NCBI GenBank assembly: GCA_029637525.1 | Contig: CP072660.1 | Coordinates: 1,141,612-1,205,611, forward strand | Source of the DNA: Desulfurococcaceae archaeon MEX13E-LK6-19 | GTDB lineage: Archaea > Thermoproteota > Thermoprotei_A > Sulfolobales > Desulfurococcaceae | DNA: 64,000 nt | Direction: 5' to 3' | Part shown: piece by piece, positions 1 through 64,000 of the stretch | How positions within the stretch are numbered: the stretch's first letter is position 1 | Layout of the letters: every line of letters begins with the position of its first letter | Translations under genes and position numbers: made by a program | The notes under the pieces: model-generated | The model's input: the letters and a program-made list of their open reading frames with translations, nothing else | The model's database searches: none | What the model was told of the DNA's origin: nothing

Positions 1-262
1 TCAAAGCTCCTATGGACAAGTGTTCCCCATAATCTTTTAATCCATAAAGCTCCTTGATCTTCTTGATATTAATAATGTACTTGGGGTTGATTTGCTTCAT
101 TTTAATTTGTACAAGAAGGTCTGTTCCGCCTGCCAGGATCTTTGCATCCGGACCTAGTTTACCAAGAAGCTTAATGGCTTCATGGATTGATGTTGGCTCG
201 TAGTACTCGAATTCACATGGTAGTATACGTGTGTTGACACGGTTAATCCATGGAACACCCAT
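1..262 (-). CDS. Molybdenum hydroxylase FAD-binding subunit, partial (cut by window start)
   Basis: Only the N-terminal 87 residues lie in the window; the gene continues beyond base 1. The translation contains AGGTDLLVQIK followed by NPKYIINIKKIKEL, the FAD-binding segment of the CoxM/CutM/XdhB medium subunit of xanthine dehydrogenase-family enzymes. This subunit carries electrons from the iron-sulfur subunit to an acceptor. The ATG at 262 is preceded by AGGGGTGA, which overlaps the stop of the upstream large-subunit gene, so the two genes are translationally linked. The 2Fe-2S subunit is not in view and may lie beyond the edge. Family assignment is firm; substrate is unknown. Confidence 0.9.
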   Translation of the reverse strand, partial: MGVPWINRVNTRILPCEFEYYEPTSIHEAIKLLGKLGPDAKILAGGTDLLVQIKMKQINPKYIINIKKIKELYGLKDYGEHLSIGAL

Positions 263-268
263 GACCGA

Positions 269-2611
269 TCACCCCTCTTTCCCGGAAAGTGCTTTAAGGA
301 TCTTCTCTGGTGTAATTGGTAGCTCGTAGAATCTTATGCCAATAGCATTATAGATCGCGTTGGCAATAGCTGCTGCAACAGGGTTTTTGGCTGCTTCACC
401 AAGACCTTTTGCGCCGAAAGGACCTGTAGGTTCATGTGTCTCAGCGAAGATTACCTTGAAGTCATCTGGGTTAGGGAGGTCTTGTGACGATGGTATCTTG
501 TAGTCGGTTATGAAGCCATGTGACAGGAGATCACCTGTAACAGGATCGTATGGTGTATCCTCGAGTAAAGCCATTGACAACCCCATGGCAAAGCCTCCAT
601 GTATTTGTCCTTCAGCTAGCTCGGGATTGATTACTGTGCCACAGTCGACTCCAGCTACGACTCTAACAGGCTTTACAACACCAGTATAGGTGTCAACTTC
701 TACTTCAACAAAGTAGACTAGGTAAGCTGGTGGAGCTGCTGGAGCACGATAGGAAAGCGATACTGATAACGTGCCCCAGTTCTTCTGCCATAGAGTCCTG
801 GCTAGTTCTCTAAGTGTGATCCTTTTATCGGGGCTGCCTTCAACATAAATAATAGTCTCGCCGCTTTCCTCATCGTACTCCATTCTAAGCCCTTCAGGTG
901 TCGCAACAACACCAAGTATACGGGCTGCATAATTAAGTATCTTCTCTTTAAGCAATCGTGCAGCACGTCTAGCAGCCTCGCCGCCAACGAATACGCCACG
1001 GGATGCATGTGTACATACATCGTATAGTGTTGTGTTGGTATCACTCCATACAATGTTTATTTTCTCGACCGGCACCTGTAGTTCTTCAGCTATAATCTTG
1101 GCGTGAGCATCGAGCGTTCCACCGCCATGGTCTTGTAGTGCAGTGATATAATCTATTGTCCCGTCATCGTTGAGCTTCAATATAACACCAGTATAATCAA
1201 TGACAGTGCCCGACAAGGGGCCTCCAGCACCACTTGTATGGAATCCACGTGCAACTCCTATTCCACGGCGATATCTTCCCTTCTTATCTCTTGGATCTCC
1301 TCTCTTGCTCCAGCCTATTAGCTCGGCTCCTTTTCTCATCAACTCGGGGACTCCATCACTCCTAATAATAGACCTTACAGTTGGCCCTTGTCCCCAAAAT
1401 AGGTCGCCTTTACCAACATAGTTCTTGAGCCTAAACTCAATAGGGTCGATGCCTAGTTTTTCAGCGAGCTCATCAATAACGGTTTCAACAGCCCATGTTA
1501 CCTGGGGGTTCCCGAAACCACGCATAGCACAGCTGGGTACCTTATTGGTGTAAACAGCTATTCCGCGATACCGTATATTCTTCCATTTATACAGTGATAC
1601 AAACCAGCCTAGGGCAACACCGAGTAGGGGATAGGGTTGGATCTGGTGTGCACCAATATCCATTATGTTCTCTAGCTCGCCGGCAATAATAGTGCCATCT
1701 CTCTTAGCGCCAGCTTTGATCCTCAAGTACATTTCGTAACTACAATGCTCATGCATATCTTCTTCACGCGTAAGAGCGATCTTGACAGGCCGCTTGGCTT
1801 TGAGAGCCAATGCCACGGCAACAAGGACAACAGGGTTTGTCTGTATGCTAGAGCCAAAACTTCCGCCTATAGGGATCTTGACTACATTGACTTTACTTAA
1901 TGGTATGTTGAAGACTTGTGATACAAGTATTCTCGTGTTATGAATTGTCTGTGTTGTAGTCCATATAGTCACGCCACCATTGGGCTCTGGCCGCACTACA
2001 ACAGCTTTGGGCTCAAGTTGCATATGGTATCTACGATTTGTCTTGAAACTCCTCTCGATAACAACATCGGCTTCCTCAAAAGCCTTATCAGGATCGCCTT
2101 CAACGTACTCGTATTTACATGCAATATTATTGATAACATCTACTTCACGATCCTTCAATAATATCTTCTCATGAATTCTAGGAGCATCATCCTTCATTGC
2201 ATCCATAGGATTCAGAACAAACGGTAAAGGCTCCCACTCGACTCTTATCGACTCAAGAGCCTTTTGTGCCAAATACTCGGATTCAGCAGCAACAGCGGCG
2301 ACATATTCTCCAACAAACTTCGGGTGATCAGTGAGAACCTCCCAGTCCTTGTAGGTGACGTCTTCGGTGCTGACTAGCCTAGGATTAAACTTGACACGCG
2401 GGACATCCTTGAAGGTAATAACAACAGCATTATACTTCTTGGCACCACTTGTATCAATATTCTTTACACGAGCATGTGGATAAGGGCTTTTAAGTATCCT
2501 ACCATAAAGCATTCCAGGCAACACAATGTCATTAGCATATTTTATTTGACCAGTAATCTTCGCAACTCCATCATGTCTAGAAATCTTCTTACCAATAAAC
2601 CTATATTTCAT
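269..2611 (-). CDS. Molybdenum hydroxylase large (molybdopterin-binding) subunit, set 1
   Basis: This 780-residue protein matches the molybdopterin subunit of the xanthine dehydrogenase/aldehyde oxidase/CO dehydrogenase family, at the usual length. The N-terminal a/b hammerhead domain (about residues 15-125, starting GKKISRHDGVAKITG) is followed by the cofactor domains. MRGFGNPQ and the C-terminal GPFGAKGLGE are visible; the latter carries the catalytic Glu of the family. One oddity is the glycine-rich cofactor loop, which reads GGSFGSS where the second copy in this window has GGAFGGK, so the pocket may differ. It is the first gene of a minus-strand operon with the FAD subunit downstream. Its start at 2611 shares an intergenic region with the divergent amidohydrolase. 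The oxidised substrate cannot be read from sequence. Confidence 0.93.
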   Translation of the reverse strand: MKYRFIGKKISRHDGVAKITGQIKYANDIVLPGMLYGRILKSPYPHARVKNIDTSGAKKYNAVVITFKDVPRVKFNPRLVSTEDVTYKDWEVLTDHPKFVGEYVAAVAAESEYLAQKALESIRVEWEPLPFVLNPMDAMKDDAPRIHEKILLKDREVDVINNIACKYEYVEGDPDKAFEEADVVIERSFKTNRRYHMQLEPKAVVVRPEPNGGVTIWTTTQTIHNTRILVSQVFNIPLSKVNVVKIPIGGSFGSSIQTNPVVLVAVALALKAKRPVKIALTREEDMHEHCSYEMYLRIKAGAKRDGTIIAGELENIMDIGAHQIQPYPLLGVALGWFVSLYKWKNIRYRGIAVYTNKVPSCAMRGFGNPQVTWAVETVIDELAEKLGIDPIEFRLKNYVGKGDLFWGQGPTVRSIIRSDGVPELMRKGAELIGWSKRGDPRDKKGRYRRGIGVARGFHTSGAGGPLSGTVIDYTGVILKLNDDGTIDYITALQDHGGGTLDAHAKIIAEELQVPVEKINIVWSDTNTTLYDVCTHASRGVFVGGEAARRAARLLKEKILNYAARILGVVATPEGLRMEYDEESGETIIYVEGSPDKRITLRELARTLWQKNWGTLSVSLSYRAPAAPPAYLVYFVEVEVDTYTGVVKPVRVVAGVDCGTVINPELAEGQIHGGFAMGLSMALLEDTPYDPVTGDLLSHGFITDYKIPSSQDLPNPDDFKVIFAETHEPTGPFGAKGLGEAAKNPVAAAIANAIYNAIGIRFYELPITPEKILKALSGKEG

Positions 2612-2645
2612 AATAAGAGTACACCAAGTTAATTCTTAGACAGGT

Positions 2646-2681
2646 AATAGAAAAATATAGCCCTCTGCTAATTTTTCTATT
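2646..2681. promoter_or_regulatory. Inverted repeat in divergent promoter of Mo-hydroxylase set 1 and amidohydrolase
   Basis: Arms AATAGAAAAAT (2646-2656) and ATTTTTCTATT (2671-2681) are perfect reverse complements. A further TAG/CTA pair (2658-2660 and 2668-2670) extends them inward after a one-base bulge. The repeat lies between the starts of two divergent genes. Its left half coincides with the best TATA-like element on the minus strand (CTATATTTTTC), and the plus-strand TATA candidate (TTTATTTATT) is about 10 bases downstream. A bound regulator would therefore be placed to control the minus-strand operon and perhaps both. The repeat is directly seen; the operator role is inference. Confidence 0.45.
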
Positions 2682-2734
2682 GATCGTGGTTTATTTATTG
2701 GATTTATGGGAACTATTCTACTCGGGGGTATTCT

Positions 2735-4081
2735 GTGTCAAATTTGCTCGTACGCGGAGGACACATTGTTTATCCATGGCGTATTATTGAAGGGGATATC
2801 CTCATCGAGAACGGTGTTGTAAAGGCTGTTGGCAAGAGTATCCCTAGACCAAATGGTGTAGAAGTAGTTGATGCCGAGGGTATGCTCGTACTACCAGGTG
2901 TCGTCGATATACATGTTCACATGAGAGAACCTGGTCTAGAATATAAAGACGACTTCACTAGGGGTACACTAGACGCATTGATGGGTGGGGTAACGACGGT
3001 ACTAGAGATGCCTAATACTCTGCCACCGGTTGATACTCGTGAGAGACTAGTTGAGAAAGCAAAACTTCTTGAGCCCAAAGCCTATGTTGACTTCGGGCTC
3101 TATGGTGTTATACATGATGGTAATATAGATGAGTTTAAACCCATGGTCGAAGCCGGGGCTATAGGCTTCAAAATATTCTTGGGGCCAACCACGGGGGATA
3201 TACCGGCACCGAGCACACCAACATTATACGAGGCAATGGAGTTGTCGAAAGAAACAGGCGTTACACTGGCATTCCATGCAGAAGAATGGAGTCTTGTGAA
3301 GTATTTTACCGAGAAGATAAAGACGAGTGGTAGAATTGATCCAGAGGCACACATGGATTCAAGACCCCCCATATGTGAGGAACTGGCTATAAGAAAACTA
3401 GCAGTTATAGCGAAACACACGGGGGCACGTATACACATTGTCCATATGAGTAGTTGTGAAGCAGTAGAAGCACTCAGACAAGCAATAAATGAAGGAGTTG
3501 ATATCACTGGTGAGACAAATCCTCATTACCTACTACTTGATTCAAGAGACTACAAGAAGTACGGCACACTAATTAAAGTAAACCCACCTATCAGAGAGCC
3601 ATGGCATCGTGAATGCCTATGGAAAGCAGTGAAAAACAACATAATAACCATCATTGCTTCAGACCATGCCCCACATAGTGCTGATGAGAAAAAACGTGAT
3701 GTATGGAGTGCTCCGGGGGGATTCCCGGGAGTAGCGACACTACTGCCACTAATGATCGACCAGGCACTGAGGAACAACATATCTTTAATGAAAATACCAG
3801 AACTATTGTCCTTGAACCCAGCTAAAAGATTCAATCTATATCCTATGAAAGGCTGTTTAGAACCAGGTTGCCATGGAGACATAGTAGTCATAGACCCGAA
3901 CAAGGAAACAGTGATCGATAAGAATAAACTCCATACAAAACACAAGCTAACACCATTCCATGGATGGAGACTCAAGGGCATGATAAAACACGTCATACTA
4001 AGGGGAACACTAGTTTACAGTGAAGGAGAAACTATTGATAAGCCTACAGGTAAACTAGTGAAGCCAGTTAAGAATATATAG
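2735..4081 (+). CDS. Cyclic amidohydrolase (dihydroorotase/allantoinase type)
   Basis: This 448-residue protein is a metal-dependent cyclic amidohydrolase that opens rings such as dihydroorotate, allantoin or hydantoins. Visible active-site elements are DIHVHMREPG (metal ligands H60 and H62), GFKIFLG with K146 as the probable carboxylated lysine, AFHAEEW (H181), HIVHMSS (H237), KVNPPIR, and ASDHAPH (D310). The GTG start at 2735 follows a GGGGGT motif. No other pyrimidine gene is adjacent. Placement between two molybdenum hydroxylase operons suggests ring catabolism (purine, hydantoin or N-heterocycle) as an alternative to pyrimidine synthesis. The fold is sure; the choice between PyrC and allantoinase/hydantoinase is open. 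Confidence 0.85.
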   Translation: MSNLLVRGGHIVYPWRIIEGDILIENGVVKAVGKSIPRPNGVEVVDAEGMLVLPGVVDIHVHMREPGLEYKDDFTRGTLDALMGGVTTVLEMPNTLPPVDTRERLVEKAKLLEPKAYVDFGLYGVIHDGNIDEFKPMVEAGAIGFKIFLGPTTGDIPAPSTPTLYEAMELSKETGVTLAFHAEEWSLVKYFTEKIKTSGRIDPEAHMDSRPPICEELAIRKLAVIAKHTGARIHIVHMSSCEAVEALRQAINEGVDITGETNPHYLLLDSRDYKKYGTLIKVNPPIREPWHRECLWKAVKNNIITIIASDHAPHSADEKKRDVWSAPGGFPGVATLLPLMIDQALRNNISLMKIPELLSLNPAKRFNLYPMKGCLEPGCHGDIVVIDPNKETVIDKNKLHTKHKLTPFHGWRLKGMIKHVILRGTLVYSEGETIDKPTGKLVKPVKNI

Positions 4082-4090
4082 CATGAAATC

Positions 4091-4756
4091 TTGGTGTACA
4101 GTATTTTGCCCAAATACATTATTCCCATAGGCCCTAAAAACGATGCTATGTACAACTATACTGTACTCTACCATATGGCTTTATTGAAGAAACACTATAT
4201 CGGCACGTACTACATTCCTTCACAAAACATATACGCTCCAGTCTTTAAGCTGGATAGTAGAGATAATTATCCCAGGAAATACTTTATTGAAATCGATGAG
4301 AACATTATTGAAGATTCATATAAGATGATTTGTCTACAATGTGGTGAGTGTTGCCGTGTTTATTCCGGGGCTTTCATGTTCTCAATAGAAGCTATGGGGC
4401 TTGACGAGATTATAGAGAAACTACCATATAGATACTATAGGCTCCTAGATGGCATCAACGTAAAAATATATAGTCTTGACGTAGGCAGACATGGTAGATG
4501 CGTATTTTTTGATGAAGAAAAGAAATTGTGTAAAATACATATGATGAAACCAGTAATATGCATGATTACTTTTTGCGGCTTAGTTGCACTACGTGGTAAT
4601 ACCATATATTATAAGTACGGTATTGATAAAGGCAAGCCTGTTTTTAAGCCATGGAGACATAGTATAGACCTGCTTAAAGATATGGTTAAACAGGAAGCCA
4701 AGCGTATGAGGAGACTATTCGGGTATGAATGGAGAAAACATTGTGGAATGCATTAA
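4091..4756 (+). CDS. YkgJ-family Cys-cluster protein
   Basis: This 221-residue protein carries the YkgJ/UPF0153 pattern: CLQCGECCRVYSG near residue 80, then GRCVFFDEEKKLCKIHMMKPVICM around residues 137-160. The family is predicted to bind zinc or an iron-sulfur cluster; its biochemical role is not settled. The start is uncertain: TTG at 4091, GTG at 4094 or an internal ATG are possible, and no clear ribosome-binding motif is present. It follows the amidohydrolase by only a few bases and overlaps the next gene, so the three probably form one transcript. A role in metal handling for the neighbouring hydroxylases is only a guess. Confidence 0.75.
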   Translation: MVYSILPKYIIPIGPKNDAMYNYTVLYHMALLKKHYIGTYYIPSQNIYAPVFKLDSRDNYPRKYFIEIDENIIEDSYKMICLQCGECCRVYSGAFMFSIEAMGLDEIIEKLPYRYYRLLDGINVKIYSLDVGRHGRCVFFDEEKKLCKIHMMKPVICMITFCGLVALRGNTIYYKYGIDKGKPVFKPWRHSIDLLKDMVKQEAKRMRRLFGYEWRKHCGMH

Positions 4757-5276
4757 GTTGTTCAAGGAAATACTATGTATTGCCGAGGAGTCTCTTGTAT
4801 GCCGCCTAGCCAAGGATCTTATTACATGTATTGAGAAGAATTGTCCCCTGATCTGTCTATATTCTATATTGAAGATAATCTATGAGGTTGTTGGCCAAGA
4901 AACCTATTATAGGCTCATAGGCGTTGGTGATGATGAGTTCCAGCGCATATTATCTAAGAGAAGCCGTGAATACGCTAGCTTCAAAACATGGATGATAACT
5001 AAACTCAAAGGGGTTGATGGAGTTACTCGAAAGAAACTACTTCGTCTCTATCTAACATTATCGAACTATGTTCATCCATCAACAAGACTATATGAAGGTC
5101 TTGAGGTAGACAATGAGCTGATACTACGGGCCATGGATGCTATCGTGTACATGATTACTCTGGGTAATAATAATTATTTACAGAGATTATGTGGGATAGC
5201 TGATCCGGAGAAGCTCAGCAGATGCCTCTTTGTTAAGACGAGTAAACGTGTATCAAAATATTGTATTGAACCATAG
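4725..5276 (+). CDS. Hypothetical protein overlapping the YkgJ gene
   Basis: I do not recognise this 183-residue, largely helical, cysteine-rich protein (about nine Cys). It starts inside the last 32 bases of the YkgJ gene in another frame, an arrangement typical of translational coupling in this genome. A central stretch reads LYLTLSNYVHPSTRLYEG; similar NYxHPS motifs occur in several uncharacterised helical proteins, but this is too little for a family call. There is no signal peptide or membrane segment. The amidohydrolase, YkgJ and this gene likely form a single unit upstream of the second molybdenum hydroxylase operon. Confidence 0.6.
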   Translation: MNGENIVECIKLFKEILCIAEESLVCRLAKDLITCIEKNCPLICLYSILKIIYEVVGQETYYRLIGVGDDEFQRILSKRSREYASFKTWMITKLKGVDGVTRKKLLRLYLTLSNYVHPSTRLYEGLEVDNELILRAMDAIVYMITLGNNNYLQRLCGIADPEKLSRCLFVKTSKRVSKYCIEP

Positions 5277-5412
5277 TGTTTTCACATAAACGAGTAAGCA
5301 GTTAGTTAAAGAGTGTAGGGAATATGTTGTCTATAGTGTTTATTGTTTGGCTGGGATTAAGTTATTATAGAATAGAGACAGTATATTGATGATGTAGAGT
5401 AGACTGTTTTGC

Positions 5413-7770
5413 GTGGTATACATGTCTATAGAAGATCCATTTGATCTAATTAATAAGTGGCTTTCGGCCAGAGAATACATTGTTGTTGGAAAGAATATTG
5501 TGCGTAGCGACTCTATAGATAAGGCGTTAGGCCGTGCTAGATTTGTTGAAGACTACTTTGAGCATGGGCGTATGCTTTTTGTTAAACAAGTCCTTAGCAC
5601 GGAACCTCACGCGTTAATCGAGGATATTGATTACTCTAGAGCACTAGAAGTTCCTGGAGTTGAGAGAGTTATTACTTACCGTGATATCCCGGGCGAGAAC
5701 CAGGTAGGTTACGCGTTACCTGATCAGCCTCTTCTAGCCGAGAAGAAGGTGAGATATCATGGAGAAACAATTGCTCTTGTAGCTGGCTGGGATATAGATC
5801 ATGTTCTTCAAGCCGCGGAGGAAGTTAAGGTAAAGTACAAGCCTCTGCCAGCATTACTGGATCCTCTTGATGCGATGGAGAGAAATGATGTTCTTGTACA
5901 TGACGAGTTTGGCTCGAATATAGCGTTTAGAACCAAGGTTAGGCGTGGAGATGTAGAGAAGGGATTTAGTGAAGCTGATGTTGTTGTCGAAAACGAGTAT
6001 AGGACACATCACCAAGAGCACGCGTACCTCGAGACAGAAGCTGCTCTCGCAATACCGGAAGATGGCGGGGTAACAGTTATTGGTTGTCCACAATACCCCC
6101 ACTTGGCTCAACAGATTATTGCACGTGTACTAGGTTTACCTGCATCCAAAATAAGAGTCATCACACCATACATAGGTGGTGCTTTCGGCGGTAAAGACGA
6201 TGAAGGGCCGCTGGTATCAGCTAAAGCAGCACTAGTAGCCTATGTCACTGGTAAACCAGCTTTCCTCATGTACACTAGAGAAGAATCCATACGTATTCAC
6301 CCGAAGAGAGAAGCAACTATTATAAAGTATAAATCAGGGGCATCAAGAGACGGGAAATTAACAGCAATAAAGGTAACTATTATCCATGATACAGGTGCAT
6401 ACGCCAATAGGGGACCATTCATACTGTGGAGAGCAACAGTACATGCATCAGGACCATATTATGTACCTAATGCCTGGGTTGACGGTTATTGTGTCTACAC
6501 GAATAAAGTACCCCAAGGGTCTTTCCGTGGATTCGGTAATCCCTCAGTACAGTTTGCAGCAGAGTCCCAGATGGATGAGCTAGCCCGTAAACTTGGTATG
6601 GATCCTGTTGAGTTTAGGCTCAAGAACCTGCTTCGCCCTGGAATGGAGACTATTACCAGCCAGAAACTGGATCATGCTGTTGGAGTCGCCGATATGGTTG
6701 ACAAGCTCGCCAAGACGATTAATTGGTGGAGGCTAAGGAAAGAAGTGGAGGAATGGAATAAGCGTAGTAAGCGGTTTAAACGTGGTGTGGGAATAGGGGT
6801 TGCATGGCATGGTATTAGTACTAGTCGTGGAGTACCTGATTGGAGTAATGCTTACATAAAAATAGACAAGGATGGCTCAGTGACAGTATACACTGGTATC
6901 GTAGAAATAGGACAGGGGTCGCCGTCGAGCAGCCATAGGCAAATTGTTGCAGAAGTTCTTGGCGTACCACTAGAACTCGTAAGGATCATACATGGGACAA
7001 GTGATGCACCGGACACAGGGGCTACACATGCATCAAGAGGGACTAGTATTGGTGCTATAGGCGTACTTGTTGCAGCTGCTAAACTACGTGAGCGGCTCAA
7101 CAAGTTGGCAGCCGATCTCTTGAACGCTCCTCCTGATAAGATCGTTATGAGAGAAGGTAGAATCTATGCCAAAGGTAGAGAAGAAAAAACGATTACATGG
7201 AGGGAACTAGTTAAGCAAGCATATGCTAGAGGAATAGATCTCTCGGCTACAGGATACTTCTTCCTACCCAAAGGCAGATTTGACAACGAACGTGGACAAG
7301 GCTATGCTTATCCAGCCTACAGCTTCGTAGCGGTTGTCGTGGAGGTTGAAGTCGATACACATACTGGTAGAACAAGAGTGTTAAAGGCATGGCCAGGGCT
7401 TGCTGCAGGCAAGATAATCAACCCGGTACAAGTCGAGGGACAAATCGAGGGAGCGATCACACAGGGCATAGGCTACGTTCTTATGGAAGAACTCCGTTTC
7501 GGCAACAAGGGAGAGATCATTAATACCGATCTAACAGACTACGTGATACCTACAGCAATGGACGCACCGCTAGAAGTCGAGAAACCCGTTTACGTTGAGG
7601 ACTTGTTCAAATACGGGCCATTTGGAGCTAAAGGTGTTGGCGAAATGGCTTTCATACCATTACCTGCAGCTATCGCCAATGCTGTATCACATGCTCTCAA
7701 CACAAGAGTTAAGGAGCTACCGTTGACACCCGAGAAACTCTTGAAATTAATTAAAGAAACGGAGAGGTGA
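5413..7770 (+). CDS. Molybdenum hydroxylase large (molybdopterin-binding) subunit, set 2
   Basis: This 785-residue paralogue of the product of 269-2611 has the full large-subunit layout. It shows VRSDSIDKALGRARFVEDY at the start of the hammerhead domain, the canonical cofactor loop IGGAFGGKDDEGP, FRGFGNPSVQFAAE, and GPFGAKGVGEMAF with the catalytic Glu. The GTG at 5413 is the longest start, but ATG at 5422 is equally possible. It heads a complete three-gene operon in the order large, FAD and 2Fe-2S. This order and the compact subunits resemble archaeal CO dehydrogenase/aldehyde dehydrogenase-like enzymes, several of which oxidise aldehydes. The substrate is unknown. Confidence 0.94.
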   Translation: MVYMSIEDPFDLINKWLSAREYIVVGKNIVRSDSIDKALGRARFVEDYFEHGRMLFVKQVLSTEPHALIEDIDYSRALEVPGVERVITYRDIPGENQVGYALPDQPLLAEKKVRYHGETIALVAGWDIDHVLQAAEEVKVKYKPLPALLDPLDAMERNDVLVHDEFGSNIAFRTKVRRGDVEKGFSEADVVVENEYRTHHQEHAYLETEAALAIPEDGGVTVIGCPQYPHLAQQIIARVLGLPASKIRVITPYIGGAFGGKDDEGPLVSAKAALVAYVTGKPAFLMYTREESIRIHPKREATIIKYKSGASRDGKLTAIKVTIIHDTGAYANRGPFILWRATVHASGPYYVPNAWVDGYCVYTNKVPQGSFRGFGNPSVQFAAESQMDELARKLGMDPVEFRLKNLLRPGMETITSQKLDHAVGVADMVDKLAKTINWWRLRKEVEEWNKRSKRFKRGVGIGVAWHGISTSRGVPDWSNAYIKIDKDGSVTVYTGIVEIGQGSPSSSHRQIVAEVLGVPLELVRIIHGTSDAPDTGATHASRGTSIGAIGVLVAAAKLRERLNKLAADLLNAPPDKIVMREGRIYAKGREEKTITWRELVKQAYARGIDLSATGYFFLPKGRFDNERGQGYAYPAYSFVAVVVEVEVDTHTGRTRVLKAWPGLAAGKIINPVQVEGQIEGAITQGIGYVLMEELRFGNKGEIINTDLTDYVIPTAMDAPLEVEKPVYVEDLFKYGPFGAKGVGEMAFIPLPAAIANAVSHALNTRVKELPLTPEKLLKLIKETER

Positions 7771-7775
7771 TAGGC

Positions 7776-8660
7776 ATGTTCTATAGAATACCATTGTTTA
7801 ACTACTATAAGCCCAAGAGCCTTGATGAAGCTCTAGAACTTATCGATAAACTAGAGGATGCCAAAGTTATTGCCGGCGGTACAGACCTCATTAACGACAT
7901 GAGGATACGTAGATACAAACCAAAACACTTAATCGACATAAGTAGTATCAAAGAGCTCAACTACATTATTGATGAAGGAAGTGTTGTAAGAATCGGTGCG
8001 TTGACTCGCCTACAAGAACTTGTTGAATCAAGTACTATAAAGACAAAGCTCCCATTACTCCATAATGCTGTCTACAACATGGCTAGCTGGCAGATCCGTA
8101 ATATGGCTACTATTGGTGGTAACTTGTGTAACGCCTCGCCAGCAGCCGACACAGCACCACCACTACTTGTTCATGAAGCGAAACTTAAGCTGACTAGTAT
8201 CAATGGAGAAAGAATAGTGGATATAACAGAGTTCTTTAAAGGCCCACGGAATACTGTTCTGAAGAAAAACGAGTTGCTGACCGAGATAATAGTCCCAATA
8301 CTAGACAGCTATGGTTTCTCTTACATAAAGTTTGGTCGTAGAAGCGCTTTCACATTATCAGTTGTTGCTATTGCTACTGCTGTGAAGGTATCTAATGGAG
8401 TATTTGAAGACGTGAGAATAGCGTTAAACTCTGTTGCACCAACGCCTGTTAGAGCAAAGAGTGTTGAAGAGTACTTGCGTGGAAAGAATATATCACGTGA
8501 TGTAATCGATGAAGCGGCAAAACTTGTTATAAAAGATATATCGCCGATAAGTGATGTACGTGCATCGGCTGATTACCGTAGAGAACTATCTATTGTTTTA
8601 ACACGTGATACACTGGTTAATGCATTAAAGAACCTAGGATATAGCTTTGAGGAGGTGTAG
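7776..8660 (+). CDS. Molybdenum hydroxylase FAD-binding subunit, set 2
   Basis: This is the medium subunit of the hydroxylase. It contains AGGTDLINDMR near residue 35 and QIRNMATIGGNLCNASPAADTAPP near residue 105, the two FAD-contacting segments of the CoxM family, with a C-terminal CO_deh_flav_C-type domain. The ATG at 7776 is preferred over the GTG at 7767 because GAGGTGA at 7764-7770 ends five bases before it and overlaps the stop of the large-subunit gene. Length (about 294 residues) is normal for the family. Confidence 0.93.
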   Translation: MFYRIPLFNYYKPKSLDEALELIDKLEDAKVIAGGTDLINDMRIRRYKPKHLIDISSIKELNYIIDEGSVVRIGALTRLQELVESSTIKTKLPLLHNAVYNMASWQIRNMATIGGNLCNASPAADTAPPLLVHEAKLKLTSINGERIVDITEFFKGPRNTVLKKNELLTEIIVPILDSYGFSYIKFGRRSAFTLSVVAIATAVKVSNGVFEDVRIALNSVAPTPVRAKSVEEYLRGKNISRDVIDEAAKLVIKDISPISDVRASADYRRELSIVLTRDTLVNALKNLGYSFEEV

Positions 8661-8668
8661 TCAAGTAA

Positions 8669-9130
8669 ATGGTTAAAGTAAGTTTCATTCTCAACAACAA
8701 ACCTGTAGAAGTCGATGTTAAACCCAATGAGATACTACTTGATACATTGAGACTTAAACTGGGGGTCAAGAGCGTTAAGCGTGGCTGCGAGAAAGGAGAA
8801 TGCGGTGTATGTACAGTACTGCTTGACGGAAAACCAGTGTATTCATGTATGATATTCACAGTACAAGTTAATGGGCATAGAGTAACAACTGTTGAAGGTT
8901 TAGCAAATGATGATTTATTCAAGAAGCTAGTCTATAGTTTCGCGGAAAAAGGAGCCATACAATGCGGATACTGTACACCGGGAATAATGCTTGTAGCTTA
9001 TAGTCTTCTATCACAGGGAAGAGGCATCACGAAAGAAGATGTGATAAAAGCTCTAGAAGGCAATTTGTGTAGATGTACAGGCTACAAGAAAATTATTGAG
9101 GCAGTATTGGCGGCGAGCACTAGAGACTGA
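8669..9130 (+). CDS. Molybdenum hydroxylase 2Fe-2S subunit, set 2
   Basis: This 153-residue small subunit carries two [2Fe-2S] clusters. The N-terminal plant-ferredoxin-type domain has C40, C45, C48 and C60 (GCEKGECGVC then C60). The C-terminal helical domain has C99/C102 (QCGYCTPG) and C134/C136 (LCRCTGY). All eight ligands are present. The gene follows the FAD subunit with a near-perfect ribosome-binding site, GGAGGTG, at 8651-8657. It completes the electron path from molybdopterin to FAD for set 2; its counterpart for set 1 is not in the window. Confidence 0.96.
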   Translation: MVKVSFILNNKPVEVDVKPNEILLDTLRLKLGVKSVKRGCEKGECGVCTVLLDGKPVYSCMIFTVQVNGHRVTTVEGLANDDLFKKLVYSFAEKGAIQCGYCTPGIMLVAYSLLSQGRGITKEDVIKALEGNLCRCTGYKKIIEAVLAASTRD

Positions 9131-9147
9131 TACCATCCAGGTATTTA

Positions 9148-9174
9148 GTAAACAAAATCGGGAAAAGTGTTTAC
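9148..9174. terminator. Weak hairpin between convergent genes
   Basis: GTAAAC at 9148-9153 and GTTTAC at 9169-9174 form a six-pair stem with a 15-base loop, between the convergent ends of the 2Fe-2S subunit gene and the membrane-protein gene on the other strand. It may aid termination in both directions, but the stem is short and could be chance in AT-rich DNA. Confidence 0.25.
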
Positions 9175-9180
9175 AATATT

Positions 9181-9852
9181 CTATTCATGTTTTTCTCTGC
9201 GATACTTCTCTATTATGTCATGGAAGAAGTACCAGGCCGAGAACACTCCTATAGATAACCCTATTCCTATGCTGATACCCCATGCTAGTGCTGCCTTTAC
9301 TTCCGGAGAGAGTGCTGTTATGTCTATAATCAGTACTAGTGACATGAACAACAAGAGCAGGAACATGAAGCCTCGGAGACGTGCTTCCATACGTATTCTT
9401 TCTACAAGCAAGCTCAGTGATATGAAGACGAATATGACTAGGAATACGACGCTAGCAACACGGGCCACGTAGTCTATGAACAATGTTGTTGCATGGACTT
9501 GTTCTGGGAATAACGTCAAAACTATTGAGTATAGTGCGAGTATCGCTAAGCCTATGTTGGTTAGTGCTATTACGAGATTTGTTACACTAAAATAGGTGTG
9601 CATGAGCAACGGCTTCATGATCTCGTCTACGCGGAAGATAGTGAGTATCTTCCTAAGCAGCCTGGTAACAATAAGTGCTATAGCTACGTAGACCGCTACT
9701 ATCGCTATAGCTATAAAGATCTTTGGAAACACTGATACGAGATCACGTAGGGCCATCGAGAAGGCTTTCCATAGAACCTCTATACCGCCTGCAGTAGTAT
9801 TCGTGGTAGGTAGTGTCTCATTCGCGTAGACGTCTAGGCCAAGCATTTTCAT
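9181..9852 (-). CDS. Multi-pass membrane protein of unknown function
   Basis: This 223-residue protein has an N-terminal exposed stretch of about 40 residues, then about five hydrophobic segments. The first two (about 42-65 and 85-115) are separated by a basic patch, RLLRKILTIFR. This loosely recalls the transmembrane part of MscS-like proteins, but no MscS pore or beta domain follows, so I do not assign a channel. The tail HDIIEKYRREKHE is cytosolic in character. Its ATG overlaps the stop of the upstream MFS-like gene by ATGA, so the two are probably made together. Confidence 0.6.
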   Translation of the reverse strand: MKMLGLDVYANETLPTTNTTAGGIEVLWKAFSMALRDLVSVFPKIFIAIAIVAVYVAIALIVTRLLRKILTIFRVDEIMKPLLMHTYFSVTNLVIALTNIGLAILALYSIVLTLFPEQVHATTLFIDYVARVASVVFLVIFVFISLSLLVERIRMEARLRGFMFLLLLFMSLVLIIDITALSPEVKAALAWGISIGIGLSIGVFSAWYFFHDIIEKYRREKHE

Positions 9853-11234
9853 CCACCACTGGTCAACATGATAATGTAGTATAGTGTCCTATATATTATG
9901 AACAATATAATTAGTGCTAGCACTAGAATAGTGAATCTCAGGGCGGTCCTGGCTGTTTCCTCCATTGTGAACAGTATGAAGCTATAGCTCGTTATGCTTG
10001 ATTGATAAAGTATTCTCGAGTACAATCTAGTATAGCTTGGCGGAACTATTGCTAGTTCAGGTATTGTAGTTAATGCTATACCTAATCCTAGGAAACCATA
10101 TAGGCTGGCAGCAATGAATACTAGCATTGTGGTCTCGGCTACGAGATATCCTGTAAACCCGGCTATCATTGTCGCCATCGCGCCAGCTGTTGATAATAGT
10201 ATTCCTGCTCGTGTAACACCTAGTTTCTTAACCAGTCCTGCATAAGCTATGCTTACGTAGAGGTTTGTTCCGACCAACGAGAAGCTGTATATTACAGCTA
10301 TGCCTAAATGAGCTAGCGGGAACGGTGTTATATAGACTAAAATAGGGATCGTGCTTAACAGGATAATGGCATACCTATAGCTGGTTATTCCTTTTCTAAC
10401 CCAATATAGGCTTGAGAAGATGTTTGATAGCGTCTGAATGAACCCAAGTAATGCTGCCAGGTAATCGGGCGCATTAAGATCACGCATTATCCTTGGTACC
10501 CATGCTATCGATAAGAGGCTTGATGAGCTAAGTAATACCACTAAGAGGAGATAGACATTAACAGCCTTAACCTCAGCCTCTTCCTCCTTTTCAAAGATCT
10601 TCGGTATCTCGCGTTCCTCTAGAGGAGCAATAGCCATTATAATGCTGGCTACGAGGCCTAACATGAATGCGATAATGTATAATGCTATATACTTGGTTCC
10701 AGGTTCTCCTACGGCTAATGTAATGACCATTATTACTTGGGCTATTATACTTGCTATGCTGCCCGAAATAGTTCTTTGTGCAACTAGTCTCTTGTACTCG
10801 GCCTCAGGGAAGGAGACAAGAAAGAACTGGTTGAGAAACACGCCAGTAGGTATTGTAGAAGCCACGGCTAGGCTATATACTATGGTCTCGCTCTCGGTGG
10901 AGTATGCGGCAAAAGGTATTGCGAGCCACATGATTCTCTCGAGTACATGGAAGAACAAGAGTTTCTTCTTACTTGGAACGAGGACGGCTTTCTTGTAGAG
11001 AATAAGAGCCATTAGTAGAGCCAATAGGCCTGCGAAAGAGTTCAAGAGAAGGAGATCACGGAGCCCATAGCCTGTAGATACTAGGAATATTGGTGTTAGA
11101 CCACGTGTTATAACGACGTAGAATCCTCCGAAAGCAGCTTCAAGCACAAACAATAGGAACAATAGTTCTTTGCCTTTCTTTTTTCTGGCTCGCTCAGTTA
11201 TTATGGAAAAAGAAGGTCTCCTTGGCAGGTGCAA
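9849..11234 (-). CDS. MFS-like transporter
   Basis: This 461-residue protein has about 12 hydrophobic segments in two halves. They are joined near residue 215 by a charged loop (PLEEREIPKIFEKEEEAEVK), the layout of the major facilitator superfamily. The N-terminus is basic (RARKKKGKE), giving a cytosolic start. The TTG start at 11234 is supported by GGTGGAT a few bases upstream. The substrate cannot be deduced. It is the first gene of a two-gene minus-strand unit. Confidence 0.75.
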   Translation of the reverse strand: MHLPRRPSFSIITERARKKKGKELLFLLFVLEAAFGGFYVVITRGLTPIFLVSTGYGLRDLLLLNSFAGLLALLMALILYKKAVLVPSKKKLLFFHVLERIMWLAIPFAAYSTESETIVYSLAVASTIPTGVFLNQFFLVSFPEAEYKRLVAQRTISGSIASIIAQVIMVITLAVGEPGTKYIALYIIAFMLGLVASIIMAIAPLEEREIPKIFEKEEEAEVKAVNVYLLLVVLLSSSSLLSIAWVPRIMRDLNAPDYLAALLGFIQTLSNIFSSLYWVRKGITSYRYAIILLSTIPILVYITPFPLAHLGIAVIYSFSLVGTNLYVSIAYAGLVKKLGVTRAGILLSTAGAMATMIAGFTGYLVAETTMLVFIAASLYGFLGLGIALTTIPELAIVPPSYTRLYSRILYQSSITSYSFILFTMEETARTALRFTILVLALIILFIIYRTLYYIIMLTSGG

Positions 11235-11377
11235 TGCTTATCCACCTACAGTTGGTATCCCATCTTAACTGCAGTGTCCCCCAAGGATACTGTATCCTGT
11301 CATGTGTACGTGGTGTTGCGTGTAAGAAAAGTGGTTAAAAACAGTTTTGGTCATATTATGTTGGAAAAATAATGTTG

Positions 11378-12904
11378 TTATTTTCCAGCTAGCTTGCCAA
11401 CCACTATACCTATAGCGATCACTATTAGATTTGCTATGAGACCATAGAACCCAGCATAGAAGCCTAGTCTTTTTAATGATACAAGGAATTCTCCTACAGG
11501 AGCTAGTGGTGTGGCTGCCAGGGCTGATGCTATATCTTTCGAGGTCTTGATTAGTCCTACTGTTATCATTCCTACAGACATTCCTGCTACAGCAGTTCTC
11601 TTGCCTATAAGCCCTGGCTTTAATAGTCCTATAACGTATTGTGGGAAGAACTGTACTATGCCTGCGTAGCCTATGAGTAGAAGATAGATCAGTATTCCTG
11701 GCGCGTATAGGGCTAGTATAAGTGAGATAATAGCTATTGCTGCCGTGAATAGCCTGGCTGCGAAAACTAGTTCTTTACCTGTTGCATTAGGCTTGAATAC
11801 ACGTTGGTAAGCATTCCTTGAGAACAATGCTCCACATACATGGAGTATTGCGGCAGCTGTTGATATTGATGCTGCTAGTGCTCCTGCGCCAACGATCCCG
11901 ACGAACCATGGTGGGAATAATTGGCGGGCAACAAGCATGAACGCCATATCGCTGTATGGTTTCTTGTATACTGGTAGGGCCAGCATACCTGTCGCGAATA
12001 ATGCTATAGCAGTTAGTCCCACCATTATGGCAGGGATCTGGCTTACCTGGTATACACCGACGAGCACCATGTTCTTCTTAATTGTCTTAATGTCCTTGCC
12101 GCCAAAGATGTTCTGGACACGGTTTGGCCATAGCCAGAAAGCTAGTGGTGCTGTAAGCATTAATGTTACCATCCAGGTGAGATCCTGTGGTCTTAAGTAT
12201 AGACTGAAAACACCGCCTTCGGGTTGTGTTGCCGCATAGTCTTGGAGTACAGCGAATAATCTATCGTAGCCTCCGAAAGCTATTATTGGTGCTAGTAGTC
12301 CTACAAGCCATATTGCAAACAACATTATCGCGCCTTGTAGCGCATTAATGAAGGCCACACTCATTAACCCACCGACGATTGTGAATACGGCTATCAGCAG
12401 GAATGCTATGAGTTTAGCTGTAACAGGATCGAACATTCCGTAGCCAGCTACCTCTATGATATAGCCTATGCCTTGTATCTGGAGCTGTATGTATGGTATA
12501 CTCCATAGAGCGCCAGTGATCGCGACGAAAGCTCCAACACCCTTGCTACCATAGAGATCCTCGAAAGCATCAGCTAGAGTTAACCAGTTCCTGTTCTTAG
12601 CGTGTTTCCAGAGACTAGGGATCAACAGGAATCCTATAAGATAAGAGATCATGCCGTATAGTGTTATACCCCATACTCTAGCGCCTTCACGTGCAGCTGT
12701 ACCAGGCAGTCCGAGGAACGTGTATGCACTATAGATGTTTGCTCCAAGGCTAAGCCATAGGATCAATAGTCCTAGTGTACGTCCCGCGACAAACCATGCA
12801 TCAACGCTGGTTAGCTTCTCGAATCCCTTCTTCGTGGAGACATAGCCTACAATACTTGTTAAACCAAGCCATCCAGCTATAATTATCAAAGCAAGGTACT
12901 CCAT
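11378..12904 (-). CDS. Sodium:solute symporter family transporter
   Basis: This protein of about 508 residues belongs to the SSF/SLC5 family of sodium-coupled solute importers. It has about 13 hydrophobic segments. The conserved loop with WFVAGRTLG near residue 45 and WPNRVQNIFGGKDIKTIKKN near residue 265 are characteristic of the family. The ATG at 12904 is preferred over a GTG at 12916, because GGTGA, which overlaps the stop of the upstream small gene, lies five bases before it. It is co-transcribed with a DUF3311-like small membrane protein, a pairing known for this transporter family. The solute may be an organic acid or amino acid, but this is not visible. Confidence 0.88.
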   Translation of the reverse strand: MEYLALIIIAGWLGLTSIVGYVSTKKGFEKLTSVDAWFVAGRTLGLLILWLSLGANIYSAYTFLGLPGTAAREGARVWGITLYGMISYLIGFLLIPSLWKHAKNRNWLTLADAFEDLYGSKGVGAFVAITGALWSIPYIQLQIQGIGYIIEVAGYGMFDPVTAKLIAFLLIAVFTIVGGLMSVAFINALQGAIMLFAIWLVGLLAPIIAFGGYDRLFAVLQDYAATQPEGGVFSLYLRPQDLTWMVTLMLTAPLAFWLWPNRVQNIFGGKDIKTIKKNMVLVGVYQVSQIPAIMVGLTAIALFATGMLALPVYKKPYSDMAFMLVARQLFPPWFVGIVGAGALAASISTAAAILHVCGALFSRNAYQRVFKPNATGKELVFAARLFTAAIAIISLILALYAPGILIYLLLIGYAGIVQFFPQYVIGLLKPGLIGKRTAVAGMSVGMITVGLIKTSKDIASALAATPLAPVGEFLVSLKRLGFYAGFYGLIANLIVIAIGIVVGKLAGK

Positions 12905-12909
12905 GTTCT

Positions 12910-13116
12910 TCACCACTCGAGCTTCTTATCAACAACATAGGCTGTTACAAGAAGCCCGAAGGCATAAAGAGTCCATAGCATCATGTAGATCCATAGAAGA
13001 GGTATACTGCCTATGTATATGTTACTGCTATTCACTGCTGGCACGAATACTGCTGGGAGATATGCTAGAACTAGAAGTAGAAAGAACACTACCTTCTTTA
13101 AGTATCTTGGAGGCAT
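12910..13116 (-). CDS. DUF3311-like small membrane subunit of the symporter
   Basis: This 68-residue protein has two hydrophobic helices around the motif LAYLPAVFVPAVNSSNIYIG and IPLLWIYMMLW, matching the DUF3311 pattern. Such proteins are encoded next to sodium:solute symporters and are thought to be accessory subunits. The stop codon lies just before the symporter ATG and contains part of its ribosome-binding site, so expression is coupled. The TATA candidate on the minus strand is AATATTTATGG, near 13155. Confidence 0.75.
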   Translation of the reverse strand: MPPRYLKKVVFFLLLVLAYLPAVFVPAVNSSNIYIGSIPLLWIYMMLWTLYAFGLLVTAYVVDKKLEW

Positions 13117-13274
13117 AAGTACAGCCCCGTGAATACTCTAATGAGTGTCCATAAATATTTTTCTCTATGTGGTGATATGTGGAGTTGTCTCCAGTTCTTT
13201 TGTGTAGACATGCTCCAGCGAATCTTTATATCAAATAAACAAATTTTCTTTTTAAACAGGTAAAGGGGATTGCA

Positions 13275-14267
13275 ATGAGTTATGCTGTTGTAGCAGAGGA
13301 TCTTAAGAAAACGTATAAGACGAAGAAGAGAAAGGGATTGCTCCGTGGCACTGTAGAGAGAATCGAGGCTCTTCGAGGAATTAGCTTCAAGATCAAGCAT
13401 GGCGAGGTTGTCGGTCTCCTAGGGCCTAATGGTGCTGGGAAAACAACTACTGTTAAGATCATCGCGACGCTACTTCTTCCTGATGAGGGAGAAGCTTATG
13501 TTGAGGGATTTAGTGTTGTCAAAGAGCCTAATGAAGTCAGGAAACGAATAGGACTGCTACTTAGTGTAGAAAAAGGATTCTACGGGAAACTCACTGGCAG
13601 AGAGAATCTGGAGTACTTTGGCGCATTATATGGGCTAGGTGGGAGGGAGCTCAAGGAGAGAATAAACTATCTCATGAAGCTTCTTGAACTCGATAAACTT
13701 GGTGCTGAGGATAGACTCTATGAGGAATATAGTCTTGGCATGAAAGCTCGTCTAGGGCTTGCCCGTGCTCTTCTCAAGGATCCACCAGTGCTGTTGCTCG
13801 ATGAGCCAACACTAGGTCTTGACCCACCAAGTGCACGTAAGATCAGGGAGCTAGTTAAGAAAATGGCGAGAGAAGGCAAGGCTATCTTGTATACTACTCA
13901 TAACATGTTTGAAGCAGAGATTGTTTGTGATCGAATACTATTGATCAACAAGGGAGTCATAGTTGCTGAGGGGTCTCCAGAGGAGCTTAAGGCGAGAATA
14001 CCTAAGCTTAGAACGATAACTGTTGTTGTGAAAAATACTAGTCAGGACGTGCTCAAAGAGGTTGTCTATAAGGTCCTGGGAGACTCTATTGAGCCAAAAA
14101 TAGAAGTTGTTGGAGAGAAACTATACCAGCTAAGAGTATCGATAGAGAAACCCGAAGAATACGTGGGAGAGATCATTAGGCTTCTCGTCGAGAAAGGCTA
14201 TGACATAGTTACTATGAAGATCGAGGAGCCCACTCTCGAGGATGTATTCATATATTTCACAAGGTGA
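13275..14267 (+). CDS. ABC-2 type exporter ATP-binding protein
   Basis: This 330-residue ATPase shows Walker A LLGPNGAGKTTTVK, a variant signature YSLGMKARLGLARAL in place of LSGGQ, Walker B LLLDEPTLGLDPP and the switch histidine in LYTTHNM. The C-terminal region of about 100 residues resembles the regulatory domain of DrrA/CcmA-like exporter ATPases. It starts an operon with two permeases that overlap or abut it. A TATA-like TCTTTATATC near 13225 lies about 25 bases before a probable start of transcription. The cargo is unknown; drug, lipid or polysaccharide export are all known for the family. Confidence 0.92.
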   Translation: MSYAVVAEDLKKTYKTKKRKGLLRGTVERIEALRGISFKIKHGEVVGLLGPNGAGKTTTVKIIATLLLPDEGEAYVEGFSVVKEPNEVRKRIGLLLSVEKGFYGKLTGRENLEYFGALYGLGGRELKERINYLMKLLELDKLGAEDRLYEEYSLGMKARLGLARALLKDPPVLLLDEPTLGLDPPSARKIRELVKKMAREGKAILYTTHNMFEAEIVCDRILLINKGVIVAEGSPEELKARIPKLRTITVVVKNTSQDVLKEVVYKVLGDSIEPKIEVVGEKLYQLRVSIEKPEEYVGEIIRLLVEKGYDIVTMKIEEPTLEDVFIYFTR

Positions 14268-14275
14268 GTCTGTCA

Positions 14276-15085
14276 ATGGGTTTTCTAAGGATTCTATGGG
14301 CTGAAATGAAGTTTGTGTATGCTGACATATTTAGGAGAAAATCAATGCTTGCAATTATCATCTTGTATCCGTACATGCTAACATTGTTCATACTATTGAT
14401 AGGCACGTCTCTTGGCTCAACAAAAGTATTCATTGAGAGAATAGGGGTTGACCCTGTAGTATTCTTTATAACAAGCGGGTTCATGATGATGGTCATCCTT
14501 GGTGTAAGCGACGATTTGTTGTGGAAGCCTATAGCAGACCGGCAACTTGGTACACAACCATACATAATTGCTTCACCAGTACCGAGAATAAAGTATTACT
14601 TCGCTATCCCTATTCCGCGCCTCATCATAGTGTTGGTACTGGGGTTAACCAGTATTGTGCCGATAATGTATTACTACTATGGTTTCGAAGGCATATATGA
14701 AGCATTGGTAATCATAGGTCTCACAGGGCTTTCTGCTCTCTTGTTCGTGACATTCGTTCTCATAATCATTGGTGTAGTCTATGGTGTTGGAGGAGAAAAC
14801 TGGAGAGCAATAAACGTGATAAGACCGCTCCTGTTGGTACTGATGGGGGTTTATTACCCAAGATACATGATGCCCTTGCTGGGCAGGATAGCTAGTTCAC
14901 TTATCCCCTCGTCCCATGTTGTTGAAGCTATTCAGAGGATTATAACAGGCTATGACGCGACGATAACGACTATATTGATGCTGATAGGTTTCGCTACAGC
15001 ACTAGCCATATTCTATGCACCATTCGGGATGAAGAGCATGGTGTTCTGGGAGAAGAAGGTAGTCAAAGAAGGTGTTAAGACATGA
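14276..15085 (+). CDS. ABC-2 type exporter permease 1
   Basis: This protein of about 269 residues has six hydrophobic segments with the ABC-2 membrane layout: a first helix near residue 25 (MLAIIILYPYMLTLFILLIG) and a cluster after residue 110. The longest start is the GTG at 14264, but the ATG at 14276 is better placed behind GGTGA at 14263-14267, which overlaps the stop of the ATPase gene. It partners the ATPase and the second permease as a heteromeric exporter. Confidence 0.85.
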   Translation: MGFLRILWAEMKFVYADIFRRKSMLAIIILYPYMLTLFILLIGTSLGSTKVFIERIGVDPVVFFITSGFMMMVILGVSDDLLWKPIADRQLGTQPYIIASPVPRIKYYFAIPIPRLIIVLVLGLTSIVPIMYYYYGFEGIYEALVIIGLTGLSALLFVTFVLIIIGVVYGVGGENWRAINVIRPLLLVLMGVYYPRYMMPLLGRIASSLIPSSHVVEAIQRIITGYDATITTILMLIGFATALAIFYAPFGMKSMVFWEKKVVKEGVKT

Positions 15086-15879
15086 GTGTTTACAAGACCG
15101 TGTTTAAAGCATATTTTGTTACAGAGCTTCTGAGAAACAAAGGTATAGTCTATGGTATACTTGGTTTAATGATGTGGCTCGCGCTATTCATAATACCAGT
15201 ATCACTGTTTAGGCCACCGAATGTTTCTCCAGAAATAGCGTCTGCTTATGGTTTTACTGCTATACTGATATTCATGATCTATAGTATGGCTACATGGGAT
15301 TGGGCTTGGAGCCTAAGATACCATATGGCACAAGGATTACTGGATTATGTTATCACTAGTGGTAGAAGCATATACGTACTCTTCATCGGCATTATACCGG
15401 TGTCCCTGATATGGGTATCAATTGCTCTAGGTGGAGCATACCTAGTATTGTCATTGACATCAGCACCACCAGCGCTAACTATAGTTAATCCATTGTATCT
15501 TGTAGCCGGGTTGCTGATACTAATGATTGTATTGTTTGCCCATGCCCTCATCCTAGGAGGTGCAACACTATCGGCTGGAACAGCTGGTCCTGTACTCGAG
15601 ATACTGGGATGGATAATACCAATAGCAACCGGGGGTCTTTCACCACTTGTAAACATGCCCAGACCACTCCAAGTATTTGCGCTCATGACCCCCTATAGTT
15701 ATCCAGCAGAGCTTATCCGGTACTCACTACTAAATACACCGACACTCCTCAACCTATACTTGACACTATCAATAGGAGCAGTATATTCCATAGTATACCT
15801 CGTGATAGCATTGAAAGTAATGAACAGGCAGCTCAAGAAAATACTTAAAGAAGGAGTAAAGACGATAGGTAGATACTAA
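15082..15879 (+). CDS. ABC-2 type exporter permease 2
   Basis: This 265-residue membrane protein has six hydrophobic segments and overlaps the stop of permease 1 by ATGA, so the pair is translationally coupled. The two permeases are dissimilar enough to suggest a heterodimeric pore. It ends in a basic cytosolic tail (NRQLKKILKEGVKTIGRY). No downstream cargo gene is evident; the next gene has its own promoter candidate, AATATTTATTC near 15948. Confidence 0.85.
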   Translation: MSVYKTVFKAYFVTELLRNKGIVYGILGLMMWLALFIIPVSLFRPPNVSPEIASAYGFTAILIFMIYSMATWDWAWSLRYHMAQGLLDYVITSGRSIYVLFIGIIPVSLIWVSIALGGAYLVLSLTSAPPALTIVNPLYLVAGLLILMIVLFAHALILGGATLSAGTAGPVLEILGWIIPIATGGLSPLVNMPRPLQVFALMTPYSYPAELIRYSLLNTPTLLNLYLTLSIGAVYSIVYLVIALKVMNRQLKKILKEGVKTIGRY

Positions 15880-15992
15880 GTTACCTAAAAGATAAAATAG
15901 CCGATGAAGAATGCTCTTCTGCGAATTTATTGACTAAAGATCCGGAAATATTTATTCTAAACCACTTTTGTTACTGATAGCGACAGCGAATC

Positions 15993-16502
15993 GTGGGTTC
16001 TGGTGCTAATACATTGCCTGATGGAAACCCGCCTCCTATTCGAGGGTGTTCTTATCAATCAAGCATGGGTTTCGATTATGGTCTTGCCGTGAGAGCCATT
16101 GAGACAGTGAAGAATTTGCTTACTTACCTTGTCATAGGTCCACCGTTAATTAAAAGAGGGCCTAAAGGGGAAATCCACGTTGACGTGCCTTTAATGTATC
16201 AGGGGTTTGCTTTGGATAGAATACATTACGACCCCTTATCGGGAACACCTTCGCCTAAAGGAAGACCTGTGAGGGCATTGGGGGTCTCTGTATCGCCTGA
16301 GCAAGTGAAGAAGAATATGGACAAGATAATTAGTGAGCTTCGGGTAGTTGAAGCTGTTGAGTTTCGTGAGCCAGAGAATGCATGGGTTGTCCCGATTGCA
16401 TGGAAGTACTTGATTATAGCACATATCAAGGTTTCATATGATGGTAGTGAAATCATACCCGACTATGGATTAACTGAAGAGGTTAGAAGATACGTTGCAT
16501 AA
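15993..16502 (+). CDS. Hypothetical soluble protein
   Basis: I do not recognise this 169-residue protein. It starts with GTG, has no signal peptide or membrane segment, and opens with a Gly/Pro-rich stretch (GANTLPDGNPPPIRGCSYQ). Further on there is KRGPKGEIHVDVPLMYQGFALDRIHYD and a C-terminal region with EFREPENAWVVPIAWKYL. The charged, well-mixed composition and clean coding pattern support a real gene. The next gene overlaps its end by eight bases, so it may be co-expressed with the ion transporter downstream. The GTG start has no strong ribosome-binding motif. Confidence 0.6.
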   Translation: MGSGANTLPDGNPPPIRGCSYQSSMGFDYGLAVRAIETVKNLLTYLVIGPPLIKRGPKGEIHVDVPLMYQGFALDRIHYDPLSGTPSPKGRPVRALGVSVSPEQVKKNMDKIISELRVVEAVEFREPENAWVVPIAWKYLIIAHIKVSYDGSEIIPDYGLTEEVRRYVA

Positions 16503-17598
16503 ACTTAGATACTATGTTTTGTTGATGAGAAATTTTTTCTGTAAGGAAAAACTGTTTATGATATTACTTCTTCTTTATTTGGGTATTATACTATACAAGC
16601 CATTGATCTTGGTTAAAACTCCTTGGCTCATAGACTATAGGTCAATAACTATGATAATGACTCTAATGCTTATATCAAGAGGCTTAGAGTTTTCAGGATA
16701 CATTACTATACTAGCCCATAGGATCACTACGTGTTGTGGTGGGTTGGAGAAACTGAATATACTCATAATAATTTTCTCCATGTTTATTGCTGCAGTATTA
16801 ATGAATGATACAGCTTTATTTATACTTATGCCTCTAGTACTGGCGATAGCTAAGATCATTAGGATAGATCCCACTAAAATAATAGTGCTCACGGTAATAG
16901 CAGTCAATATAGGATCAGCGTTAACGCCAATTGGTAATCCACAGAACATAATCATATGGCAGTATTATGATATCAATGTAGTAGATTTCATGAAGTACAC
17001 GTTTACCGTATTTCTACCCGCAATAGTTTTCTTGATAATCTACACGCTAGCTATTATGCCGAAGAAAGAGTTTAAGAAACCGCAGACACCTCCCTTGATA
17101 AAAAGGGATCCCGTCTTAGCATTGTTATCGCTTACACTACTCATATTAACAGTTATTGCTGCTGAGGAAAACTATACATTAATAGCATTACTTATTGCCA
17201 TCATATCCTATGGTATCTATAGAAGAGAAATCATTAAGGGACTTGACTACGTGCTTGTTATGATTTTTGTAATGATGTTCATTGATTTCCGTAGCATAGT
17301 ATTTATCCTTAATATTGTTCCCAGTAATATTCCGTCATTATTATTTATTGAATCAGTCTTGCTGAGCCAAATAGTCAGTAATGTTCCTGCAACAATAATT
17401 CTTCTTGGCTGCGACTGGCATATACTACTACTTGGAGTTAATGTAGGAGGAGTAGGTTTCATAGCGGGTTCTCTAGCAAACTTCATAGCATTGAGATTAA
17501 CCGGGATTAACATAAAAGATTTCCATAAGATAACACTACCGTACTTTGCTGTTCTTGTTATATTCTACTACATAATGGCATTACTCGGGTTTATCTAA
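16495..17598 (+). CDS. SLC13/ArsB/NhaD-type membrane transporter
   Basis: This 367-residue protein has about ten hydrophobic segments. A repeated re-entrant signature of the ion-transporter superfamily is visible: VLMNDTALFILMPLVLAIA near residue 105 and NIGSALTPIGNPQNIIIWQY near residue 140, then SQIVSNVPATIILLG near 290. The TPIGNPQN motif is typical of ArsB/NhaD/SLC13 proteins. The substrate (arsenite, sodium/proton, sulfate or dicarboxylate) is undecided. The TTG at 16495 overlaps the upstream gene; ATG at 16525 is an alternative. Confidence 0.78.
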   Translation: MHKLRYYVLLMRNFFCKEKLFMILLLLYLGIILYKPLILVKTPWLIDYRSITMIMTLMLISRGLEFSGYITILAHRITTCCGGLEKLNILIIIFSMFIAAVLMNDTALFILMPLVLAIAKIIRIDPTKIIVLTVIAVNIGSALTPIGNPQNIIIWQYYDINVVDFMKYTFTVFLPAIVFLIIYTLAIMPKKEFKKPQTPPLIKRDPVLALLSLTLLILTVIAAEENYTLIALLIAIISYGIYRREIIKGLDYVLVMIFVMMFIDFRSIVFILNIVPSNIPSLLFIESVLLSQIVSNVPATIILLGCDWHILLLGVNVGGVGFIAGSLANFIALRLTGINIKDFHKITLPYFAVLVIFYYIMALLGFI

Positions 17599-17673
17599 AC
17601 TAGTATTGATTACTTAGATGAAATGTTTGCCATAGTTGTTGAGAGCAAAACATATTATTGCTGAAAATGTTAC

Positions 17674-17697
17674 TCATATGAATGAATATTCATATGA
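17674..17697. promoter_or_regulatory. Perfect palindrome upstream of the TDT transporter
   Basis: TCATATGAAT (17674-17683) and ATTCATATGA (17688-17697) are exact reverse complements with a four-base spacer. The element ends 21 bases before the proposed ATG (17719). It sits where transcription would start if AACATATTATTG near 17650 is the TATA element. That position suits a repressor such as an Lrp- or TrmB-type protein. The symmetry is directly seen; the regulator is unknown. Confidence 0.5.
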
Positions 17698-17718
17698 CTA
17701 ATAATGCAGGTGATAACT

Positions 17719-18726
17719 ATGAAGATGAGTATTAGAGAGTTTCCTCCGTCATGGTTTGCTAGTGTCATGGGTACAGGTGTTGTTGCGGTGGTGAGTTACG
17801 CTTACTCACGGTACATTCCAGTGCTTTCTGTTTTGGGGATAGTATTAGCTTATTTGAATATACTCTTGTTCTTCACGTTGCTTATACCATGGTGTATCCG
17901 CTGGATCAAATATAGAGAAGATGCTCTTCATGACTTGTATCACCCCGTGGTTAGCCATTTTTATGGAACAATAGCTATAGCGATGCTTGTTTTAGCAGTG
18001 GACTTCATAGTGATAATAGGTAATACAGTGGCTGCATGGATTTTCTGGATATGTGGTACCATTGCAACAATACTATTCTCTATAATAATACCCTACTTAA
18101 TGTTTGTCCAAGAGAAGATAGGTATTGAAAACATTACTCCAGCGTGGTATATACCTCCCGTAGGCCTTATAGTTGTGCCGATGGCTGGAGCTTTGCTTCT
18201 AAAGAATACAACAGGTCTACTCTCTGATCTAATGTTGTTTGTAAACTATTCTGCTTGGGGTTCAGGATTCTTCCTCTATGTAGCCCTTTATGCGATCTGT
18301 ATGTACCGCTATATAACACACCAGCTGCCTTCATGTAAGATAGCGCCTACTGTATGGATAAACCTTGGTCCAATAGGTGCTGGTGTCTCGTCATTATACA
18401 TGTTGGTCAAGAACACATTCTTTATAACGTATAAGGAGCCACTCTACGTCTTCGGGTTGATCTTTTGGGGTTTTGGGGTCTGGTGGCTAGTAATGGCAAT
18501 AATTATCACTTTCCACTATGTTAAGAAGATAAGTCTACCCTACAGCCTGGCTTGGTGGGCTTTCATATTCCCATTTGGAGCATATGTGAGTGCAACACAT
18601 AACGTTGCAATAGTCTTTGGGATAGAAGTCATTGACTACTTTGGTTTAGCTCTATACTTCATGCTCCTAGGAATGTGGATTATAACAGCATTAAAGACTT
18701 TTATACATGTAGTCTTAGCCAAGTAA
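17719..18726 (+). CDS. TDT family (tellurite-resistance/dicarboxylate, SLAC1-like) transporter
   Basis: This protein of about 335 residues has ten hydrophobic segments. It begins with the family hallmark FPPSWFASVMGTGVVAVVSYAY, and PVVSHFYGTIAIAMLVLA follows near residue 80. The fold is that of TehA/Mae1/SLAC1, which move dicarboxylates, sulfite or other anions. ATG at 17719 is chosen because GGTGAT at 17709-17714 lies four bases upstream; the longest reading starts at 17704. A perfect palindrome lies immediately upstream, suggesting specific regulation. The gene stands alone between convergent and co-directional neighbours. Confidence 0.88.
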   Translation: MKMSIREFPPSWFASVMGTGVVAVVSYAYSRYIPVLSVLGIVLAYLNILLFFTLLIPWCIRWIKYREDALHDLYHPVVSHFYGTIAIAMLVLAVDFIVIIGNTVAAWIFWICGTIATILFSIIIPYLMFVQEKIGIENITPAWYIPPVGLIVVPMAGALLLKNTTGLLSDLMLFVNYSAWGSGFFLYVALYAICMYRYITHQLPSCKIAPTVWINLGPIGAGVSSLYMLVKNTFFITYKEPLYVFGLIFWGFGVWWLVMAIIITFHYVKKISLPYSLAWWAFIFPFGAYVSATHNVAIVFGIEVIDYFGLALYFMLLGMWIITALKTFIHVVLAK

Positions 18727-18749
18727 TCTTGATTTTTAATCTAGGCTAT

Positions 18750-20150
18750 TTACAGCCCCATTAAATATATAGCGATCGTGAAGTATAGTGTTATACCAGT
18801 TATATCAGCCACCGTGGTTATTAAAGGCGCCGATATAAGTGCTGGATCTAGTTTAAACATTACCGCTATAAACGGCAGCAATACGCCAAGCATACTAGCG
18901 ACAACTATTATCACGGATAACGCTAGTGCAACAGTCAATGCAACCATTAGGTTCAATGAGATCGCGTAGGCTATGCCGAAGCCTATAGGCGCCATAATCA
19001 TCGCAAGTATCGATGAAGCCGAGAGCTCCTTGACTATTATCCTGAAGAAATCGCTTATCCTAGCCTCGCCTGTAGCCAAACTCCTTATCACCAGTGTTGC
19101 AGACTGCGACCCCGTGTTGCCCCCGGTATCGGTTAATAGTGGTATAAAGAAACTCAACGCTATAACACTTGCCAACACGCTTTCAAAACGGCTTATCACG
19201 CTCACTGTTATCGACTCAAGCATATAGAGCACTATGAGCCATGTGGCCCGCCTACGTGCAAGCTCTATTGCTCTTGCAGTCAGGTAGCTCCCCTTAACGG
19301 CTTCTAGTAAACCACCGAACTTCAGTAGGTCCTCCGTAGACTCCGCCACAATAACGTCTATGATGTCATCAACAGTTATAACACCGACAAGCCTACCCTC
19401 GTCATCAACTACAGGTATCTCTGTTAGATCATACTTTACTACGAGACGAGCAGCCTCCTCACGATCGGTTAGTACGTTGACTGTTGCAGGAGGTTCCTGT
19501 GCGATCTCTCCTATTTTCTTGTCTCTAGGCTTAGTCATAAGGGTCCTGATATCAACCCAGCCTACAAGCTTGCCCTCATCATCCACCACGTAGACATAAT
19601 TGAGTTTATCATAGAGGCCAAGCTGGTATTTTATAGAGTATTTCTCGAGAACAGTGCCAACAGTCTCGTCTTTATGGAAAATAGGTACGCGTGTAGTCAT
19701 TACACCGCCGGCGCTCTCCTGAGGATACTTCATCAGCTCGGAGACCTCGGTAATTTTCCATGGTGGTAGAAGTGACAGGATCTGGTTCCTGATCTTTGAG
19801 GGAAGTCTCATAAGCACGTCAGCTATCTCATCGGGATGCATATCAGATAATATTCTTGCTAGCTTAGAAGCACCCTTCAATAATATTAACTCATACAGCA
19901 CGTCGTCAGGTAACCTAGAGAGAATCTGGACAAAATAACTAGACGGTATCAACGACAATAATTTTCTCCTCTTCTCCGTATCAAGCCTCGCGAGAATATC
20001 AAGAAGGTCTTGGGGCTCTATCTCATCTATAATACGTCTTACATCATCCACTCTATGCTCTTCAAGAAACTCCTCTATTCTCTCAATAATATCCTCAATA
20101 TCCCTGATCTCCTCCTGGTACTCACCGTCAACACTAAGCTTGTTTACCAC
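18750..20150 (-). CDS. mgtE: Magnesium transporter MgtE
   Basis: This 466-residue protein has the full MgtE architecture. An N-terminal helical superfamily domain (about 20-145) shows repeated motifs such as LLDILARLDTEKRRKLLSLIP. Two CBS domains (about 155-270) include VVDDEGKLVGWVD and VVDDEGRLVGVITVDDIIDVI. Five transmembrane helices follow, with TGGNTGSQSATLVIRSLATGE at the pore. The CBS/N domains of the family sense cytosolic magnesium and close the channel. The start is GTG at 20150. It is a single-gene unit read toward the TDT gene. Confidence 0.95.
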   Translation of the reverse strand: MVNKLSVDGEYQEEIRDIEDIIERIEEFLEEHRVDDVRRIIDEIEPQDLLDILARLDTEKRRKLLSLIPSSYFVQILSRLPDDVLYELILLKGASKLARILSDMHPDEIADVLMRLPSKIRNQILSLLPPWKITEVSELMKYPQESAGGVMTTRVPIFHKDETVGTVLEKYSIKYQLGLYDKLNYVYVVDDEGKLVGWVDIRTLMTKPRDKKIGEIAQEPPATVNVLTDREEAARLVVKYDLTEIPVVDDEGRLVGVITVDDIIDVIVAESTEDLLKFGGLLEAVKGSYLTARAIELARRRATWLIVLYMLESITVSVISRFESVLASVIALSFFIPLLTDTGGNTGSQSATLVIRSLATGEARISDFFRIIVKELSASSILAMIMAPIGFGIAYAISLNLMVALTVALALSVIIVVASMLGVLLPFIAVMFKLDPALISAPLITTVADITGITLYFTIAIYLMGL

Positions 20151-20617
20151 GATATCATCCCCTATACCTACAAACTAGATAACATAACCCTAGGAATATA
20201 AGAAAGCAGTCCAAAAATAATTGGTAATAAATCTGGCAGATTCTTCATTATTATTTTTATTTAATATACAAATAAACATAAATATTGATATTGATACGAT
20301 TATTAACATAATTCTCACAGAATTAGAATTATAATTAAGATAATGATTGTAAAGAATGGTATCATATGGTGTCTTTTTGTTTATATAAAATATTATCAAA
20401 ATCCATAGTCTTGCATATACGTGATCCCTATTGCTTTGTTTTGTCCAATAAACAGCGTTTAGATTGAGTAAAACACTCTATGCAATCTAGTACAAACATA
20501 ATCGCCAAAGTTATTAATTATTCTTAGCTTGGTAATAAGTAGAAATTATTTTAATGCAATAGGTATGTTAACAACTACTTTATACTAGAGTGCTGCATTG
20601 ATTATAGGGAGTTATCT
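20151..20617. other. AT-rich intergenic region between divergent genes
   Basis: About 470 bases lie between the MgtE start and the next plus-strand gene. The DNA is strongly AT-rich with stops in all frames; a 69-codon minus-strand frame at 20190-20399 has low-complexity Asn/Ile/Tyr content and is not credible. A TATA-like CTTTATACTAG near 20579 fits the promoter of the gene at 20618. I see no tRNA, no recognisable origin recognition box and no long repeat. Confidence 0.5.
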
Positions 20618-21343
20618 ATGTTCTCGTATTATGCGGCAATAGTTAAGAACCTTCGTGGAGTAGTGATATTTGATCCAGAGGCTAGTGGTTCTTGGGATAA
20701 GGTTAAGTGGCTTGTGAAGAAGTTTAGGTATCGTAACTTGGGGTTGCCTCCTGTTATTGTCGAGAAGTATAGGGAGAAGCTGAGCAAGTATCTTGGCGGG
20801 AGTCCTTTCATAGAACTGGCTTACCCTATTGCGGAAGTTAAGATCCTACCAGCTGTAATGAAGGAGCATGGTGTTCCCGATGAGCTTGCTGAAGCACTTG
20901 TTTTGGCATCAGTGTACATATCGCCTCTCCTCGTAATCGGGGAAAAGTACGTTAAGTTACTAGAGCAGTACTCAATTGATAAGGTGCTTGTCTGCAGAGA
21001 GCTTAATGATAATGAGTGGAAGCTTCATTTGAGAATAGCTGACTACAGCATATTGGATATGTATAAGGAGAGAGTCTTCGAGATCCTAAATGCAATAGAA
21101 AATAACATGCTCAACCAAGAGCTCCTAAGAAATATTTCTGAAAAAAGACGTGATGACGTGGCAAAGGATAAGAAAAGATATTGGAGAATAACATGTGATC
21201 ATGGCAAACCCTTTATCCTCTACATTGACATGATAGATGTCGTTGCCAAGACCATTGGCGTAGAGAAGTTCATAGAACTCATTAGAAACAAAAAAGAGCT
21301 CGCAGCAGGGTTATCTGTTGTCCCAGCAGTAAACTTAGGATAG
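20618..21343 (+). CDS. Hypothetical soluble protein
   Basis: I do not recognise this 241-residue protein. It is soluble, rich in Lys and Glu, and predicted mixed alpha/beta. Segments such as NLRGVVIFDPEASGSWDKVKW near the N-terminus and WRITCDHGKPFILYIDMIDV near residue 190 look like genuine folded protein. There is no signal peptide. An AGGGAG motif lies six bases before the ATG, and a TATA-like element sits about 40 bases upstream, so it is probably expressed alone with a short leader. Confidence 0.65.
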   Translation: MFSYYAAIVKNLRGVVIFDPEASGSWDKVKWLVKKFRYRNLGLPPVIVEKYREKLSKYLGGSPFIELAYPIAEVKILPAVMKEHGVPDELAEALVLASVYISPLLVIGEKYVKLLEQYSIDKVLVCRELNDNEWKLHLRIADYSILDMYKERVFEILNAIENNMLNQELLRNISEKRRDDVAKDKKRYWRITCDHGKPFILYIDMIDVVAKTIGVEKFIELIRNKKELAAGLSVVPAVNLG

Positions 21344-21374
21344 TTGTTTTACATGGGATAAAAACGTGGCAACG

Positions 21375-21998
21375 TTATAGTCTATCAAGTATTTCTTCAA
21401 GTAACCTCCTGATCTCCCTTAGCTCTTTAAGCATATCCTCTTCAATAACTTTGCGTTCCTTGCTGGACAAGATCCCTGTCTTGTACCGTAAATAAGATAG
21501 TACCTCTTGGGCACGAAGAGCGTCTATCTGGAATAGTGATAATTCTGGACGTTGTACACCTGTTGCTGGTGTGAAAATATCTATGTTTGCTAGACCTAGT
21601 CTTCTCTGTAGAGGACCCTGTCGTAATCTTACTTCTGAAATCAAGTTGTATGGTACACGTTTTTCTTTAACCCACCATATCCCCTTACGCGAATACACAT
21701 GATCTTCTTCTACTCTGAATAGTATACTCTTGTAGTATAGACTCACCCATATCCCAAATATTAGTGCTGGTATTAGTACGAAGACTATAATGGGGATGAG
21801 TATATTCATCATTATTGTTTCGACTACTTGTCTAGATGTTAAATCGAGACCATGACGTGATACAACAGGTTCAACGCTTGCAGCACCGAAGGCTAGTATT
21901 AACAGTAGTACTGGTATAAAGTACCATAACGAGTAAAGCCAGTATATTGTCTTCATCTTAGGTGATGGCTTGAACTCTCTTTCTTTAAGTTCGAACAA
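21375..21998 (-). CDS. Bacterial-PH-domain (YdbT-like) membrane protein
   Basis: This 207-residue protein has two hydrophobic segments (about 20-45 and 65-95). A bPH2-type domain follows, with EEDHVYSRKGIWWVKEKRVPYNLISEVRLRQGPLQRRLGLANIDIFTPATG. A helical C-terminal tail ends in KELREIRRLLEEILDRL. Such proteins are common in archaea; their role in envelope homeostasis is poorly defined. A second member of the family is at 26944-27624. It lies downstream of the NurA gene in the same direction after a gap of about 97 bases. Confidence 0.82.
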   Translation of the reverse strand: MFELKEREFKPSPKMKTIYWLYSLWYFIPVLLLILAFGAASVEPVVSRHGLDLTSRQVVETIMMNILIPIIVFVLIPALIFGIWVSLYYKSILFRVEEDHVYSRKGIWWVKEKRVPYNLISEVRLRQGPLQRRLGLANIDIFTPATGVQRPELSLFQIDALRAQEVLSYLRYKTGILSSKERKVIEEDMLKELREIRRLLEEILDRL

Positions 21999-22094
21999 TA
22001 TATCATCCCGCTACAATCTCTTCTGCTACTATTTAATAATACAGTCTTTAAATAATAACTTAATGGTTACATAGCGAAAAATTCTATGACTAAT

Positions 22095-23297
22095 TCATCT
22101 GAAACCAACTCTAGTCATTTTCTCTGGGTTAGTTAACCCAGCAATACTCAAGGCCAGCTTGTTGTTCTTCATTGTGCTTGTTAATTCTGAGTATAGTTGT
22201 TGCTGTACGAGATACAATAGTTCCCTCTTTATTATACCCATGGAGTCCACTATATCTATAGGATGAGGGACACCGTTGACACCAGTTATCCTAGATAAAT
22301 ACGATATGATTTCATCCAACTGTTTCCCACTAGGTACTAATGCCTCGATCTTTGTGGCTATCATGAAGTATGTTGGGTTCTCCGCCTTATAGACAGCTAC
22401 TCTGATATCACCTGTTTTCGGCGCACAATCAATCACACGAGTTATCCAGGCAAGTCGTTCATTAAGAGATCTTAGTGACCGGGGCTCAAGATTTCTTGCA
22501 TAGTTTCTTATGTACTCGCTCAAGCTAACAGCTATTTCCGAGTAAGAACCTATGTTAATCCATTCACCATTATCAAGTATGAATGTAGAAAACGCTTTGT
22601 CATTAATCTTAATGTTTGGATCACCTAGCACTACCTGGAGATCCCTGCCATAAACTCTCTTGACTATACCGACAATAATAGTACTTGTTTCCTCAGCTAG
22701 TTCAAGCATTTCCTGCGTTAGATCTAGTACACGATTATACGCTTTTATAATGAGGCTTTCACTACTTTTCCTACCAACATAACCAGGCGGGATTCTTGGA
22801 AACAATTCGCCGTCAAGCATTACTAGATCTACTTCTTGTCGCCCATTCTTCTTTTCTTTCAGGACATTTACTACAAACTCTCTTTCAATGATCTTGGAGT
22901 ACGGTGTTCCTATGGTCTCGTTCTCTTGTATAAACTTAACATAACCCACGGTACTGGTTCTCTCTATAGACCCTGTTTCCCTACATCCATAGAACACATG
23001 GGATCTTGTGATCACAAGGAGTTTGCCGCCAGTGAGTTCTAGTGGTGGTGAAGTAAAGCTTGTATCAAGTGCTAGGCAACAGTATTTTGTATAATTACGT
23101 TGTATAATTTTTCTTAACATGCCATTATTTGATAGAATATTCCTATAATAGTCTCTTTTCTCTAGCAGTAGATCTGTTTTGAGGAACTCTATTATCTTGC
23201 GTGCTTCTTCTTTAACGCCCTTGAATACTATGGATGTCAGGGGCTCGCCTTCACTAGTTAGTGGTATGAATTCTTCCTCGAAAGGTTCTTCACTCAA
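22095..23297 (-). CDS. nurA: NurA-type 5'-3' nuclease
   Basis: This 400-residue protein matches the NurA nuclease family, which resects DNA ends with the HerA helicase. CLALDTSFTSPP near residue 78 supplies the first catalytic aspartate (D78). VDLVMLDGELFPRIPPG near residue 162 supplies the second conserved acidic motif (D162). The C-terminal part contains IRVAVYKAENPTYF, also typical. Its start overlaps the end of the HerA gene by eight bases, so the pair is translationally coupled. Mre11 and Rad50 are absent here, unlike the common archaeal cluster. No signal or membrane segment is present. Confidence 0.85.
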   Translation of the reverse strand: MSEEPFEEEFIPLTSEGEPLTSIVFKGVKEEARKIIEFLKTDLLLEKRDYYRNILSNNGMLRKIIQRNYTKYCCLALDTSFTSPPLELTGGKLLVITRSHVFYGCRETGSIERTSTVGYVKFIQENETIGTPYSKIIEREFVVNVLKEKKNGRQEVDLVMLDGELFPRIPPGYVGRKSSESLIIKAYNRVLDLTQEMLELAEETSTIIVGIVKRVYGRDLQVVLGDPNIKINDKAFSTFILDNGEWINIGSYSEIAVSLSEYIRNYARNLEPRSLRSLNERLAWITRVIDCAPKTGDIRVAVYKAENPTYFMIATKIEALVPSGKQLDEIISYLSRITGVNGVPHPIDIVDSMGIIKRELLYLVQQQLYSELTSTMKNNKLALSIAGLTNPEKMTRVGFR

Positions 23298-24804
23298 CCT
23301 CTTTCACCTTAACGAGTATCGGCATCTTAAACGGGTTCATGAGCCCTGCCACAAAGAATTCCCGCTTACCTAGAATAGCTAATGTGTTCTCGCTTATACC
23401 CGACATGTCCATGTAGCCTTTGAGCTCATTGAAGTCTCCTGGTGTCTGGAGTTTACTGAAGAACCATGTGTTGATGTTGCCCCTGATCTCTGGGTCTATA
23501 TCTATGATTCTCTGTGTAGCCAAGAGGACTCCTAGACCCCACTTACGTCCTTCCCTAGCGATCCTGGTTATGGCTCTATGTGATGCTCCGCAATTCCTGC
23601 AAGCATAGTTGTGAGCCTCATCTATGACCACGAGAGTATTGATTGGTTCCCGTTTCTCTTCTATACGTCTCCATAGCTCGTTTATAACAGAAGAGACTAT
23701 GTATCTACGTGCCTCTAGATCCTCTGTACTCAAGTCAATGACTACTAGTCTATCACTGGTAGCTTTGTCAACTATATCCTGTGGCAATAGATCACGTTTA
23801 CTGAGTGATTCAAAGAATTGTTTACCCAGGTATAAGTCTATAGCTATGCCCAGCCTTATTTTAGAGCTATCTTTTGCCCTCATTCTCTGGAGCATGAGAA
23901 CTGATTGTTTCTTGAACCAGTTTATATCCCACACAATATTTTCTCTGGCCAGTATCTCCTGGAGTCTAGAGTAATCAATATTGTTGAGGAAGTCATCAAA
24001 AGAAGGAATTTGCGGCACGAGCTTCTGTTGACCAGAACCAGTACCCGAGATTTCTGCTAGTAGTTCAGGTTTATTTCTACGGAGGTAATCGTAGAGATAT
24101 GCAAGCAGTGAAACCATCACGTAGGGCTCATAAGTATTCCTGTTAAGTCCTGTTCTGTACAAGATCATGTCTGTTATGAGGCTTATATCTAGGACTATAC
24201 GTGAGCCCTCTACCACGTGTTCTTTATAGAATCTAGTGTAGTCCATGCCAGTGTGATCGAAGACTATGACATTATAGTTTGTCTTAGCTAATACTTCGTC
24301 TATAAATGCTTTTACTAGTCTTGACTTACCAGTACCCGTGGCACCAACAACGCCAACATGGTAAGGGATGCCTCGAGCATCCAATGGTATTTCTATGCCA
24401 CTATACTTATGTACGCCAACAACAAGACCTTCGCCGAGCCCTAACTCTAGATCGGAAGGAGATTCTATCACGTATACTCTAGACCCCGGGTTGGGTGGGA
24501 GCTGTGCTTCCGATAAACCGTTCCCGGATACAACACCTATAATCGAGACATAGCCAGAGCTATGGGGTAAAGTACCTGTCTCTACGAGATCGGGGTTGTC
24601 TACATAACTAGTTCTCTTCTTGGTGTCGAGAAAAGGCTCAAAACGTTTTATTAAACGAAGAACACCAAGATACTTTATGTTCCTACGTGTATCATCGACT
24701 AATACCAGCTGCTCTTCTTTAGCATAGTGTTCTACTTGATCCCAGATAATTACTGGAGCATAAGCTGTTGTCGAACCACTAGCTATAAGACCTATGAGTT
24801 TCAA
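23290..24804 (-). CDS. herA: HerA-type bipolar DNA translocase
   Basis: This 504-residue hexameric FtsK/HerA-type ATPase has an N-terminal HAS barrel (about 1-120), Walker A GATGTGKS at residues 154-161 and Walker B VVIDEAH at 392-398. After these come NYACRNCGASHRAITRIAREGRKWGLGVLLATQR, where the CxxC pair near the DEAH box is unusual, and LMNPFKMPILVKV at the C-terminus. It powers end resection with NurA. The TTG start is supported by GGGTGGA at 24811-24817 and a TATA candidate, TTTTTATAC, about 25 bases further up. It lies 87 bases downstream of an Hsp20 gene. Confidence 0.92.
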   Translation of the reverse strand: MKLIGLIASGSTTAYAPVIIWDQVEHYAKEEQLVLVDDTRRNIKYLGVLRLIKRFEPFLDTKKRTSYVDNPDLVETGTLPHSSGYVSIIGVVSGNGLSEAQLPPNPGSRVYVIESPSDLELGLGEGLVVGVHKYSGIEIPLDARGIPYHVGVVGATGTGKSRLVKAFIDEVLAKTNYNVIVFDHTGMDYTRFYKEHVVEGSRIVLDISLITDMILYRTGLNRNTYEPYVMVSLLAYLYDYLRRNKPELLAEISGTGSGQQKLVPQIPSFDDFLNNIDYSRLQEILARENIVWDINWFKKQSVLMLQRMRAKDSSKIRLGIAIDLYLGKQFFESLSKRDLLPQDIVDKATSDRLVVIDLSTEDLEARRYIVSSVINELWRRIEEKREPINTLVVIDEAHNYACRNCGASHRAITRIAREGRKWGLGVLLATQRIIDIDPEIRGNINTWFFSKLQTPGDFNELKGYMDMSGISENTLAILGKREFFVAGLMNPFKMPILVKVKEVE

Positions 24805-24891
24805 ACACAGTCCACCCAGTATACATTTATGCTACGTATAAAAAGAGGATAGTGATCAAATCTAGTTATACAATAATAACTTAGGTAGCTA

Positions 24892-25416
24892 CTATCTGAA
24901 GGATAAGAGCTTCTTTTTCTTCAACACGATCTCGCATATACCGTTTCTACATCTTATACTCAAAGGCTTCTTATCTACTTTGGCTGGTAATTCGGCTACT
25001 CTGGATTCTGTACTTGTTTTTATCAGTACTTTACGTCCACTCGAGTCGACGACTACATCAATATTCTCTTCTCCAGGCACCTCTGTCACAATAGTGATCT
25101 TATCTCCCTCATCGTATATGTCTAGAAGGTAATCATTATGGCGGAGAGGAGCATTTCTCCGAGGTAGGAAAGGTGCTGGCCTGAAGGCATTGTTTGTTCC
25201 TGGGAGAAATGGATTGAACTCCTTAATTAATGGTTTCCCGTCAGGGCCCATGGTTATTGTGAATCCATAGAACTTCATGTTGTTGAGCATTTTCTTAAGC
25301 ATCTTCTCGTCTTCGGGTGTAAATCCTGAGGCCACAAGGAAATCCCATAAACCCAGGTCTTTCATTACTTTCTTGATAAACTCCCAGAACGGATCGTCGG
25401 GTTCCCTATTACTCAT
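24892..25416 (-). CDS. Archaeal Hsp20/alpha-crystallin family protein
   Basis: This 174-residue protein carries a C-terminal alpha-crystallin-like domain (about 90-170). The pattern is LLDIYDEGDKITIVTEVPGEENIDVVVDSSGRKVLIKT followed by AELPAKVDKKPLSIRCRNGICEIVLKKK, matching the archaeal Hsp20 subfamily. The N-terminal half is helical, then contains the motif TITMGPDGKPLIKEFNPF, also typical of that subfamily. A classical IXI tail is not seen. Expected role is holdase-type protection of proteins. It is divergent from the MoeA gene and precedes the HerA-NurA genes. Confidence 0.85.
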   Translation of the reverse strand: MSNREPDDPFWEFIKKVMKDLGLWDFLVASGFTPEDEKMLKKMLNNMKFYGFTITMGPDGKPLIKEFNPFLPGTNNAFRPAPFLPRRNAPLRHNDYLLDIYDEGDKITIVTEVPGEENIDVVVDSSGRKVLIKTSTESRVAELPAKVDKKPLSIRCRNGICEIVLKKKKLLSFR

Positions 25417-25583
25417 GGTAGTATATTCACACTCCAGATATACTGTAGATGGTTTTTGTCTTCCACTACTCTTAAATATATCGATGTCAATTGTCTCGTC
25501 TTCTTAGTCAAATAGATGTTGTTGACATGTAGAACAAGGTTTTTCTATGGTGCAGGTATCAGCGTCATAGTAGGCTGGTTGAA

Positions 25584-26876
25584 ATGGGTGATGTTTTAGA
25601 GAGGCTATACAAATACATGGATCCTCGTGAAGCTGTTAATGTGCTTGCTTCAGGACTTGGCCCTATTGGTGTCGAGGAAGTTGATATCAGGAACGCTGTT
25701 GGACGCATACTTGCGGAAGATATCGTTGCGTCTACTTCAAGGCCATGGACTGACTTAAGTCATGTCGATGGATTTGCTGTACGTAGCGTTGATACATCAA
25801 CAGCTTCATCGAGAAGCCCTGTTAAACTAAAGATTGTGAGAAACGTTGATTCAAGAAATGCCCATAACTATAAGATCAAGGAGGGTGAGGCTGTTTTTGT
25901 TGAAACAGGATACCCTGTTCCAGAAGGTGCTGATGCTGTTTATCCTATTGAATCCGTTAGGGTGGGAGAAGACTTCATACTAGTCTTTAGGCCTGCGAGA
26001 AGCGGCGAGAACATTATTCACAAGGGAAGCGATGTTAAAACAGGTACGCTTATTGCACAACGAGGTACAAGAATCACTCCTTTGCTCCAGAAGCTACTCA
26101 TAGACCTGGGTATACCTTGTGTCAAAGTATATAAGAAGCCTAGAGTAGCTATCGTGCCAACTGGCGACGAGATTGTTGATGAAGTAGTGGCTGTTTCCAC
26201 CGGAAAAATACCAATGTCTTCCGCGTATCTCCTCAGGAATGTTCTTGAGTACTGGGGTTGCAGTATATCCAGTGTAGTCAAGGCTAGGGATGAACCAAGA
26301 GAGATTATTAATGTGATCGATAGTCTTCTCGAAGGAAATGATATCATTGTGAGTATTGGCGGGGTGTCAATGGGACCTAAAGACTACTCTTGGATAACAC
26401 TATACAAGCACTATAAGCCCGAAAAGTATGTACGTGGGATCAAAGTACACCCTGGTAGATCAACAAGCGGCTTAAGAGTCAATGATAAAATCGTTGTAAA
26501 CCTACCCGGATTACCGCAATCAACTATAAGCGGGCTGATTTTCCTTCTCCTCCCAATAATAACGAGGCTACAAGGCGGGAACGAGTTCAAACTGCCATAT
26601 ATTGATGTTTTGCTGAAAGAAACAATAGAAGTCAAGGCATATCCGGCCTTTTATAGAGTCCGGCTAGCTGAAATAGACTACGAGACTATGGAAGCTATAG
26701 TGCATGCTAAAACTGAATCCTACAATGTATACCCGCTCGTCAAAGCAGATGGGTTCACAGTGATCCCGCCAAGAAAAACTATTGTCGAGAAAGGAAGCAA
26801 TATAAAAGTATTCTATTTAGAGCCCTTGTTCTCTTTCTCAAAAACATCTATATTAACAAAAGATAATGTAGTTTAA
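25584..26876 (+). CDS. moeA: Molybdopterin molybdotransferase MoeA
   Basis: This 430-residue protein inserts molybdate (or tungstate) into adenylated molybdopterin. It shows PWTDLSHVDGFAVRSVD near residue 60 (the MoeA DxSxxDG-type motif), a central MoCF-binding domain with VAIVPTGDEIVD, and SIGGVSMGPKDYSWI near residue 258. The C-terminal beta-barrel domain IV is present. Together with MoaA and MoaC elsewhere in the window it gives part of the cofactor pathway needed by the hydroxylases at 0-9 kb. Archaea often carry two MoeA paralogues that differ in metal preference, which cannot be told from this sequence. Confidence 0.92.
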   Translation: MGDVLERLYKYMDPREAVNVLASGLGPIGVEEVDIRNAVGRILAEDIVASTSRPWTDLSHVDGFAVRSVDTSTASSRSPVKLKIVRNVDSRNAHNYKIKEGEAVFVETGYPVPEGADAVYPIESVRVGEDFILVFRPARSGENIIHKGSDVKTGTLIAQRGTRITPLLQKLLIDLGIPCVKVYKKPRVAIVPTGDEIVDEVVAVSTGKIPMSSAYLLRNVLEYWGCSISSVVKARDEPREIINVIDSLLEGNDIIVSIGGVSMGPKDYSWITLYKHYKPEKYVRGIKVHPGRSTSGLRVNDKIVVNLPGLPQSTISGLIFLLLPIITRLQGGNEFKLPYIDVLLKETIEVKAYPAFYRVRLAEIDYETMEAIVHAKTESYNVYPLVKADGFTVIPPRKTIVEKGSNIKVFYLEPLFSFSKTSILTKDNVV

Positions 26877-26943
26877 TCAACATATAGAATATTTTATCTT
26901 TGATATAATAATTCATTATTTTGTAAAAATTGAGAAAGATTAT

Positions 26944-27624
26944 TTATTCTAGCAATATCTTTTCTAGTTCTTTTTCAAGCTTTGCTTTTAATTCCTTATA
27001 GGTTTTTTCGTCTATTTCTCCTATGTCAAATTTTTCCTTTAACTTAATGAGTTCTTCTTCAATCTCTTTTATTTCCGTAAGTTTCATCATGGCTTTCTCT
27101 ATGAGCCTCTTGACACCTATAGGGTCAGCCACTCCATCGATCCTTATGAGTGTGATGCCTTTCTTATCGGCTCCTGGTGCAAGTATCTCTAATGTGCCAT
27201 AATTTAGTAGTCTACCAAGTGGTGTTTGTATGATCTCTACACCCTTGATCCAATTGAGGTCTATTGTATCTATTTTCCTAGAGAAAATACCTTTCTTTAC
27301 ATAGATTTCCTTTGTTGTTAACACATATTCGTTGCTAATCCTGATCAGCATTATTTTGATCAATAGAATTAAACCTATGAGGAATAGTATTCCTGACAAC
27401 CCTATTCTTATGAACATTGCTGGGATACTTATTCTCGATAGAATATACTCGTTGATTAATGGCTCAATTAATGGGAATAAAACGAAGCTTGCTATGGATA
27501 GTATAAAGAATAACACCATTGTGGCAGAGAGCTTCATCATAGACCTTAGGCTTCTCCTACCGATCCAGATAACTCTCTCATAGGGGCTCAATACAACCCA
27601 TGAAGGTGCTTTGAGTTTTCCCAA
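26944..27624 (-). CDS. Bacterial-PH-domain membrane protein with SHOCT-like tail
   Basis: This 226-residue protein has two hydrophobic segments (about 35-60 and 70-95). A bPH2 domain follows, with YVLTTKEIYVKKGIFSRKIDTIDLNWIKGVEIIQTPLGRLLNYGTLEI. A coiled C-terminus contains LKEKFDIGEIDEKTYKELKAKLEKELEKILLE. That tail resembles the SHOCT oligomerisation motif. It is a paralogue in architecture of the protein encoded at 21375-21998. It is divergent from the thiamine-type transporter operon. Confidence 0.82.
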   Translation of the reverse strand: MGKLKAPSWVVLSPYERVIWIGRRSLRSMMKLSATMVLFFILSIASFVLFPLIEPLINEYILSRISIPAMFIRIGLSGILFLIGLILLIKIMLIRISNEYVLTTKEIYVKKGIFSRKIDTIDLNWIKGVEIIQTPLGRLLNYGTLEILAPGADKKGITLIRIDGVADPIGVKRLIEKAMMKLTEIKEIEEELIKLKEKFDIGEIDEKTYKELKAKLEKELEKILLE

Positions 27625-27783
27625 AAACTACACCCCAAATATCCGTTTGTTTGGTTTCTATAGCTATCTATTACGTGTAATGTAATTATAGTTGTTGACT
27701 TTTCTATCTATAACCAAGTTATTTTATAATTAATAAATAGAAAAGAAGATTACCTATAACTAGGTATTAAACAAGATTACGGG

Positions 27784-28890
27784 GTGGAAAAGGTGAGACG
27801 CGAGTATCTGGCAGTAATAATCCTCGCTATAGTGATTATTGTATCTACACTAGGATACCTCTATATAACAGGATGGTTTACGCCAAAGAAAGAAGACATT
27901 GTAGTAGTCTATACATATGAGAGCCTGCTGGCGTGGGGTCCTGACCCGAATAAGACATGGGATAAAGTATTTGGTGGCTTCGAGAGAACCTATGGTATTA
28001 AGGTGAAGGTTGTTAAGTTCAGTGATGCTGGTGAAATGCTTGCCAAGGTTATTGAGGAAGTTAAGTCCGGCAAAGTCGAGGCTGATGTTGTAATTGGTCT
28101 CGATAACATACAGATCATTAAGGCCAAGAAGGAAGGAGTACTAGAACCCTACACACCATCTAACATTGATGAAATATATGATTGGCTTATAGAAGCCTAT
28201 GACCCAGACCACTATGCCATACCATACGACTATGGCTTAATAGCATTCGTCTATGACACCAAGTACATTAACGAGACTACTATGGAGAACATTACCTTCG
28301 AGAGCTTCTATGACCCAGAGCTAGGAGGTACACTCATAGTAGAGGATCCAAGGACGAGCAGTACTGGGCTAAGCTTCCTGTTATACCAGATAACAGTATA
28401 TGAGAAGTATCTTGGTAAAGACTGGAGGGAGTGGTGGGAGAAAGTAAAACCACGTGTAGAGAAAAGCTGGGGAGACGCCTACGACAGGTTCCTCAATGAA
28501 GAATACCATATCGTTGTGAGCTATGCTACTGATCCAGCATACTCAATGTTCTTCTATAACTCGACAAGATATAGTGCAGCGCTAGTGAAGTACAACGGTA
28601 AGCTTCTAGGATGGCTACAAATAGAGGGCATAGGAATAGTAAAGGGAGCACCACACAAAGAAGCAGCCAAGAAATTCGTTGAATGGTTCCTCAGCAAGGA
28701 AGTACAAGAAGAAATACCATTGAACAACTGGATGTATCCAGCAAACAAGTATGCCAAACTACCAGATGTCTACAAGTATGCTATAGACATGAATCAAGTA
28801 GAGGTAGTAAACATTAAGATGCCTAGTAGCGAGATCGCGGAAAACCTCGATACCTGGATAAACGAGTGGGTAGATATAATGAGTAGTTAG
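27784..28890 (+). CDS. Thiamine-type ABC transporter substrate-binding protein
   Basis: This protein of about 368 residues matches the TbpA/ThiB family of periplasmic binding proteins. It has an N-terminal membrane anchor (about 8-28) without a lipobox cysteine. The mature domain includes YTYESLLAWGPDPNKTWDKVF near residue 45, YDYGLIAFVYDT and VEDPRTSSTGLSFLLYQ near residue 190, the last being highly characteristic. GTG at 27784 is the longest start; GTG at 27793 is better spaced behind GGGGTGG. It heads a three-gene importer operon. I looked for a thiamine riboswitch in the leader and found none. Confidence 0.85.
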   Translation: MEKVRREYLAVIILAIVIIVSTLGYLYITGWFTPKKEDIVVVYTYESLLAWGPDPNKTWDKVFGGFERTYGIKVKVVKFSDAGEMLAKVIEEVKSGKVEADVVIGLDNIQIIKAKKEGVLEPYTPSNIDEIYDWLIEAYDPDHYAIPYDYGLIAFVYDTKYINETTMENITFESFYDPELGGTLIVEDPRTSSTGLSFLLYQITVYEKYLGKDWREWWEKVKPRVEKSWGDAYDRFLNEEYHIVVSYATDPAYSMFFYNSTRYSAALVKYNGKLLGWLQIEGIGIVKGAPHKEAAKKFVEWFLSKEVQEEIPLNNWMYPANKYAKLPDVYKYAIDMNQVEVVNIKMPSSEIAENLDTWINEWVDIMSS

Positions 28891-28919
28891 CGCTAACGGA
28901 TATTAATGGTGTAGAATAA

Positions 28920-30518
28920 TTGCATAGGATACTAAAGTTGCGTGCAGGGAAAACAGTAGTATTACTGACGATAACATTACTTATTTATCTACCCGTACTC
29001 TATGGTTTAAAAGATGCTTTTTTAGACGACAATGGGTTTTTTACACTACAATATATTATTGATACCTTTTCTCGCCCCAGTATACAGAATTCACTACGTT
29101 TCACGTTTATCCAGGCACTACTTAGCTCAGTAATAGCCACAATACTGGGCTCTACTCTAGCATTATCTCTTCTTTTGGTTGGTTTTCGTGGGGCAAGATT
29201 GTTGAGAGCATTAAGTATAGTGCCGTTCATGGCTCCTCCAATGGTTGTGGTCACTGGGTTTACGGCACTATATGGAGCCAATGGCTTGCTCTCAAGTATC
29301 ATTCCATGGCTTCGCGTTTTTGGAGAAGGATTTTGGGCCATAATAGCTGCTCATGTATTCTACAATATTCCTCTATCCCTTAATTTCGTGTATGCATCAC
29401 TGGTATCCATACCAAGAGAAATAATCGATGTATCAACAGTTTTCTCGAGAGGAAACATAAAGATCTTATTCCAGAGAATAATACTACCCTATGTGCTCCC
29501 AGCATCTGCATCGGCCTTCACACTAACATTCATATATTGCTTCACAAGCTTCGCTATACCATTGAGCCTAGGTGGTGTCGGGTACTCAACACTAGAAGTA
29601 TACATATACTATTACTATAAACTCTTGTTCGACAACCATAGAGCAGCTGCTATAGCACTCATACAATACTTGATCTTGTTCACAATAGTGTTATTGTTTG
29701 TGAGTATGCATGGAAGGACATTAGCTCCCCCAACAGGATACAGGCATTACAGAATAAAGTTACCCGTATGGCTTAGGAGAACATTGCTTGTGTACATGGT
29801 GATAGTCTTTGTCTACCTTTATATGCCATTGTTTGCCATACCCTATTATGCACTGCTTAATCCTTATACCAAAGAATATAGTCTTGCCGGATTCAAGCGT
29901 GTGTTAAGCCTAGGCTACGATCCAGGGCTTGGTGTTGAAACAAGTATTGTCTTCTTGAACACAGGCTACTTTGCCTTGATGACAGGTGTTTTCGCACTAG
30001 CTATAGCATCGATAATAGTTTTCCTGGGAGAAGAGTTTTATGATGTAGTCTATATCTCGTTGTTGGCGATAAGCCCTATAACATTATCTCTAGGTCTCGT
30101 CAGGACCTACAGCTACTACCTTCCGAATCCTCTACTCATAGTATTCGCGCATACTATAGCAGCGTTGCCTCTGGTTACACGTGTGCTAAGAATAGGATAT
30201 AGTAGGGTCGCAAAACTTCTTGTTGATGCTGCAAAAGTTGTCGGTGAACACGGGCTACCACTATACATGAGAGTTATAGTACCACTCATGAAACCATCTT
30301 ACTTGGTAGCATTGTCTCTTGCGCTAGTGGTTAGCCTTGGCGAGTTCAGTGCAACACTATTCATATCAACAACATCTACTACAACACTAGGCATAGCGAT
30401 CTATAGGTATCGTGGTGTACGAGACTGGCAAGCCTCAGCTGCAGCTGCATCGCTTCTTCTCGCAGCTACATCGGTTATTCTTGTCTTGCTATCAAGAAAA
30501 ATGGAAAGGTGGCTCTAA
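28920..30518 (+). CDS. Thiamine-type ABC transporter permease (fused, two-domain)
   Basis: This 532-residue protein has 12 hydrophobic segments in two halves of six. Each half ends in a permease EAA-type loop (PREIIDVSTVFSRGNIKILFQRIILPYVLPA near residue 185 and KLLVDAAKVVGEHGLPLYMRVIVPLMKPS near 440). The tandem fusion is the ThiP layout. Translation begins with TTG at 28920, with GGTG about 12 bases upstream. It partners the binding protein and the ATPase immediately downstream. Confidence 0.88.
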   Translation: MHRILKLRAGKTVVLLTITLLIYLPVLYGLKDAFLDDNGFFTLQYIIDTFSRPSIQNSLRFTFIQALLSSVIATILGSTLALSLLLVGFRGARLLRALSIVPFMAPPMVVVTGFTALYGANGLLSSIIPWLRVFGEGFWAIIAAHVFYNIPLSLNFVYASLVSIPREIIDVSTVFSRGNIKILFQRIILPYVLPASASAFTLTFIYCFTSFAIPLSLGGVGYSTLEVYIYYYYKLLFDNHRAAAIALIQYLILFTIVLLFVSMHGRTLAPPTGYRHYRIKLPVWLRRTLLVYMVIVFVYLYMPLFAIPYYALLNPYTKEYSLAGFKRVLSLGYDPGLGVETSIVFLNTGYFALMTGVFALAIASIIVFLGEEFYDVVYISLLAISPITLSLGLVRTYSYYLPNPLLIVFAHTIAALPLVTRVLRIGYSRVAKLLVDAAKVVGEHGLPLYMRVIVPLMKPSYLVALSLALVVSLGEFSATLFISTTSTTTLGIAIYRYRGVRDWQASAAAASLLLAATSVILVLLSRKMERWL

Positions 30519-31508
30519 ATGATCATACTTAAGAATATAATCAAGAAATATGGCGTCATTAAAGCATTAGACAACATCAACTTAGAGATACCACAAGGAA
30601 AGATAACGGTTATACTAGGCCCTAGTGGTGCAGGAAAAACAACACTCTTAAGGATAATAGCTGGGCTCGAGGAACCTGATCAGGGAAGGATAATTATCGA
30701 TGGAAAAGATGTAACACTAGAGCCTCCTTGGAGAAGAGGAGTCTCAATGGTTTTCCAGCAACCAGCACTACTACCACACTTGACGGCTTATGAAAACATA
30801 GCTTTTGGTCTAGAAGCACTAGAGATCCCACGGGAGGAGATCGAGAAGAGGGTATTGTGGGCTGCACGTCTAACCCGTATCGAGAGCTTACTAGACAAGT
30901 ATCCTGATCAACTGAGTGGTGGTGAGCAACAAAGAGTCGCTCTTGCCCGAGCACTAGTCACACGGCCACGCATACTCTTACTTGATGAGCCACTGAGCAA
31001 CCTAGATCTAGCGTTAAGAGAAGAACTCAGATTAGAATTGAGGCGCATACAGAAAGAAACAGGGATCACGTTCATACACGTGACCCACGATCAGGATGAA
31101 GCACTTGAACTAGCTGACTATCTTGTTGTACTTGTTAAGGGAAAGATAGTTGAACACGGGGAACCCATGAGAGTATACGAGAATACCAGGAGTATTGAAG
31201 CAGCAAAACTATTCAACCACAATATAGTCGAGACAAGGATTATTGATAAAAAGAAGGTCTATCCATGGGATCATGAGTGGACTAGAGCACGAGCAACAGG
31301 AGTTAAAGAAATTATACCACAACACAAACTAGACGTAAAACCAGCCGATAAAGAAACACCATGTGTAGTCAAAGAAGTACTCTACAGGAGAAACTATGGA
31401 GTAGCATTAATCGAGTGCAACAATTCTTTAATCAGAGTCGCCTTGCCACTAAACAAGGCAAAAAAGATCCGTAAAAGCATTAATGTAGAGATAGAGTATG
31501 TAGAATGA
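30519..31508 (+). CDS. Thiamine-type ABC transporter ATPase
   Basis: This 329-residue ATPase has Walker A LGPSGAGKTTLLR, Q-loop VFQQPALLPHLT, signature LSGGEQQRVALARAL, Walker B ILLLDEPLSNLD and the HVTHDQDEALELAD switch. A C-terminal extension of about 100 residues is TOBE-like. Its ATG immediately follows the permease stop. The gene trio in this order, with a thiamine-type binding protein, argues for uptake of thiamine or a precursor; related systems move iron or putrescine, so the substrate is inferred. Confidence 0.9.
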   Translation: MIILKNIIKKYGVIKALDNINLEIPQGKITVILGPSGAGKTTLLRIIAGLEEPDQGRIIIDGKDVTLEPPWRRGVSMVFQQPALLPHLTAYENIAFGLEALEIPREEIEKRVLWAARLTRIESLLDKYPDQLSGGEQQRVALARALVTRPRILLLDEPLSNLDLALREELRLELRRIQKETGITFIHVTHDQDEALELADYLVVLVKGKIVEHGEPMRVYENTRSIEAAKLFNHNIVETRIIDKKKVYPWDHEWTRARATGVKEIIPQHKLDVKPADKETPCVVKEVLYRRNYGVALIECNNSLIRVALPLNKAKKIRKSINVEIEYVE

Positions 31509-31625
31509 TGATTTTTTACGGGTCTCATGGCATTACCGTTGATTACATGACTATATTATTATGCGTCAAGTAATATCTTATCTCAGTAAGAAGTATGGTG
31601 AAGAAACAAAGTAAAGATAAAACAG

Positions 31626-33002
31626 TTGCTCAAATACATGACAAGGGGTAAAATATTGGCGAGCATGAGGACAGTGGTTTATGCTGTAGTGGAGTCGGTT
31701 ATTCTTGGTGAGAAGATCAAGCCTATTCAGGAGGCGGTTCGCCGTGTCCTCTATAGGTACAGGATTAGTGATGAAGTATTGTTTAAGAAGATAAGTGGTC
31801 TTGTCTACAATATATTTAGGAACCATGGTCTCGTGGACTATATTGTTGAGAACTTGACGGGGCTCAGCCCTAGGGATCTTAATAGTGTTGCTCGTGGAGT
31901 TCTCCGTGTGGCAGGATATGTGTTCCAGATCGATACCATTATGAGCGATAAATGGAGACACAAGTTCCATAAACACCTTATAGAGTACTCCCAAAGAAAA
32001 CTAGGATCTAAGTCAAAGACTATTGTAGAGGCAATAGAAAAGATCACTAGGGTGAAATGGAGTCCTTCAAGTAAGTACGAGGAATTCATGTTGGAGTACA
32101 GGATCCATCCAGGCCTCTATAGATTACTCGAGGAGGCTTTCAGGGAGCTTAACGAGGATCTCGATAAGTTTCTCAAAGAGACATTGAAGCCCCCACCATA
32201 TCATGTTCTCCGTGTAAACATGCTCAAGGCTTCTAGGGATGCGATACTCAAGTATCTTAGTGATAGGGGATACAGGGTTGAGCCCGGAAAGTATAGTCCT
32301 CAGGCAATACGTGTCTATGGGAGTCTAGGCGATGACATCATAAAGCTTATTGAAACAGGTGTTGTGACACCGCAAGACGAGGCGAGTATGGTTGCTGTAG
32401 AACTTCTACCGCTCAGGGAGGGAATTGTTGTTGCAGATCTCTGTGCAGCACCGGGCAACAAGACAAGCTACGTGGCCGAGCGAACGAGACTCAAAGCAGA
32501 AATCCATGCCTTTGATGTGAACAGGGATAGGATCAAGAGAATGAGGAGACTACTAGAGAGAACAGGAACAGACAAAGTTGTCAAGATATACCACATGGAT
32601 GCTAGGAAAGCAGTTGACATTCTTGGCAGGGAGTCCATGGACATAGTTCTCGTAGACCCACCATGTAGCTCTACAGGTGCTCTCGCGAGAAACCCTGATG
32701 TACGCTGGAGATACGAGATAGACGAACTAAAAGAAATAAATGAGCTCCAGAAACAACTACTCGAAACAGCGGCAAAGATCGTTAAGAAAGGAGGCTACAT
32801 ACTCTACACAACATGTAGTGTCTTGCCAAGTGAGGGAGAGTATGTGGTCAAGCATGTGCTTGAAAAACATGATAACTTAGAGCTAGTAAGCTTGAACAGA
32901 CCTTTCAAGAAATCACCACTACTAGAAGAAACAATGAGATCATATCCACATATACATGGAGTAACAGGGTTCTTTTATGCATTAATAAAGAAAAAGTATT
33001 AG
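31626..33002 (+). CDS. RsmB/NSUN-family RNA cytosine-5 methyltransferase
   Basis: This 458-residue protein has an N-terminal NusB-type helical domain (about 10-130), a linker, then a Rossmann methyltransferase. The SAM motif is ADLCAAPGNKTSYVAE. The active-site cysteines are in VDPPCSSTGALARNPDVRW and LYTTCSVLPSEGE. It would make 5-methylcytosine in rRNA or tRNA. The start is uncertain among TTG at 31626, ATG at 31638 and a later ATG at 31665. It is transcribed alone and converges with the surface protein gene downstream. Confidence 0.9.
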   Translation: MLKYMTRGKILASMRTVVYAVVESVILGEKIKPIQEAVRRVLYRYRISDEVLFKKISGLVYNIFRNHGLVDYIVENLTGLSPRDLNSVARGVLRVAGYVFQIDTIMSDKWRHKFHKHLIEYSQRKLGSKSKTIVEAIEKITRVKWSPSSKYEEFMLEYRIHPGLYRLLEEAFRELNEDLDKFLKETLKPPPYHVLRVNMLKASRDAILKYLSDRGYRVEPGKYSPQAIRVYGSLGDDIIKLIETGVVTPQDEASMVAVELLPLREGIVVADLCAAPGNKTSYVAERTRLKAEIHAFDVNRDRIKRMRRLLERTGTDKVVKIYHMDARKAVDILGRESMDIVLVDPPCSSTGALARNPDVRWRYEIDELKEINELQKQLLETAAKIVKKGGYILYTTCSVLPSEGEYVVKHVLEKHDNLELVSLNRPFKKSPLLEETMRSYPHIHGVTGFFYALIKKKY

Positions 33003-33020
33003 TGGCATTAAGATGGAATT

Positions 33021-35000
33021 CTACCTATTGGCTACACATCTTTTCAATGTAGTAATGACGTACATTATGAGCAGTATGGATAATGATGCCATAGACACTA
33101 TTATCGCTGTTATCAATGTATGCGAACTGAAATCATATGCAATACCGCCTAGTCCACTGGTACCCTTGCCAGCTGATGGCGGGTAAATAGTTATTGTGAC
33201 AGGGCTGCTATGAATAACTCTAATAGTTATATTGGCGTAATTGGTATAGTACTCCACATAGTATCCTTCGCCCGTAAATGATGGTGTATCATATTTTGTT
33301 AGCTCGCTCCCATTCTTCATTACTTTTTCTATCCTGTCATAAGGAACACATATAGTGTACTTGGCTAGGACGCCTGAGGGGGCATAGGCTACTATTCTTG
33401 TGTACTGCTTTGTTACCTCTATACTTTGTATCTCAGCGTATTGATTCTGGAATAATGTCCTGTCATCGAAAAGCGTTGGAATGTTGTATGAGAATACTGA
33501 GCTTAAGAGAATACCTGTCTTTAAAGCATCGTCCTCGTAATTATACACTGTTGCGACACTTAAATACGACACATTACTTGTAATGTATTGTAGAGGAATA
33601 ATGAACTCAAAAGAGAGAGTATTTCCATTAGTTATATTCACCATTTTCACGGAATCAATAAGATTCCAAGACCAATCCCATCCCCCTGTACCAGTATACT
33701 CCCATAGGAGTGCTTCGTTACTTTCATTATGTACTTCAACCATGTAATCAGCGCCATAATTTCCTTTACCGCCGTAACCAGTGGTTGAATCCCCGTCATA
33801 ATCTATGTATATGTGTAGTATTACATCTGTTAATCCACTATATGATGCTTTTACGTAGAGGTAGAGCCCCTTGGGTGTAATTAGGTATGCTAGGGCTTCT
33901 ATACTTGTTGCCGTGCCTGTTAATGTTGTTGTATCTAGGTTATCGTATTCAAGTGCTTGTGCGTCAAGTCTTACAGGCTTAAATGTTGATGGCAGTATTA
34001 GGGTTGGTGGAGTAGTTGAGTAATCGATCATTATTTCTCCGGAAGTAAACACTCTTGATACAAAATTGTTTTGTGTATCTATGACGGGGTCAGTGATTGC
34101 TGGCCCTGTTTCGTATATGTCAAGCTCAAGTACATTACCGCCGTTTGCATACACGTCTCCTGGCGCGAAAGCCCATCCGCCAAGGCCAAGTATTCTCGCC
34201 ATGTAGTACCCGTACTTGGCGTTGTCAAGACATGTAATGTCGGCGTAGCTTAATGCTATTGTCTTGCTCAATAGATTATTTTCCTTTAGGTAATTGTATT
34301 TCGCTATACCATTAACCCACTCGTAGGGGTTGTTGCTTGTGGTTGTAAAGAAGTTTTGGTCAATAGTGTAGGTTCCTGTGTCTCGATCATATATTGCGAC
34401 GAAGTTCTCCCACAGATAGTAGTCTCCGAGACTAGCATAGGCCCTAACACCGTTTACAAATACCTTGAGTCCTTTATTCTTCGCGTAATCCACTATTTGT
34501 TGGAGACCTTGGTTAAACTCTTGGAGAAGAGGATCATCGGGATTGGTTGTACCAAAGTAACGGGGATCGCATTCATCAAGAAAAACGCCATCAACAAGAC
34601 CGATGTATCTGTCAATGATTCCTTCTATGTATGCAACCCAATCAGAAAGACTTTGCCCTCCGTCTACAACCATAGACTTGAAAGAGCTTCCTAAACCTAC
34701 CGGAGTATTTCCTTCGTGCAGGTAAGCATATACTTCAACGCTACGGGTTCTCAGCGCATCTATTACATCATACTGGTTTGTTAAGATGATATCTGCACCA
34801 CTAAACACTAGTATGTCAAAATCTATATCAAGTAAATTGGAAGTATTTACCCATCCATAGTAGAATATGACGCGCTTAAAACTTTCCAATGGAACAAAGC
34901 CTGGTTCGAATTCTGTCTCGCTAGTAGTTATTGGAATACATGAAAACAGTATGATAACTATTATAGAAACTATGGCCAAAGAATTCTTAATAAGCATCAT
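33021..35000 (-). CDS. Cell-surface GH114/spherulin-4-like protein with CBM9-like domain
   Basis: This 659-residue protein has a signal peptide (about 1-27) and a C-terminal transmembrane anchor (about 630-652) with a basic tail. A TIM-barrel-like domain (about 40-270) contains VIFYYGWVNTSNLL and VDGVFLDECDPRYFG (D142, D145). It is related to the GH114/polygalactosaminidase and spherulin-4 group. A second domain (about 345-505) has IYIDYDGDSTTGYGGKGNYGADY, reminiscent of CBM9/DOMON modules. A role in trimming or binding surface glycans is inferred. The second GH114-like surface protein is at 57328-59484. No neighbour suggests an operon. Confidence 0.7.
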   Translation of the reverse strand: MMLIKNSLAIVSIIVIILFSCIPITTSETEFEPGFVPLESFKRVIFYYGWVNTSNLLDIDFDILVFSGADIILTNQYDVIDALRTRSVEVYAYLHEGNTPVGLGSSFKSMVVDGGQSLSDWVAYIEGIIDRYIGLVDGVFLDECDPRYFGTTNPDDPLLQEFNQGLQQIVDYAKNKGLKVFVNGVRAYASLGDYYLWENFVAIYDRDTGTYTIDQNFFTTTSNNPYEWVNGIAKYNYLKENNLLSKTIALSYADITCLDNAKYGYYMARILGLGGWAFAPGDVYANGGNVLELDIYETGPAITDPVIDTQNNFVSRVFTSGEIMIDYSTTPPTLILPSTFKPVRLDAQALEYDNLDTTTLTGTATSIEALAYLITPKGLYLYVKASYSGLTDVILHIYIDYDGDSTTGYGGKGNYGADYMVEVHNESNEALLWEYTGTGGWDWSWNLIDSVKMVNITNGNTLSFEFIIPLQYITSNVSYLSVATVYNYEDDALKTGILLSSVFSYNIPTLFDDRTLFQNQYAEIQSIEVTKQYTRIVAYAPSGVLAKYTICVPYDRIEKVMKNGSELTKYDTPSFTGEGYYVEYYTNYANITIRVIHSSPVTITIYPPSAGKGTSGLGGIAYDFSSHTLITAIIVSMASLSILLIMYVITTLKRCVANR

Positions 35001-35217
35001 TTATATCACCCACTTTGCGGTATTATAGCATTCCTTATTAACAGAGCCAGGAATTCTTCGGATGCTTTGGTCATTGCCTTCAAGTATAGTAATGGTTATC
35101 AAGTAGATTTATTTATAAAGCCGTGTAGTCTTTTCTAGGAATAAGTATCCAATAGAGATTACTCAATCACAAGTAGTCGTCTACAGACTCTATGGCATAG
35201 AAGGAGATAATTGTGCT

Positions 35218-35541
35218 ATGAATAAACACTATAGTTTAAAGAAGAACATGAAGATATGTCTTGATAGTATATGTTTTAGTATTATATTTTCTAATCATGC
35301 CCTAGATCGAATGAAAGAACGGAATATAGACTTGGAAGATATTATTGAATCATTAAGTAGTCCCGTGCAATTACTCTATGATGCATGGAATGATCTATAT
35401 ATAGCAGTTGCTGGTAAGGGGAGTGCTATAGTGTATGCTTTTCGGGGCGGATATCTAGAGATAGTTACTGTTCTAGGTAAAAGAGAATTTAATGTGTTAT
35501 TGAAAAAATATGGGAACAAAAGATACAAGGTCATGGGTTAG
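35218..35541 (+). CDS. DUF4258 (toxin-like) protein
   Basis: This 107-residue protein contains FSNHALDRMKERNIDLEDIIESLSSPVQLL and a C-terminal strand region, YLEIVTVLGKREF. This is the DUF4258 pattern, a RelE-like small fold often paired with a DUF2283 partner in archaea. No partner is adjacent here: the upstream 217 bases hold no coding frame and the downstream gene is on the other strand, overlapping its end by four bases. It may be an orphan toxin-like gene or a domesticated protein. Compare the wrecked module at 42044-42246. Confidence 0.72.
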   Translation: MNKHYSLKKNMKICLDSICFSIIFSNHALDRMKERNIDLEDIIESLSSPVQLLYDAWNDLYIAVAGKGSAIVYAFRGGYLEIVTVLGKREFNVLLKKYGNKRYKVMG

Positions 35542-36221
35542 AATCTTGTGATCCCATTAAGTAACCTCTTTACCATAGGATTATATGTACGTTCAAACCC
35601 TATGGTAGTATATTCTCCGTGGCCGGGTAGTACCAATAGGTTATCTGGGAGCTTCATAAGTTTGGTGATGCTTTGGGCAAGAGCTCTAGGATCACCTCCT
35701 GGAAATCGTGTTGTCCCGGTTGTTCCTTTGAATAATGTATCCCCCGTTAACACGAACTCTTTTCCCAAAATGGATATACTTCCTGGGGTATGACCTGGTG
35801 TATGAAGGATCCTTAGCTTGTAGTCGTTGATTTCTAGTACAGAGTCCTCGGTAAGGTACTCGTCTATTCTGGGGAGTCTCCATGAGTTATCGTATAGTCT
35901 GCAGTAAATTCCGGCATGCTCAAGGATTTGTTCATCATCTTTATGTATGGCAAATAATGCTTTTGTATAATCGAGTATTCGGGGTGCAGCTAATACATGG
36001 TCGAAATGGCCATGAGTAGCAATAACATATCTGATCTTTATGCCGAGTCTTCTTATTACATTGATTATCTTATCATAGTCTCCTCCAGGATCTACTAGCA
36101 ATGCTTCCAGAGAGCTACGATCATATATTATGTAAGAATTTGTACTCAAAGGACCTACAACGAGTCTAATGATAGCAATATTCTCATCCTTATAAACATA
36201 CTCCAAGACGCTGTTACCCAT
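35538..36221 (-). CDS. Metallo-beta-lactamase-fold hydrolase (glyoxalase II-like)
   Basis: This 227-residue protein has the complete di-metal site: ATHGHFDHV (HxHxDH), HTPGHTPGSI, LTGDTLF and LPGHGEYTTIG. The overall pattern is that of glyoxalase II-like/thioester hydrolases, about the usual length of archaeal members. Substrate candidates are thioesters or persulfides; none can be chosen. It is cytosolic, with no signal peptide. It ends four bases into the converging DUF4258 gene and is divergent from the Mth938-domain gene. Confidence 0.9.
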   Translation of the reverse strand: MGNSVLEYVYKDENIAIIRLVVGPLSTNSYIIYDRSSLEALLVDPGGDYDKIINVIRRLGIKIRYVIATHGHFDHVLAAPRILDYTKALFAIHKDDEQILEHAGIYCRLYDNSWRLPRIDEYLTEDSVLEINDYKLRILHTPGHTPGSISILGKEFVLTGDTLFKGTTGTTRFPGGDPRALAQSITKLMKLPDNLLVLPGHGEYTTIGFERTYNPMVKRLLNGITRF

Positions 36222-36298
36222 TAATAAAAACCAGAAATCAGATATTAAATATTGGGTAGAACAAGTTTCTACCTAAATAACTAAGTTAGGTGAGTATT

Positions 36299-36652
36299 AT
36301 GGAGCAACCGCTTATCGAACACTATGACTTTGGGGTCATAATTATTGATGGTAAGAAGTATTCAAGAGACGTCATAGTCACTCCAAGGAAAATAGTTAGT
36401 GACTGGTGGAGAATTGAAGGGCATCGTCTACAGTATCCTGATGTAGAGGAATACTTTGACGAAGATGTTGACGCTGTCGTTATTGGTACTGGTTATTACG
36501 GGTACATGAAAGTTGATAATAATGTTGTTGAAGAGTTCAAGAAAAGAGGTAGAGAAGTACATGTCTGTGACTCCAAGAGTGCTGTAGAACTATACAATAA
36601 ACTCGTCAGCAAAGGCAAGAAAGTTCTACTCTTCATCCACCTTACATGCTAA
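36299..36652 (+). CDS. Mth938/DUF498-domain protein
   Basis: This small protein of about 117 residues matches the Mth938 (DUF498) fold seen in archaeal proteins and in NDUFAF3. Visible elements are IEHYDFGVIIIDGKKYSRDVIVTP, WWRIEGHRLQ and DAVVIGTGYYGYM, with the conserved GTG turn. The biochemical function of stand-alone archaeal members is unknown. ATG at 36299 is preferred over GTG at 36290, since GGTGA at 36289-36293 lies five bases upstream. A weak hairpin, CTCTT/AAGAG, follows about 50 bases after the stop. Confidence 0.85.
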   Translation: MEQPLIEHYDFGVIIIDGKKYSRDVIVTPRKIVSDWWRIEGHRLQYPDVEEYFDEDVDAVVIGTGYYGYMKVDNNVVEEFKKRGREVHVCDSKSAVELYNKLVSKGKKVLLFIHLTC

Positions 36653-36950
36653 TAGTAGAGTCTTGCATTGCATTACCCATAACTAAGTAAAAGCTAACTC
36701 TTCGGTAAGAGACAACATAATAATCAATATGATAATTTTCCTAATTATTCCTAAGTTTTCTGTAGTATCTGCGGTGCAGAGTAAATAATTAAAGAATGTA
36801 CAGTAAGCCTAAGGAATAAGATTACTGAAGAATACTTGAAATAGGATTCTATACAGAAAGATGTTTCATAAGGAACCAATAATTACATATTGTTAACCAT
36901 TAAAACAAGACATTTTTTCTAGACAAAAATTATATTTTATTTGACCATAA

Positions 36951-37252
36951 TTATTTAATGAGGGTATTGATTTAGCGGCATCAAGTTTTGATCCTCCTCA
37001 AGAAGTAATTGATCTTGTATTGAAAGCTAGGCTATATTAGCATATATTGCATTTAATGTCTTTGACAAAATAGGTGAACTTGTTGGATTACAATTAATCT
37101 TTACTGTCTTCTCAATAATACTTGGAATAGCTTTCCTACTCTTCCTCTGGTGCGGTGCAAAAGCAATAGAAAAACAGGCAATCAGTATTAGAAACACATT
37201 CATTAAACAAGGTCAAACACAGGAAGTACATGATTACGATTACTATATTTAG
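36951..37252 (+). pseudogene. Decayed C-terminal fragment of a membrane protein
   Basis: Between two intact genes lie about 730 bases without a good reading frame, but part of it still reads as protein. One frame gives FDPPQEVIDLVLKARLY and then a stop (37038-37040). The adjacent frame resumes as ILAYIAFNVFDKIGELVGLQL, then a hydrophobic helix around FSIILGIAFLLFLW, then a hydrophilic tail ending at a stop (37250-37252). The two pieces join naturally if one frameshift is allowed. No start codon or upstream part survives. This looks like the last two transmembrane helices of a lost transporter. The rest (36653-36950) shows nothing coding. Confidence 0.5.
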
Positions 37253-37382
37253 ACAATGTTCTTACAATAACTTCATAGCCAAATATTTTTGCATTCAGTG
37301 CTCTGTTAAGACAAGGTATAGTTAAAACCTCTGATACCGCTAATCATTAATTCTTAAGAATAGTCTTGTAGGTGCAAATATA

Positions 37383-38141
37383 TTGTGTGTGCTGGATGAG
37401 CTTGTTAGGAATGAAGTCTTCAGTATAATTAAGGAGTATGGTATTGACCTTGGCGAGCTTGTTGAGTGTCAATCTCTAACAGGAAAGGATCTAGAACTTA
37501 AGCGCGAAGAATATGCTCTTGTCAGGGGACCTGAAGTACTCCTGTCATGTAGAGTTAAAGGAGCCGAAGGACAAGCTTTTACTGTTGCGCCAAAGGGGTA
37601 TCACGGTTCTCTAGAGGACGTACTGTCTCTAGACCTAACTAGTCTATGGAATAGAGGGATATTCTATGCCACAGTGAACGCGGTTGCAAGACTTGCTGGT
37701 ATTATTGATAAAAGTATTCATTGCAGTAGAGACAAGCCAGAATACTGTGCTACCGAGTTAGCTAAATACATTATGCGTAAACACGGATCATCAACCAGGA
37801 TACTACATATAGGTTACCATCCATCGCATGTAGAAGAACTCTATAAGTACTTTAGATCAAATCTCCTGGTAACAGATCTACGTGACGATACTATATGGAG
37901 GAGGAAACACGGAGTACTAATATACGATGGTGAACTCAATAAAAACTACATAGGATTAGTCGATATAGTGCTTGTTACAGGCAGTGCTATAGTGAATAAC
38001 ACAATATGGGATATACTAAAACACGCATCAATACTTGGTAAGAAGGTAGTAGTCTATGGTGTATCAGCTCTTGGCGCTTTAAAAATTATCTCAAGGAGAA
38101 TTCCATTAGATATAGAAGTATTTTGTCCTTATTCAAGATAA
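37383..38141 (+). CDS. DUF364-type putative heavy-metal-chelation protein
   Basis: This 252-residue protein has an enolase-N-like first part containing GAEGQAFTVAPKGYHG, then WNRGIFYATVNAVARLAGI, then a Rossmann-like domain with RILHIGYHPSHVEEL and DIVLVTGSAIVNNTIWDIL. This is the DUF364/DUF4213 pattern, annotated as putative heavy-metal chelation and often found near metal or oxyanion transporters. The start is TTG at 37383, with AGGTG eight bases upstream. It converges on the NitT/TauT-like importer, which could be functionally linked. The family function is not experimentally established to my knowledge. Confidence 0.75.
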   Translation: MCVLDELVRNEVFSIIKEYGIDLGELVECQSLTGKDLELKREEYALVRGPEVLLSCRVKGAEGQAFTVAPKGYHGSLEDVLSLDLTSLWNRGIFYATVNAVARLAGIIDKSIHCSRDKPEYCATELAKYIMRKHGSSTRILHIGYHPSHVEELYKYFRSNLLVTDLRDDTIWRRKHGVLIYDGELNKNYIGLVDIVLVTGSAIVNNTIWDILKHASILGKKVVVYGVSALGALKIISRRIPLDIEVFCPYSR

Positions 38142-38167
38142 CGAGTTTACTTCACTTCATAAAACTA

Positions 38168-39199
38168 TTATGTTGTCTCTACGTGGAGGTATCTTATTGG
38201 TATCTTTATGTAGACTTCGTTACCCGGCTTCAGCAGGATGCTTCGTGTTAGCTTGAGCGTATATGTGTTGTTATTTATGATAACTTTTACTTCTACTATA
38301 TTGCCGAATATCTTCTTGACTGCTATTATCTTGGCTTTGAATGTGTTCATGCCATGCCATGCAGGAGTTGCTGCCACGTATATCTTGTCTGCGGGTATGA
38401 GTATTCTTGCCTTCTTAGTAATGGCCTTGTTTTCTAGAGGGGCAAGTAGTTGTAGTCCATTGCAGTCCATGTAGACCAAGTCTTCAGTAAGCCTCTTACT
38501 GATTATGCACTCGAAAGCGTTTATGTACTCTAGTAGATTGTCTATACTCTCTATGAATTCACCGCGAGAACCCGTGTATAGTATCCTACCGTTCTTTATT
38601 ACGCCAAAGCTCTCCCCGAGCCCGAGAGCCTCATCAATATCATGAGTGACAAGTATTATCGTCTTCTTGTATTTTACTGACAGCTTCTTAAGCATAAGTG
38701 CTATCTCTACTTTCTGATCGTACTGTATTCCAGTAAATGGCTCGTCCAGGAGGAGAACCTTTGGATTTACTGCTAATGCTCTAGCCAATGCTACTTTCTT
38801 CTTCTCGCCACCACTAAGTTTCAAGGGATACTTTCTCGCTAAATGGCTTATACCAAGAAAATCCATTAGCTCTCTGGCGATAGCTCTTGCTTCACTAACA
38901 CTATAGCCTTTAACTCTTGGCCCAAACATTATGTTTTCTTCAACAGTCATGTGGGGGAATAGAGCTATTGACTGAGGCATGTATCCTACACAACGTTTCT
39001 CTGGCGGGAGATCGTCTATGGGCTCTCCATCGAATAGTATTGTGCCAGTGTACTCTATCAGTCCTGCAATGGTTTTAAGAAGAGTTGTCTTGCCTGCACC
39101 ATTAGGTCCTATGAGGACGTAGAAACAACCGCTGGGTACATAGATATTTACATTATGTAGTATCTTGTTGGAGACATTCCTTAGCTCTACCGTAGTCAT
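38168..39199 (-). CDS. NitT/TauT-type ABC importer ATPase
   Basis: This protein of about 343 residues has Walker A IGPNGAGKTTLLK, Q-loop YMPQSIALFPHM, signature LSGGEKKKVALARAL, Walker B VLLLDEPFTGI and the LVTHDIDEAL switch. A C-terminal TOBE-like region of about 110 residues follows, common in molybdate, sulfate and iron transporters. The ATG at 39199 overlaps the permease stop (ATGA). The longer GTG reading at 39217 is less likely. It is the last gene of a three-gene importer operon. Confidence 0.9.
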   Translation of the reverse strand: MTTVELRNVSNKILHNVNIYVPSGCFYVLIGPNGAGKTTLLKTIAGLIEYTGTILFDGEPIDDLPPEKRCVGYMPQSIALFPHMTVEENIMFGPRVKGYSVSEARAIARELMDFLGISHLARKYPLKLSGGEKKKVALARALAVNPKVLLLDEPFTGIQYDQKVEIALMLKKLSVKYKKTIILVTHDIDEALGLGESFGVIKNGRILYTGSRGEFIESIDNLLEYINAFECIISKRLTEDLVYMDCNGLQLLAPLENKAITKKARILIPADKIYVAATPAWHGMNTFKAKIIAVKKIFGNIVEVKVIINNNTYTLKLTRSILLKPGNEVYIKIPIRYLHVETT

Positions 39200-39954
39200 T
39201 GTTTCCCTAAACCCCACTTACGCGTTATCATGGACTCTATTTTCTCTATAACAAGCTGGAACCCGAGAGCAAGAACACCAATTATTATGATCAATGCTAT
39301 GATCTCGTCTACACGGAGTGTTGCGTAGGAGAAGTACATTAGTGCTCCTAGTCCTGTTGATAATGCTAGGTATTCTGTTATGAACCCTATTCTCCATCCA
39401 TGACCCGCTTCTATCTTTAATGCGGAGGCAACATGTGTTAGTGATAGCGGTAGTATTATGCGTAGCACAAGGTCTCTTCTACGGGCACCAAGTGTTCTCG
39501 CGACACCTATTATCTCCGGGTCAAGATTCTTCATCGAGCTTATTATAGAGTATGTCAGTGGGAAGGCAACACAAATCATGATAGCTACTATGGGTAGCAA
39601 GTCATTGAGGCCAATCCATAGCATGAGTAGTGGTATAAACGCTATAGATGGAGTAACAGCTACAAAGACAATATAGGGATACAGTGAGCTTCTCAGGAAG
39701 TAGTTGAGTGAAACAAGGAAGCCTATGAGGAAACCAAGTGCTACCCCAAGGATAAAACCAGCTAGAACCCGGCATAGAGTAAGAAACATGTGGAAACAAA
39801 GGTTTCTCTCGAAAAACAACCTAGCAAAAGCAACAGCTACATTCTCTGGGGGAGGAAATAGGTATGGCTGGTTCACTATAGTGCTGGCTATGTGCCACAA
39901 AAATATTATTACGGCGAGCGATAGTAGTGGTGCGATAACGTCTCTGAGCTGCAA
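39196..39954 (-). CDS. NitT/TauT-type ABC importer permease
   Basis: This 252-residue protein has six hydrophobic segments and the binding-protein-dependent permease loop EIIGVARTLGARRRDLVLRIILPLSLTHV near residue 150, of the SsuC/TauC kind. It follows the binding-protein gene within a few bases and overlaps the ATPase gene, so the three are one operon. It forms the membrane channel of the importer. Confidence 0.9.
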   Translation of the reverse strand: MQLRDVIAPLLSLAVIIFLWHIASTIVNQPYLFPPPENVAVAFARLFFERNLCFHMFLTLCRVLAGFILGVALGFLIGFLVSLNYFLRSSLYPYIVFVAVTPSIAFIPLLMLWIGLNDLLPIVAIMICVAFPLTYSIISSMKNLDPEIIGVARTLGARRRDLVLRIILPLSLTHVASALKIEAGHGWRIGFITEYLALSTGLGALMYFSYATLRVDEIIALIIIIGVLALGFQLVIEKIESMITRKWGLGKQ

Positions 39955-39956
39955 AT

Positions 39957-40931
39957 CTATGTTTCACCGATGAACTTTGTATCGATAAACTCTTCTACAC
40001 TAATAGGCTTGTCTATAGCACCAAATCTTACAAGTAAGTCTATGTACTCCTTTATTGCGGTTGTGTTGATCTCTATGGTATAGTCTAGGTGCTCCATAGA
40101 CTTCTTCATAATACCGTAGTCTGTAGCCAAGTGCTTGGCAACTATTTTAGCTGCTTCATCAGGGTGTTCTCTAATGTAGTCGGTGGCCTTCCCGATTATC
40201 TCAACAATTTTTGCTACGATATCAGGGTGCTTGTCGAGGAACTTCTTCATAACTACGACGCCGCTACCAGGCATACTAGGCCATACATCCTGGCTCCTCA
40301 ATAGCACGTGGGCGCCCATGGCTTCTACTAGTGTGGCGTAGTGCTCCGGTATAAAGGCGGCATCGATCTTGCCGCTCATCAATGCGTTGACTGCCATGAA
40401 TGGAGGCATTTTACGGTACTCGAAGGTGACATTATACTTTTCTTCAACCAAGTGAGCAAGAAGCCATACCGGGGATCCTGGACCAGAGACGCTGACAAGC
40501 TTCCCGTTGAGCTCCTCGATACTATTGTACTCGGGCCTGGCAACCAAGGCGTATCCATGTAGGTGAGTCATAGCGACGAGCCGTAGGTCAACACCCTTGG
40601 ACTTAATAACTATTGCCGGCCCAACACAAACCAATGCCACATCAATGTCTCCGCGGCTCATCTCTATAGCCAGGTCTAGTCCTGTCGAGAAAGTCCTTAC
40701 CTCAACATTGATCCCAGCGTCACTAAACCATCCCTTGTCATATGCAATCCAAAACGCTGCAGAGTGATCATTAAGCTCGACAGCGAAAACAACAGTCACG
40801 TTTGTAGCATTACCTGTAAGATTACTGGAGCCACTAGGTGTTAGTAGTAAATGACTTGACACAACATAGCTTAGCCCAGCACCAATAATAGCCCCTATCA
40901 AAAGGAACACTATGTACTTTGCATCCATTTT
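39957..40931 (-). CDS. NitT/TauT-type ABC importer substrate-binding protein
   Basis: This protein of about 324 residues has an N-terminal membrane anchor (about 5-25). A SsuA/NMT1-type binding fold follows: ELNDHSAAFWIAYDKGWFSDAGINVEVR near the start, GDIDVALVCVGPAIV, and ELNGKLVSVSGPGSP. Known relatives bind sulfonates, nitrate, riboflavin or pyrimidine thiamine precursors, so the ligand is open. ATG at 40931 sits six bases after GGTG; a TTG at 40937 is possible. The gene is divergent from a Tfx-type regulator. Confidence 0.85.
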   Translation of the reverse strand, partial: KMDAKYIVFLLIGAIIGAGLSYVVSSHLLLTPSGSSNLTGNATNVTVVFAVELNDHSAAFWIAYDKGWFSDAGINVEVRTFSTGLDLAIEMSRGDIDVALVCVGPAIVIKSKGVDLRLVAMTHLHGYALVARPEYNSIEELNGKLVSVSGPGSPVWLLAHLVEEKYNVTFEYRKMPPFMAVNALMSGKIDAAFIPEHYATLVEAMGAHVLLRSQDVWPSMPGSGVVVMKKFLDKHPDIVAKIVEIIGKATDYIREHPDEAAKIVAKHLATDYGIMKKSMEHLDYTIEINTTAIKEYIDLLVRFGAIDKPISVEEFIDTKFIGET

Positions 40932-40937
40932 CAACAC

Positions 40938-41038
40938 CAGTTATTGGACAAGAAGGGGTAGAGCCTATAAATATTCCTCATACTGTAAAACAAATTTATT
41001 AGAAAGAAGCATAATAGTATCACGTGAGAGGATCCGTG
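40938..41038. promoter_or_regulatory. Divergent promoter region, ABC importer and Tfx regulator
   Basis: This 100-base gap separates the importer operon from the Tfx gene. On the minus strand a TATA candidate, AATATTTATAGG, spans about 40964-40975. On the plus strand CAAATTTATTAG is near 40990. The two promoters are therefore close enough for one regulator to act on both. No strong inverted repeat is seen. Confidence 0.4.
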
Positions 41039-41494
41039 ATGAGCGGGAAATACGGGTTCCTTACTGAGCAACAAGTGAAAGTACTAAAACTAAGAAGCAA
41101 AGGACTATCATTAAGGCAAATAGCAGAGATCATGGGTACCAGTCATCAAAACATAGCTGTGGCAGAGAAGAGAGCACTCGAGAAAATACGGCAAGCAGAG
41201 AAAACAATACTAGTATACAAACTCATAACCTCACCAATAAAAATAGTCATAGAAGAGAATACACGACTCATAGACATACCAAGGATCATAATTGATGAAG
41301 CAGACAAGAAAAACATACGTGTAAAAGGAGACTTCACACTAATATACAAGATACTACGATACAAAACACCAGACTGCATACAAGGACAAAAAACAGTAAA
41401 ACCAATACTAGTACTAGTAGAACAAGACGGGACAATAAACGCATACAACTACAGTGATATAGAAGACTTAGTTAAAGAGATAGAAGAAATCTAG
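41039..41494 (+). CDS. Tfx-family DNA-binding regulator
   Basis: This protein of about 151 residues has an N-terminal helix-turn-helix of the Tfx type: GFLTEQQVKVLKLRSKGLSLRQIAEIMGTSHQNIAVAEKRALEKI. A C-terminal domain of about 90 residues, characteristic of the family, follows. The namesake Tfx was described as binding DNA at the molybdenum formylmethanofuran dehydrogenase operon of a methanogen. Here it sits between a divergent ABC importer and MoaC, which suits control of oxyanion uptake or cofactor synthesis; this is inference. ATG at 41039 is chosen; GTG at 41024 is the longest start. Confidence 0.85.
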   Translation: MSGKYGFLTEQQVKVLKLRSKGLSLRQIAEIMGTSHQNIAVAEKRALEKIRQAEKTILVYKLITSPIKIVIEENTRLIDIPRIIIDEADKKNIRVKGDFTLIYKILRYKTPDCIQGQKTVKPILVLVEQDGTINAYNYSDIEDLVKEIEEI

Positions 41495-41505
41495 AGAACA
41501 CCATC

Positions 41506-41523
41506 GGAAACCGGTCGGTTTCC
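41506..41523. terminator. Perfect hairpin between convergent Tfx and MoaC genes
   Basis: GGAAACC (41506-41512) and GGTTTCC (41517-41523) are exact complements around a GGTC loop. The hairpin lies 11 bases after the Tfx stop and 30 bases before the end of MoaC on the other strand, so it is placed as a shared bidirectional terminator or 3' stabiliser. It is notably GC-rich for this region. Confidence 0.5.
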
Positions 41524-41553
41524 ATGTGAAACAAAGGAAAAATACTATCGTAA

Positions 41554-42036
41554 TCATTCAAGTTCTTTCTTAGTTTTTACCACTACTCTTATGTTTTTGA
41601 TTAATGTGTAGGGGTATTGTCCTTGTTGGTCTTTCTCATATTTCTTGACCATGTCCCATATGTTCAATAGTGCTATTGCTACTCCTGTTAATGCTTCCAT
41701 TTCGACCCCTGTCTTTGCCGTCGTCTTGACTGTTACCTTGACCTTGATCTCCTCATCACTTATGATCTCAAATTCTGTCTTAACATTTGTTATCGGTATA
41801 TTATGGCACAATGGTATAAGATCTGGTGTCTTCTTAACAGCGTTTATAGCAGCTATACTCGACACAGTAAATACATCACCTTTCTCCACAAGACCCTTCT
41901 TAATACGCTCTACAGTCTCTCTCCTAAGCTTGATTATACCCTCGGCAACGGCTTCCCTGTACGACACAGGTTTACCCGTTATATCAACCATAGACAAAAC
42001 CAATCCCCATTGTCTATCAAGTAAGTGTCTAAGCAA
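41554..42036 (-). CDS. moaC: Cyclic pyranopterin monophosphate synthase MoaC
   Basis: This 160-residue protein converts the MoaA product into cyclic pyranopterin monophosphate, the first stable intermediate of the molybdenum cofactor. It has the family hallmarks TPDLIPLCHNIPITNVKTEFE and KTGVEMEALTGVAIALLNIWDMVKKYEKD. Length is normal. Its upstream neighbour on the same strand is a ruined small module, then the glycosidase; MoaA lies 1.5 kb further up. It probably works with MoaA (43507-44436) and MoeA (25584-26876). Confidence 0.95.
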   Translation of the reverse strand: MLRHLLDRQWGLVLSMVDITGKPVSYREAVAEGIIKLRRETVERIKKGLVEKGDVFTVSSIAAINAVKKTPDLIPLCHNIPITNVKTEFEIISDEEIKVKVTVKTTAKTGVEMEALTGVAIALLNIWDMVKKYEKDQQGQYPYTLIKNIRVVVKTKKELE

Positions 42037-42043
42037 ATAACTC

Positions 42044-42246
42044 TATTGTCCTCCAAAGTATTTCCTTGTATTCGAGGTTTTGTATACTGCAATTACAATT
42101 ATGTAATCAGCTTCTACACAGTAAACCACTAACCCCTTCATCAATTTCTTTGCTATCAACAACGCGTCCTTCTTTGATCTTGATATACAAGGCGTCAGCA
42201 AAAGGAGCATACTTAATGAAGGTACTCTGGAATAATTGAGTAACAA
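42044..42246 (-). pseudogene. Remnant of a DUF2283/DUF4258 module
   Basis: Two frames of this 200-base segment still read as known families. One, from about 42217 leftwards, gives IKYAPFADALYIKIKEG and then RVVDSKEIDEGV, the N-terminal core of DUF2283, before running out of homology near 42131 and stopping at 42107. The other frame continues as KGLVVYCVEADYIIVIAVYK then TSNTRKYFGGQ, the C-terminal strands of a DUF4258-like protein. DUF2283 and DUF4258 commonly form adjacent pairs in archaea. The arrangement fits a deletion that fused the start of the first to the end of the second. No start codon fits the DUF2283 part. A 67-codon frame over the segment is therefore not an intact gene. Confidence 0.55.
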
Positions 42247-42260
42247 TGATTAGATGAAGT

Positions 42261-43358
42261 TTAAGGGTTTGTATTTTCAATCCTAGACTTCTTTAAGTAC
42301 AAAAACCATTTCCTAAGGGTATAGTAGCTTCTCTTTGGTCTATAGTCATTTTTTAGTACTCCGAAGTATCCTTCGTAACTAGTTTTGTTCAATAGTGTGT
42401 GTTGTTCATCTAGTAGCTCGTACCATGAAACGAACTCTAGTTTGTCTAGGTACCTTGAGGTTATTGTTTTAAAGAAATAGTTCATGTACTTTACCTGTTT
42501 TTCTTCACCATGTCTCGGTCCGCACAACCCTATTCCGTTGGTGGGGTAGCCTGTCTCCATGACTGCTACTTTGGTATTGTATCTATTGGCTATAGCTAGT
42601 ATGTCGTCTAGTACACTCCAGTTGTATGGGTTATAGCATGAACACCATGTTCCTGGATAGTGGTCTATCCCAATGACATCAATTACTCCACGTAGTCTAC
42701 TACATGTTTTCTCCACGTAATTCTTCCACCCTGGAATACATGTAAATACATTGACAATAGTCTTGAACTGGTGTCTTGACCTGGTTTCTCTATGCGACTC
42801 TTTGAGGCCCTTGTGTAGAGTATAAATGAAGGCTATGGGGTCTAGCTTGTTCTTCATGAGAGGGTTGTTGAGTTCGTTTCCTAGCTGAAACCATCTTGCG
42901 TACCTCAAGGCTATGCTGCTGGCAACCATACTATACTCAAAGACCTTGCCGTAGAAACTGGTTCTTCCAACATAGACACGGCATGGATCAATACCTAGTC
43001 TATCCTTTAGCCAAGAACAATACTTTTCGTCAATAGGCTCTAGAAGTCCTTTCCTTAGCCAGCAGGGAAACCCTGTACCAAGAATAACAAGTGGTTCAAT
43101 ACCATTCTCAGTCATGAATTTTAGTAGAGACAAATAATACTCGACAGCGCCGGTATCAAGAAACCCAGGGTCGGGCTCGAGATCACTCCACCACAAATCA
43201 AACCTAGCATACTCGACGCCAAGACTCTTCAAGAACCTGACGACTAGCTTGTCTTCTCTAGAAACCCTAGGTACGCCATTATACTTGAAATGAACACAGA
43301 CAACAGGCCTAGGTCTAGCCAATACATCACCTAAGTATCTATTCTGTAGTACATACAC
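42261..43358 (-). CDS. Clan GH-A glycoside hydrolase-like protein
   Basis: This 365-residue cytosolic protein has a TIM-barrel pattern with QLGNELNNP (E162, the expected acid/base) and VAVMETGYPTNG (E268, the expected nucleophile). RFDLWWSDLEPDPG lies near residue 52 and VIDVIGIDHYPGTW near residue 225. This is the clan GH-A layout, close in style to families 5, 39 or 53, but I cannot name one. It has about ten cysteines, high for a thermophile intracellular protein. No signal peptide is seen, so it may act on internal or imported sugars. Confidence 0.72.
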   Translation of the reverse strand: MYVLQNRYLGDVLARPRPVVCVHFKYNGVPRVSREDKLVVRFLKSLGVEYARFDLWWSDLEPDPGFLDTGAVEYYLSLLKFMTENGIEPLVILGTGFPCWLRKGLLEPIDEKYCSWLKDRLGIDPCRVYVGRTSFYGKVFEYSMVASSIALRYARWFQLGNELNNPLMKNKLDPIAFIYTLHKGLKESHRETRSRHQFKTIVNVFTCIPGWKNYVEKTCSRLRGVIDVIGIDHYPGTWCSCYNPYNWSVLDDILAIANRYNTKVAVMETGYPTNGIGLCGPRHGEEKQVKYMNYFFKTITSRYLDKLEFVSWYELLDEQHTLLNKTSYEGYFGVLKNDYRPKRSYYTLRKWFLYLKKSRIENTNP

Positions 43359-43506
43359 TACTTAACACTAATATCCCAACACCATAATCTATAAGCAATC
43401 ATTAATGGGCTTATGCTAGTATCCTTATAAATTGAGAGTATGAAACAATGAAGATAAGGGACGTTTACTCTAGAAACAATGGTCATTCTTGAGTTTAGAT
43501 ATTCAG

Positions 43507-44436
43507 TTATTTTGCAGTATTCTTTTTTAATGATTTAAAGAATGGTTCTCTTAGACTATTTGCTTTTTCTATTAGTTTCTTTAGTGCTTCTTTGTCTCGT
43601 TCCTTTATTGCAGGCTTCATATCTATTAGTATGTCGTTCCTATAGATGCATGTCTTGAGTTTACCGTCGGGTGTCGCTCTGATTCTTGTGCATCTCATGC
43701 ATAGTTCTGGGTTGTCATATCCCTTGACTAGCGTTACCTGTATTCCTGTGGGAAGCACGTATGTAGGTCTTGACTGGAATTCTTTCACGTACTTCCTAGT
43801 ACTTATTTGCTCCAGGTATTCCTGGATCTTGTCGAGTTTCCTATGGAGTTTATTATAGTCTCCAAGACTCATTCCTAATGGTATAAGCTCTATTATATTG
43901 AGATCCGCCCCGATCCTTTCAGCATAACTTATTATCTCCTTGTACTCGTCTTCATTAAGGCTCAGCACTAGATAGTCTATTTTCACAGGTATACCCGCGT
44001 CAACAGCACTCTTTATGCCCTCAAGGACTCTATTGAGGTCTCCACGAGTAATATTCTTGAACACGCTTGGGTTGAGTGAATGAAGACTAATATTAATCCT
44101 GGCAAGCCCTGCTTCAGCTAGTTTTACTGCATACTGTGATAATAGTGAGCCATTTGTTACAAGCGACACTTCCCCGCCGACACCAGTTATCCCTGCAACA
44201 ATGTCTGGTATATCGCTTCTGACTAGAGGCTCTCCGCCAGTAATCTTATAGTACTTGATCCCAAGCTCTACTGCTGCTTCAGCAACGAAAACCCATTCAC
44301 TAGCAGACAGCTCTTCCCCGCTAATACCAGGTATTCCTTCATGGTGGCAGAAAATACAATTGTGATTGCATTTAAGGGTAACACTGATCCTCATGTGGGT
44401 TAGTGGTCTACCGTACTTGTCTATAAGCCTCATCAC
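43507..44436 (-). CDS. moaA: GTP 3',8-cyclase MoaA
   Basis: This 309-residue radical SAM enzyme starts molybdenum cofactor synthesis from GTP. The SAM-cluster cysteines are C23, C27 and C30 (LKCNHNCIFCHHEG). KITGGEPLVRSDIP follows near residue 65. The second cluster motif is PELCMRCTRIRATPDGKLKTC, near residues 241-261. An oddity is the C-terminus, which ends in KKNTAK and lacks the terminal Gly-Gly needed for activity in characterised MoaA/MOCS1A proteins. All other family features are intact. Confidence 0.93.
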   Translation of the reverse strand: MMRLIDKYGRPLTHMRISVTLKCNHNCIFCHHEGIPGISGEELSASEWVFVAEAAVELGIKYYKITGGEPLVRSDIPDIVAGITGVGGEVSLVTNGSLLSQYAVKLAEAGLARINISLHSLNPSVFKNITRGDLNRVLEGIKSAVDAGIPVKIDYLVLSLNEDEYKEIISYAERIGADLNIIELIPLGMSLGDYNKLHRKLDKIQEYLEQISTRKYVKEFQSRPTYVLPTGIQVTLVKGYDNPELCMRCTRIRATPDGKLKTCIYRNDILIDMKPAIKERDKEALKKLIEKANSLREPFFKSLKKNTAK

Positions 44437-44532
44437 TAATCATCTATTTCTCATTTGTTCTAGTCTAGCTTTACTGTTTACCCAAATAAATTCTTGTAGG
44501 ATTTAATCCAGGGTATGGGCTTATTTTATTTA

Positions 44533-45252
44533 TCATAGTTTCTCACGGAGCTCCACTAGTCTCTCAGGGTAATCAGTGGCGATACCATCTATGCCACGGC
44601 GTACAAGCTCTAATGCGTCATCAGAGTTATTCACAGTCCAAGCCACTACTTTCAAGCCAAGCTTATGTGCGAAACGAACGGCTTTCTCTGTGGCAAGCCT
44701 ATAGTACGGTAGTACTATTTTTGCTCCAAGACGTCTGGCATCAACTATTTTCCCTGGCGGCTTGAAGTATATTATCCCGGTGACTATTTCAGGTGAATTA
44801 TTCTTAACGTATGCAAGAGGTTCTTCATAGAAGCTTATTATTGCAGACCATTTCTCTGCTCCATAAGTCTTCACAATGTCGAGGACTTTGTCTATGGTGT
44901 CAGGCTCCTTGATCTCTATGAAAAGCCCGCATATACCATCAATAATCCTGAGTGCCTCCTCTAGTGTAGCAACAGGTTCTCCCTTGATCTTTATGTGTTC
45001 TCGTATCCAGTCATAATCGAGGCTCCGTACATTCTGTGGTATGCCTGCAAGTCTCTCGAAGGTGTCGTCGTGGAGTAGTATTAGTTTTCCATCTCTAGTC
45101 ATGCGGACATCTACTTCAATAATATCAACGCCTTGTTCTATAGCGTACTTAATCGAGGAGATGGTGTTCTCGGGTTTAACACCAGCTGCGCCACGATGAC
45201 CTACTACGGCAAAAGGTTTCCTCCCGAGGAAATCCAGTATTTGCCGTGACAA
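44533..45252 (-). CDS. Glycerophosphodiester phosphodiesterase
   Basis: This 239-residue protein matches the GDPD family. It has VVGHRGAAGVKPENT near residue 19, EVDVRMTRDGKLILLHDDTFERLAG near residue 45, and LFIEIKEPDT near residue 112. The C-terminal signature includes VVAWTVNNSDDALELVRRGIDGIATDYPE. It hydrolyses glycerophosphodiesters to glycerol phosphate and an alcohol. No signal peptide is seen, so it is cytosolic. The gene is divergent from an MFS transporter. Confidence 0.93.
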   Translation of the reverse strand: MSRQILDFLGRKPFAVVGHRGAAGVKPENTISSIKYAIEQGVDIIEVDVRMTRDGKLILLHDDTFERLAGIPQNVRSLDYDWIREHIKIKGEPVATLEEALRIIDGICGLFIEIKEPDTIDKVLDIVKTYGAEKWSAIISFYEEPLAYVKNNSPEIVTGIIYFKPPGKIVDARRLGAKIVLPYYRLATEKAVRFAHKLGLKVVAWTVNNSDDALELVRRGIDGIATDYPERLVELREKL

Positions 45253-45340
45253 CTCTATTCAAAAACCTCCAGTTATAAATAACTATATTCGAGACTATAA
45301 ACACTTTCCTAGTACAAACACGTTTACCAGGTCTCCGGAA

Positions 45341-46606
45341 ATGAAGAATTTTCTCGTAGACAGTATATTGGATTTACAAAATAGATTGAGGGCATTTGGA
45401 AAAGAATTATTGATGCTTTTACCACAGAGCATTCTACTTTACACATTTGTACACTCTGCACTACTGAGCTTGTCATGGGTTATAAGACCTCTCTTCCTAT
45501 ATACTCTCGGTTATTCTGGCTTCGAATTTGGTTTGCTTGGAAGCATAGTCTTAGCGTCATCTATGGTGGCGAGTCTTGTTGGCGGATGGTATGTTGATAG
45601 GTATAGTGCTTTAAATCTCATGTACATCTCTATAGCACTTGAGTCTCTTTCAATACTGTTGCTATCAAGTGGTGACAAGATACTAATCGTGTTATCGGCA
45701 GTAGTATCGGGGCTTGGATTTAATCTTAATTGGAACACGTTTACAATACTCATTAGCAGGATATCCAGTGAGAAAAAGTATGAGCAAGCATATTCTTATG
45801 TTTGGTCACTAAGCTTCATAGGGAACTCTGTTGGAGCATTCATGGGTTGGGTTCCTGGGATCCTCATAAGTTACTTTCATTACCCTGAAAGAGAAGTATA
45901 CAGGTCAACACTAGCCATAGTCTCCCTACTAGTCTTCTCGACGCTACTGTTGCTGAGGAAAATTAGTGAACCAAAAGGGTACCCTATAGCAAAGGAAGAG
46001 GGTGAACAAGAAAAATGTTGTGGATGGAGAGAACTACCGTGGAATATAGTAGGGAGATTCATTGTAGTTGAAGCTCTGATAGGTTTTGGTGCAGCTCTAT
46101 CAATACACAACATAAGCTATTATTTCATACTAAAATACGGTGTTGGCAGCGGAGAACTTGGGACAATGTATGGTCTAAATGATCTAATAATGGGCTTGTT
46201 GATGATTCTCCTCCCAGAAGCGTCAAGAAGAGTGGGTGGTGCATTACGTCTCTACATACTATTGTCTAGCACGAGTATACCATTACTAATAGCGATCACT
46301 CTTGTGGTCAACTATTATATTGCTATGGCACTTTATCTCGTCAGAACGATCTTGATGAACATAACCCACCCGATATACTCTGCCTTCATGATGAGTATCA
46401 TACCCAGTAGCTATAGAGGTAGGTCATTATCAATAATAAACATATCACGTAATTTCACAAGCATATTTGCTAGAAGTCTCGGAGGATATCTTCTTGACGT
46501 CGACCTAGAGCTTCCTTTAAGAATAACATCTATGGTATACAGTATAGACATCATACTCCTTGTATTCCTGTTTAAAGAGCATGTGTTTAGGAAATCTGCT
46601 CAATAA
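45341..46606 (+). CDS. MFS transporter
   Basis: This 421-residue protein has 12 hydrophobic segments. The MFS loop between the second and third helices is recognisable as GGWYVDRYSALNLMY (about residues 80-95). A charged central loop (RKISEPKGYPIAKEEGEQEKCCGWRELP) joins the halves. The N-terminal 30 residues are hydrophilic. The substrate is unknown. It is divergent from the glycerophosphodiesterase gene, and a shared role in glycerophosphodiester uptake is possible but unsupported. Confidence 0.82.
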   Translation: MKNFLVDSILDLQNRLRAFGKELLMLLPQSILLYTFVHSALLSLSWVIRPLFLYTLGYSGFEFGLLGSIVLASSMVASLVGGWYVDRYSALNLMYISIALESLSILLLSSGDKILIVLSAVVSGLGFNLNWNTFTILISRISSEKKYEQAYSYVWSLSFIGNSVGAFMGWVPGILISYFHYPEREVYRSTLAIVSLLVFSTLLLLRKISEPKGYPIAKEEGEQEKCCGWRELPWNIVGRFIVVEALIGFGAALSIHNISYYFILKYGVGSGELGTMYGLNDLIMGLLMILLPEASRRVGGALRLYILLSSTSIPLLIAITLVVNYYIAMALYLVRTILMNITHPIYSAFMMSIIPSSYRGRSLSIINISRNFTSIFARSLGGYLLDVDLELPLRITSMVYSIDIILLVFLFKEHVFRKSAQ

Positions 46607-46745
46607 AATCTTGTAGAGCAATTAGTCCACGAAGTTTCTTCTATTGCGCTTAGGTGATTTCTTGAGAAAACTCTTATATCTGGTTTAGTTATATTCAGAC
46701 TAGACATATCTAGTGTGTACAGTATCCCAGAACGGGGTGAAGGAA

Positions 46746-49700
46746 ATGGGTTTGGCAGATAAAATCGTTCGCCACCCACGTGCAGTGATAGCTATATGGA
46801 TAATAATTATCATACTCGCAGCACCATTATCAATAAAACTCGACGAAGTTCTCAGCTACGAGGAAACAGGTTTTCTTCCAGAGAATACCGAGAGTGTTAA
46901 AGCAGACAATATTCTTCAAGAGAAATTCAATATATCAGCCGAAGCAATGGGCATCTCAATGCTTTTGATAACAGGAATCAATGCAAGCGATCCCAATGCA
47001 TGGGATTCATACAAGGAATTTAAAGAGAAAGTAGAAGGAGTTTATGCAGAGAATCTGACAAGCTATTACGATATCCATGAGAATATTGAAGAACAATCAG
47101 AGAATATATCGATCTTTATTGTAGAACAGCTTGCCAACACTACCACTATGATGAAGAATTTCACTAAACAACTAGTAGAAGGATATGGGCTATTCCTCAA
47201 CCAGTCTTACATTATGTATAATATGGTGTCTATGACTAAAGTGATGCTAATTAATATGAGTAGTGAATACCATGTGCTTGTCGATAATATCACACAGCTG
47301 CATCAGCTGATCTATGGTGTACACGATACAATCAAGGAGCTTGATGAAGGATATGCTGTTCTCAAAGAGAATCTTACAATGCTCTACAAACTAATGATGA
47401 TGCTCAAGAACAGTATAAGAGAATACAATAATGCAGTATATAACATTGACTACACATATTCTCTACTATACTACAATGTCACGAGAACATTCTACTACTT
47501 AGCATATGCTACAGACGCTTATGTTAATGGTACACTTGACCAAAACGACATAGCTACAGTCATATATTACACAAACATGAGCAGTCTCGGACCAGTTGAG
47601 CCAGAGCTTGTCGTTGTTGTATTTAATGTAACGTATGGTATTGTAGGTAACAACACGGATATAGTAGACGACTATATGCTCGCTAATATAACAAAAGAGA
47701 TCTTGTTAAACCAATTGTCTAGCCAGGTATCAGGCGATGAACTATATTTACTTGAAGAAATAACAAACATGTACCATAATGCTTTCATCAATACACTGTC
47801 TGTTAACGAGACACAAGACAATAAGCTAATACTTGGTACTTACACGCTGAATACAAGCCTGGCCGGAGCATCACAAGATAATGCCTTACTGGTAATAGAA
47901 GATGTGGGAGATAAAGCAGTTAAATTATTGACTAAACCTTTAGCTGACCTCATATACCAGCAAGCATCTTCAGCAGGATATAGTATCCCCTACGAAATGG
48001 CGTTACTCATAGCCAATGAGTCCATAGAGTTAGGGCCAATGCCTACGAGTAATGATTTAAAGAATGCAGTGATCAACACGACCATAGCATCTACTAGCTT
48101 GATGAACAAGAGCATTCCTATGCCGGAGACAGAGCTTAGAAGCATATTAGAAACAATATATAGCCAAGGTTTGACAACTCCTGTACTCCAAGAGATCTAT
48201 AGGACCATAGTCGAGAGCGAAGCCAGGAACTACCCGCCTCCAATGAATACCACTATTCTCTTGTGTCTAGACAAGGTATTAATGCTCGATCCAGATGCTA
48301 CTGGTTCTCTAGCCGAGGACGAGGAGTTGCTTAGAGATCTGACTATAGATGTTGTTAACACCATGCTAGCAAACATGGGTGCCCCCAAGGAGTTCATGGG
48401 CTTAGTAGAGAAGCTATACGATTTGGGAGAATCACCCAACCCCGAGATATTCGAGAAACTAGCTAAGGATATACTGGTCAACATGACAAACAAAATGATC
48501 GAGGAGAACATTACATTTCTACCAGAGAACATTCAGTTAATGAACATGAGCAAAGAAGATCTAAGAGAATTCATTGCGGTAATCGTTGAGAAAGCAATAG
48601 AGATAAGTCCCGACAACGAGACAGCTGTTTATCTTGCTACAAAAGAAATAGTATTCAACCTAACCAGTGAAATGATGAAAGAAACGAATATCACAGCACC
48701 AGTTGATCTAACACAATTATTCGATGCATTGTATAGTCTTGGATTCAATGCAACATTTAATGACGTAAGGACTGTTGTTACACCGATATTTAGAGAAGAA
48801 GCAGCCAAGATGTTGGAGAATATACCTGCTGACGTTCCGGAGGATATTATTGAGAAGCTGAACAATACTATTGAATGGGTTATAGAGAACTATCCTTTGA
48901 ACGAGAGCAAGGTTAAACAATATGTTGTATCATTGGTTTACAATATAACTAGTGATTATGCTGAAGAAAACGCTGTCATGAAGGATGTTCTGTCGAGAAT
49001 TGACTTGAAGAAGATTATAGAAGAACTTTATGGTTACGAGGAAGTTAATGCCACGATTGTAGAGAGTATAGCTGATGAGATAAAACCTGTTCTCGAAAGC
49101 ATTTTCCTAGACTACATGAAAGCCTACATGGAGACGTTGAAAAGTAGTGATGACACAACATTGCTCATATTATTTGCTCCCCTAGGTAGCAACGACGATG
49201 AAAAGTATGATAACGCCTTCAAACTAAGGCAGATCGCAGAGGAGGTGTTTGGTAAGCACTTTAGTAACGCTAAAACATATGTTGCCGGGGGTGTAGTGAC
49301 GACTAAGGAGATGGAGAAAGTTGGACGCCAGGATATAGGCAAGGTACGAAGATACAGTTACCTCTTGACTCTGATAATTCTATTCATTGTCGTAGAAGCA
49401 ATATTCGCAACAATAATACCATTCATATCAATAGGAGCGGCCATAATGGTTGCATCAGCTATAGTATACTTCATAGCAGCCTACGTGATGGACATTAGTA
49501 GCTGGGCAAGAATACTAATGACAACCACGGCACTCGGACTAGGAATAGACTATACAACATACTATCTACACAGACTCAAAGAATATCTGGACAGAGGCAT
49601 GCCACTAACTGATGCTGCAGCAGAGGCTCTGCGTAGAGCAAGAGATGCCATTGTAGCAAGTGCTTCAACAGACATAATTGGTTTCGCAGCACTCACGATA

Positions 49701-51011
49701 GCATGGGACTTCCCGTTCCTCAGAGTAATAGGCATAACAGTACCAATAGCCATATTCTCGGTGTTCCTGGCAAGCCTAACACTAATACCAGCCATAACAG
49801 TGATCGTAGGTGGATCGAGAGCATTCTGGTGGCCACGTCGCATTGGCAGGAAGGCTTCCAGCATGTTGAGAGAGAGTAAGGTAGTGAATGGGGTAATAAA
49901 GGCAAGGTACCTAATTATAGTGTTGGTAATATTGTTCTCGATACCAGCTACACAAACATTCTTGACATTCAAGGGGAGTCATGACCTAGAACTATATCTG
50001 CCTGAAGGAACACAAACACGTGAAGCCTATTTATTACTTGGAGAAAAAATAGGAGCAGCAGCTACATCGCCAACCTATGTGGTACTAATATTCAATAAGC
50101 CTGTTGGAGATAATGAGTTAGCATTGATAGAGAAGATCTCGAGTGAAATAGCTGGGTTGAAGTATGTAAGGATAGTATATGGCCCAACAAGACCATTTGG
50201 AGAACCATTAGAGAACATTACTCTAGACTATGTGAAAGCATACAATGGTACAGCATTCATTTCTGATGACAAGAAAGTAGTGATGCTGAGAGTAATCTTT
50301 AGTGTACCAGGCGAAAGCGATGAAGCGAGAGATACGGTGAAAGCAATAAGGAGTATAGTCAAGAAGTACGTGAATCCAAGTGGGCCACTTGTGGAGGCAT
50401 ATACTGGCGGTATAGCAGCATCTCTTGTCGATCTTGACGAGCTTCTTCAGTACAATTTCTGGCGCAAAATCATACCAGTATCAGTGGCTCTTATGTTCCT
50501 GGCACTAGTATTCTCATTGCGTGGAGTAATAGCCGCATTAGTGACTATGGGTACTATCTACGTTGGAATAACATGGAGTATATGGTTCTCCAGCATATTG
50601 TTCCAGAAATTCTTCGGAAAACCACTACTATGGTTCCTGCCACTGGTAATACTAGTAGTACTGCTTGGTGTAGGTGTAGACTACAATAGCTTCTATCTAG
50701 TCAAGGCACGTGACGAGATGGAGAGACTTGACCCACGTAAAGCACTCAGTGTAGCAGCTCGTACCTCGGGTAAACTCATTATAGGACTAGCCTTAATACT
50801 AGTATCATCATATTCATCACTAATGCTAACGAGCATGTGGGCTATGAAGGAAATGGGCTTCGTCCTATCATCAGGAATACTATTCATAGCAGTATCGGCA
50901 GTATACATCATGGCCCCAGCGATAATAGCAGTCTTCGGCAGAAGAACATGGTGGCCTTTCAAGGTAGGCGGGAGAGGGAGAAAACATGAAGACAAGGAGG
51001 TGAATAACTAA
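46746..51011 (+). CDS. Giant MMPL/RND-family transporter with extended extracytoplasmic domain
   Basis: This protein of about 1421 residues has the RND layout: one helix at about 15-35, a very long first loop (about 40-860), five helices including LGLGIDYTTYYLHRL, a seventh helix, a second loop (about 1090-1220) and the last five helices including LGVGVDYNSFYLVKA. The two GxDY-type motifs are typical of MMPL/HAE3 proteins. Most family members have 700-1000 residues, so the first loop is unusually large. It is rich in Asn-X-Ser/Thr sequons and contains degenerate repeats around a leucine-rich LY-L-G motif. ATG at 46746 is preferred over GTG at 46713, because GGGGTGA lies five bases before it. 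It is coupled to a PadR regulator. Confidence 0.88.
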   Translation: MGLADKIVRHPRAVIAIWIIIIILAAPLSIKLDEVLSYEETGFLPENTESVKADNILQEKFNISAEAMGISMLLITGINASDPNAWDSYKEFKEKVEGVYAENLTSYYDIHENIEEQSENISIFIVEQLANTTTMMKNFTKQLVEGYGLFLNQSYIMYNMVSMTKVMLINMSSEYHVLVDNITQLHQLIYGVHDTIKELDEGYAVLKENLTMLYKLMMMLKNSIREYNNAVYNIDYTYSLLYYNVTRTFYYLAYATDAYVNGTLDQNDIATVIYYTNMSSLGPVEPELVVVVFNVTYGIVGNNTDIVDDYMLANITKEILLNQLSSQVSGDELYLLEEITNMYHNAFINTLSVNETQDNKLILGTYTLNTSLAGASQDNALLVIEDVGDKAVKLLTKPLADLIYQQASSAGYSIPYEMALLIANESIELGPMPTSNDLKNAVINTTIASTSLMNKSIPMPETELRSILETIYSQGLTTPVLQEIYRTIVESEARNYPPPMNTTILLCLDKVLMLDPDATGSLAEDEELLRDLTIDVVNTMLANMGAPKEFMGLVEKLYDLGESPNPEIFEKLAKDILVNMTNKMIEENITFLPENIQLMNMSKEDLREFIAVIVEKAIEISPDNETAVYLATKEIVFNLTSEMMKETNITAPVDLTQLFDALYSLGFNATFNDVRTVVTPIFREEAAKMLENIPADVPEDIIEKLNNTIEWVIENYPLNESKVKQYVVSLVYNITSDYAEENAVMKDVLSRIDLKKIIEELYGYEEVNATIVESIADEIKPVLESIFLDYMKAYMETLKSSDDTTLLILFAPLGSNDDEKYDNAFKLRQIAEEVFGKHFSNAKTYVAGGVVTTKEMEKVGRQDIGKVRRYSYLLTLIILFIVVEAIFATIIPFISIGAAIMVASAIVYFIAAYVMDISSWARILMTTTALGLGIDYTTYYLHRLKEYLDRGMPLTDAAAEALRRARDAIVASASTDIIGFAALTIAWDFPFLRVIGITVPIAIFSVFLASLTLIPAITVIVGGSRAFWWPRRIGRKASSMLRESKVVNGVIKARYLIIVLVILFSIPATQTFLTFKGSHDLELYLPEGTQTREAYLLLGEKIGAAATSPTYVVLIFNKPVGDNELALIEKISSEIAGLKYVRIVYGPTRPFGEPLENITLDYVKAYNGTAFISDDKKVVMLRVIFSVPGESDEARDTVKAIRSIVKKYVNPSGPLVEAYTGGIAASLVDLDELLQYNFWRKIIPVSVALMFLALVFSLRGVIAALVTMGTIYVGITWSIWFSSILFQKFFGKPLLWFLPLVILVVLLGVGVDYNSFYLVKARDEMERLDPRKALSVAARTSGKLIIGLALILVSSYSSLMLTSMWAMKEMGFVLSSGILFIAVSAVYIMAPAIIAVFGRRTWWPFKVGGRGRKHEDKEVNN

Positions 51012-51529
51012 TGCAGATCAATAAGATAGAGAATAGAGCCAAGAACTTGATCAAGAGTCTTTTCAGTGTTCCACTACGTAATCTCGTTCTCCAGCTAATC
51101 GCACTTTATGGGGAAATGCATGGATACGAGATTATGAAGAAAATAGAAGAAATAACAATGGGCTTCTGGAAGCCGAGCACATCAACACTATACATGGTTC
51201 TCGACAACCTAGTTAAGGAGGGTCTCTTAGAGTCTCGTGAAGAATATCGTGGCAAGATCAAGAGGGTAAAGTATAGGATTACAGAGAAAGGATTAGAGAT
51301 ACTTAGGATGAGTATTGGGACAACGCTTGAGATACTGTACCAGATTATTGAAAAACTCGAGGATCTGAATAAAAAACTGAAGACAGCTAAACCAGGTAAG
51401 AAACTTATTACACCAGAGGATATCAAGCGCCATATAGAGACTCTTAAGAAGATACGTGATATACTTAATGAGAAAATTATTGAACTAGAGAGTAAGCTTG
51501 ATACAATGAACTACAATAGTTCAATGTAA
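51011..51529 (+). CDS. PadR-family transcriptional regulator
   Basis: This 172-residue protein has the PadR winged helix: RNLVLQLIALYGEMHGYEIMKKIEEITMGFWKPSTSTLYMVLDNLVKEGLLESREEYRGKIKRVKYRITEKG. A C-terminal dimerisation coiled coil follows (about 105-165). Its ATG overlaps the stop of the MMPL gene by one base, so the two are one operon. It probably autoregulates the transporter in response to a small hydrophobic ligand, as is common for PadR-exporter pairs; this is inference. Confidence 0.92.
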   Translation: MQINKIENRAKNLIKSLFSVPLRNLVLQLIALYGEMHGYEIMKKIEEITMGFWKPSTSTLYMVLDNLVKEGLLESREEYRGKIKRVKYRITEKGLEILRMSIGTTLEILYQIIEKLEDLNKKLKTAKPGKKLITPEDIKRHIETLKKIRDILNEKIIELESKLDTMNYNSSM

Positions 51530-51544
51530 TGGGGAGTGTTTTTC

Positions 51545-52729
51545 TTATTTAGATTCCCTTTTTCTCTTAACTATATACTCCATGTATAATAGTATGAATA
51601 TTATCGACATGAAGAAGACAAGGCTTGCGAGATATGGTAGTGTTGGCGAGATGTATGCTAGATAGCCTGCTATAGCTGGTGTGAACAATATTATTATTCT
51701 TCTATAGCTTGATATTGCTGATAATATGCTTGCTGCTTTCTCGCTAGGTATCTTGCTGAATAGCCATGACCTATAGAATGGGAATGCTAGTGTTTCACCG
51801 AACCTACCTATTAAATAGGCTATGACGACCATGGGGAGTAGTGGTGCTAAATACATTATTAGAGCCCATAGTGTTACCAAGAGGTAGCCAAAAGCCATGG
51901 CTTTGAACCTGTTTGTACTACTTATCCTCTCGGAGACGAAAGTAGCGGCTATAGCACCAATACTAATAGCTGCCTCTACGACCATTACTTCAAATAGCGT
52001 TAACCCTAGTTTGTTCACAATATAGTTGAGGAGCACTATTTCTGGAGCAAGAGCCCATGCAATTATCATTAATGCCTCGATAACCAATATGATCTTGAAC
52101 TCCCTGTCTATCTTGAAGACTAACTTCTCTGTACTAATTCTCTCAGTAGTATCCATGCGCGGTAATGCTTTGATTAAATACATTATTGTGAAGACTGAGG
52201 AGAGACCAAATAAAATAAACGCTACCCTATAGTGTACAGGCTTATTGAATACATAGCCAAACAAGTAGCCTAGCACGAGGAACCCAATGAGCTGGCTTAG
52301 TTCGGGAAGCCTCATGTGCCATGCAAATACTTCTTCCAGTCTGTCTTTTGGATAGAGTATCTTCTCAGCAGCCTGGTATAATGGATAGAATAAGCCAGAT
52401 ATCTTGTTTATGAGGAGACCTAGAAACAACATTAATGGTGCTATAGGCCCATAGGCAAAGCCGTAACATATTAGTGCTATGCCATCGAGCGCATCAATCG
52501 TGATGAGCCCATGTCTTATAGGGACTTTATCGAACAGCTTACCAATCATATATGTTACCGGTATAGACGCTATGTTCACTATGGTGAAGAATAACCCGAC
52601 TTCAAATACATTGTACCCAGTCATCATCATGTATAGTGGAACCATATACCATGTGATGAGGAGTGGTGTAATTATCGTATGGTACAGTATGTATCTACGG
52701 GCAGGCAATGGGATTTCGCTCCACCGCAT
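51545..52729 (-). CDS. MFS transporter with hairpin-covered start
   Basis: This protein of about 394 residues has 12 hydrophobic segments with a basic loop near residue 200 and the MFS-like loop GKLFDKVPIRHG near residue 65. The substrate is unknown. The ATG at 52729 is preferred over the GTG at 52738, since GGGTGG lies five bases upstream of it. That ribosome-binding site and the first base of the ATG fall inside a strong leader hairpin. The gene converges with the PadR gene, leaving only 15 bases between them. Confidence 0.82.
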   Translation of the reverse strand: MRWSEIPLPARRYILYHTIITPLLITWYMVPLYMMMTGYNVFEVGLFFTIVNIASIPVTYMIGKLFDKVPIRHGLITIDALDGIALICYGFAYGPIAPLMLFLGLLINKISGLFYPLYQAAEKILYPKDRLEEVFAWHMRLPELSQLIGFLVLGYLFGYVFNKPVHYRVAFILFGLSSVFTIMYLIKALPRMDTTERISTEKLVFKIDREFKIILVIEALMIIAWALAPEIVLLNYIVNKLGLTLFEVMVVEAAISIGAIAATFVSERISSTNRFKAMAFGYLLVTLWALIMYLAPLLPMVVIAYLIGRFGETLAFPFYRSWLFSKIPSEKAASILSAISSYRRIIILFTPAIAGYLAYISPTLPYLASLVFFMSIIFILLYMEYIVKRKRESK

Positions 52730-52759
52730 AGCCGCCACCCTTGGTGGTGGCCTAGGCTA
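52729..52759 (-). promoter_or_regulatory. Leader hairpin sequestering the ribosome-binding site of the MFS gene
   Basis: Read on the minus strand, TAGCC and GCCACC (separated by a three-base TAG bulge) pair with GGTGGC and GGCTA around the loop ACCAAG, giving an 11-pair, GC-rich stem. The 3' arm contains most of GGGTGG, the Shine-Dalgarno motif, and ends on the A of the ATG. A TATA candidate (AAATTTATTAAGG on the minus strand, near 52800) would place the transcript start about 40 bases before the ATG, so the leader is essentially this hairpin. Regulation by heat, ligand or protein is inference. Confidence 0.5.
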
Positions 52760-52916
52760 CTTGATGCAAAAAGAAAATATGATTGTAAATCCCTTAATAA
52801 ATTTAGCATAGGGTGCTAAGTAAGTATACAGTAATAGATTGTTCACAGAAAACTTAATAATATTTTTGCACTGTGTATATAGACTCGATAAATATTCTAC
52901 TGGGGTTGCCTGGGAA

Positions 52917-53588
52917 ATGAAGTGGGAGATCAAGAACCGCCCATCATACTCTATACTACGCATAGAACTTGAGCCAGGCGAACAAGTTACAGCAGAACCC
53001 GGTGCAATGGTTTATATGAGCAGCGGTATCGAAGTCAAGACGCAGAGCGGCGGCCTACTCAAAGGACTCATGAGGAAAATGCTTGGCGGCGAAAGCTTCT
53101 TCCTAAATACATTCGTGGCTAGAGAACGAGGAGAAATATGGTTTGCTCCCAGCCTACCCGGAGACATAGAGTACATTGAAGTCAAGCCAGGTGAGGATAT
53201 TATAGTCCAGGATACTAGCTATCTGGCGCACCATGGTGATGTAGATGTTGGTGTAGCATGGAGAGGATTCCGTGGATTACTCGCTGAAGGAGAATTGTTC
53301 TGGTTAAAACTCTCGGGCAACGGTGGTGCATGGATTACAAGTTATGGCGGTATAGAAAAGATAGAACTTAGACCAGGTGAAAAAGCGGTTGTAGATAACT
53401 TCCACTTCGTAGCAATGAGTGCTGGAATGAAATGGAATGTAAGGAAATTCGGTGGACTAAAATCATTCCTCTTCGGAGGAGAAGGACTAGTAATAGAAGT
53501 AGAGGGGCCAGGAAAACTATTAATACAAACACGCTCACTACCAGCGTTCGCTCAATTAATAGCTAAGTATATAGGTGGACGAAGATAG
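52917..53588 (+). CDS. AIM24/TIGR00266-family protein
   Basis: This protein of about 223 residues matches the TIGR00266/AIM24 family, built of beta-rich repeats. Motifs are YSILRIELEPGEQVTAEPGAMVYMSSGIEVKT near the start, SFFLNTFVARERGEIWFAPSLPGDIEYIEV, and FGGEGLVIEVEGPGKLLIQTRS near the end. The function is poorly known; the yeast homologue is a mitochondrial inner-membrane protein. The ATG at 52917 fits the usual family N-terminus (MKWEI). The upstream in-frame extension to 52839 is hydrophobic, unlike the family and probably untranslated. It is divergent from the MFS gene. Confidence 0.88.
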   Translation: MKWEIKNRPSYSILRIELEPGEQVTAEPGAMVYMSSGIEVKTQSGGLLKGLMRKMLGGESFFLNTFVARERGEIWFAPSLPGDIEYIEVKPGEDIIVQDTSYLAHHGDVDVGVAWRGFRGLLAEGELFWLKLSGNGGAWITSYGGIEKIELRPGEKAVVDNFHFVAMSAGMKWNVRKFGGLKSFLFGGEGLVIEVEGPGKLLIQTRSLPAFAQLIAKYIGGRR

Positions 53589-53770
53589 CTAGATCTCTTC
53601 CCTTTACAAGTAATGGATAAACACTCCTCTTATCTTAAGCAATAATACCAGTTGAAACGGTAGTTGTCTCTACTAGATTAAACCATAATTTGATTTTACA
53701 CTCTACACATAGTATACAGCAAAGAGTTTAGGTAATACAATATTTTTTATTACTACAGGTCATTAGTATT

Positions 53771-54316
53771 ATGGTGGTGTTTACTGTGGAAAAGGAAAAA
53801 ATAGCTGCTATAACAGCAATAATAGTCCTTATTCCCGCGACTATTCTCGCATTATATGTTTACCAGAACACTATGTCACTAGAGAACGAGAAGAAGGAAA
53901 TACTAAGCACAATAAGCAAAGATTCTACATTCTATTTATTCCGTGTAAGCAGCGATATCAATATCCTGCTACATCTTCTTGAACAAAACGCTACAGTAGA
54001 TGTCATAAGATATAAAGCTGAAGCAATAGGCTATAATGCATACACGCTATCTTTGTTTGCACATATTTTATACGACCATACTGGTGAACAAAAATACTTT
54101 AAGCTACAGAGTGCTTTCAGCGGATTGTTTAACTTCATGTTTGATGTAATAACCGATGAGCCAAGTAAAATAAAGTCTGAGCTAATAAAGAATAACGAGA
54201 CGTTTAGTGAAATAAGTCATGTATTAAGAGAAATGGCGACATACAGGGATCTCATGAAAATACCTGAAGACCTAGTTGAAGAACTGTATAATGCTGTGGG
54301 CAGGCTTTCTAAGTAG
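53771..54316 (+). CDS. Small membrane-anchored extracytoplasmic protein
   Basis: I do not recognise this 181-residue protein. It has one N-terminal hydrophobic segment (about 10-32, IAAITAIIVLIPATILALYV) and a helical external domain of about 150 residues with a few Asn-X-Ser/Thr sites. Its anchor is not followed by a cleavage motif, so it is probably a signal anchor. It converges with another exported unknown gene at 54355-55095. The upstream 180 bases are AT-rich with no other feature. Confidence 0.6.
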   Translation: MVVFTVEKEKIAAITAIIVLIPATILALYVYQNTMSLENEKKEILSTISKDSTFYLFRVSSDINILLHLLEQNATVDVIRYKAEAIGYNAYTLSLFAHILYDHTGEQKYFKLQSAFSGLFNFMFDVITDEPSKIKSELIKNNETFSEISHVLREMATYRDLMKIPEDLVEELYNAVGRLSK

Positions 54317-54354
54317 TATCCAAAAATTCTTTATCTCAACGAAATATTTTCAAT

Positions 54355-55095
54355 TTAGTACTCAGCTTCTACATTATCGTACAATCCTTTTGGAACAATA
54401 AGTATGGTTGGGCAGGATACACAAGTGGGCTTTACTGGGCATTTTGACCCAGTCTCGCTGTGAATACATGTAGCTCCATAAACAACATATACTTCTATCA
54501 AGTATATCGTGTTATTGTTTCTTATCGTGATCTTTTCAACAGGAGTAAATGTATTATTATTCCATAAAACGATTTTATATACTAGACTACTTTGATACGA
54601 AGCTTCATTAACAAAAATAGGTTCGACAACAATTACAAAACCTTTTCTTGAAGCATCAAAGATAAGACATCTAATATTATCAATGCCCATGCTATCGATT
54701 ATTCTTAACACATGAAGTGGATGCATGGTATAACTCGAATATACATCGTCATTAACTCTGCTACTTGACCACCAAAGCTTGCCGTTATTAATGCCTACTT
54801 GATAATAGTGCCAGATACCATTTTTGACTCCATAGAATTCTATGAAGAATCCTTCAATAAGACCACTACTACTATTAATATCTATCTCAAGTCTGGCAAG
54901 CCTAGCAGAATCATTAACAATACCTGTAGATTCCACTATAACACTCCATAAATTATTAAGAGAAAACTCTTTATCAACAGAGACAATACCACTATTATGC
55001 TCATTACTACTAACAAGGTAAATACCAGCTAGTACCAAGGAACCGCAAAGCAGTGCCGTGACTATGAGAGCAAAAGAAACTAGGCATCTCTTCAA
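54355..55095 (-). CDS. Exported protein of unknown function with C-terminal Cys cluster
   Basis: I do not recognise this 246-residue protein. The N-terminus is a signal peptide or anchor (LVSFALIVTALLCGSLVLAGIYLVSS). The body is beta-rich, with several Asn-X-Ser/Thr sites. Near the C-terminus it has four cysteines in CIHSETGSKCPVKPTCVSCP, spaced to make disulfides or bind a metal. It is transcribed toward the gene at 53771-54316 and shares no clear operon with others. Confidence 0.6.
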   Translation of the reverse strand: MKRCLVSFALIVTALLCGSLVLAGIYLVSSNEHNSGIVSVDKEFSLNNLWSVIVESTGIVNDSARLARLEIDINSSSGLIEGFFIEFYGVKNGIWHYYQVGINNGKLWWSSSRVNDDVYSSYTMHPLHVLRIIDSMGIDNIRCLIFDASRKGFVIVVEPIFVNEASYQSSLVYKIVLWNNNTFTPVEKITIRNNNTIYLIEVYVVYGATCIHSETGSKCPVKPTCVSCPTILIVPKGLYDNVEAEY

Positions 55096-55244
55096 ATAAC
55101 TATCACCTTACTCAATAATACAGTATTGAAATAGACAATATAAGCATTGAAGCAGGAAATCAGAGTCGTTGCTATAGCTATTTATTTTTGTCCTATCCCA
55201 ATTTGTATTTTTCTAAACACCTAGTTAATGCTAATTCTGTATGG

Positions 55245-55679
55245 CTAGCAATGTAGTTTGTATTGTTTGTAGAAATCTATAGCTTCTTGTGCTTTCTCTA
55301 GTATCCTCCTAAATAATTGCTTGTATCGAGATGTATCTATTTTGTCTCGAAGTACATCCGCCCTAGGGCATAGCTTGTCTACTAGTATCTCGTCTCTCCA
55401 TGGATCATATATCAATGGATAAAGTCTACAACCAACAGGTCTCCACTTGTATATCATGCACTTGTTTGTCTCTGGGTCAAGAAACACACAGTGGCCATTT
55501 ATGTTACGTAATCTCACATACCCGTCTCGTAGTTCTGCAAAATAATCAATACTATAACCTAAACCCATGATCTCCATTATATCATCTATCGTCAAGATCA
55601 TTTCTGTATCATAACAACACTTACCACAGAAACTGCTGTTCATTTTGCAATTAACAACTACTAATATATCGTCCACCAA
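55245..55679 (-). CDS. YkgJ-family Cys-cluster protein (second copy)
   Basis: This 144-residue protein is a compact YkgJ-type member. It has FCGKCCYDTEMILT near residue 17, then GHCVFLDPETNKCMIYKWRPVGCRLYPLI around residues 60-90, and a further Cys in DKLCPRADVL. It is shorter than the copy at 4091-4756 but has the same Cys skeleton. The family is predicted to bind zinc or an Fe-S cluster. It reads away from the structured RNA candidate upstream, from which it is separated by about 100 bases. Confidence 0.82.
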   Translation of the reverse strand: MVDDILVVVNCKMNSSFCGKCCYDTEMILTIDDIMEIMGLGYSIDYFAELRDGYVRLRNINGHCVFLDPETNKCMIYKWRPVGCRLYPLIYDPWRDEILVDKLCPRADVLRDKIDTSRYKQLFRRILEKAQEAIDFYKQYKLHC

Positions 55680-55784
55680 TAGATAACACCAAACCCGGTA
55701 TTCTCCTACTAGACATAACTATCTTTTAGATCAGTCAGTCTGGCCTACATTATATATTAAGGTTGCTAGAGCAGAAAATATACT

Positions 55785-55892
55785 TGGATAGGGCCCCAGG
55801 GACACCGCGGAGTCAACCGCGTTTCTGGGATGACCTGGGGAGCCTTGCGGCCGCCTGTTCTCTTACTCAGTCCCAGTAGATACTATTTTTGC
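55785..55892 (+). ncRNA. GC-rich structured RNA candidate, independently promoted
   Basis: A block of roughly 95 bases of high GC content interrupts AT-rich intergenic DNA. It has no open frame. CCCCAGG (55794-55800) pairs exactly with CCTGGGG (55834-55840). Nested inside, CGCGG (55806-55810) pairs with CCGCG (55817-55821) around a six-base loop. GGGAC (55799-55803) could instead pair with GTCCC (55870-55874). A TATA element, TTATATATTAA, lies at about 55750-55760, 25-30 bases before the expected 5' end, and an ATTTTT run at about 55885-55890 could terminate. High GC in non-coding DNA of hyperthermophiles usually marks stable RNA. It is not a tRNA, 5S or obvious C/D-box RNA; its class is unknown. 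Confidence 0.6.
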
Positions 55893-55993
55893 AAATTAAT
55901 GTGGCTAGGTATGTAGCTATGTTGTATGTGTTGGCTAGTAGTGGTGTTGCTACAAGCCTTGCGTGGTTTAAGTAATTCTATGAGCAGTCTTCG

Positions 55994-56302
55994 TTAAGGT
56001 CTATTTTCCTTAATGTGCTTTTTACTTATTGCTTGTTCTATTAGTTGTTTTATGTCTTGCAGGCTTGTTCCTACCAGTTCTATTTCTTTCTTGTAATCAT
56101 CTATAGTTTTCATTGCGTCTTCAAGTGTTTTTCCTTGTAGCTGTTTTTCTAGTTCCTCTAATTTCTCTGGAGGGTATGCGAAGAAGTCTCCACTGATCAC
56201 TATGTCTATGATCTTGTCCTCGTCAGGGTTTATCGTGATGTCTATTTTCAGTGTTTTGCCTCCTGGTGTTTTCTTTATAAGTGATATTGTTTTTGTTGCC
56301 AA
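55994..56302 (-). CDS. lplB: Lipoate-protein ligase C-terminal-domain subunit LplB
   Basis: This 102-residue protein resembles the accessory C-terminal domain of lipoate-protein ligase. KTPGGKTLKIDITINPDEDKIIDIVISGDFFAYPPEKLEELEKQLQGK is visible and aligns with the LplB/Lpl C-terminal pattern. In the archaeal bipartite enzyme it is a separate subunit needed by LplA for lipoyl-adenylate formation. It follows the LplA gene after six bases, so the two are one operon. Its length matches that of separate LplB proteins. Confidence 0.85.
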   Translation of the reverse strand: MATKTISLIKKTPGGKTLKIDITINPDEDKIIDIVISGDFFAYPPEKLEELEKQLQGKTLEDAMKTIDDYKKEIELVGTSLQDIKQLIEQAISKKHIKENRP

Positions 56303-56308
56303 GAATAG

Positions 56309-57079
56309 TCACCTCTTGTAGATCCATTCTTTGGACATGTATTTTTCCTTGAGTCTTGTTGCTAGCTCGATTTCTTGTGGTGTGTATGTGGATAGTTTTA
56401 GCTCGTTTATTCCTAGGGCTTTCTTGAATCCCTTGATCATGGCGTTTATTACTTCGTTTTTGGTTACTCTCCTCCCTAGTTCTATTGATAGTGTTGTCAC
56501 TCTTTCCCTGATCGATTTAACGCCGTGGGACTCGAGTTTCTTCTTTGGTGCTTTAAGGCATTTGGCTAATATGTCTAGGTCTGTATTGTACATGAGTGTC
56601 CCGTGTTGTAGCAAGGCATTCTTTTTCCTGGCTTGAGCACTGCCAGAGATCTTCTTGTTGTTTACAATAACGTCGTTTACAGGCTTGAATACAGCGTCTA
56701 AACCGAACTCCTTTATCGCGTATACTATGCCTTGGCATATGATCCTATAGCTCTCCTGTATGTCACGGGCGATCTCGTCTATAGGGGCTACAATGCTATA
56801 GGTTATCTCGCCGAACCTATCATGATATACTGATCCACCACCTGTGATACGGCGTGTAAAACCTATATTGTTCTCCAATAGATACTCTACATTCACGGCA
56901 TCATTTATTCTCTGGAAGTACCCGAAAGTCACGGCACTAGGGTTGAAAACGTAGAGGCGAAGAGTATTGGGTATCTTGTTCTCGTCACGTAGGATAAGCA
57001 TAGTCTCGTCTATAGCCATATTCCAGTATACATCACCACTATCAATAATAAGCCTCCACACGCTCAAGACAATAAACAC
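56309..57079 (-). CDS. lplA: Lipoate-protein ligase catalytic subunit LplA
   Basis: This 256-residue protein carries the catalytic Lpl domain without the C-terminal domain found in bacterial fused enzymes. Key elements are RRITGGGSVYHD (about 76-87), the substrate-binding glycine loop, and NDVIVNNKKISGSAQ with the conserved lysine K143. It transfers lipoate or octanoate to lipoyl-domain lysines together with LplB. The start is GTG at 57079, with in-frame TTG and GTG codons just downstream as alternatives. No lipoylated target gene (GcvH or E2) is in the window. The radical SAM pair at 62.2-64 kb may supply sulfur. Confidence 0.9.
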   Translation of the reverse strand: MFIVLSVWRLIIDSGDVYWNMAIDETMLILRDENKIPNTLRLYVFNPSAVTFGYFQRINDAVNVEYLLENNIGFTRRITGGGSVYHDRFGEITYSIVAPIDEIARDIQESYRIICQGIVYAIKEFGLDAVFKPVNDVIVNNKKISGSAQARKKNALLQHGTLMYNTDLDILAKCLKAPKKKLESHGVKSIRERVTTLSIELGRRVTKNEVINAMIKGFKKALGINELKLSTYTPQEIELATRLKEKYMSKEWIYKR

Positions 57080-57327
57080 CCTAAGTAGTCATTATACATC
57101 TTGTCAAAAAATAAACTTATAGACATATATCACGTGATTCTTAGTGAACTATATCTCTTGAGAGTAATGTTGCTACTCTGGAGTCAGTTAGTCGATTACT
57201 ATAGTGTATTACTGGGAAGATGTTAAGTACATAGTTACTAGTCCTTGTATTATACCACTTAGTGTTGTTCTAACGTTCTCTTTAATACTCCGATCCCGGT
57301 TTACATCTTCTTCCCAGGTGCAGTGTT

Positions 57328-59484
57328 ATGAGGCGTAATGCCATTGTTTGCCTACTGGTATTAATCATGATCGTCTTGAGTAGCTCCATGACTGCAATGG
57401 AATTAGTGGAGACGAGAGAATACTGGTGGGGCGGCGCGATCAGTTGGTATCAGAACCCTGATCCCGAGGCTATTGCGGGTGCCAGACCTATTTACGTGGT
57501 AGTCGATCCAGACTATGGTCCTGGCGATGAACCGTGGAGTAGAAGTGATATAGAGTGGATGAAGGCTGGTGGAACAAGGGTTATAGCTTACTTGAATATT
57601 GGTTTTGCCGAGGAATGGAGGAGTTATTGGAATGAGTCTTGGAGCAAGGAAAGCCACCCGGAGTGGCTTACATGGGTAGAATACCCTGGTTGGCCTGGCG
57701 AGTACTTTGTCAAGTTCTGGGATTATTCTGCATGGGAGCCCGGTGGATGGGTTGATATACTCAAGAAGGAGCTCAAGAAGATCATTGACATTGGGTTCTC
57801 TGGTGTAAGACTCGATAATATCGATGCTTGTGTGATGTGGGAGAACCCGAGCGACTACAATTTATCGCTGCCCAGAGTCGAAAACGCATGTGAATGGATG
57901 ATCTATCTAGTAGGAAACCTTAGTAGCTACGCTAAATCCCTAGACCCAGATTTCGTGATAGTCGCTAATATGGGTGGAGCACTAAGCTTACTCGGCAACG
58001 AGTCCTTTCTTGAAGCCATAGATGTTGTTGAGAGAGAGGATGTGTGGTATTCTGATGACGAACCCGTTGATCCCATGGAGAATAGTGAAGCACTGTACTG
58101 GCTTGAGTATGCTAGGGATCATGGGAAGGAGGTTATGGTGACAGATTATGCTTGGACCCCGTGGAAAATAATGGATGCACTTGGTAAGGCGAGAGGGGAA
58201 GGATTCTATATCTATGTTGCTTCAACTCGTGATCTAGACACCTTGGCAGACTATGTACCATCGTACCTAGGTTTAAGTGTCGTCAATACCACTAGAGGAT
58301 TATATGCGGTATGGTCTTACCATGGAGTTGTAGATAGCGAGTTGAGAAGCTTTGATATATACATGACACTATTGGACGACAATAAAGACATTGAACCAGT
58401 TAGGATCAGTGGTATCGGTGATGATAAATGGCCTTCAGCAATTTATCTAAGAGACCTAGACGTAATTGCCGTCACCTGGGAGAAATGTGGTAGCAGCAAT
58501 TGCACAATAGAACTAGCTCTCGTTAATCCAGATAACCCACGTGAAGTCTATGGAAACACGAGTATAGTGTATCCCGGGTACAGTCTACGTAAACCAGCTA
58601 TAGCATTCTTTAACAATAAAATATACATCATATACTTGAATATATCATCAAGTACAAAGCTTTACTACACAGTAATAGACCTGAATACTCTAGAGCAAGA
58701 AGAGACACAAATACTGTCTAGTAATGTACTAGAGGCTACATGTATACACGTAGCAGAAAGCTCATCAAGCATAATGGTTACATGGGTTGATGAGGATTAC
58801 TCTCTTCATGCTACATTAATAGATGACAGTGGTGTTATTGTAGATAAAGTAGTTAGTGCTAATGTTGATCCGCGAAGGCATTGTGTAGCATATGTGCCAC
58901 AAAAAGATGTGTATGTAGTAGCTTATAGTATAAGTAATGAGACAAAGATAATAATTGTTGATACACATGGCTCAATACTATCTAGAATTAGCATAGACGA
59001 GCCTCTTGCTTGGTTTCCAGTAATAACAGTTGTAGAGGATAATAAGATCGCTTATACAAGTGTCAACAAAGTAGTTGTAGTAAACATAGATGATGGTAGT
59101 GTAGTGGAGGAAAAAGAACTAGAAAAACTGCCGGTAACAGGCATGAGTCTAATACATTTAGATCAAGAACTACAAGTTATCACACCGGACTATGGCTCGA
59201 ATAATACAGTCAAAATACTATCGATAAAGCTGGTATCTAGGGAAACCACAACTACGACAACTACAACTATATCTACAACCACTTCAACTACAACCACTAT
59301 AACTACTATAACACATACAACAACCACAACGACTACCACCACAGAAACCGTAGAGACAACACAATCAAGCCCAACAGAAACATCTCAACAGCCAACAAGT
59401 CTTGTACAGTATTCCCATGTACTCATACTAATTGTCATGCTAGTGATAATAGTGGTGTTGATCCTAATAAAGTATAAGAAATAG
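57328..59484 (+). CDS. Cell-surface GH114-like protein with Thr-rich stalk
   Basis: This 718-residue protein has a signal peptide (about 1-24) and a GH114-like TIM barrel (about 30-290). Elements of the barrel are ARPIYVVVDPDYGP, RVIAYLNIGFAEEWR and IGFSGVRLDNIDACVMW (D163 and D166). A long beta-rich middle resembles propeller-type repeats (about 300-630). The end is a Thr-rich stretch (about 635-690) and a terminal transmembrane anchor with a basic tail. The Thr-rich stalk is the kind that is heavily O-glycosylated in S-layer-linked archaeal proteins. GH114 enzymes act on polygalactosamine; the true target is unknown. It converges with the phosphoesterase gene downstream. Confidence 0.8.
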   Translation: MRRNAIVCLLVLIMIVLSSSMTAMELVETREYWWGGAISWYQNPDPEAIAGARPIYVVVDPDYGPGDEPWSRSDIEWMKAGGTRVIAYLNIGFAEEWRSYWNESWSKESHPEWLTWVEYPGWPGEYFVKFWDYSAWEPGGWVDILKKELKKIIDIGFSGVRLDNIDACVMWENPSDYNLSLPRVENACEWMIYLVGNLSSYAKSLDPDFVIVANMGGALSLLGNESFLEAIDVVEREDVWYSDDEPVDPMENSEALYWLEYARDHGKEVMVTDYAWTPWKIMDALGKARGEGFYIYVASTRDLDTLADYVPSYLGLSVVNTTRGLYAVWSYHGVVDSELRSFDIYMTLLDDNKDIEPVRISGIGDDKWPSAIYLRDLDVIAVTWEKCGSSNCTIELALVNPDNPREVYGNTSIVYPGYSLRKPAIAFFNNKIYIIYLNISSSTKLYYTVIDLNTLEQEETQILSSNVLEATCIHVAESSSSIMVTWVDEDYSLHATLIDDSGVIVDKVVSANVDPRRHCVAYVPQKDVYVVAYSISNETKIIIVDTHGSILSRISIDEPLAWFPVITVVEDNKIAYTSVNKVVVVNIDDGSVVEEKELEKLPVTGMSLIHLDQELQVITPDYGSNNTVKILSIKLVSRETTTTTTTTISTTTSTTTTITTITHTTTTTTTTTETVETTQSSPTETSQQPTSLVQYSHVLILIVMLVIIVVLILIKYKK

Positions 59485-59676
59485 AAGCAGAACAAAGTGG
59501 TTACCAATATACTATTGTGATATAAAAAGAATGTCCTATACCTTTGCTTCATCAATATTTCTTCAAATAAACTCTTCATGTTAAGGTTTAGAAAAGCAAT
59601 AGGTAAGAAGGATTAAGGGTAAAAAAGAAGTCTTTGTTTTTGTTTAAGTGATTCTTCATGAAATTTCTTCGGAATG

Positions 59677-61905
59677 TCACCCGTGGTATACTGGTGATGA
59701 AACTGCTTCTACAGGGCTTGTTTCGTGTACACTATACATGTGCCATGGATCATAGTTTGGCTTGTAGACTGCTCTATAGTATACTTCTTGCGGTACTATG
59801 AACGTGAAGACAGTGTCGCTATTGTCTTGTAGGGTTAGTGTTGTCAATGTATACCAGTGGATTCCATCACTGCTTCCCTGTATTATTATTGTACCATCCG
59901 CCACGGGATCTCCATAGATCGTCTTTAACTCTACTACGATGTATACGTAGTCTGCTTGATCATAGTAGTCTGTTATCGTGATTAGTGTTGGTATGCCTAG
60001 TATGTTGGGTACAAGGGAATAGCCTGTTTTCCCGTTGGCATCGTTTACTTCGAAGTAGGCTATACTTGCTTGGCTATAGTAGCCGGGATCGCTTCTAACA
60101 AGGAATACAGCATAGTTTATATCATCATAGTCGTTGCTGGCAGTCCTATAGGTCCATGTGAGAGAATTTGCTCCATCCCAGTAGGTCTCGTTTTCCATCC
60201 ATACCTCGCCGAAGAAGTAGTCCTGGTAATACGTTACCTGGAGCCAATACCCTACTGCAGGCCAGTAGTCCTGGAAGTAGAGGTAGTCACCCCATCCTGT
60301 CCTGCTATTTGTTTGCCTCCATAAACATAGATCGTAGGGGTACGTGTAGTCTTTCTCGATATTCATTCCAGCAACGAGTTTAAGTAATGCTTCCGATACA
60401 TCATAGCCGTCATCCGGTACAAAAGTTTCTTTCGATGTTGTTAACGCGAACCTCATCTTCATATTCCATGGTATATGCTCTGTTGATACAAGGGCTTTGA
60501 TTCTGATATTGTCGCCACTATGTGTAGCTGGAATGAATATTGCGGCGAACGGTAGTTCTTGGTCGGCGTACTCACTATATACTTTAAGCCATGCCACAGG
60601 ATAGTTCTCTCTTACACCAAAACTTATCATTCCAGCCATGCTCCTAGCATACATTATGCCGCCGGCGACTCTTGCGAAGAAGTAGAGTCTAGGGCTCCAG
60701 TATTCACGTCCGCTAGAATCAACAACATGTATCTCCATATAATGGGGTCCATTGCCAAGAGCCTCTACATCAATATAACCTACATACAAGCCACCATAAC
60801 TATTTGCCTCTACAGCAGACATGTACGCTGCTGGCTCGCTGTCAATCCATAGTTCCACCTTAGTGATAGTGTCTTCACTGAATGCTAGTGCATGAACTTC
60901 GACTACACCACTGAGAACACTGCCTTGCTCGATATTGGTTATGAAGCCTATTGGCCACTGGCCAACAGTCGCGACCAGTGTTGAGACGATGTCGTTGTCT
61001 ACAGCAACTAGTCTATACGCATATCCTATCCCGGTGTAATACCTGCTTGGATTCCAGTCGGCTTGCCATGGGCCAGGTAGTGTTAATGGTGCTGTTCCGA
61101 TCCAGTACTTGCCGTAGTGTCTAGTTACATAGTTCTCGTGAACATGTCCATATAATATTCCTCTGACTTTACTATAACTACTGATCACACGTAAGAGTCT
61201 CCATGGATCACCCTTGGTTATCGTGTTGTATGGTGTAGCCTTGTAGTCCCAACCACCTAGGTCAACAACTTCGTTGCTATTCGGAGCCGGCGGGTGATGC
61301 ATGAAAACCCATACTTCTCTGCAGGAAGGATCGTTTTCTGCCTCACCAAGCCATGTCTCCAGAAGATCAAGTATCTTGTCCTCGATATTTCCGCTCGACG
61401 TAGTCGGGTCGGATGTGTTTATTGCTATGAACCTAATGTACTCATAGTCGTTTATCCATAGATCCCACTTGTATGTTGGGCTACCAAAATACTCATACCA
61501 TTTATCCCATCCACTAGCACTAGAATCCTTGTACGAGTATACATCATGGTTCCCAGCAGTATCAAGCCGTAGTAGGTCAGGCCAGAAATCCATGACACTA
61601 CGGTACACAGGATACCATTCATCAGCGTACACAGGGTCATCAACTATATCGCCAGTGTCAATCAGCACGATTGGTTTGAAACCGCTAGCCAGGAAAACGT
61701 TTCTTACATCGTCAGCGAACTCATACATTTTGGATACATTAGCAGAACCACTACCTAAATGGAGGTCTGTTATATGGATGAGATAATAGATATTATCGCT
61801 TACAGCATCAGCTTTTATAGGATTGTTTAGTAGCGGCAAAGGAACTGTTATGAAAGTGAAGAGTACCAGAATTAATAATGTGTTAAAGAACTTAATAGAA
61901 CGCAA
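59677..61905 (-). CDS. Secreted calcineurin-like metallophosphoesterase
   Basis: This 742-residue protein has a signal peptide (about 1-33) and an N-terminal metallophosphoesterase domain (about 38-300). It shows HITDLHLG (D47, H49), LIDTGDIVDD (D86), TAGNHDVY (N119, H120), FMHHPPAP and LYGHVHENY. The order and metal-ligand set are complete. The C-terminal 440 residues are beta-rich, Trp/Tyr-rich Ig-like and carbohydrate-binding-like regions. There is no obvious C-terminal anchor, so it is either released or bound to the envelope. Its domain order recalls TMEM62-like phosphoesterases, but without their membrane part. The substrate is unknown. Confidence 0.85.
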   Translation of the reverse strand: MRSIKFFNTLLILVLFTFITVPLPLLNNPIKADAVSDNIYYLIHITDLHLGSGSANVSKMYEFADDVRNVFLASGFKPIVLIDTGDIVDDPVYADEWYPVYRSVMDFWPDLLRLDTAGNHDVYSYKDSSASGWDKWYEYFGSPTYKWDLWINDYEYIRFIAINTSDPTTSSGNIEDKILDLLETWLGEAENDPSCREVWVFMHHPPAPNSNEVVDLGGWDYKATPYNTITKGDPWRLLRVISSYSKVRGILYGHVHENYVTRHYGKYWIGTAPLTLPGPWQADWNPSRYYTGIGYAYRLVAVDNDIVSTLVATVGQWPIGFITNIEQGSVLSGVVEVHALAFSEDTITKVELWIDSEPAAYMSAVEANSYGGLYVGYIDVEALGNGPHYMEIHVVDSSGREYWSPRLYFFARVAGGIMYARSMAGMISFGVRENYPVAWLKVYSEYADQELPFAAIFIPATHSGDNIRIKALVSTEHIPWNMKMRFALTTSKETFVPDDGYDVSEALLKLVAGMNIEKDYTYPYDLCLWRQTNSRTGWGDYLYFQDYWPAVGYWLQVTYYQDYFFGEVWMENETYWDGANSLTWTYRTASNDYDDINYAVFLVRSDPGYYSQASIAYFEVNDANGKTGYSLVPNILGIPTLITITDYYDQADYVYIVVELKTIYGDPVADGTIIIQGSSDGIHWYTLTTLTLQDNSDTVFTFIVPQEVYYRAVYKPNYDPWHMYSVHETSPVEAVSSPVYHG

Positions 61906-62229
61906 TATACCACCATTTACTATATATTTAATTGTAGTAGTATTTATACGAATATAAAATGAGATAATTATAAACCACTCAATTAAATAGCATTAGAGCA
62001 AGAAGATTTTGTTGAAAGAGGAAACAATAGAGGGAAAAATTATCTACAATACCGTAATTTGGTGCCTTTCCTTGAGCATATTGATTTAAGTCTATTCTCC
62101 TTACAACACCAGCTTAATCTATTGTATTTATCCATGGTATTGCTATAAATTATGCAAAAATCAAAAGAACATAGTCAGGCAGAATAGTATATACTGTACA
62201 CTGTAACTACAGTAGGGTGGACGCGTTAA
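61906..62229. other. Intergenic region between divergent surface and lipoyl-synthesis genes
   Basis: These 324 AT-rich bases separate the phosphoesterase and the first radical SAM gene. A TATA-like ACTATATATTTAA lies just before the phosphoesterase start. On the other side AGTATATACT (62187-62196) is a plausible TATA for the radical SAM genes, followed by a small hairpin ACTGT/ACAGT (62200-62213) and the ribosome-binding motif GGGTGGA. No coding frame, repeat array or RNA gene is seen. Confidence 0.5.
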
Positions 62230-63222
62230 ATGCTTGTTAGAGCATCTATTGGCACATTGGCTTTACTTGGTTTTTATAGTACTAGATTAGATGAAAGACC
62301 ATTTACAGCCTACTTGCTCCAGTACTCTAGGGATGGTTGTCTTGCCGGTTGTATATTTTGTCCTCAAAGCCGATCTAATCTTCAGGTAGACAAGGAGCTC
62401 TTGTCTAGGATTCCTTGGCCTGTTGTTGAGCTCGAGGAAATTGTTGAAAAACTTAGGGAGTCCAGGGTTTTCTCGAGGGTTTGTGTTGAGAGTGTCTTAA
62501 AGAAGAAATTTATTGACGAGATGCTGGAGATCGCGAATTATATAGTGTCTAGCGGTATTGATGTACCGTTAAGTATTGCTGTGACTCCTGTCCATAGAAA
62601 ATATCTCGTTGAGCTCGAGAAAACCGGTGTCGACAGGCTTGGCATCGGTCTTGATGCCGCTACCCCAAGTGTTTTCGTTGCAGTAAGGAAACCGTATACC
62701 TGGAGAACATACATGGAGTTCATAGAGAGTGCACTAGATGTTTTTGGCGAGCATAGAGTTGAGGTTCACTTGATCAGGGGTCTTGGTGAGACCGAGCGCG
62801 AGTTCGTTGAGACCATGGCTATGCTCATGGAGATGGGTGTTGATATAGCATTGTTTGCATTAACCCCCGTGAAGGGCACTCTCGTGGAGAAGTATAGGCA
62901 GCCAAGCATAGAGTCCTATAGGAGAATACAGCTTATACGCTACCTATTGTCTCGTGGGATGAAGCTGGAGGATATAGTGTTCTTCGCGGGGGACAAGGCT
63001 TGCCTCAAGAAACATGTTGTTGAGGAGGTACTCAGTAATTTCGACGAGTACGCTGGAGCCTTCCTTACATCTGGTTGCCCTGGATGCAATAGACCATTCT
63101 ACAATGAGAGGACTAGAGGGCCATTCTACAACATGCCCTCCCATAGATTCATGCGTAAACACTATGAATTACTGTACAAGGAGGTAGAGAAAGCTCTAAT
63201 GGAGTGTAGCCAAAGTGGCTAA
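62230..63222 (+). CDS. Radical SAM protein, probable archaeal lipoyl synthase component (LipS1/LipS2 type)
   Basis: This 330-residue protein has the radical SAM motif SRDGCLAGCIFCPQSRSN with C37, C41 and C44. A SAM-binding region (RLGIGLDAATPSVFVAVRKPYT) follows. A C-terminal cysteine pair lies in TSGCPGCNRPFYNERTRGPFYNMP (C283, C286) and may ligate a second iron-sulfur cluster. ATG at 62230 follows GGGTGGA. It overlaps the next radical SAM gene by eight bases, so the pair is one operon. Two tandem radical SAM proteins of this kind next to a split lipoate ligase fit LipS1/LipS2, which together insert sulfur into octanoyl-proteins in archaea. Which of the two it is I cannot say. Confidence 0.75.
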   Translation: MLVRASIGTLALLGFYSTRLDERPFTAYLLQYSRDGCLAGCIFCPQSRSNLQVDKELLSRIPWPVVELEEIVEKLRESRVFSRVCVESVLKKKFIDEMLEIANYIVSSGIDVPLSIAVTPVHRKYLVELEKTGVDRLGIGLDAATPSVFVAVRKPYTWRTYMEFIESALDVFGEHRVEVHLIRGLGETEREFVETMAMLMEMGVDIALFALTPVKGTLVEKYRQPSIESYRRIQLIRYLLSRGMKLEDIVFFAGDKACLKKHVVEEVLSNFDEYAGAFLTSGCPGCNRPFYNERTRGPFYNMPSHRFMRKHYELLYKEVEKALMECSQSG

Positions 63223-64000
63223 ACCACAAGCCTTCATCCCGGGGAGAAAATTCCCCGACATAAGTATAACCGGGAGAGCTTGTGCTCTCGGTTGCGACTA
63301 TTGTAGAGGACACTACCTCCATGGCATGGAGTATGCTACCAGCCCGAAAGAACTCTACGACACGATAAGATACCTTGTCAAGAAGGGTGCACGTGGAGTA
63401 CTCGTATCAGGAGGATTCACTCGGGAAGGCAGACTACCAATAGAGCCATTTATTCCAGTACTGAAGCAAGCTAAGAAGGATTTCGACCTAGTCATAAGTG
63501 TTCACACGGGTGTTATCGATAAAGAACTTGCGTCTAGGCTTCGTGAAGCAGGCGTCGATATAGTAGACTACGAGCTCGTACTAGACCCCATTGTCGTCAA
63601 GAAGGTGAAGCACTTGGATAAATCACCCGAAGACTATATCAGAGGGTACGATACGCTTGTTAAACATGGTCCACCATACATAGCACCCCATGTACCCATA
63701 GGATTCAACTACGGTAGAATACTCTATGAGAAACAAGTAATCGATATTCTGAGAGACTACAAGCCATATATTGCAATATTCCTCGTATTCATACCAACAA
63801 AAGGCACCCCAATGGAGAACGTTAAGCCGCCTGAGGTAAACGATATCCTCGACATAATCAAGTACTCTAGGAGGGTTCTTGGAGAAAAAACGATTCTATC
63901 AATGGGATGTATGAGGCCATGGAGTATGAAGTTCTTGCTTGATAAGATGTTGGTTGAACAAGAGCTTGTAGACAGAATAGTCAATCCTCCAGTAAAAATA
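63215..64000 (+). CDS. Radical SAM protein, probable second lipoyl synthase component, partial (cut by window end)
   Basis: The reading frame from GTG at 63215 is open for 262 codons to the last base of the window. It has the radical SAM motif GRACALGCDYCRGHYL (C23, C27, C30), then GARGVLVSGGFTREGRLPIEPF (a GGE-like SAM motif) and later PHVPIGFNYGRI and LSMGCMRPWSM. It overlaps the end of the previous gene by eight bases, so it is coupled to it. The pair matches the LipS1/LipS2 arrangement. The C-terminus and any further iron-sulfur ligands lie outside the window. Confidence 0.75.
   Translation, partial: MAKPQAFIPGRKFPDISITGRACALGCDYCRGHYLHGMEYATSPKELYDTIRYLVKKGARGVLVSGGFTREGRLPIEPFIPVLKQAKKDFDLVISVHTGVIDKELASRLREAGVDIVDYELVLDPIVVKKVKHLDKSPEDYIRGYDTLVKHGPPYIAPHVPIGFNYGRILYEKQVIDILRDYKPYIAIFLVFIPTKGTPMENVKPPEVNDILDIIKYSRRVLGEKTILSMGCMRPWSMKFLLDKMLVEQELVDRIVNPPVKI

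Follow-up and report, generated by a model that had tools for sequence, protein, structure and literature searches.

A GC-rich intergenic block in the 64,000-nucleotide stretch of archaeal DNA analysed here (henceforth the window) is likely the gene for an H/ACA-like guide RNA of ~80 nt. The RNA is predicted to be transcribed, to bind protein and to direct the pseudouridylation of a single U in helix 27 of 16S rRNA. We read it as an H/ACA-like guide because of its architecture, its relatives and its complementarity to the 16S rRNA. The preliminary description had offered two readings, an H/ACA guide and a new stable RNA, and the analysis supports both. The RNA has no Rfam entry; it represents a known kind of RNA but forms a new family.

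The block lies in the intergenic gap 55680-55993, and both flanking ORFs are on the opposite (minus) strand. Its G+C content is 52–53% over 55750-55899, compared with ~35–40% in the surroundings, as expected from its earlier description as GC-rich in AT-rich DNA. The covariance search against Rfam that the preliminary description had suggested was run on the window and on the loci, and no family matched this RNA. A search for tRNA and tmRNA genes found none, and none of the aligned members has a CUGA (D box) after its guide arm. The absence of a tRNA or C/D pattern reported earlier was thus confirmed, and a C/D box sRNA was ruled out.

BLASTN found one relative of the RNA, and a pattern search identified 13 genomes that carry it. 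We built a covariance model (R1) from 12 of these 13 genomes and ran it over the order; in the window it matches 55785-55865 with 80.3 bits. Counting only RNAs with the same guide arm, the RNA is present in 21 genomes from three families of the order, plus three genomes that belong to a different class of the phylum. The carriers are Desulfurococcaceae/Pyrodictiaceae-like genomes and the members of that other class, and the distribution within the order is patchy. A pattern scan of the whole collection returned, among the matches listed, mostly chance bacterial ones and one Pyrolobus MAG. The genes that flank the RNA vary between relatives, which suggests that it acts on its own. We considered whether it could instead act in cis on an adjacent gene, as a riboswitch or leader, given that genus g4 has a same-strand gene immediately downstream of it. 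This is extremely unlikely, because neither window flanking ORF shares its strand, the downstream gene in Pyrolobus is antisense and the contexts vary.

A TATA box (TATATATTA, 55751-55759, plus strand) whose position at about −42 from the stem is conserved supports transcription of the RNA in its own right. When TATA scores were computed over 20 relatives, the maximum fell at −42 from the stem, with a mean of 2.51 (the best of 500 shuffled sets reached 1.7). A TATA box at the right distance upstream had been claimed earlier, and this claim was borne out. The position of the peak places the predicted 5′ end near 55781. By homology, the 3′ end is probably near 55862, within the pyrimidine stretch GTTCTCTT. 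The preliminary description had also assigned the RNA a terminator of its own. The T-run in question is present at 55886-55890, but the RNA probably does not end there. The predicted gene spans 55781..55862 on the plus strand, with ends deduced from the R1 match, the TATA distance and the pyrimidine-rich 3′ side.

The seven-pair outer stem and the five-pair inner hairpin noted previously are both present. The outer stem (GA stem) is formed by CCCCAGG (55794-55800) and CCTGGGG (55834-55840), and the apical hairpin CGCGG-AGTCAA-CCGCG (55806-55821) by pairing of 55806-55810 with 55817-55821, all on the plus strand. The same strand carries a k-turn-like motif. Its non-bulged strand reads GA then C (55801-55803; (G/U/A)A(C/G) in relatives), and its bulged strand reads GAU (L1-L3) then GA (55829-55833), within a GGGATGA that is conserved in relatives. 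At the sequence level, the tandem GA and GAU bulge of an embedded k-turn are therefore in place and conserved, with an extra 1–2 nt between the stem and the GA in some members and a weak C-stem. In the window RNA, the GA stem comprises 10 layers: the seven pairs, the bottom G.A and the two GA pairs.

We assessed the structure by covariation in 20 sequences, using an alignment that was fitted to the covariance model and so favours the structure. Across the whole structure, 84.8% of cells are paired, 44 are double-change cells and the covariation score is 0.345. None of 500 shuffles reached any of these three values, and versions of the structure that were slid out of register scored ≤0.143 each. 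In the GA stem, 88.6% of cells are paired and four of the seven pairs show double changes. The double change from CCCCAGG/CCTGGGG to CCCCCGT/ACGGGGG is visible in the raw sequences. Compensatory changes, the absence of which had been named as evidence against the RNA, were thus looked for and found. The folding energy of 55780-55892 does not set the block apart from shuffles (z = −0.33). The minimum free energy fold of the single sequence is a different one (−35 versus −21 kcal/mol for the conserved fold), and this alternative is not kept in relatives. Because folding energy is uninformative, the case rests on comparison with relatives. It is conservation, namely the 80-bit matches and covariation beyond that of all 500 shuffles, that lifts the block above chance.

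The 3′ side of the RNA carries the guide GCCTTGCGGCCG (55842-55853, plus strand), a perfect 12-nt complement of 16S helix 27 that is separated by 8 nt from the k-turn TGA. The arm, GCCUUGCGGCCG, is invariant among the relatives with this RNA and is the exact complement of CGGCCGCAAGGC in helix 27 of the same genome, where the next nucleotides are UG. This puts the predicted target U at 16S position 870, in register after the 5′ duplex. We take U870 to correspond to about U905 of E. coli. The spacing between the k-turn TGA and the arm is always exactly 8 nt, including in the three relatives from the other class, whose stem is unrelated. A literature search turned up no record of pseudouridine at this position of the 16S rRNA. 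The energy of the duplex between the arm and the 16S rRNA is −25.9 kcal/mol, far past the cut-off of −6 kcal/mol used for such guides (PMC4652768). A 3′ duplex is absent or consists of one pair in the members tested, and it is absent in the window copy.

The arm forms a small hairpin of its own (−3.5 kcal/mol) and the target is a stable hairpin. The self-folding of the arm would fit a stable structured RNA with another job, whose match to helix 27 would be a coincidence of the GC-rich hairpin GCC-UUGC-GGC. However, a 12-nt match was reached by none of 3000 shuffled arms and by none of 3000 GC-rich 15-mers of the window. In the two other-class relatives tested, the complement is lengthened to 14 and 17 nt before the U, past the hairpin, as measured against the 16S rRNA of the window genome and not their own. 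Other RNA families also bear on this question. Families L067, L069/L077 and L070 have 12–18-nt complements in 16S rRNA, each with the same 8-nt spacing and each followed by UG, although the search was run without requiring a U at the target place. Their predicted sites are near 1001 (L067), at 1348/1560 (L069/L077) and at 474 (L070, matched against the 16S rRNA of the window genome and not its own). The best of them is L069, which matches GCGCGGTGAATACGTCCC followed by TG in its own 16S rRNA. That these families match other sites in 16S rRNA with different arms, yet keep the register, argues against coincidence. In its favour, the related RNAs B and C carry other arms; B has no convincing rRNA match at the right spacing, and C has only a 9–10-nt rRNA complement, in a neighbouring register. 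Taken together, we consider a coincidental match very unlikely.

A universal 3′ arm was rejected, given the other arms of RNAs B and C, and we therefore treat these two as separate guides. L087 is also among the sibling RNAs with a single long arm (12–18 nt against 16S rRNA, UG at the target place). In the window genome, L078 pairs on both sides of its site, with a 12-nt 3′ duplex and a 6-nt 5′ duplex at 23S position 937, so a two-sided guide is present in this genome too.

The assignment to H/ACA-like guides was first suggested by L045, a weaker relative from the same order. It matches the Pyrobaculum family PyrR205 (Rfam RF02803, box H/ACA) end to end, with 30.9 bits against a gathering threshold of 35.6. 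Three genomes (G015, G024 and G030) of the family to which the window belongs have PyrR205 matches that pass gathering. The window RNA itself matches neither RF02803 nor any other Rfam family at gathering, and PyrR205 matches sibling RNAs only. H/ACA-like guides consist of a hairpin with a k-turn and lack the lower stem; productive folds need a 10-layer GA stem, with 8–13 layers seen, and the target U stands directly after the 5′ duplex (PMC4652768). In this class, a UN stays unpaired when the guide arm binds rRNA or tRNA, and pseudouridine is made by the RNP with L7Ae, Cbf5, Nop10 and Gar1. Like Pyrobaculum sR203-sR210 (e.g., RF02803 PyrR205; PMC4652768), the family described here has a single stem with a k-turn motif, lacks a lower stem and carries single-stranded guide arms and a degenerate ANA/NCA box ~15 nt from the stem. 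It differs from them in its guide arm, its predicted target in 16S helix 27 and its one-sided 12-nt guide. Whereas H/ACA-like motifs were described as Pyrobaculum-specific (PMC4652768), the window RNA occurs in Desulfurococcaceae/Pyrodictiaceae-like genomes and in another class.

The ANA or degenerate NCA box usually lies 14–15 nt after the stem in H/ACA-like guides (PMC4652768). It is present at +15 in 12 of the 20 members (as AUA, CCA, GCA or UCA), and the window copy has no such box at +14 or +15 (GUU at +15; GTT at 55857-55859, plus strand). The box is not obligatory, being absent from 14% of known members, and members without any box have been reported (PMC4652768), so its absence does not bar membership. 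No lower stem is conserved in the alignment, and partial pairing of GGACCCG with CGGATCC was seen only in family f6. A canonical H/ACA sRNA was ruled out, as there is no conserved 7–9 bp lower stem closing the pocket and followed by ACA. The window RNA shares with canonical archaeal H/ACA sRNAs (Pyrococcus Pa19, Pa35 and Pa105, among others) the 10-layer GA stem, the k-turn motif and the placement of the target U, which immediately follows the 5′ duplex. Unlike them, the window copy is without the 7–9 bp lower stem, the ANA box and the 3′ duplex.

We propose that the free-standing H/ACA-like RNA would be bound by L7Ae at the stem with the k-turn-like motif and so placed on Cbf5-Nop10-Gar1. The single-stranded 3′ arm would open helix 27 of the 16S precursor and form the 12-bp duplex, leaving the next nucleotide, U870, in the active site of Cbf5 for conversion to pseudouridine. 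Such a guide would work almost entirely via its 5′ duplex, the usual 3′ duplex being missing. A Cbf5 gene is present in the window genome. It appears as two pieces separated by a short gap (G000:C1:507443-508434, locus L214), as expected for the cbf5 intron of archaea (PMC2738675).

The main rival explanation is that the H/ACA-like RNP binds helix 27 without modifying it, serving either as a chaperone for folding or as a processing factor. In favour of such a role, the arm is invariant, and it is a long, one-sided antisense to a hairpin that would need opening, with no 3′ duplex; there are also precedents. snR30 is an H/ACA RNA that guides no pseudouridylation (PMC7601244), and yeast U3 binds the 5′ arm of h27 in the 90S particle (PMC5354517), so that U3 and the window RNA would contact the same helix. 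Like snR30/U17 and U3, the window RNA would pair with small-subunit rRNA independently of a paired pocket. It has no sequence or architectural homology to these RNAs, and it has the register of a modifying guide: the U is exactly in place, as it is in three unrelated sibling guides. Moreover, one base pair can be enough for a productive 3′ duplex (PMC4652768), and the patchy distribution speaks against an essential processing factor. We therefore regard a purely chaperone-like role as unlikely. A broader proposal has only a small chance of being correct in our estimation: that one-sided H/ACA-like guides are widespread in Thermoproteota, with a single 12–18-nt arm replacing the two-sided pocket, and that the window RNA also chaperones helix 27.

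As a modifying guide, the RNA would form an unrecorded family whose predicted target is precise: h27, the decoding-site helix of 16S rRNA, would carry a pseudouridine. The RNA also indicates that H/ACA-like guides without a lower stem are not confined to Pyrobaculum; a single long arm is found in at least four families that recur across the order. Should single-arm guidance prove real, the target rules used for predicting archaeal pseudouridines would need revision.

In genome G083, which encodes the guide as well, the 16S gene (L057) is interrupted just after CGGCCGCAAGGCTGAAA by a short intron-like insertion, a few nucleotides downstream of the predicted target U. Independence from a 3′ duplex could allow a guide to act on this 16S rRNA before splicing. 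Locus L071 is at G000:C1:63251-63329 on the minus strand. A further guide-like RNA (L041, L044, L050 and L081) has the arm TTCCGTCGGG, which is complementary over 9–10 nt to the window genome's 16S rRNA around position 718; UG follows this site, and the spacing is 9 nt, not 8.
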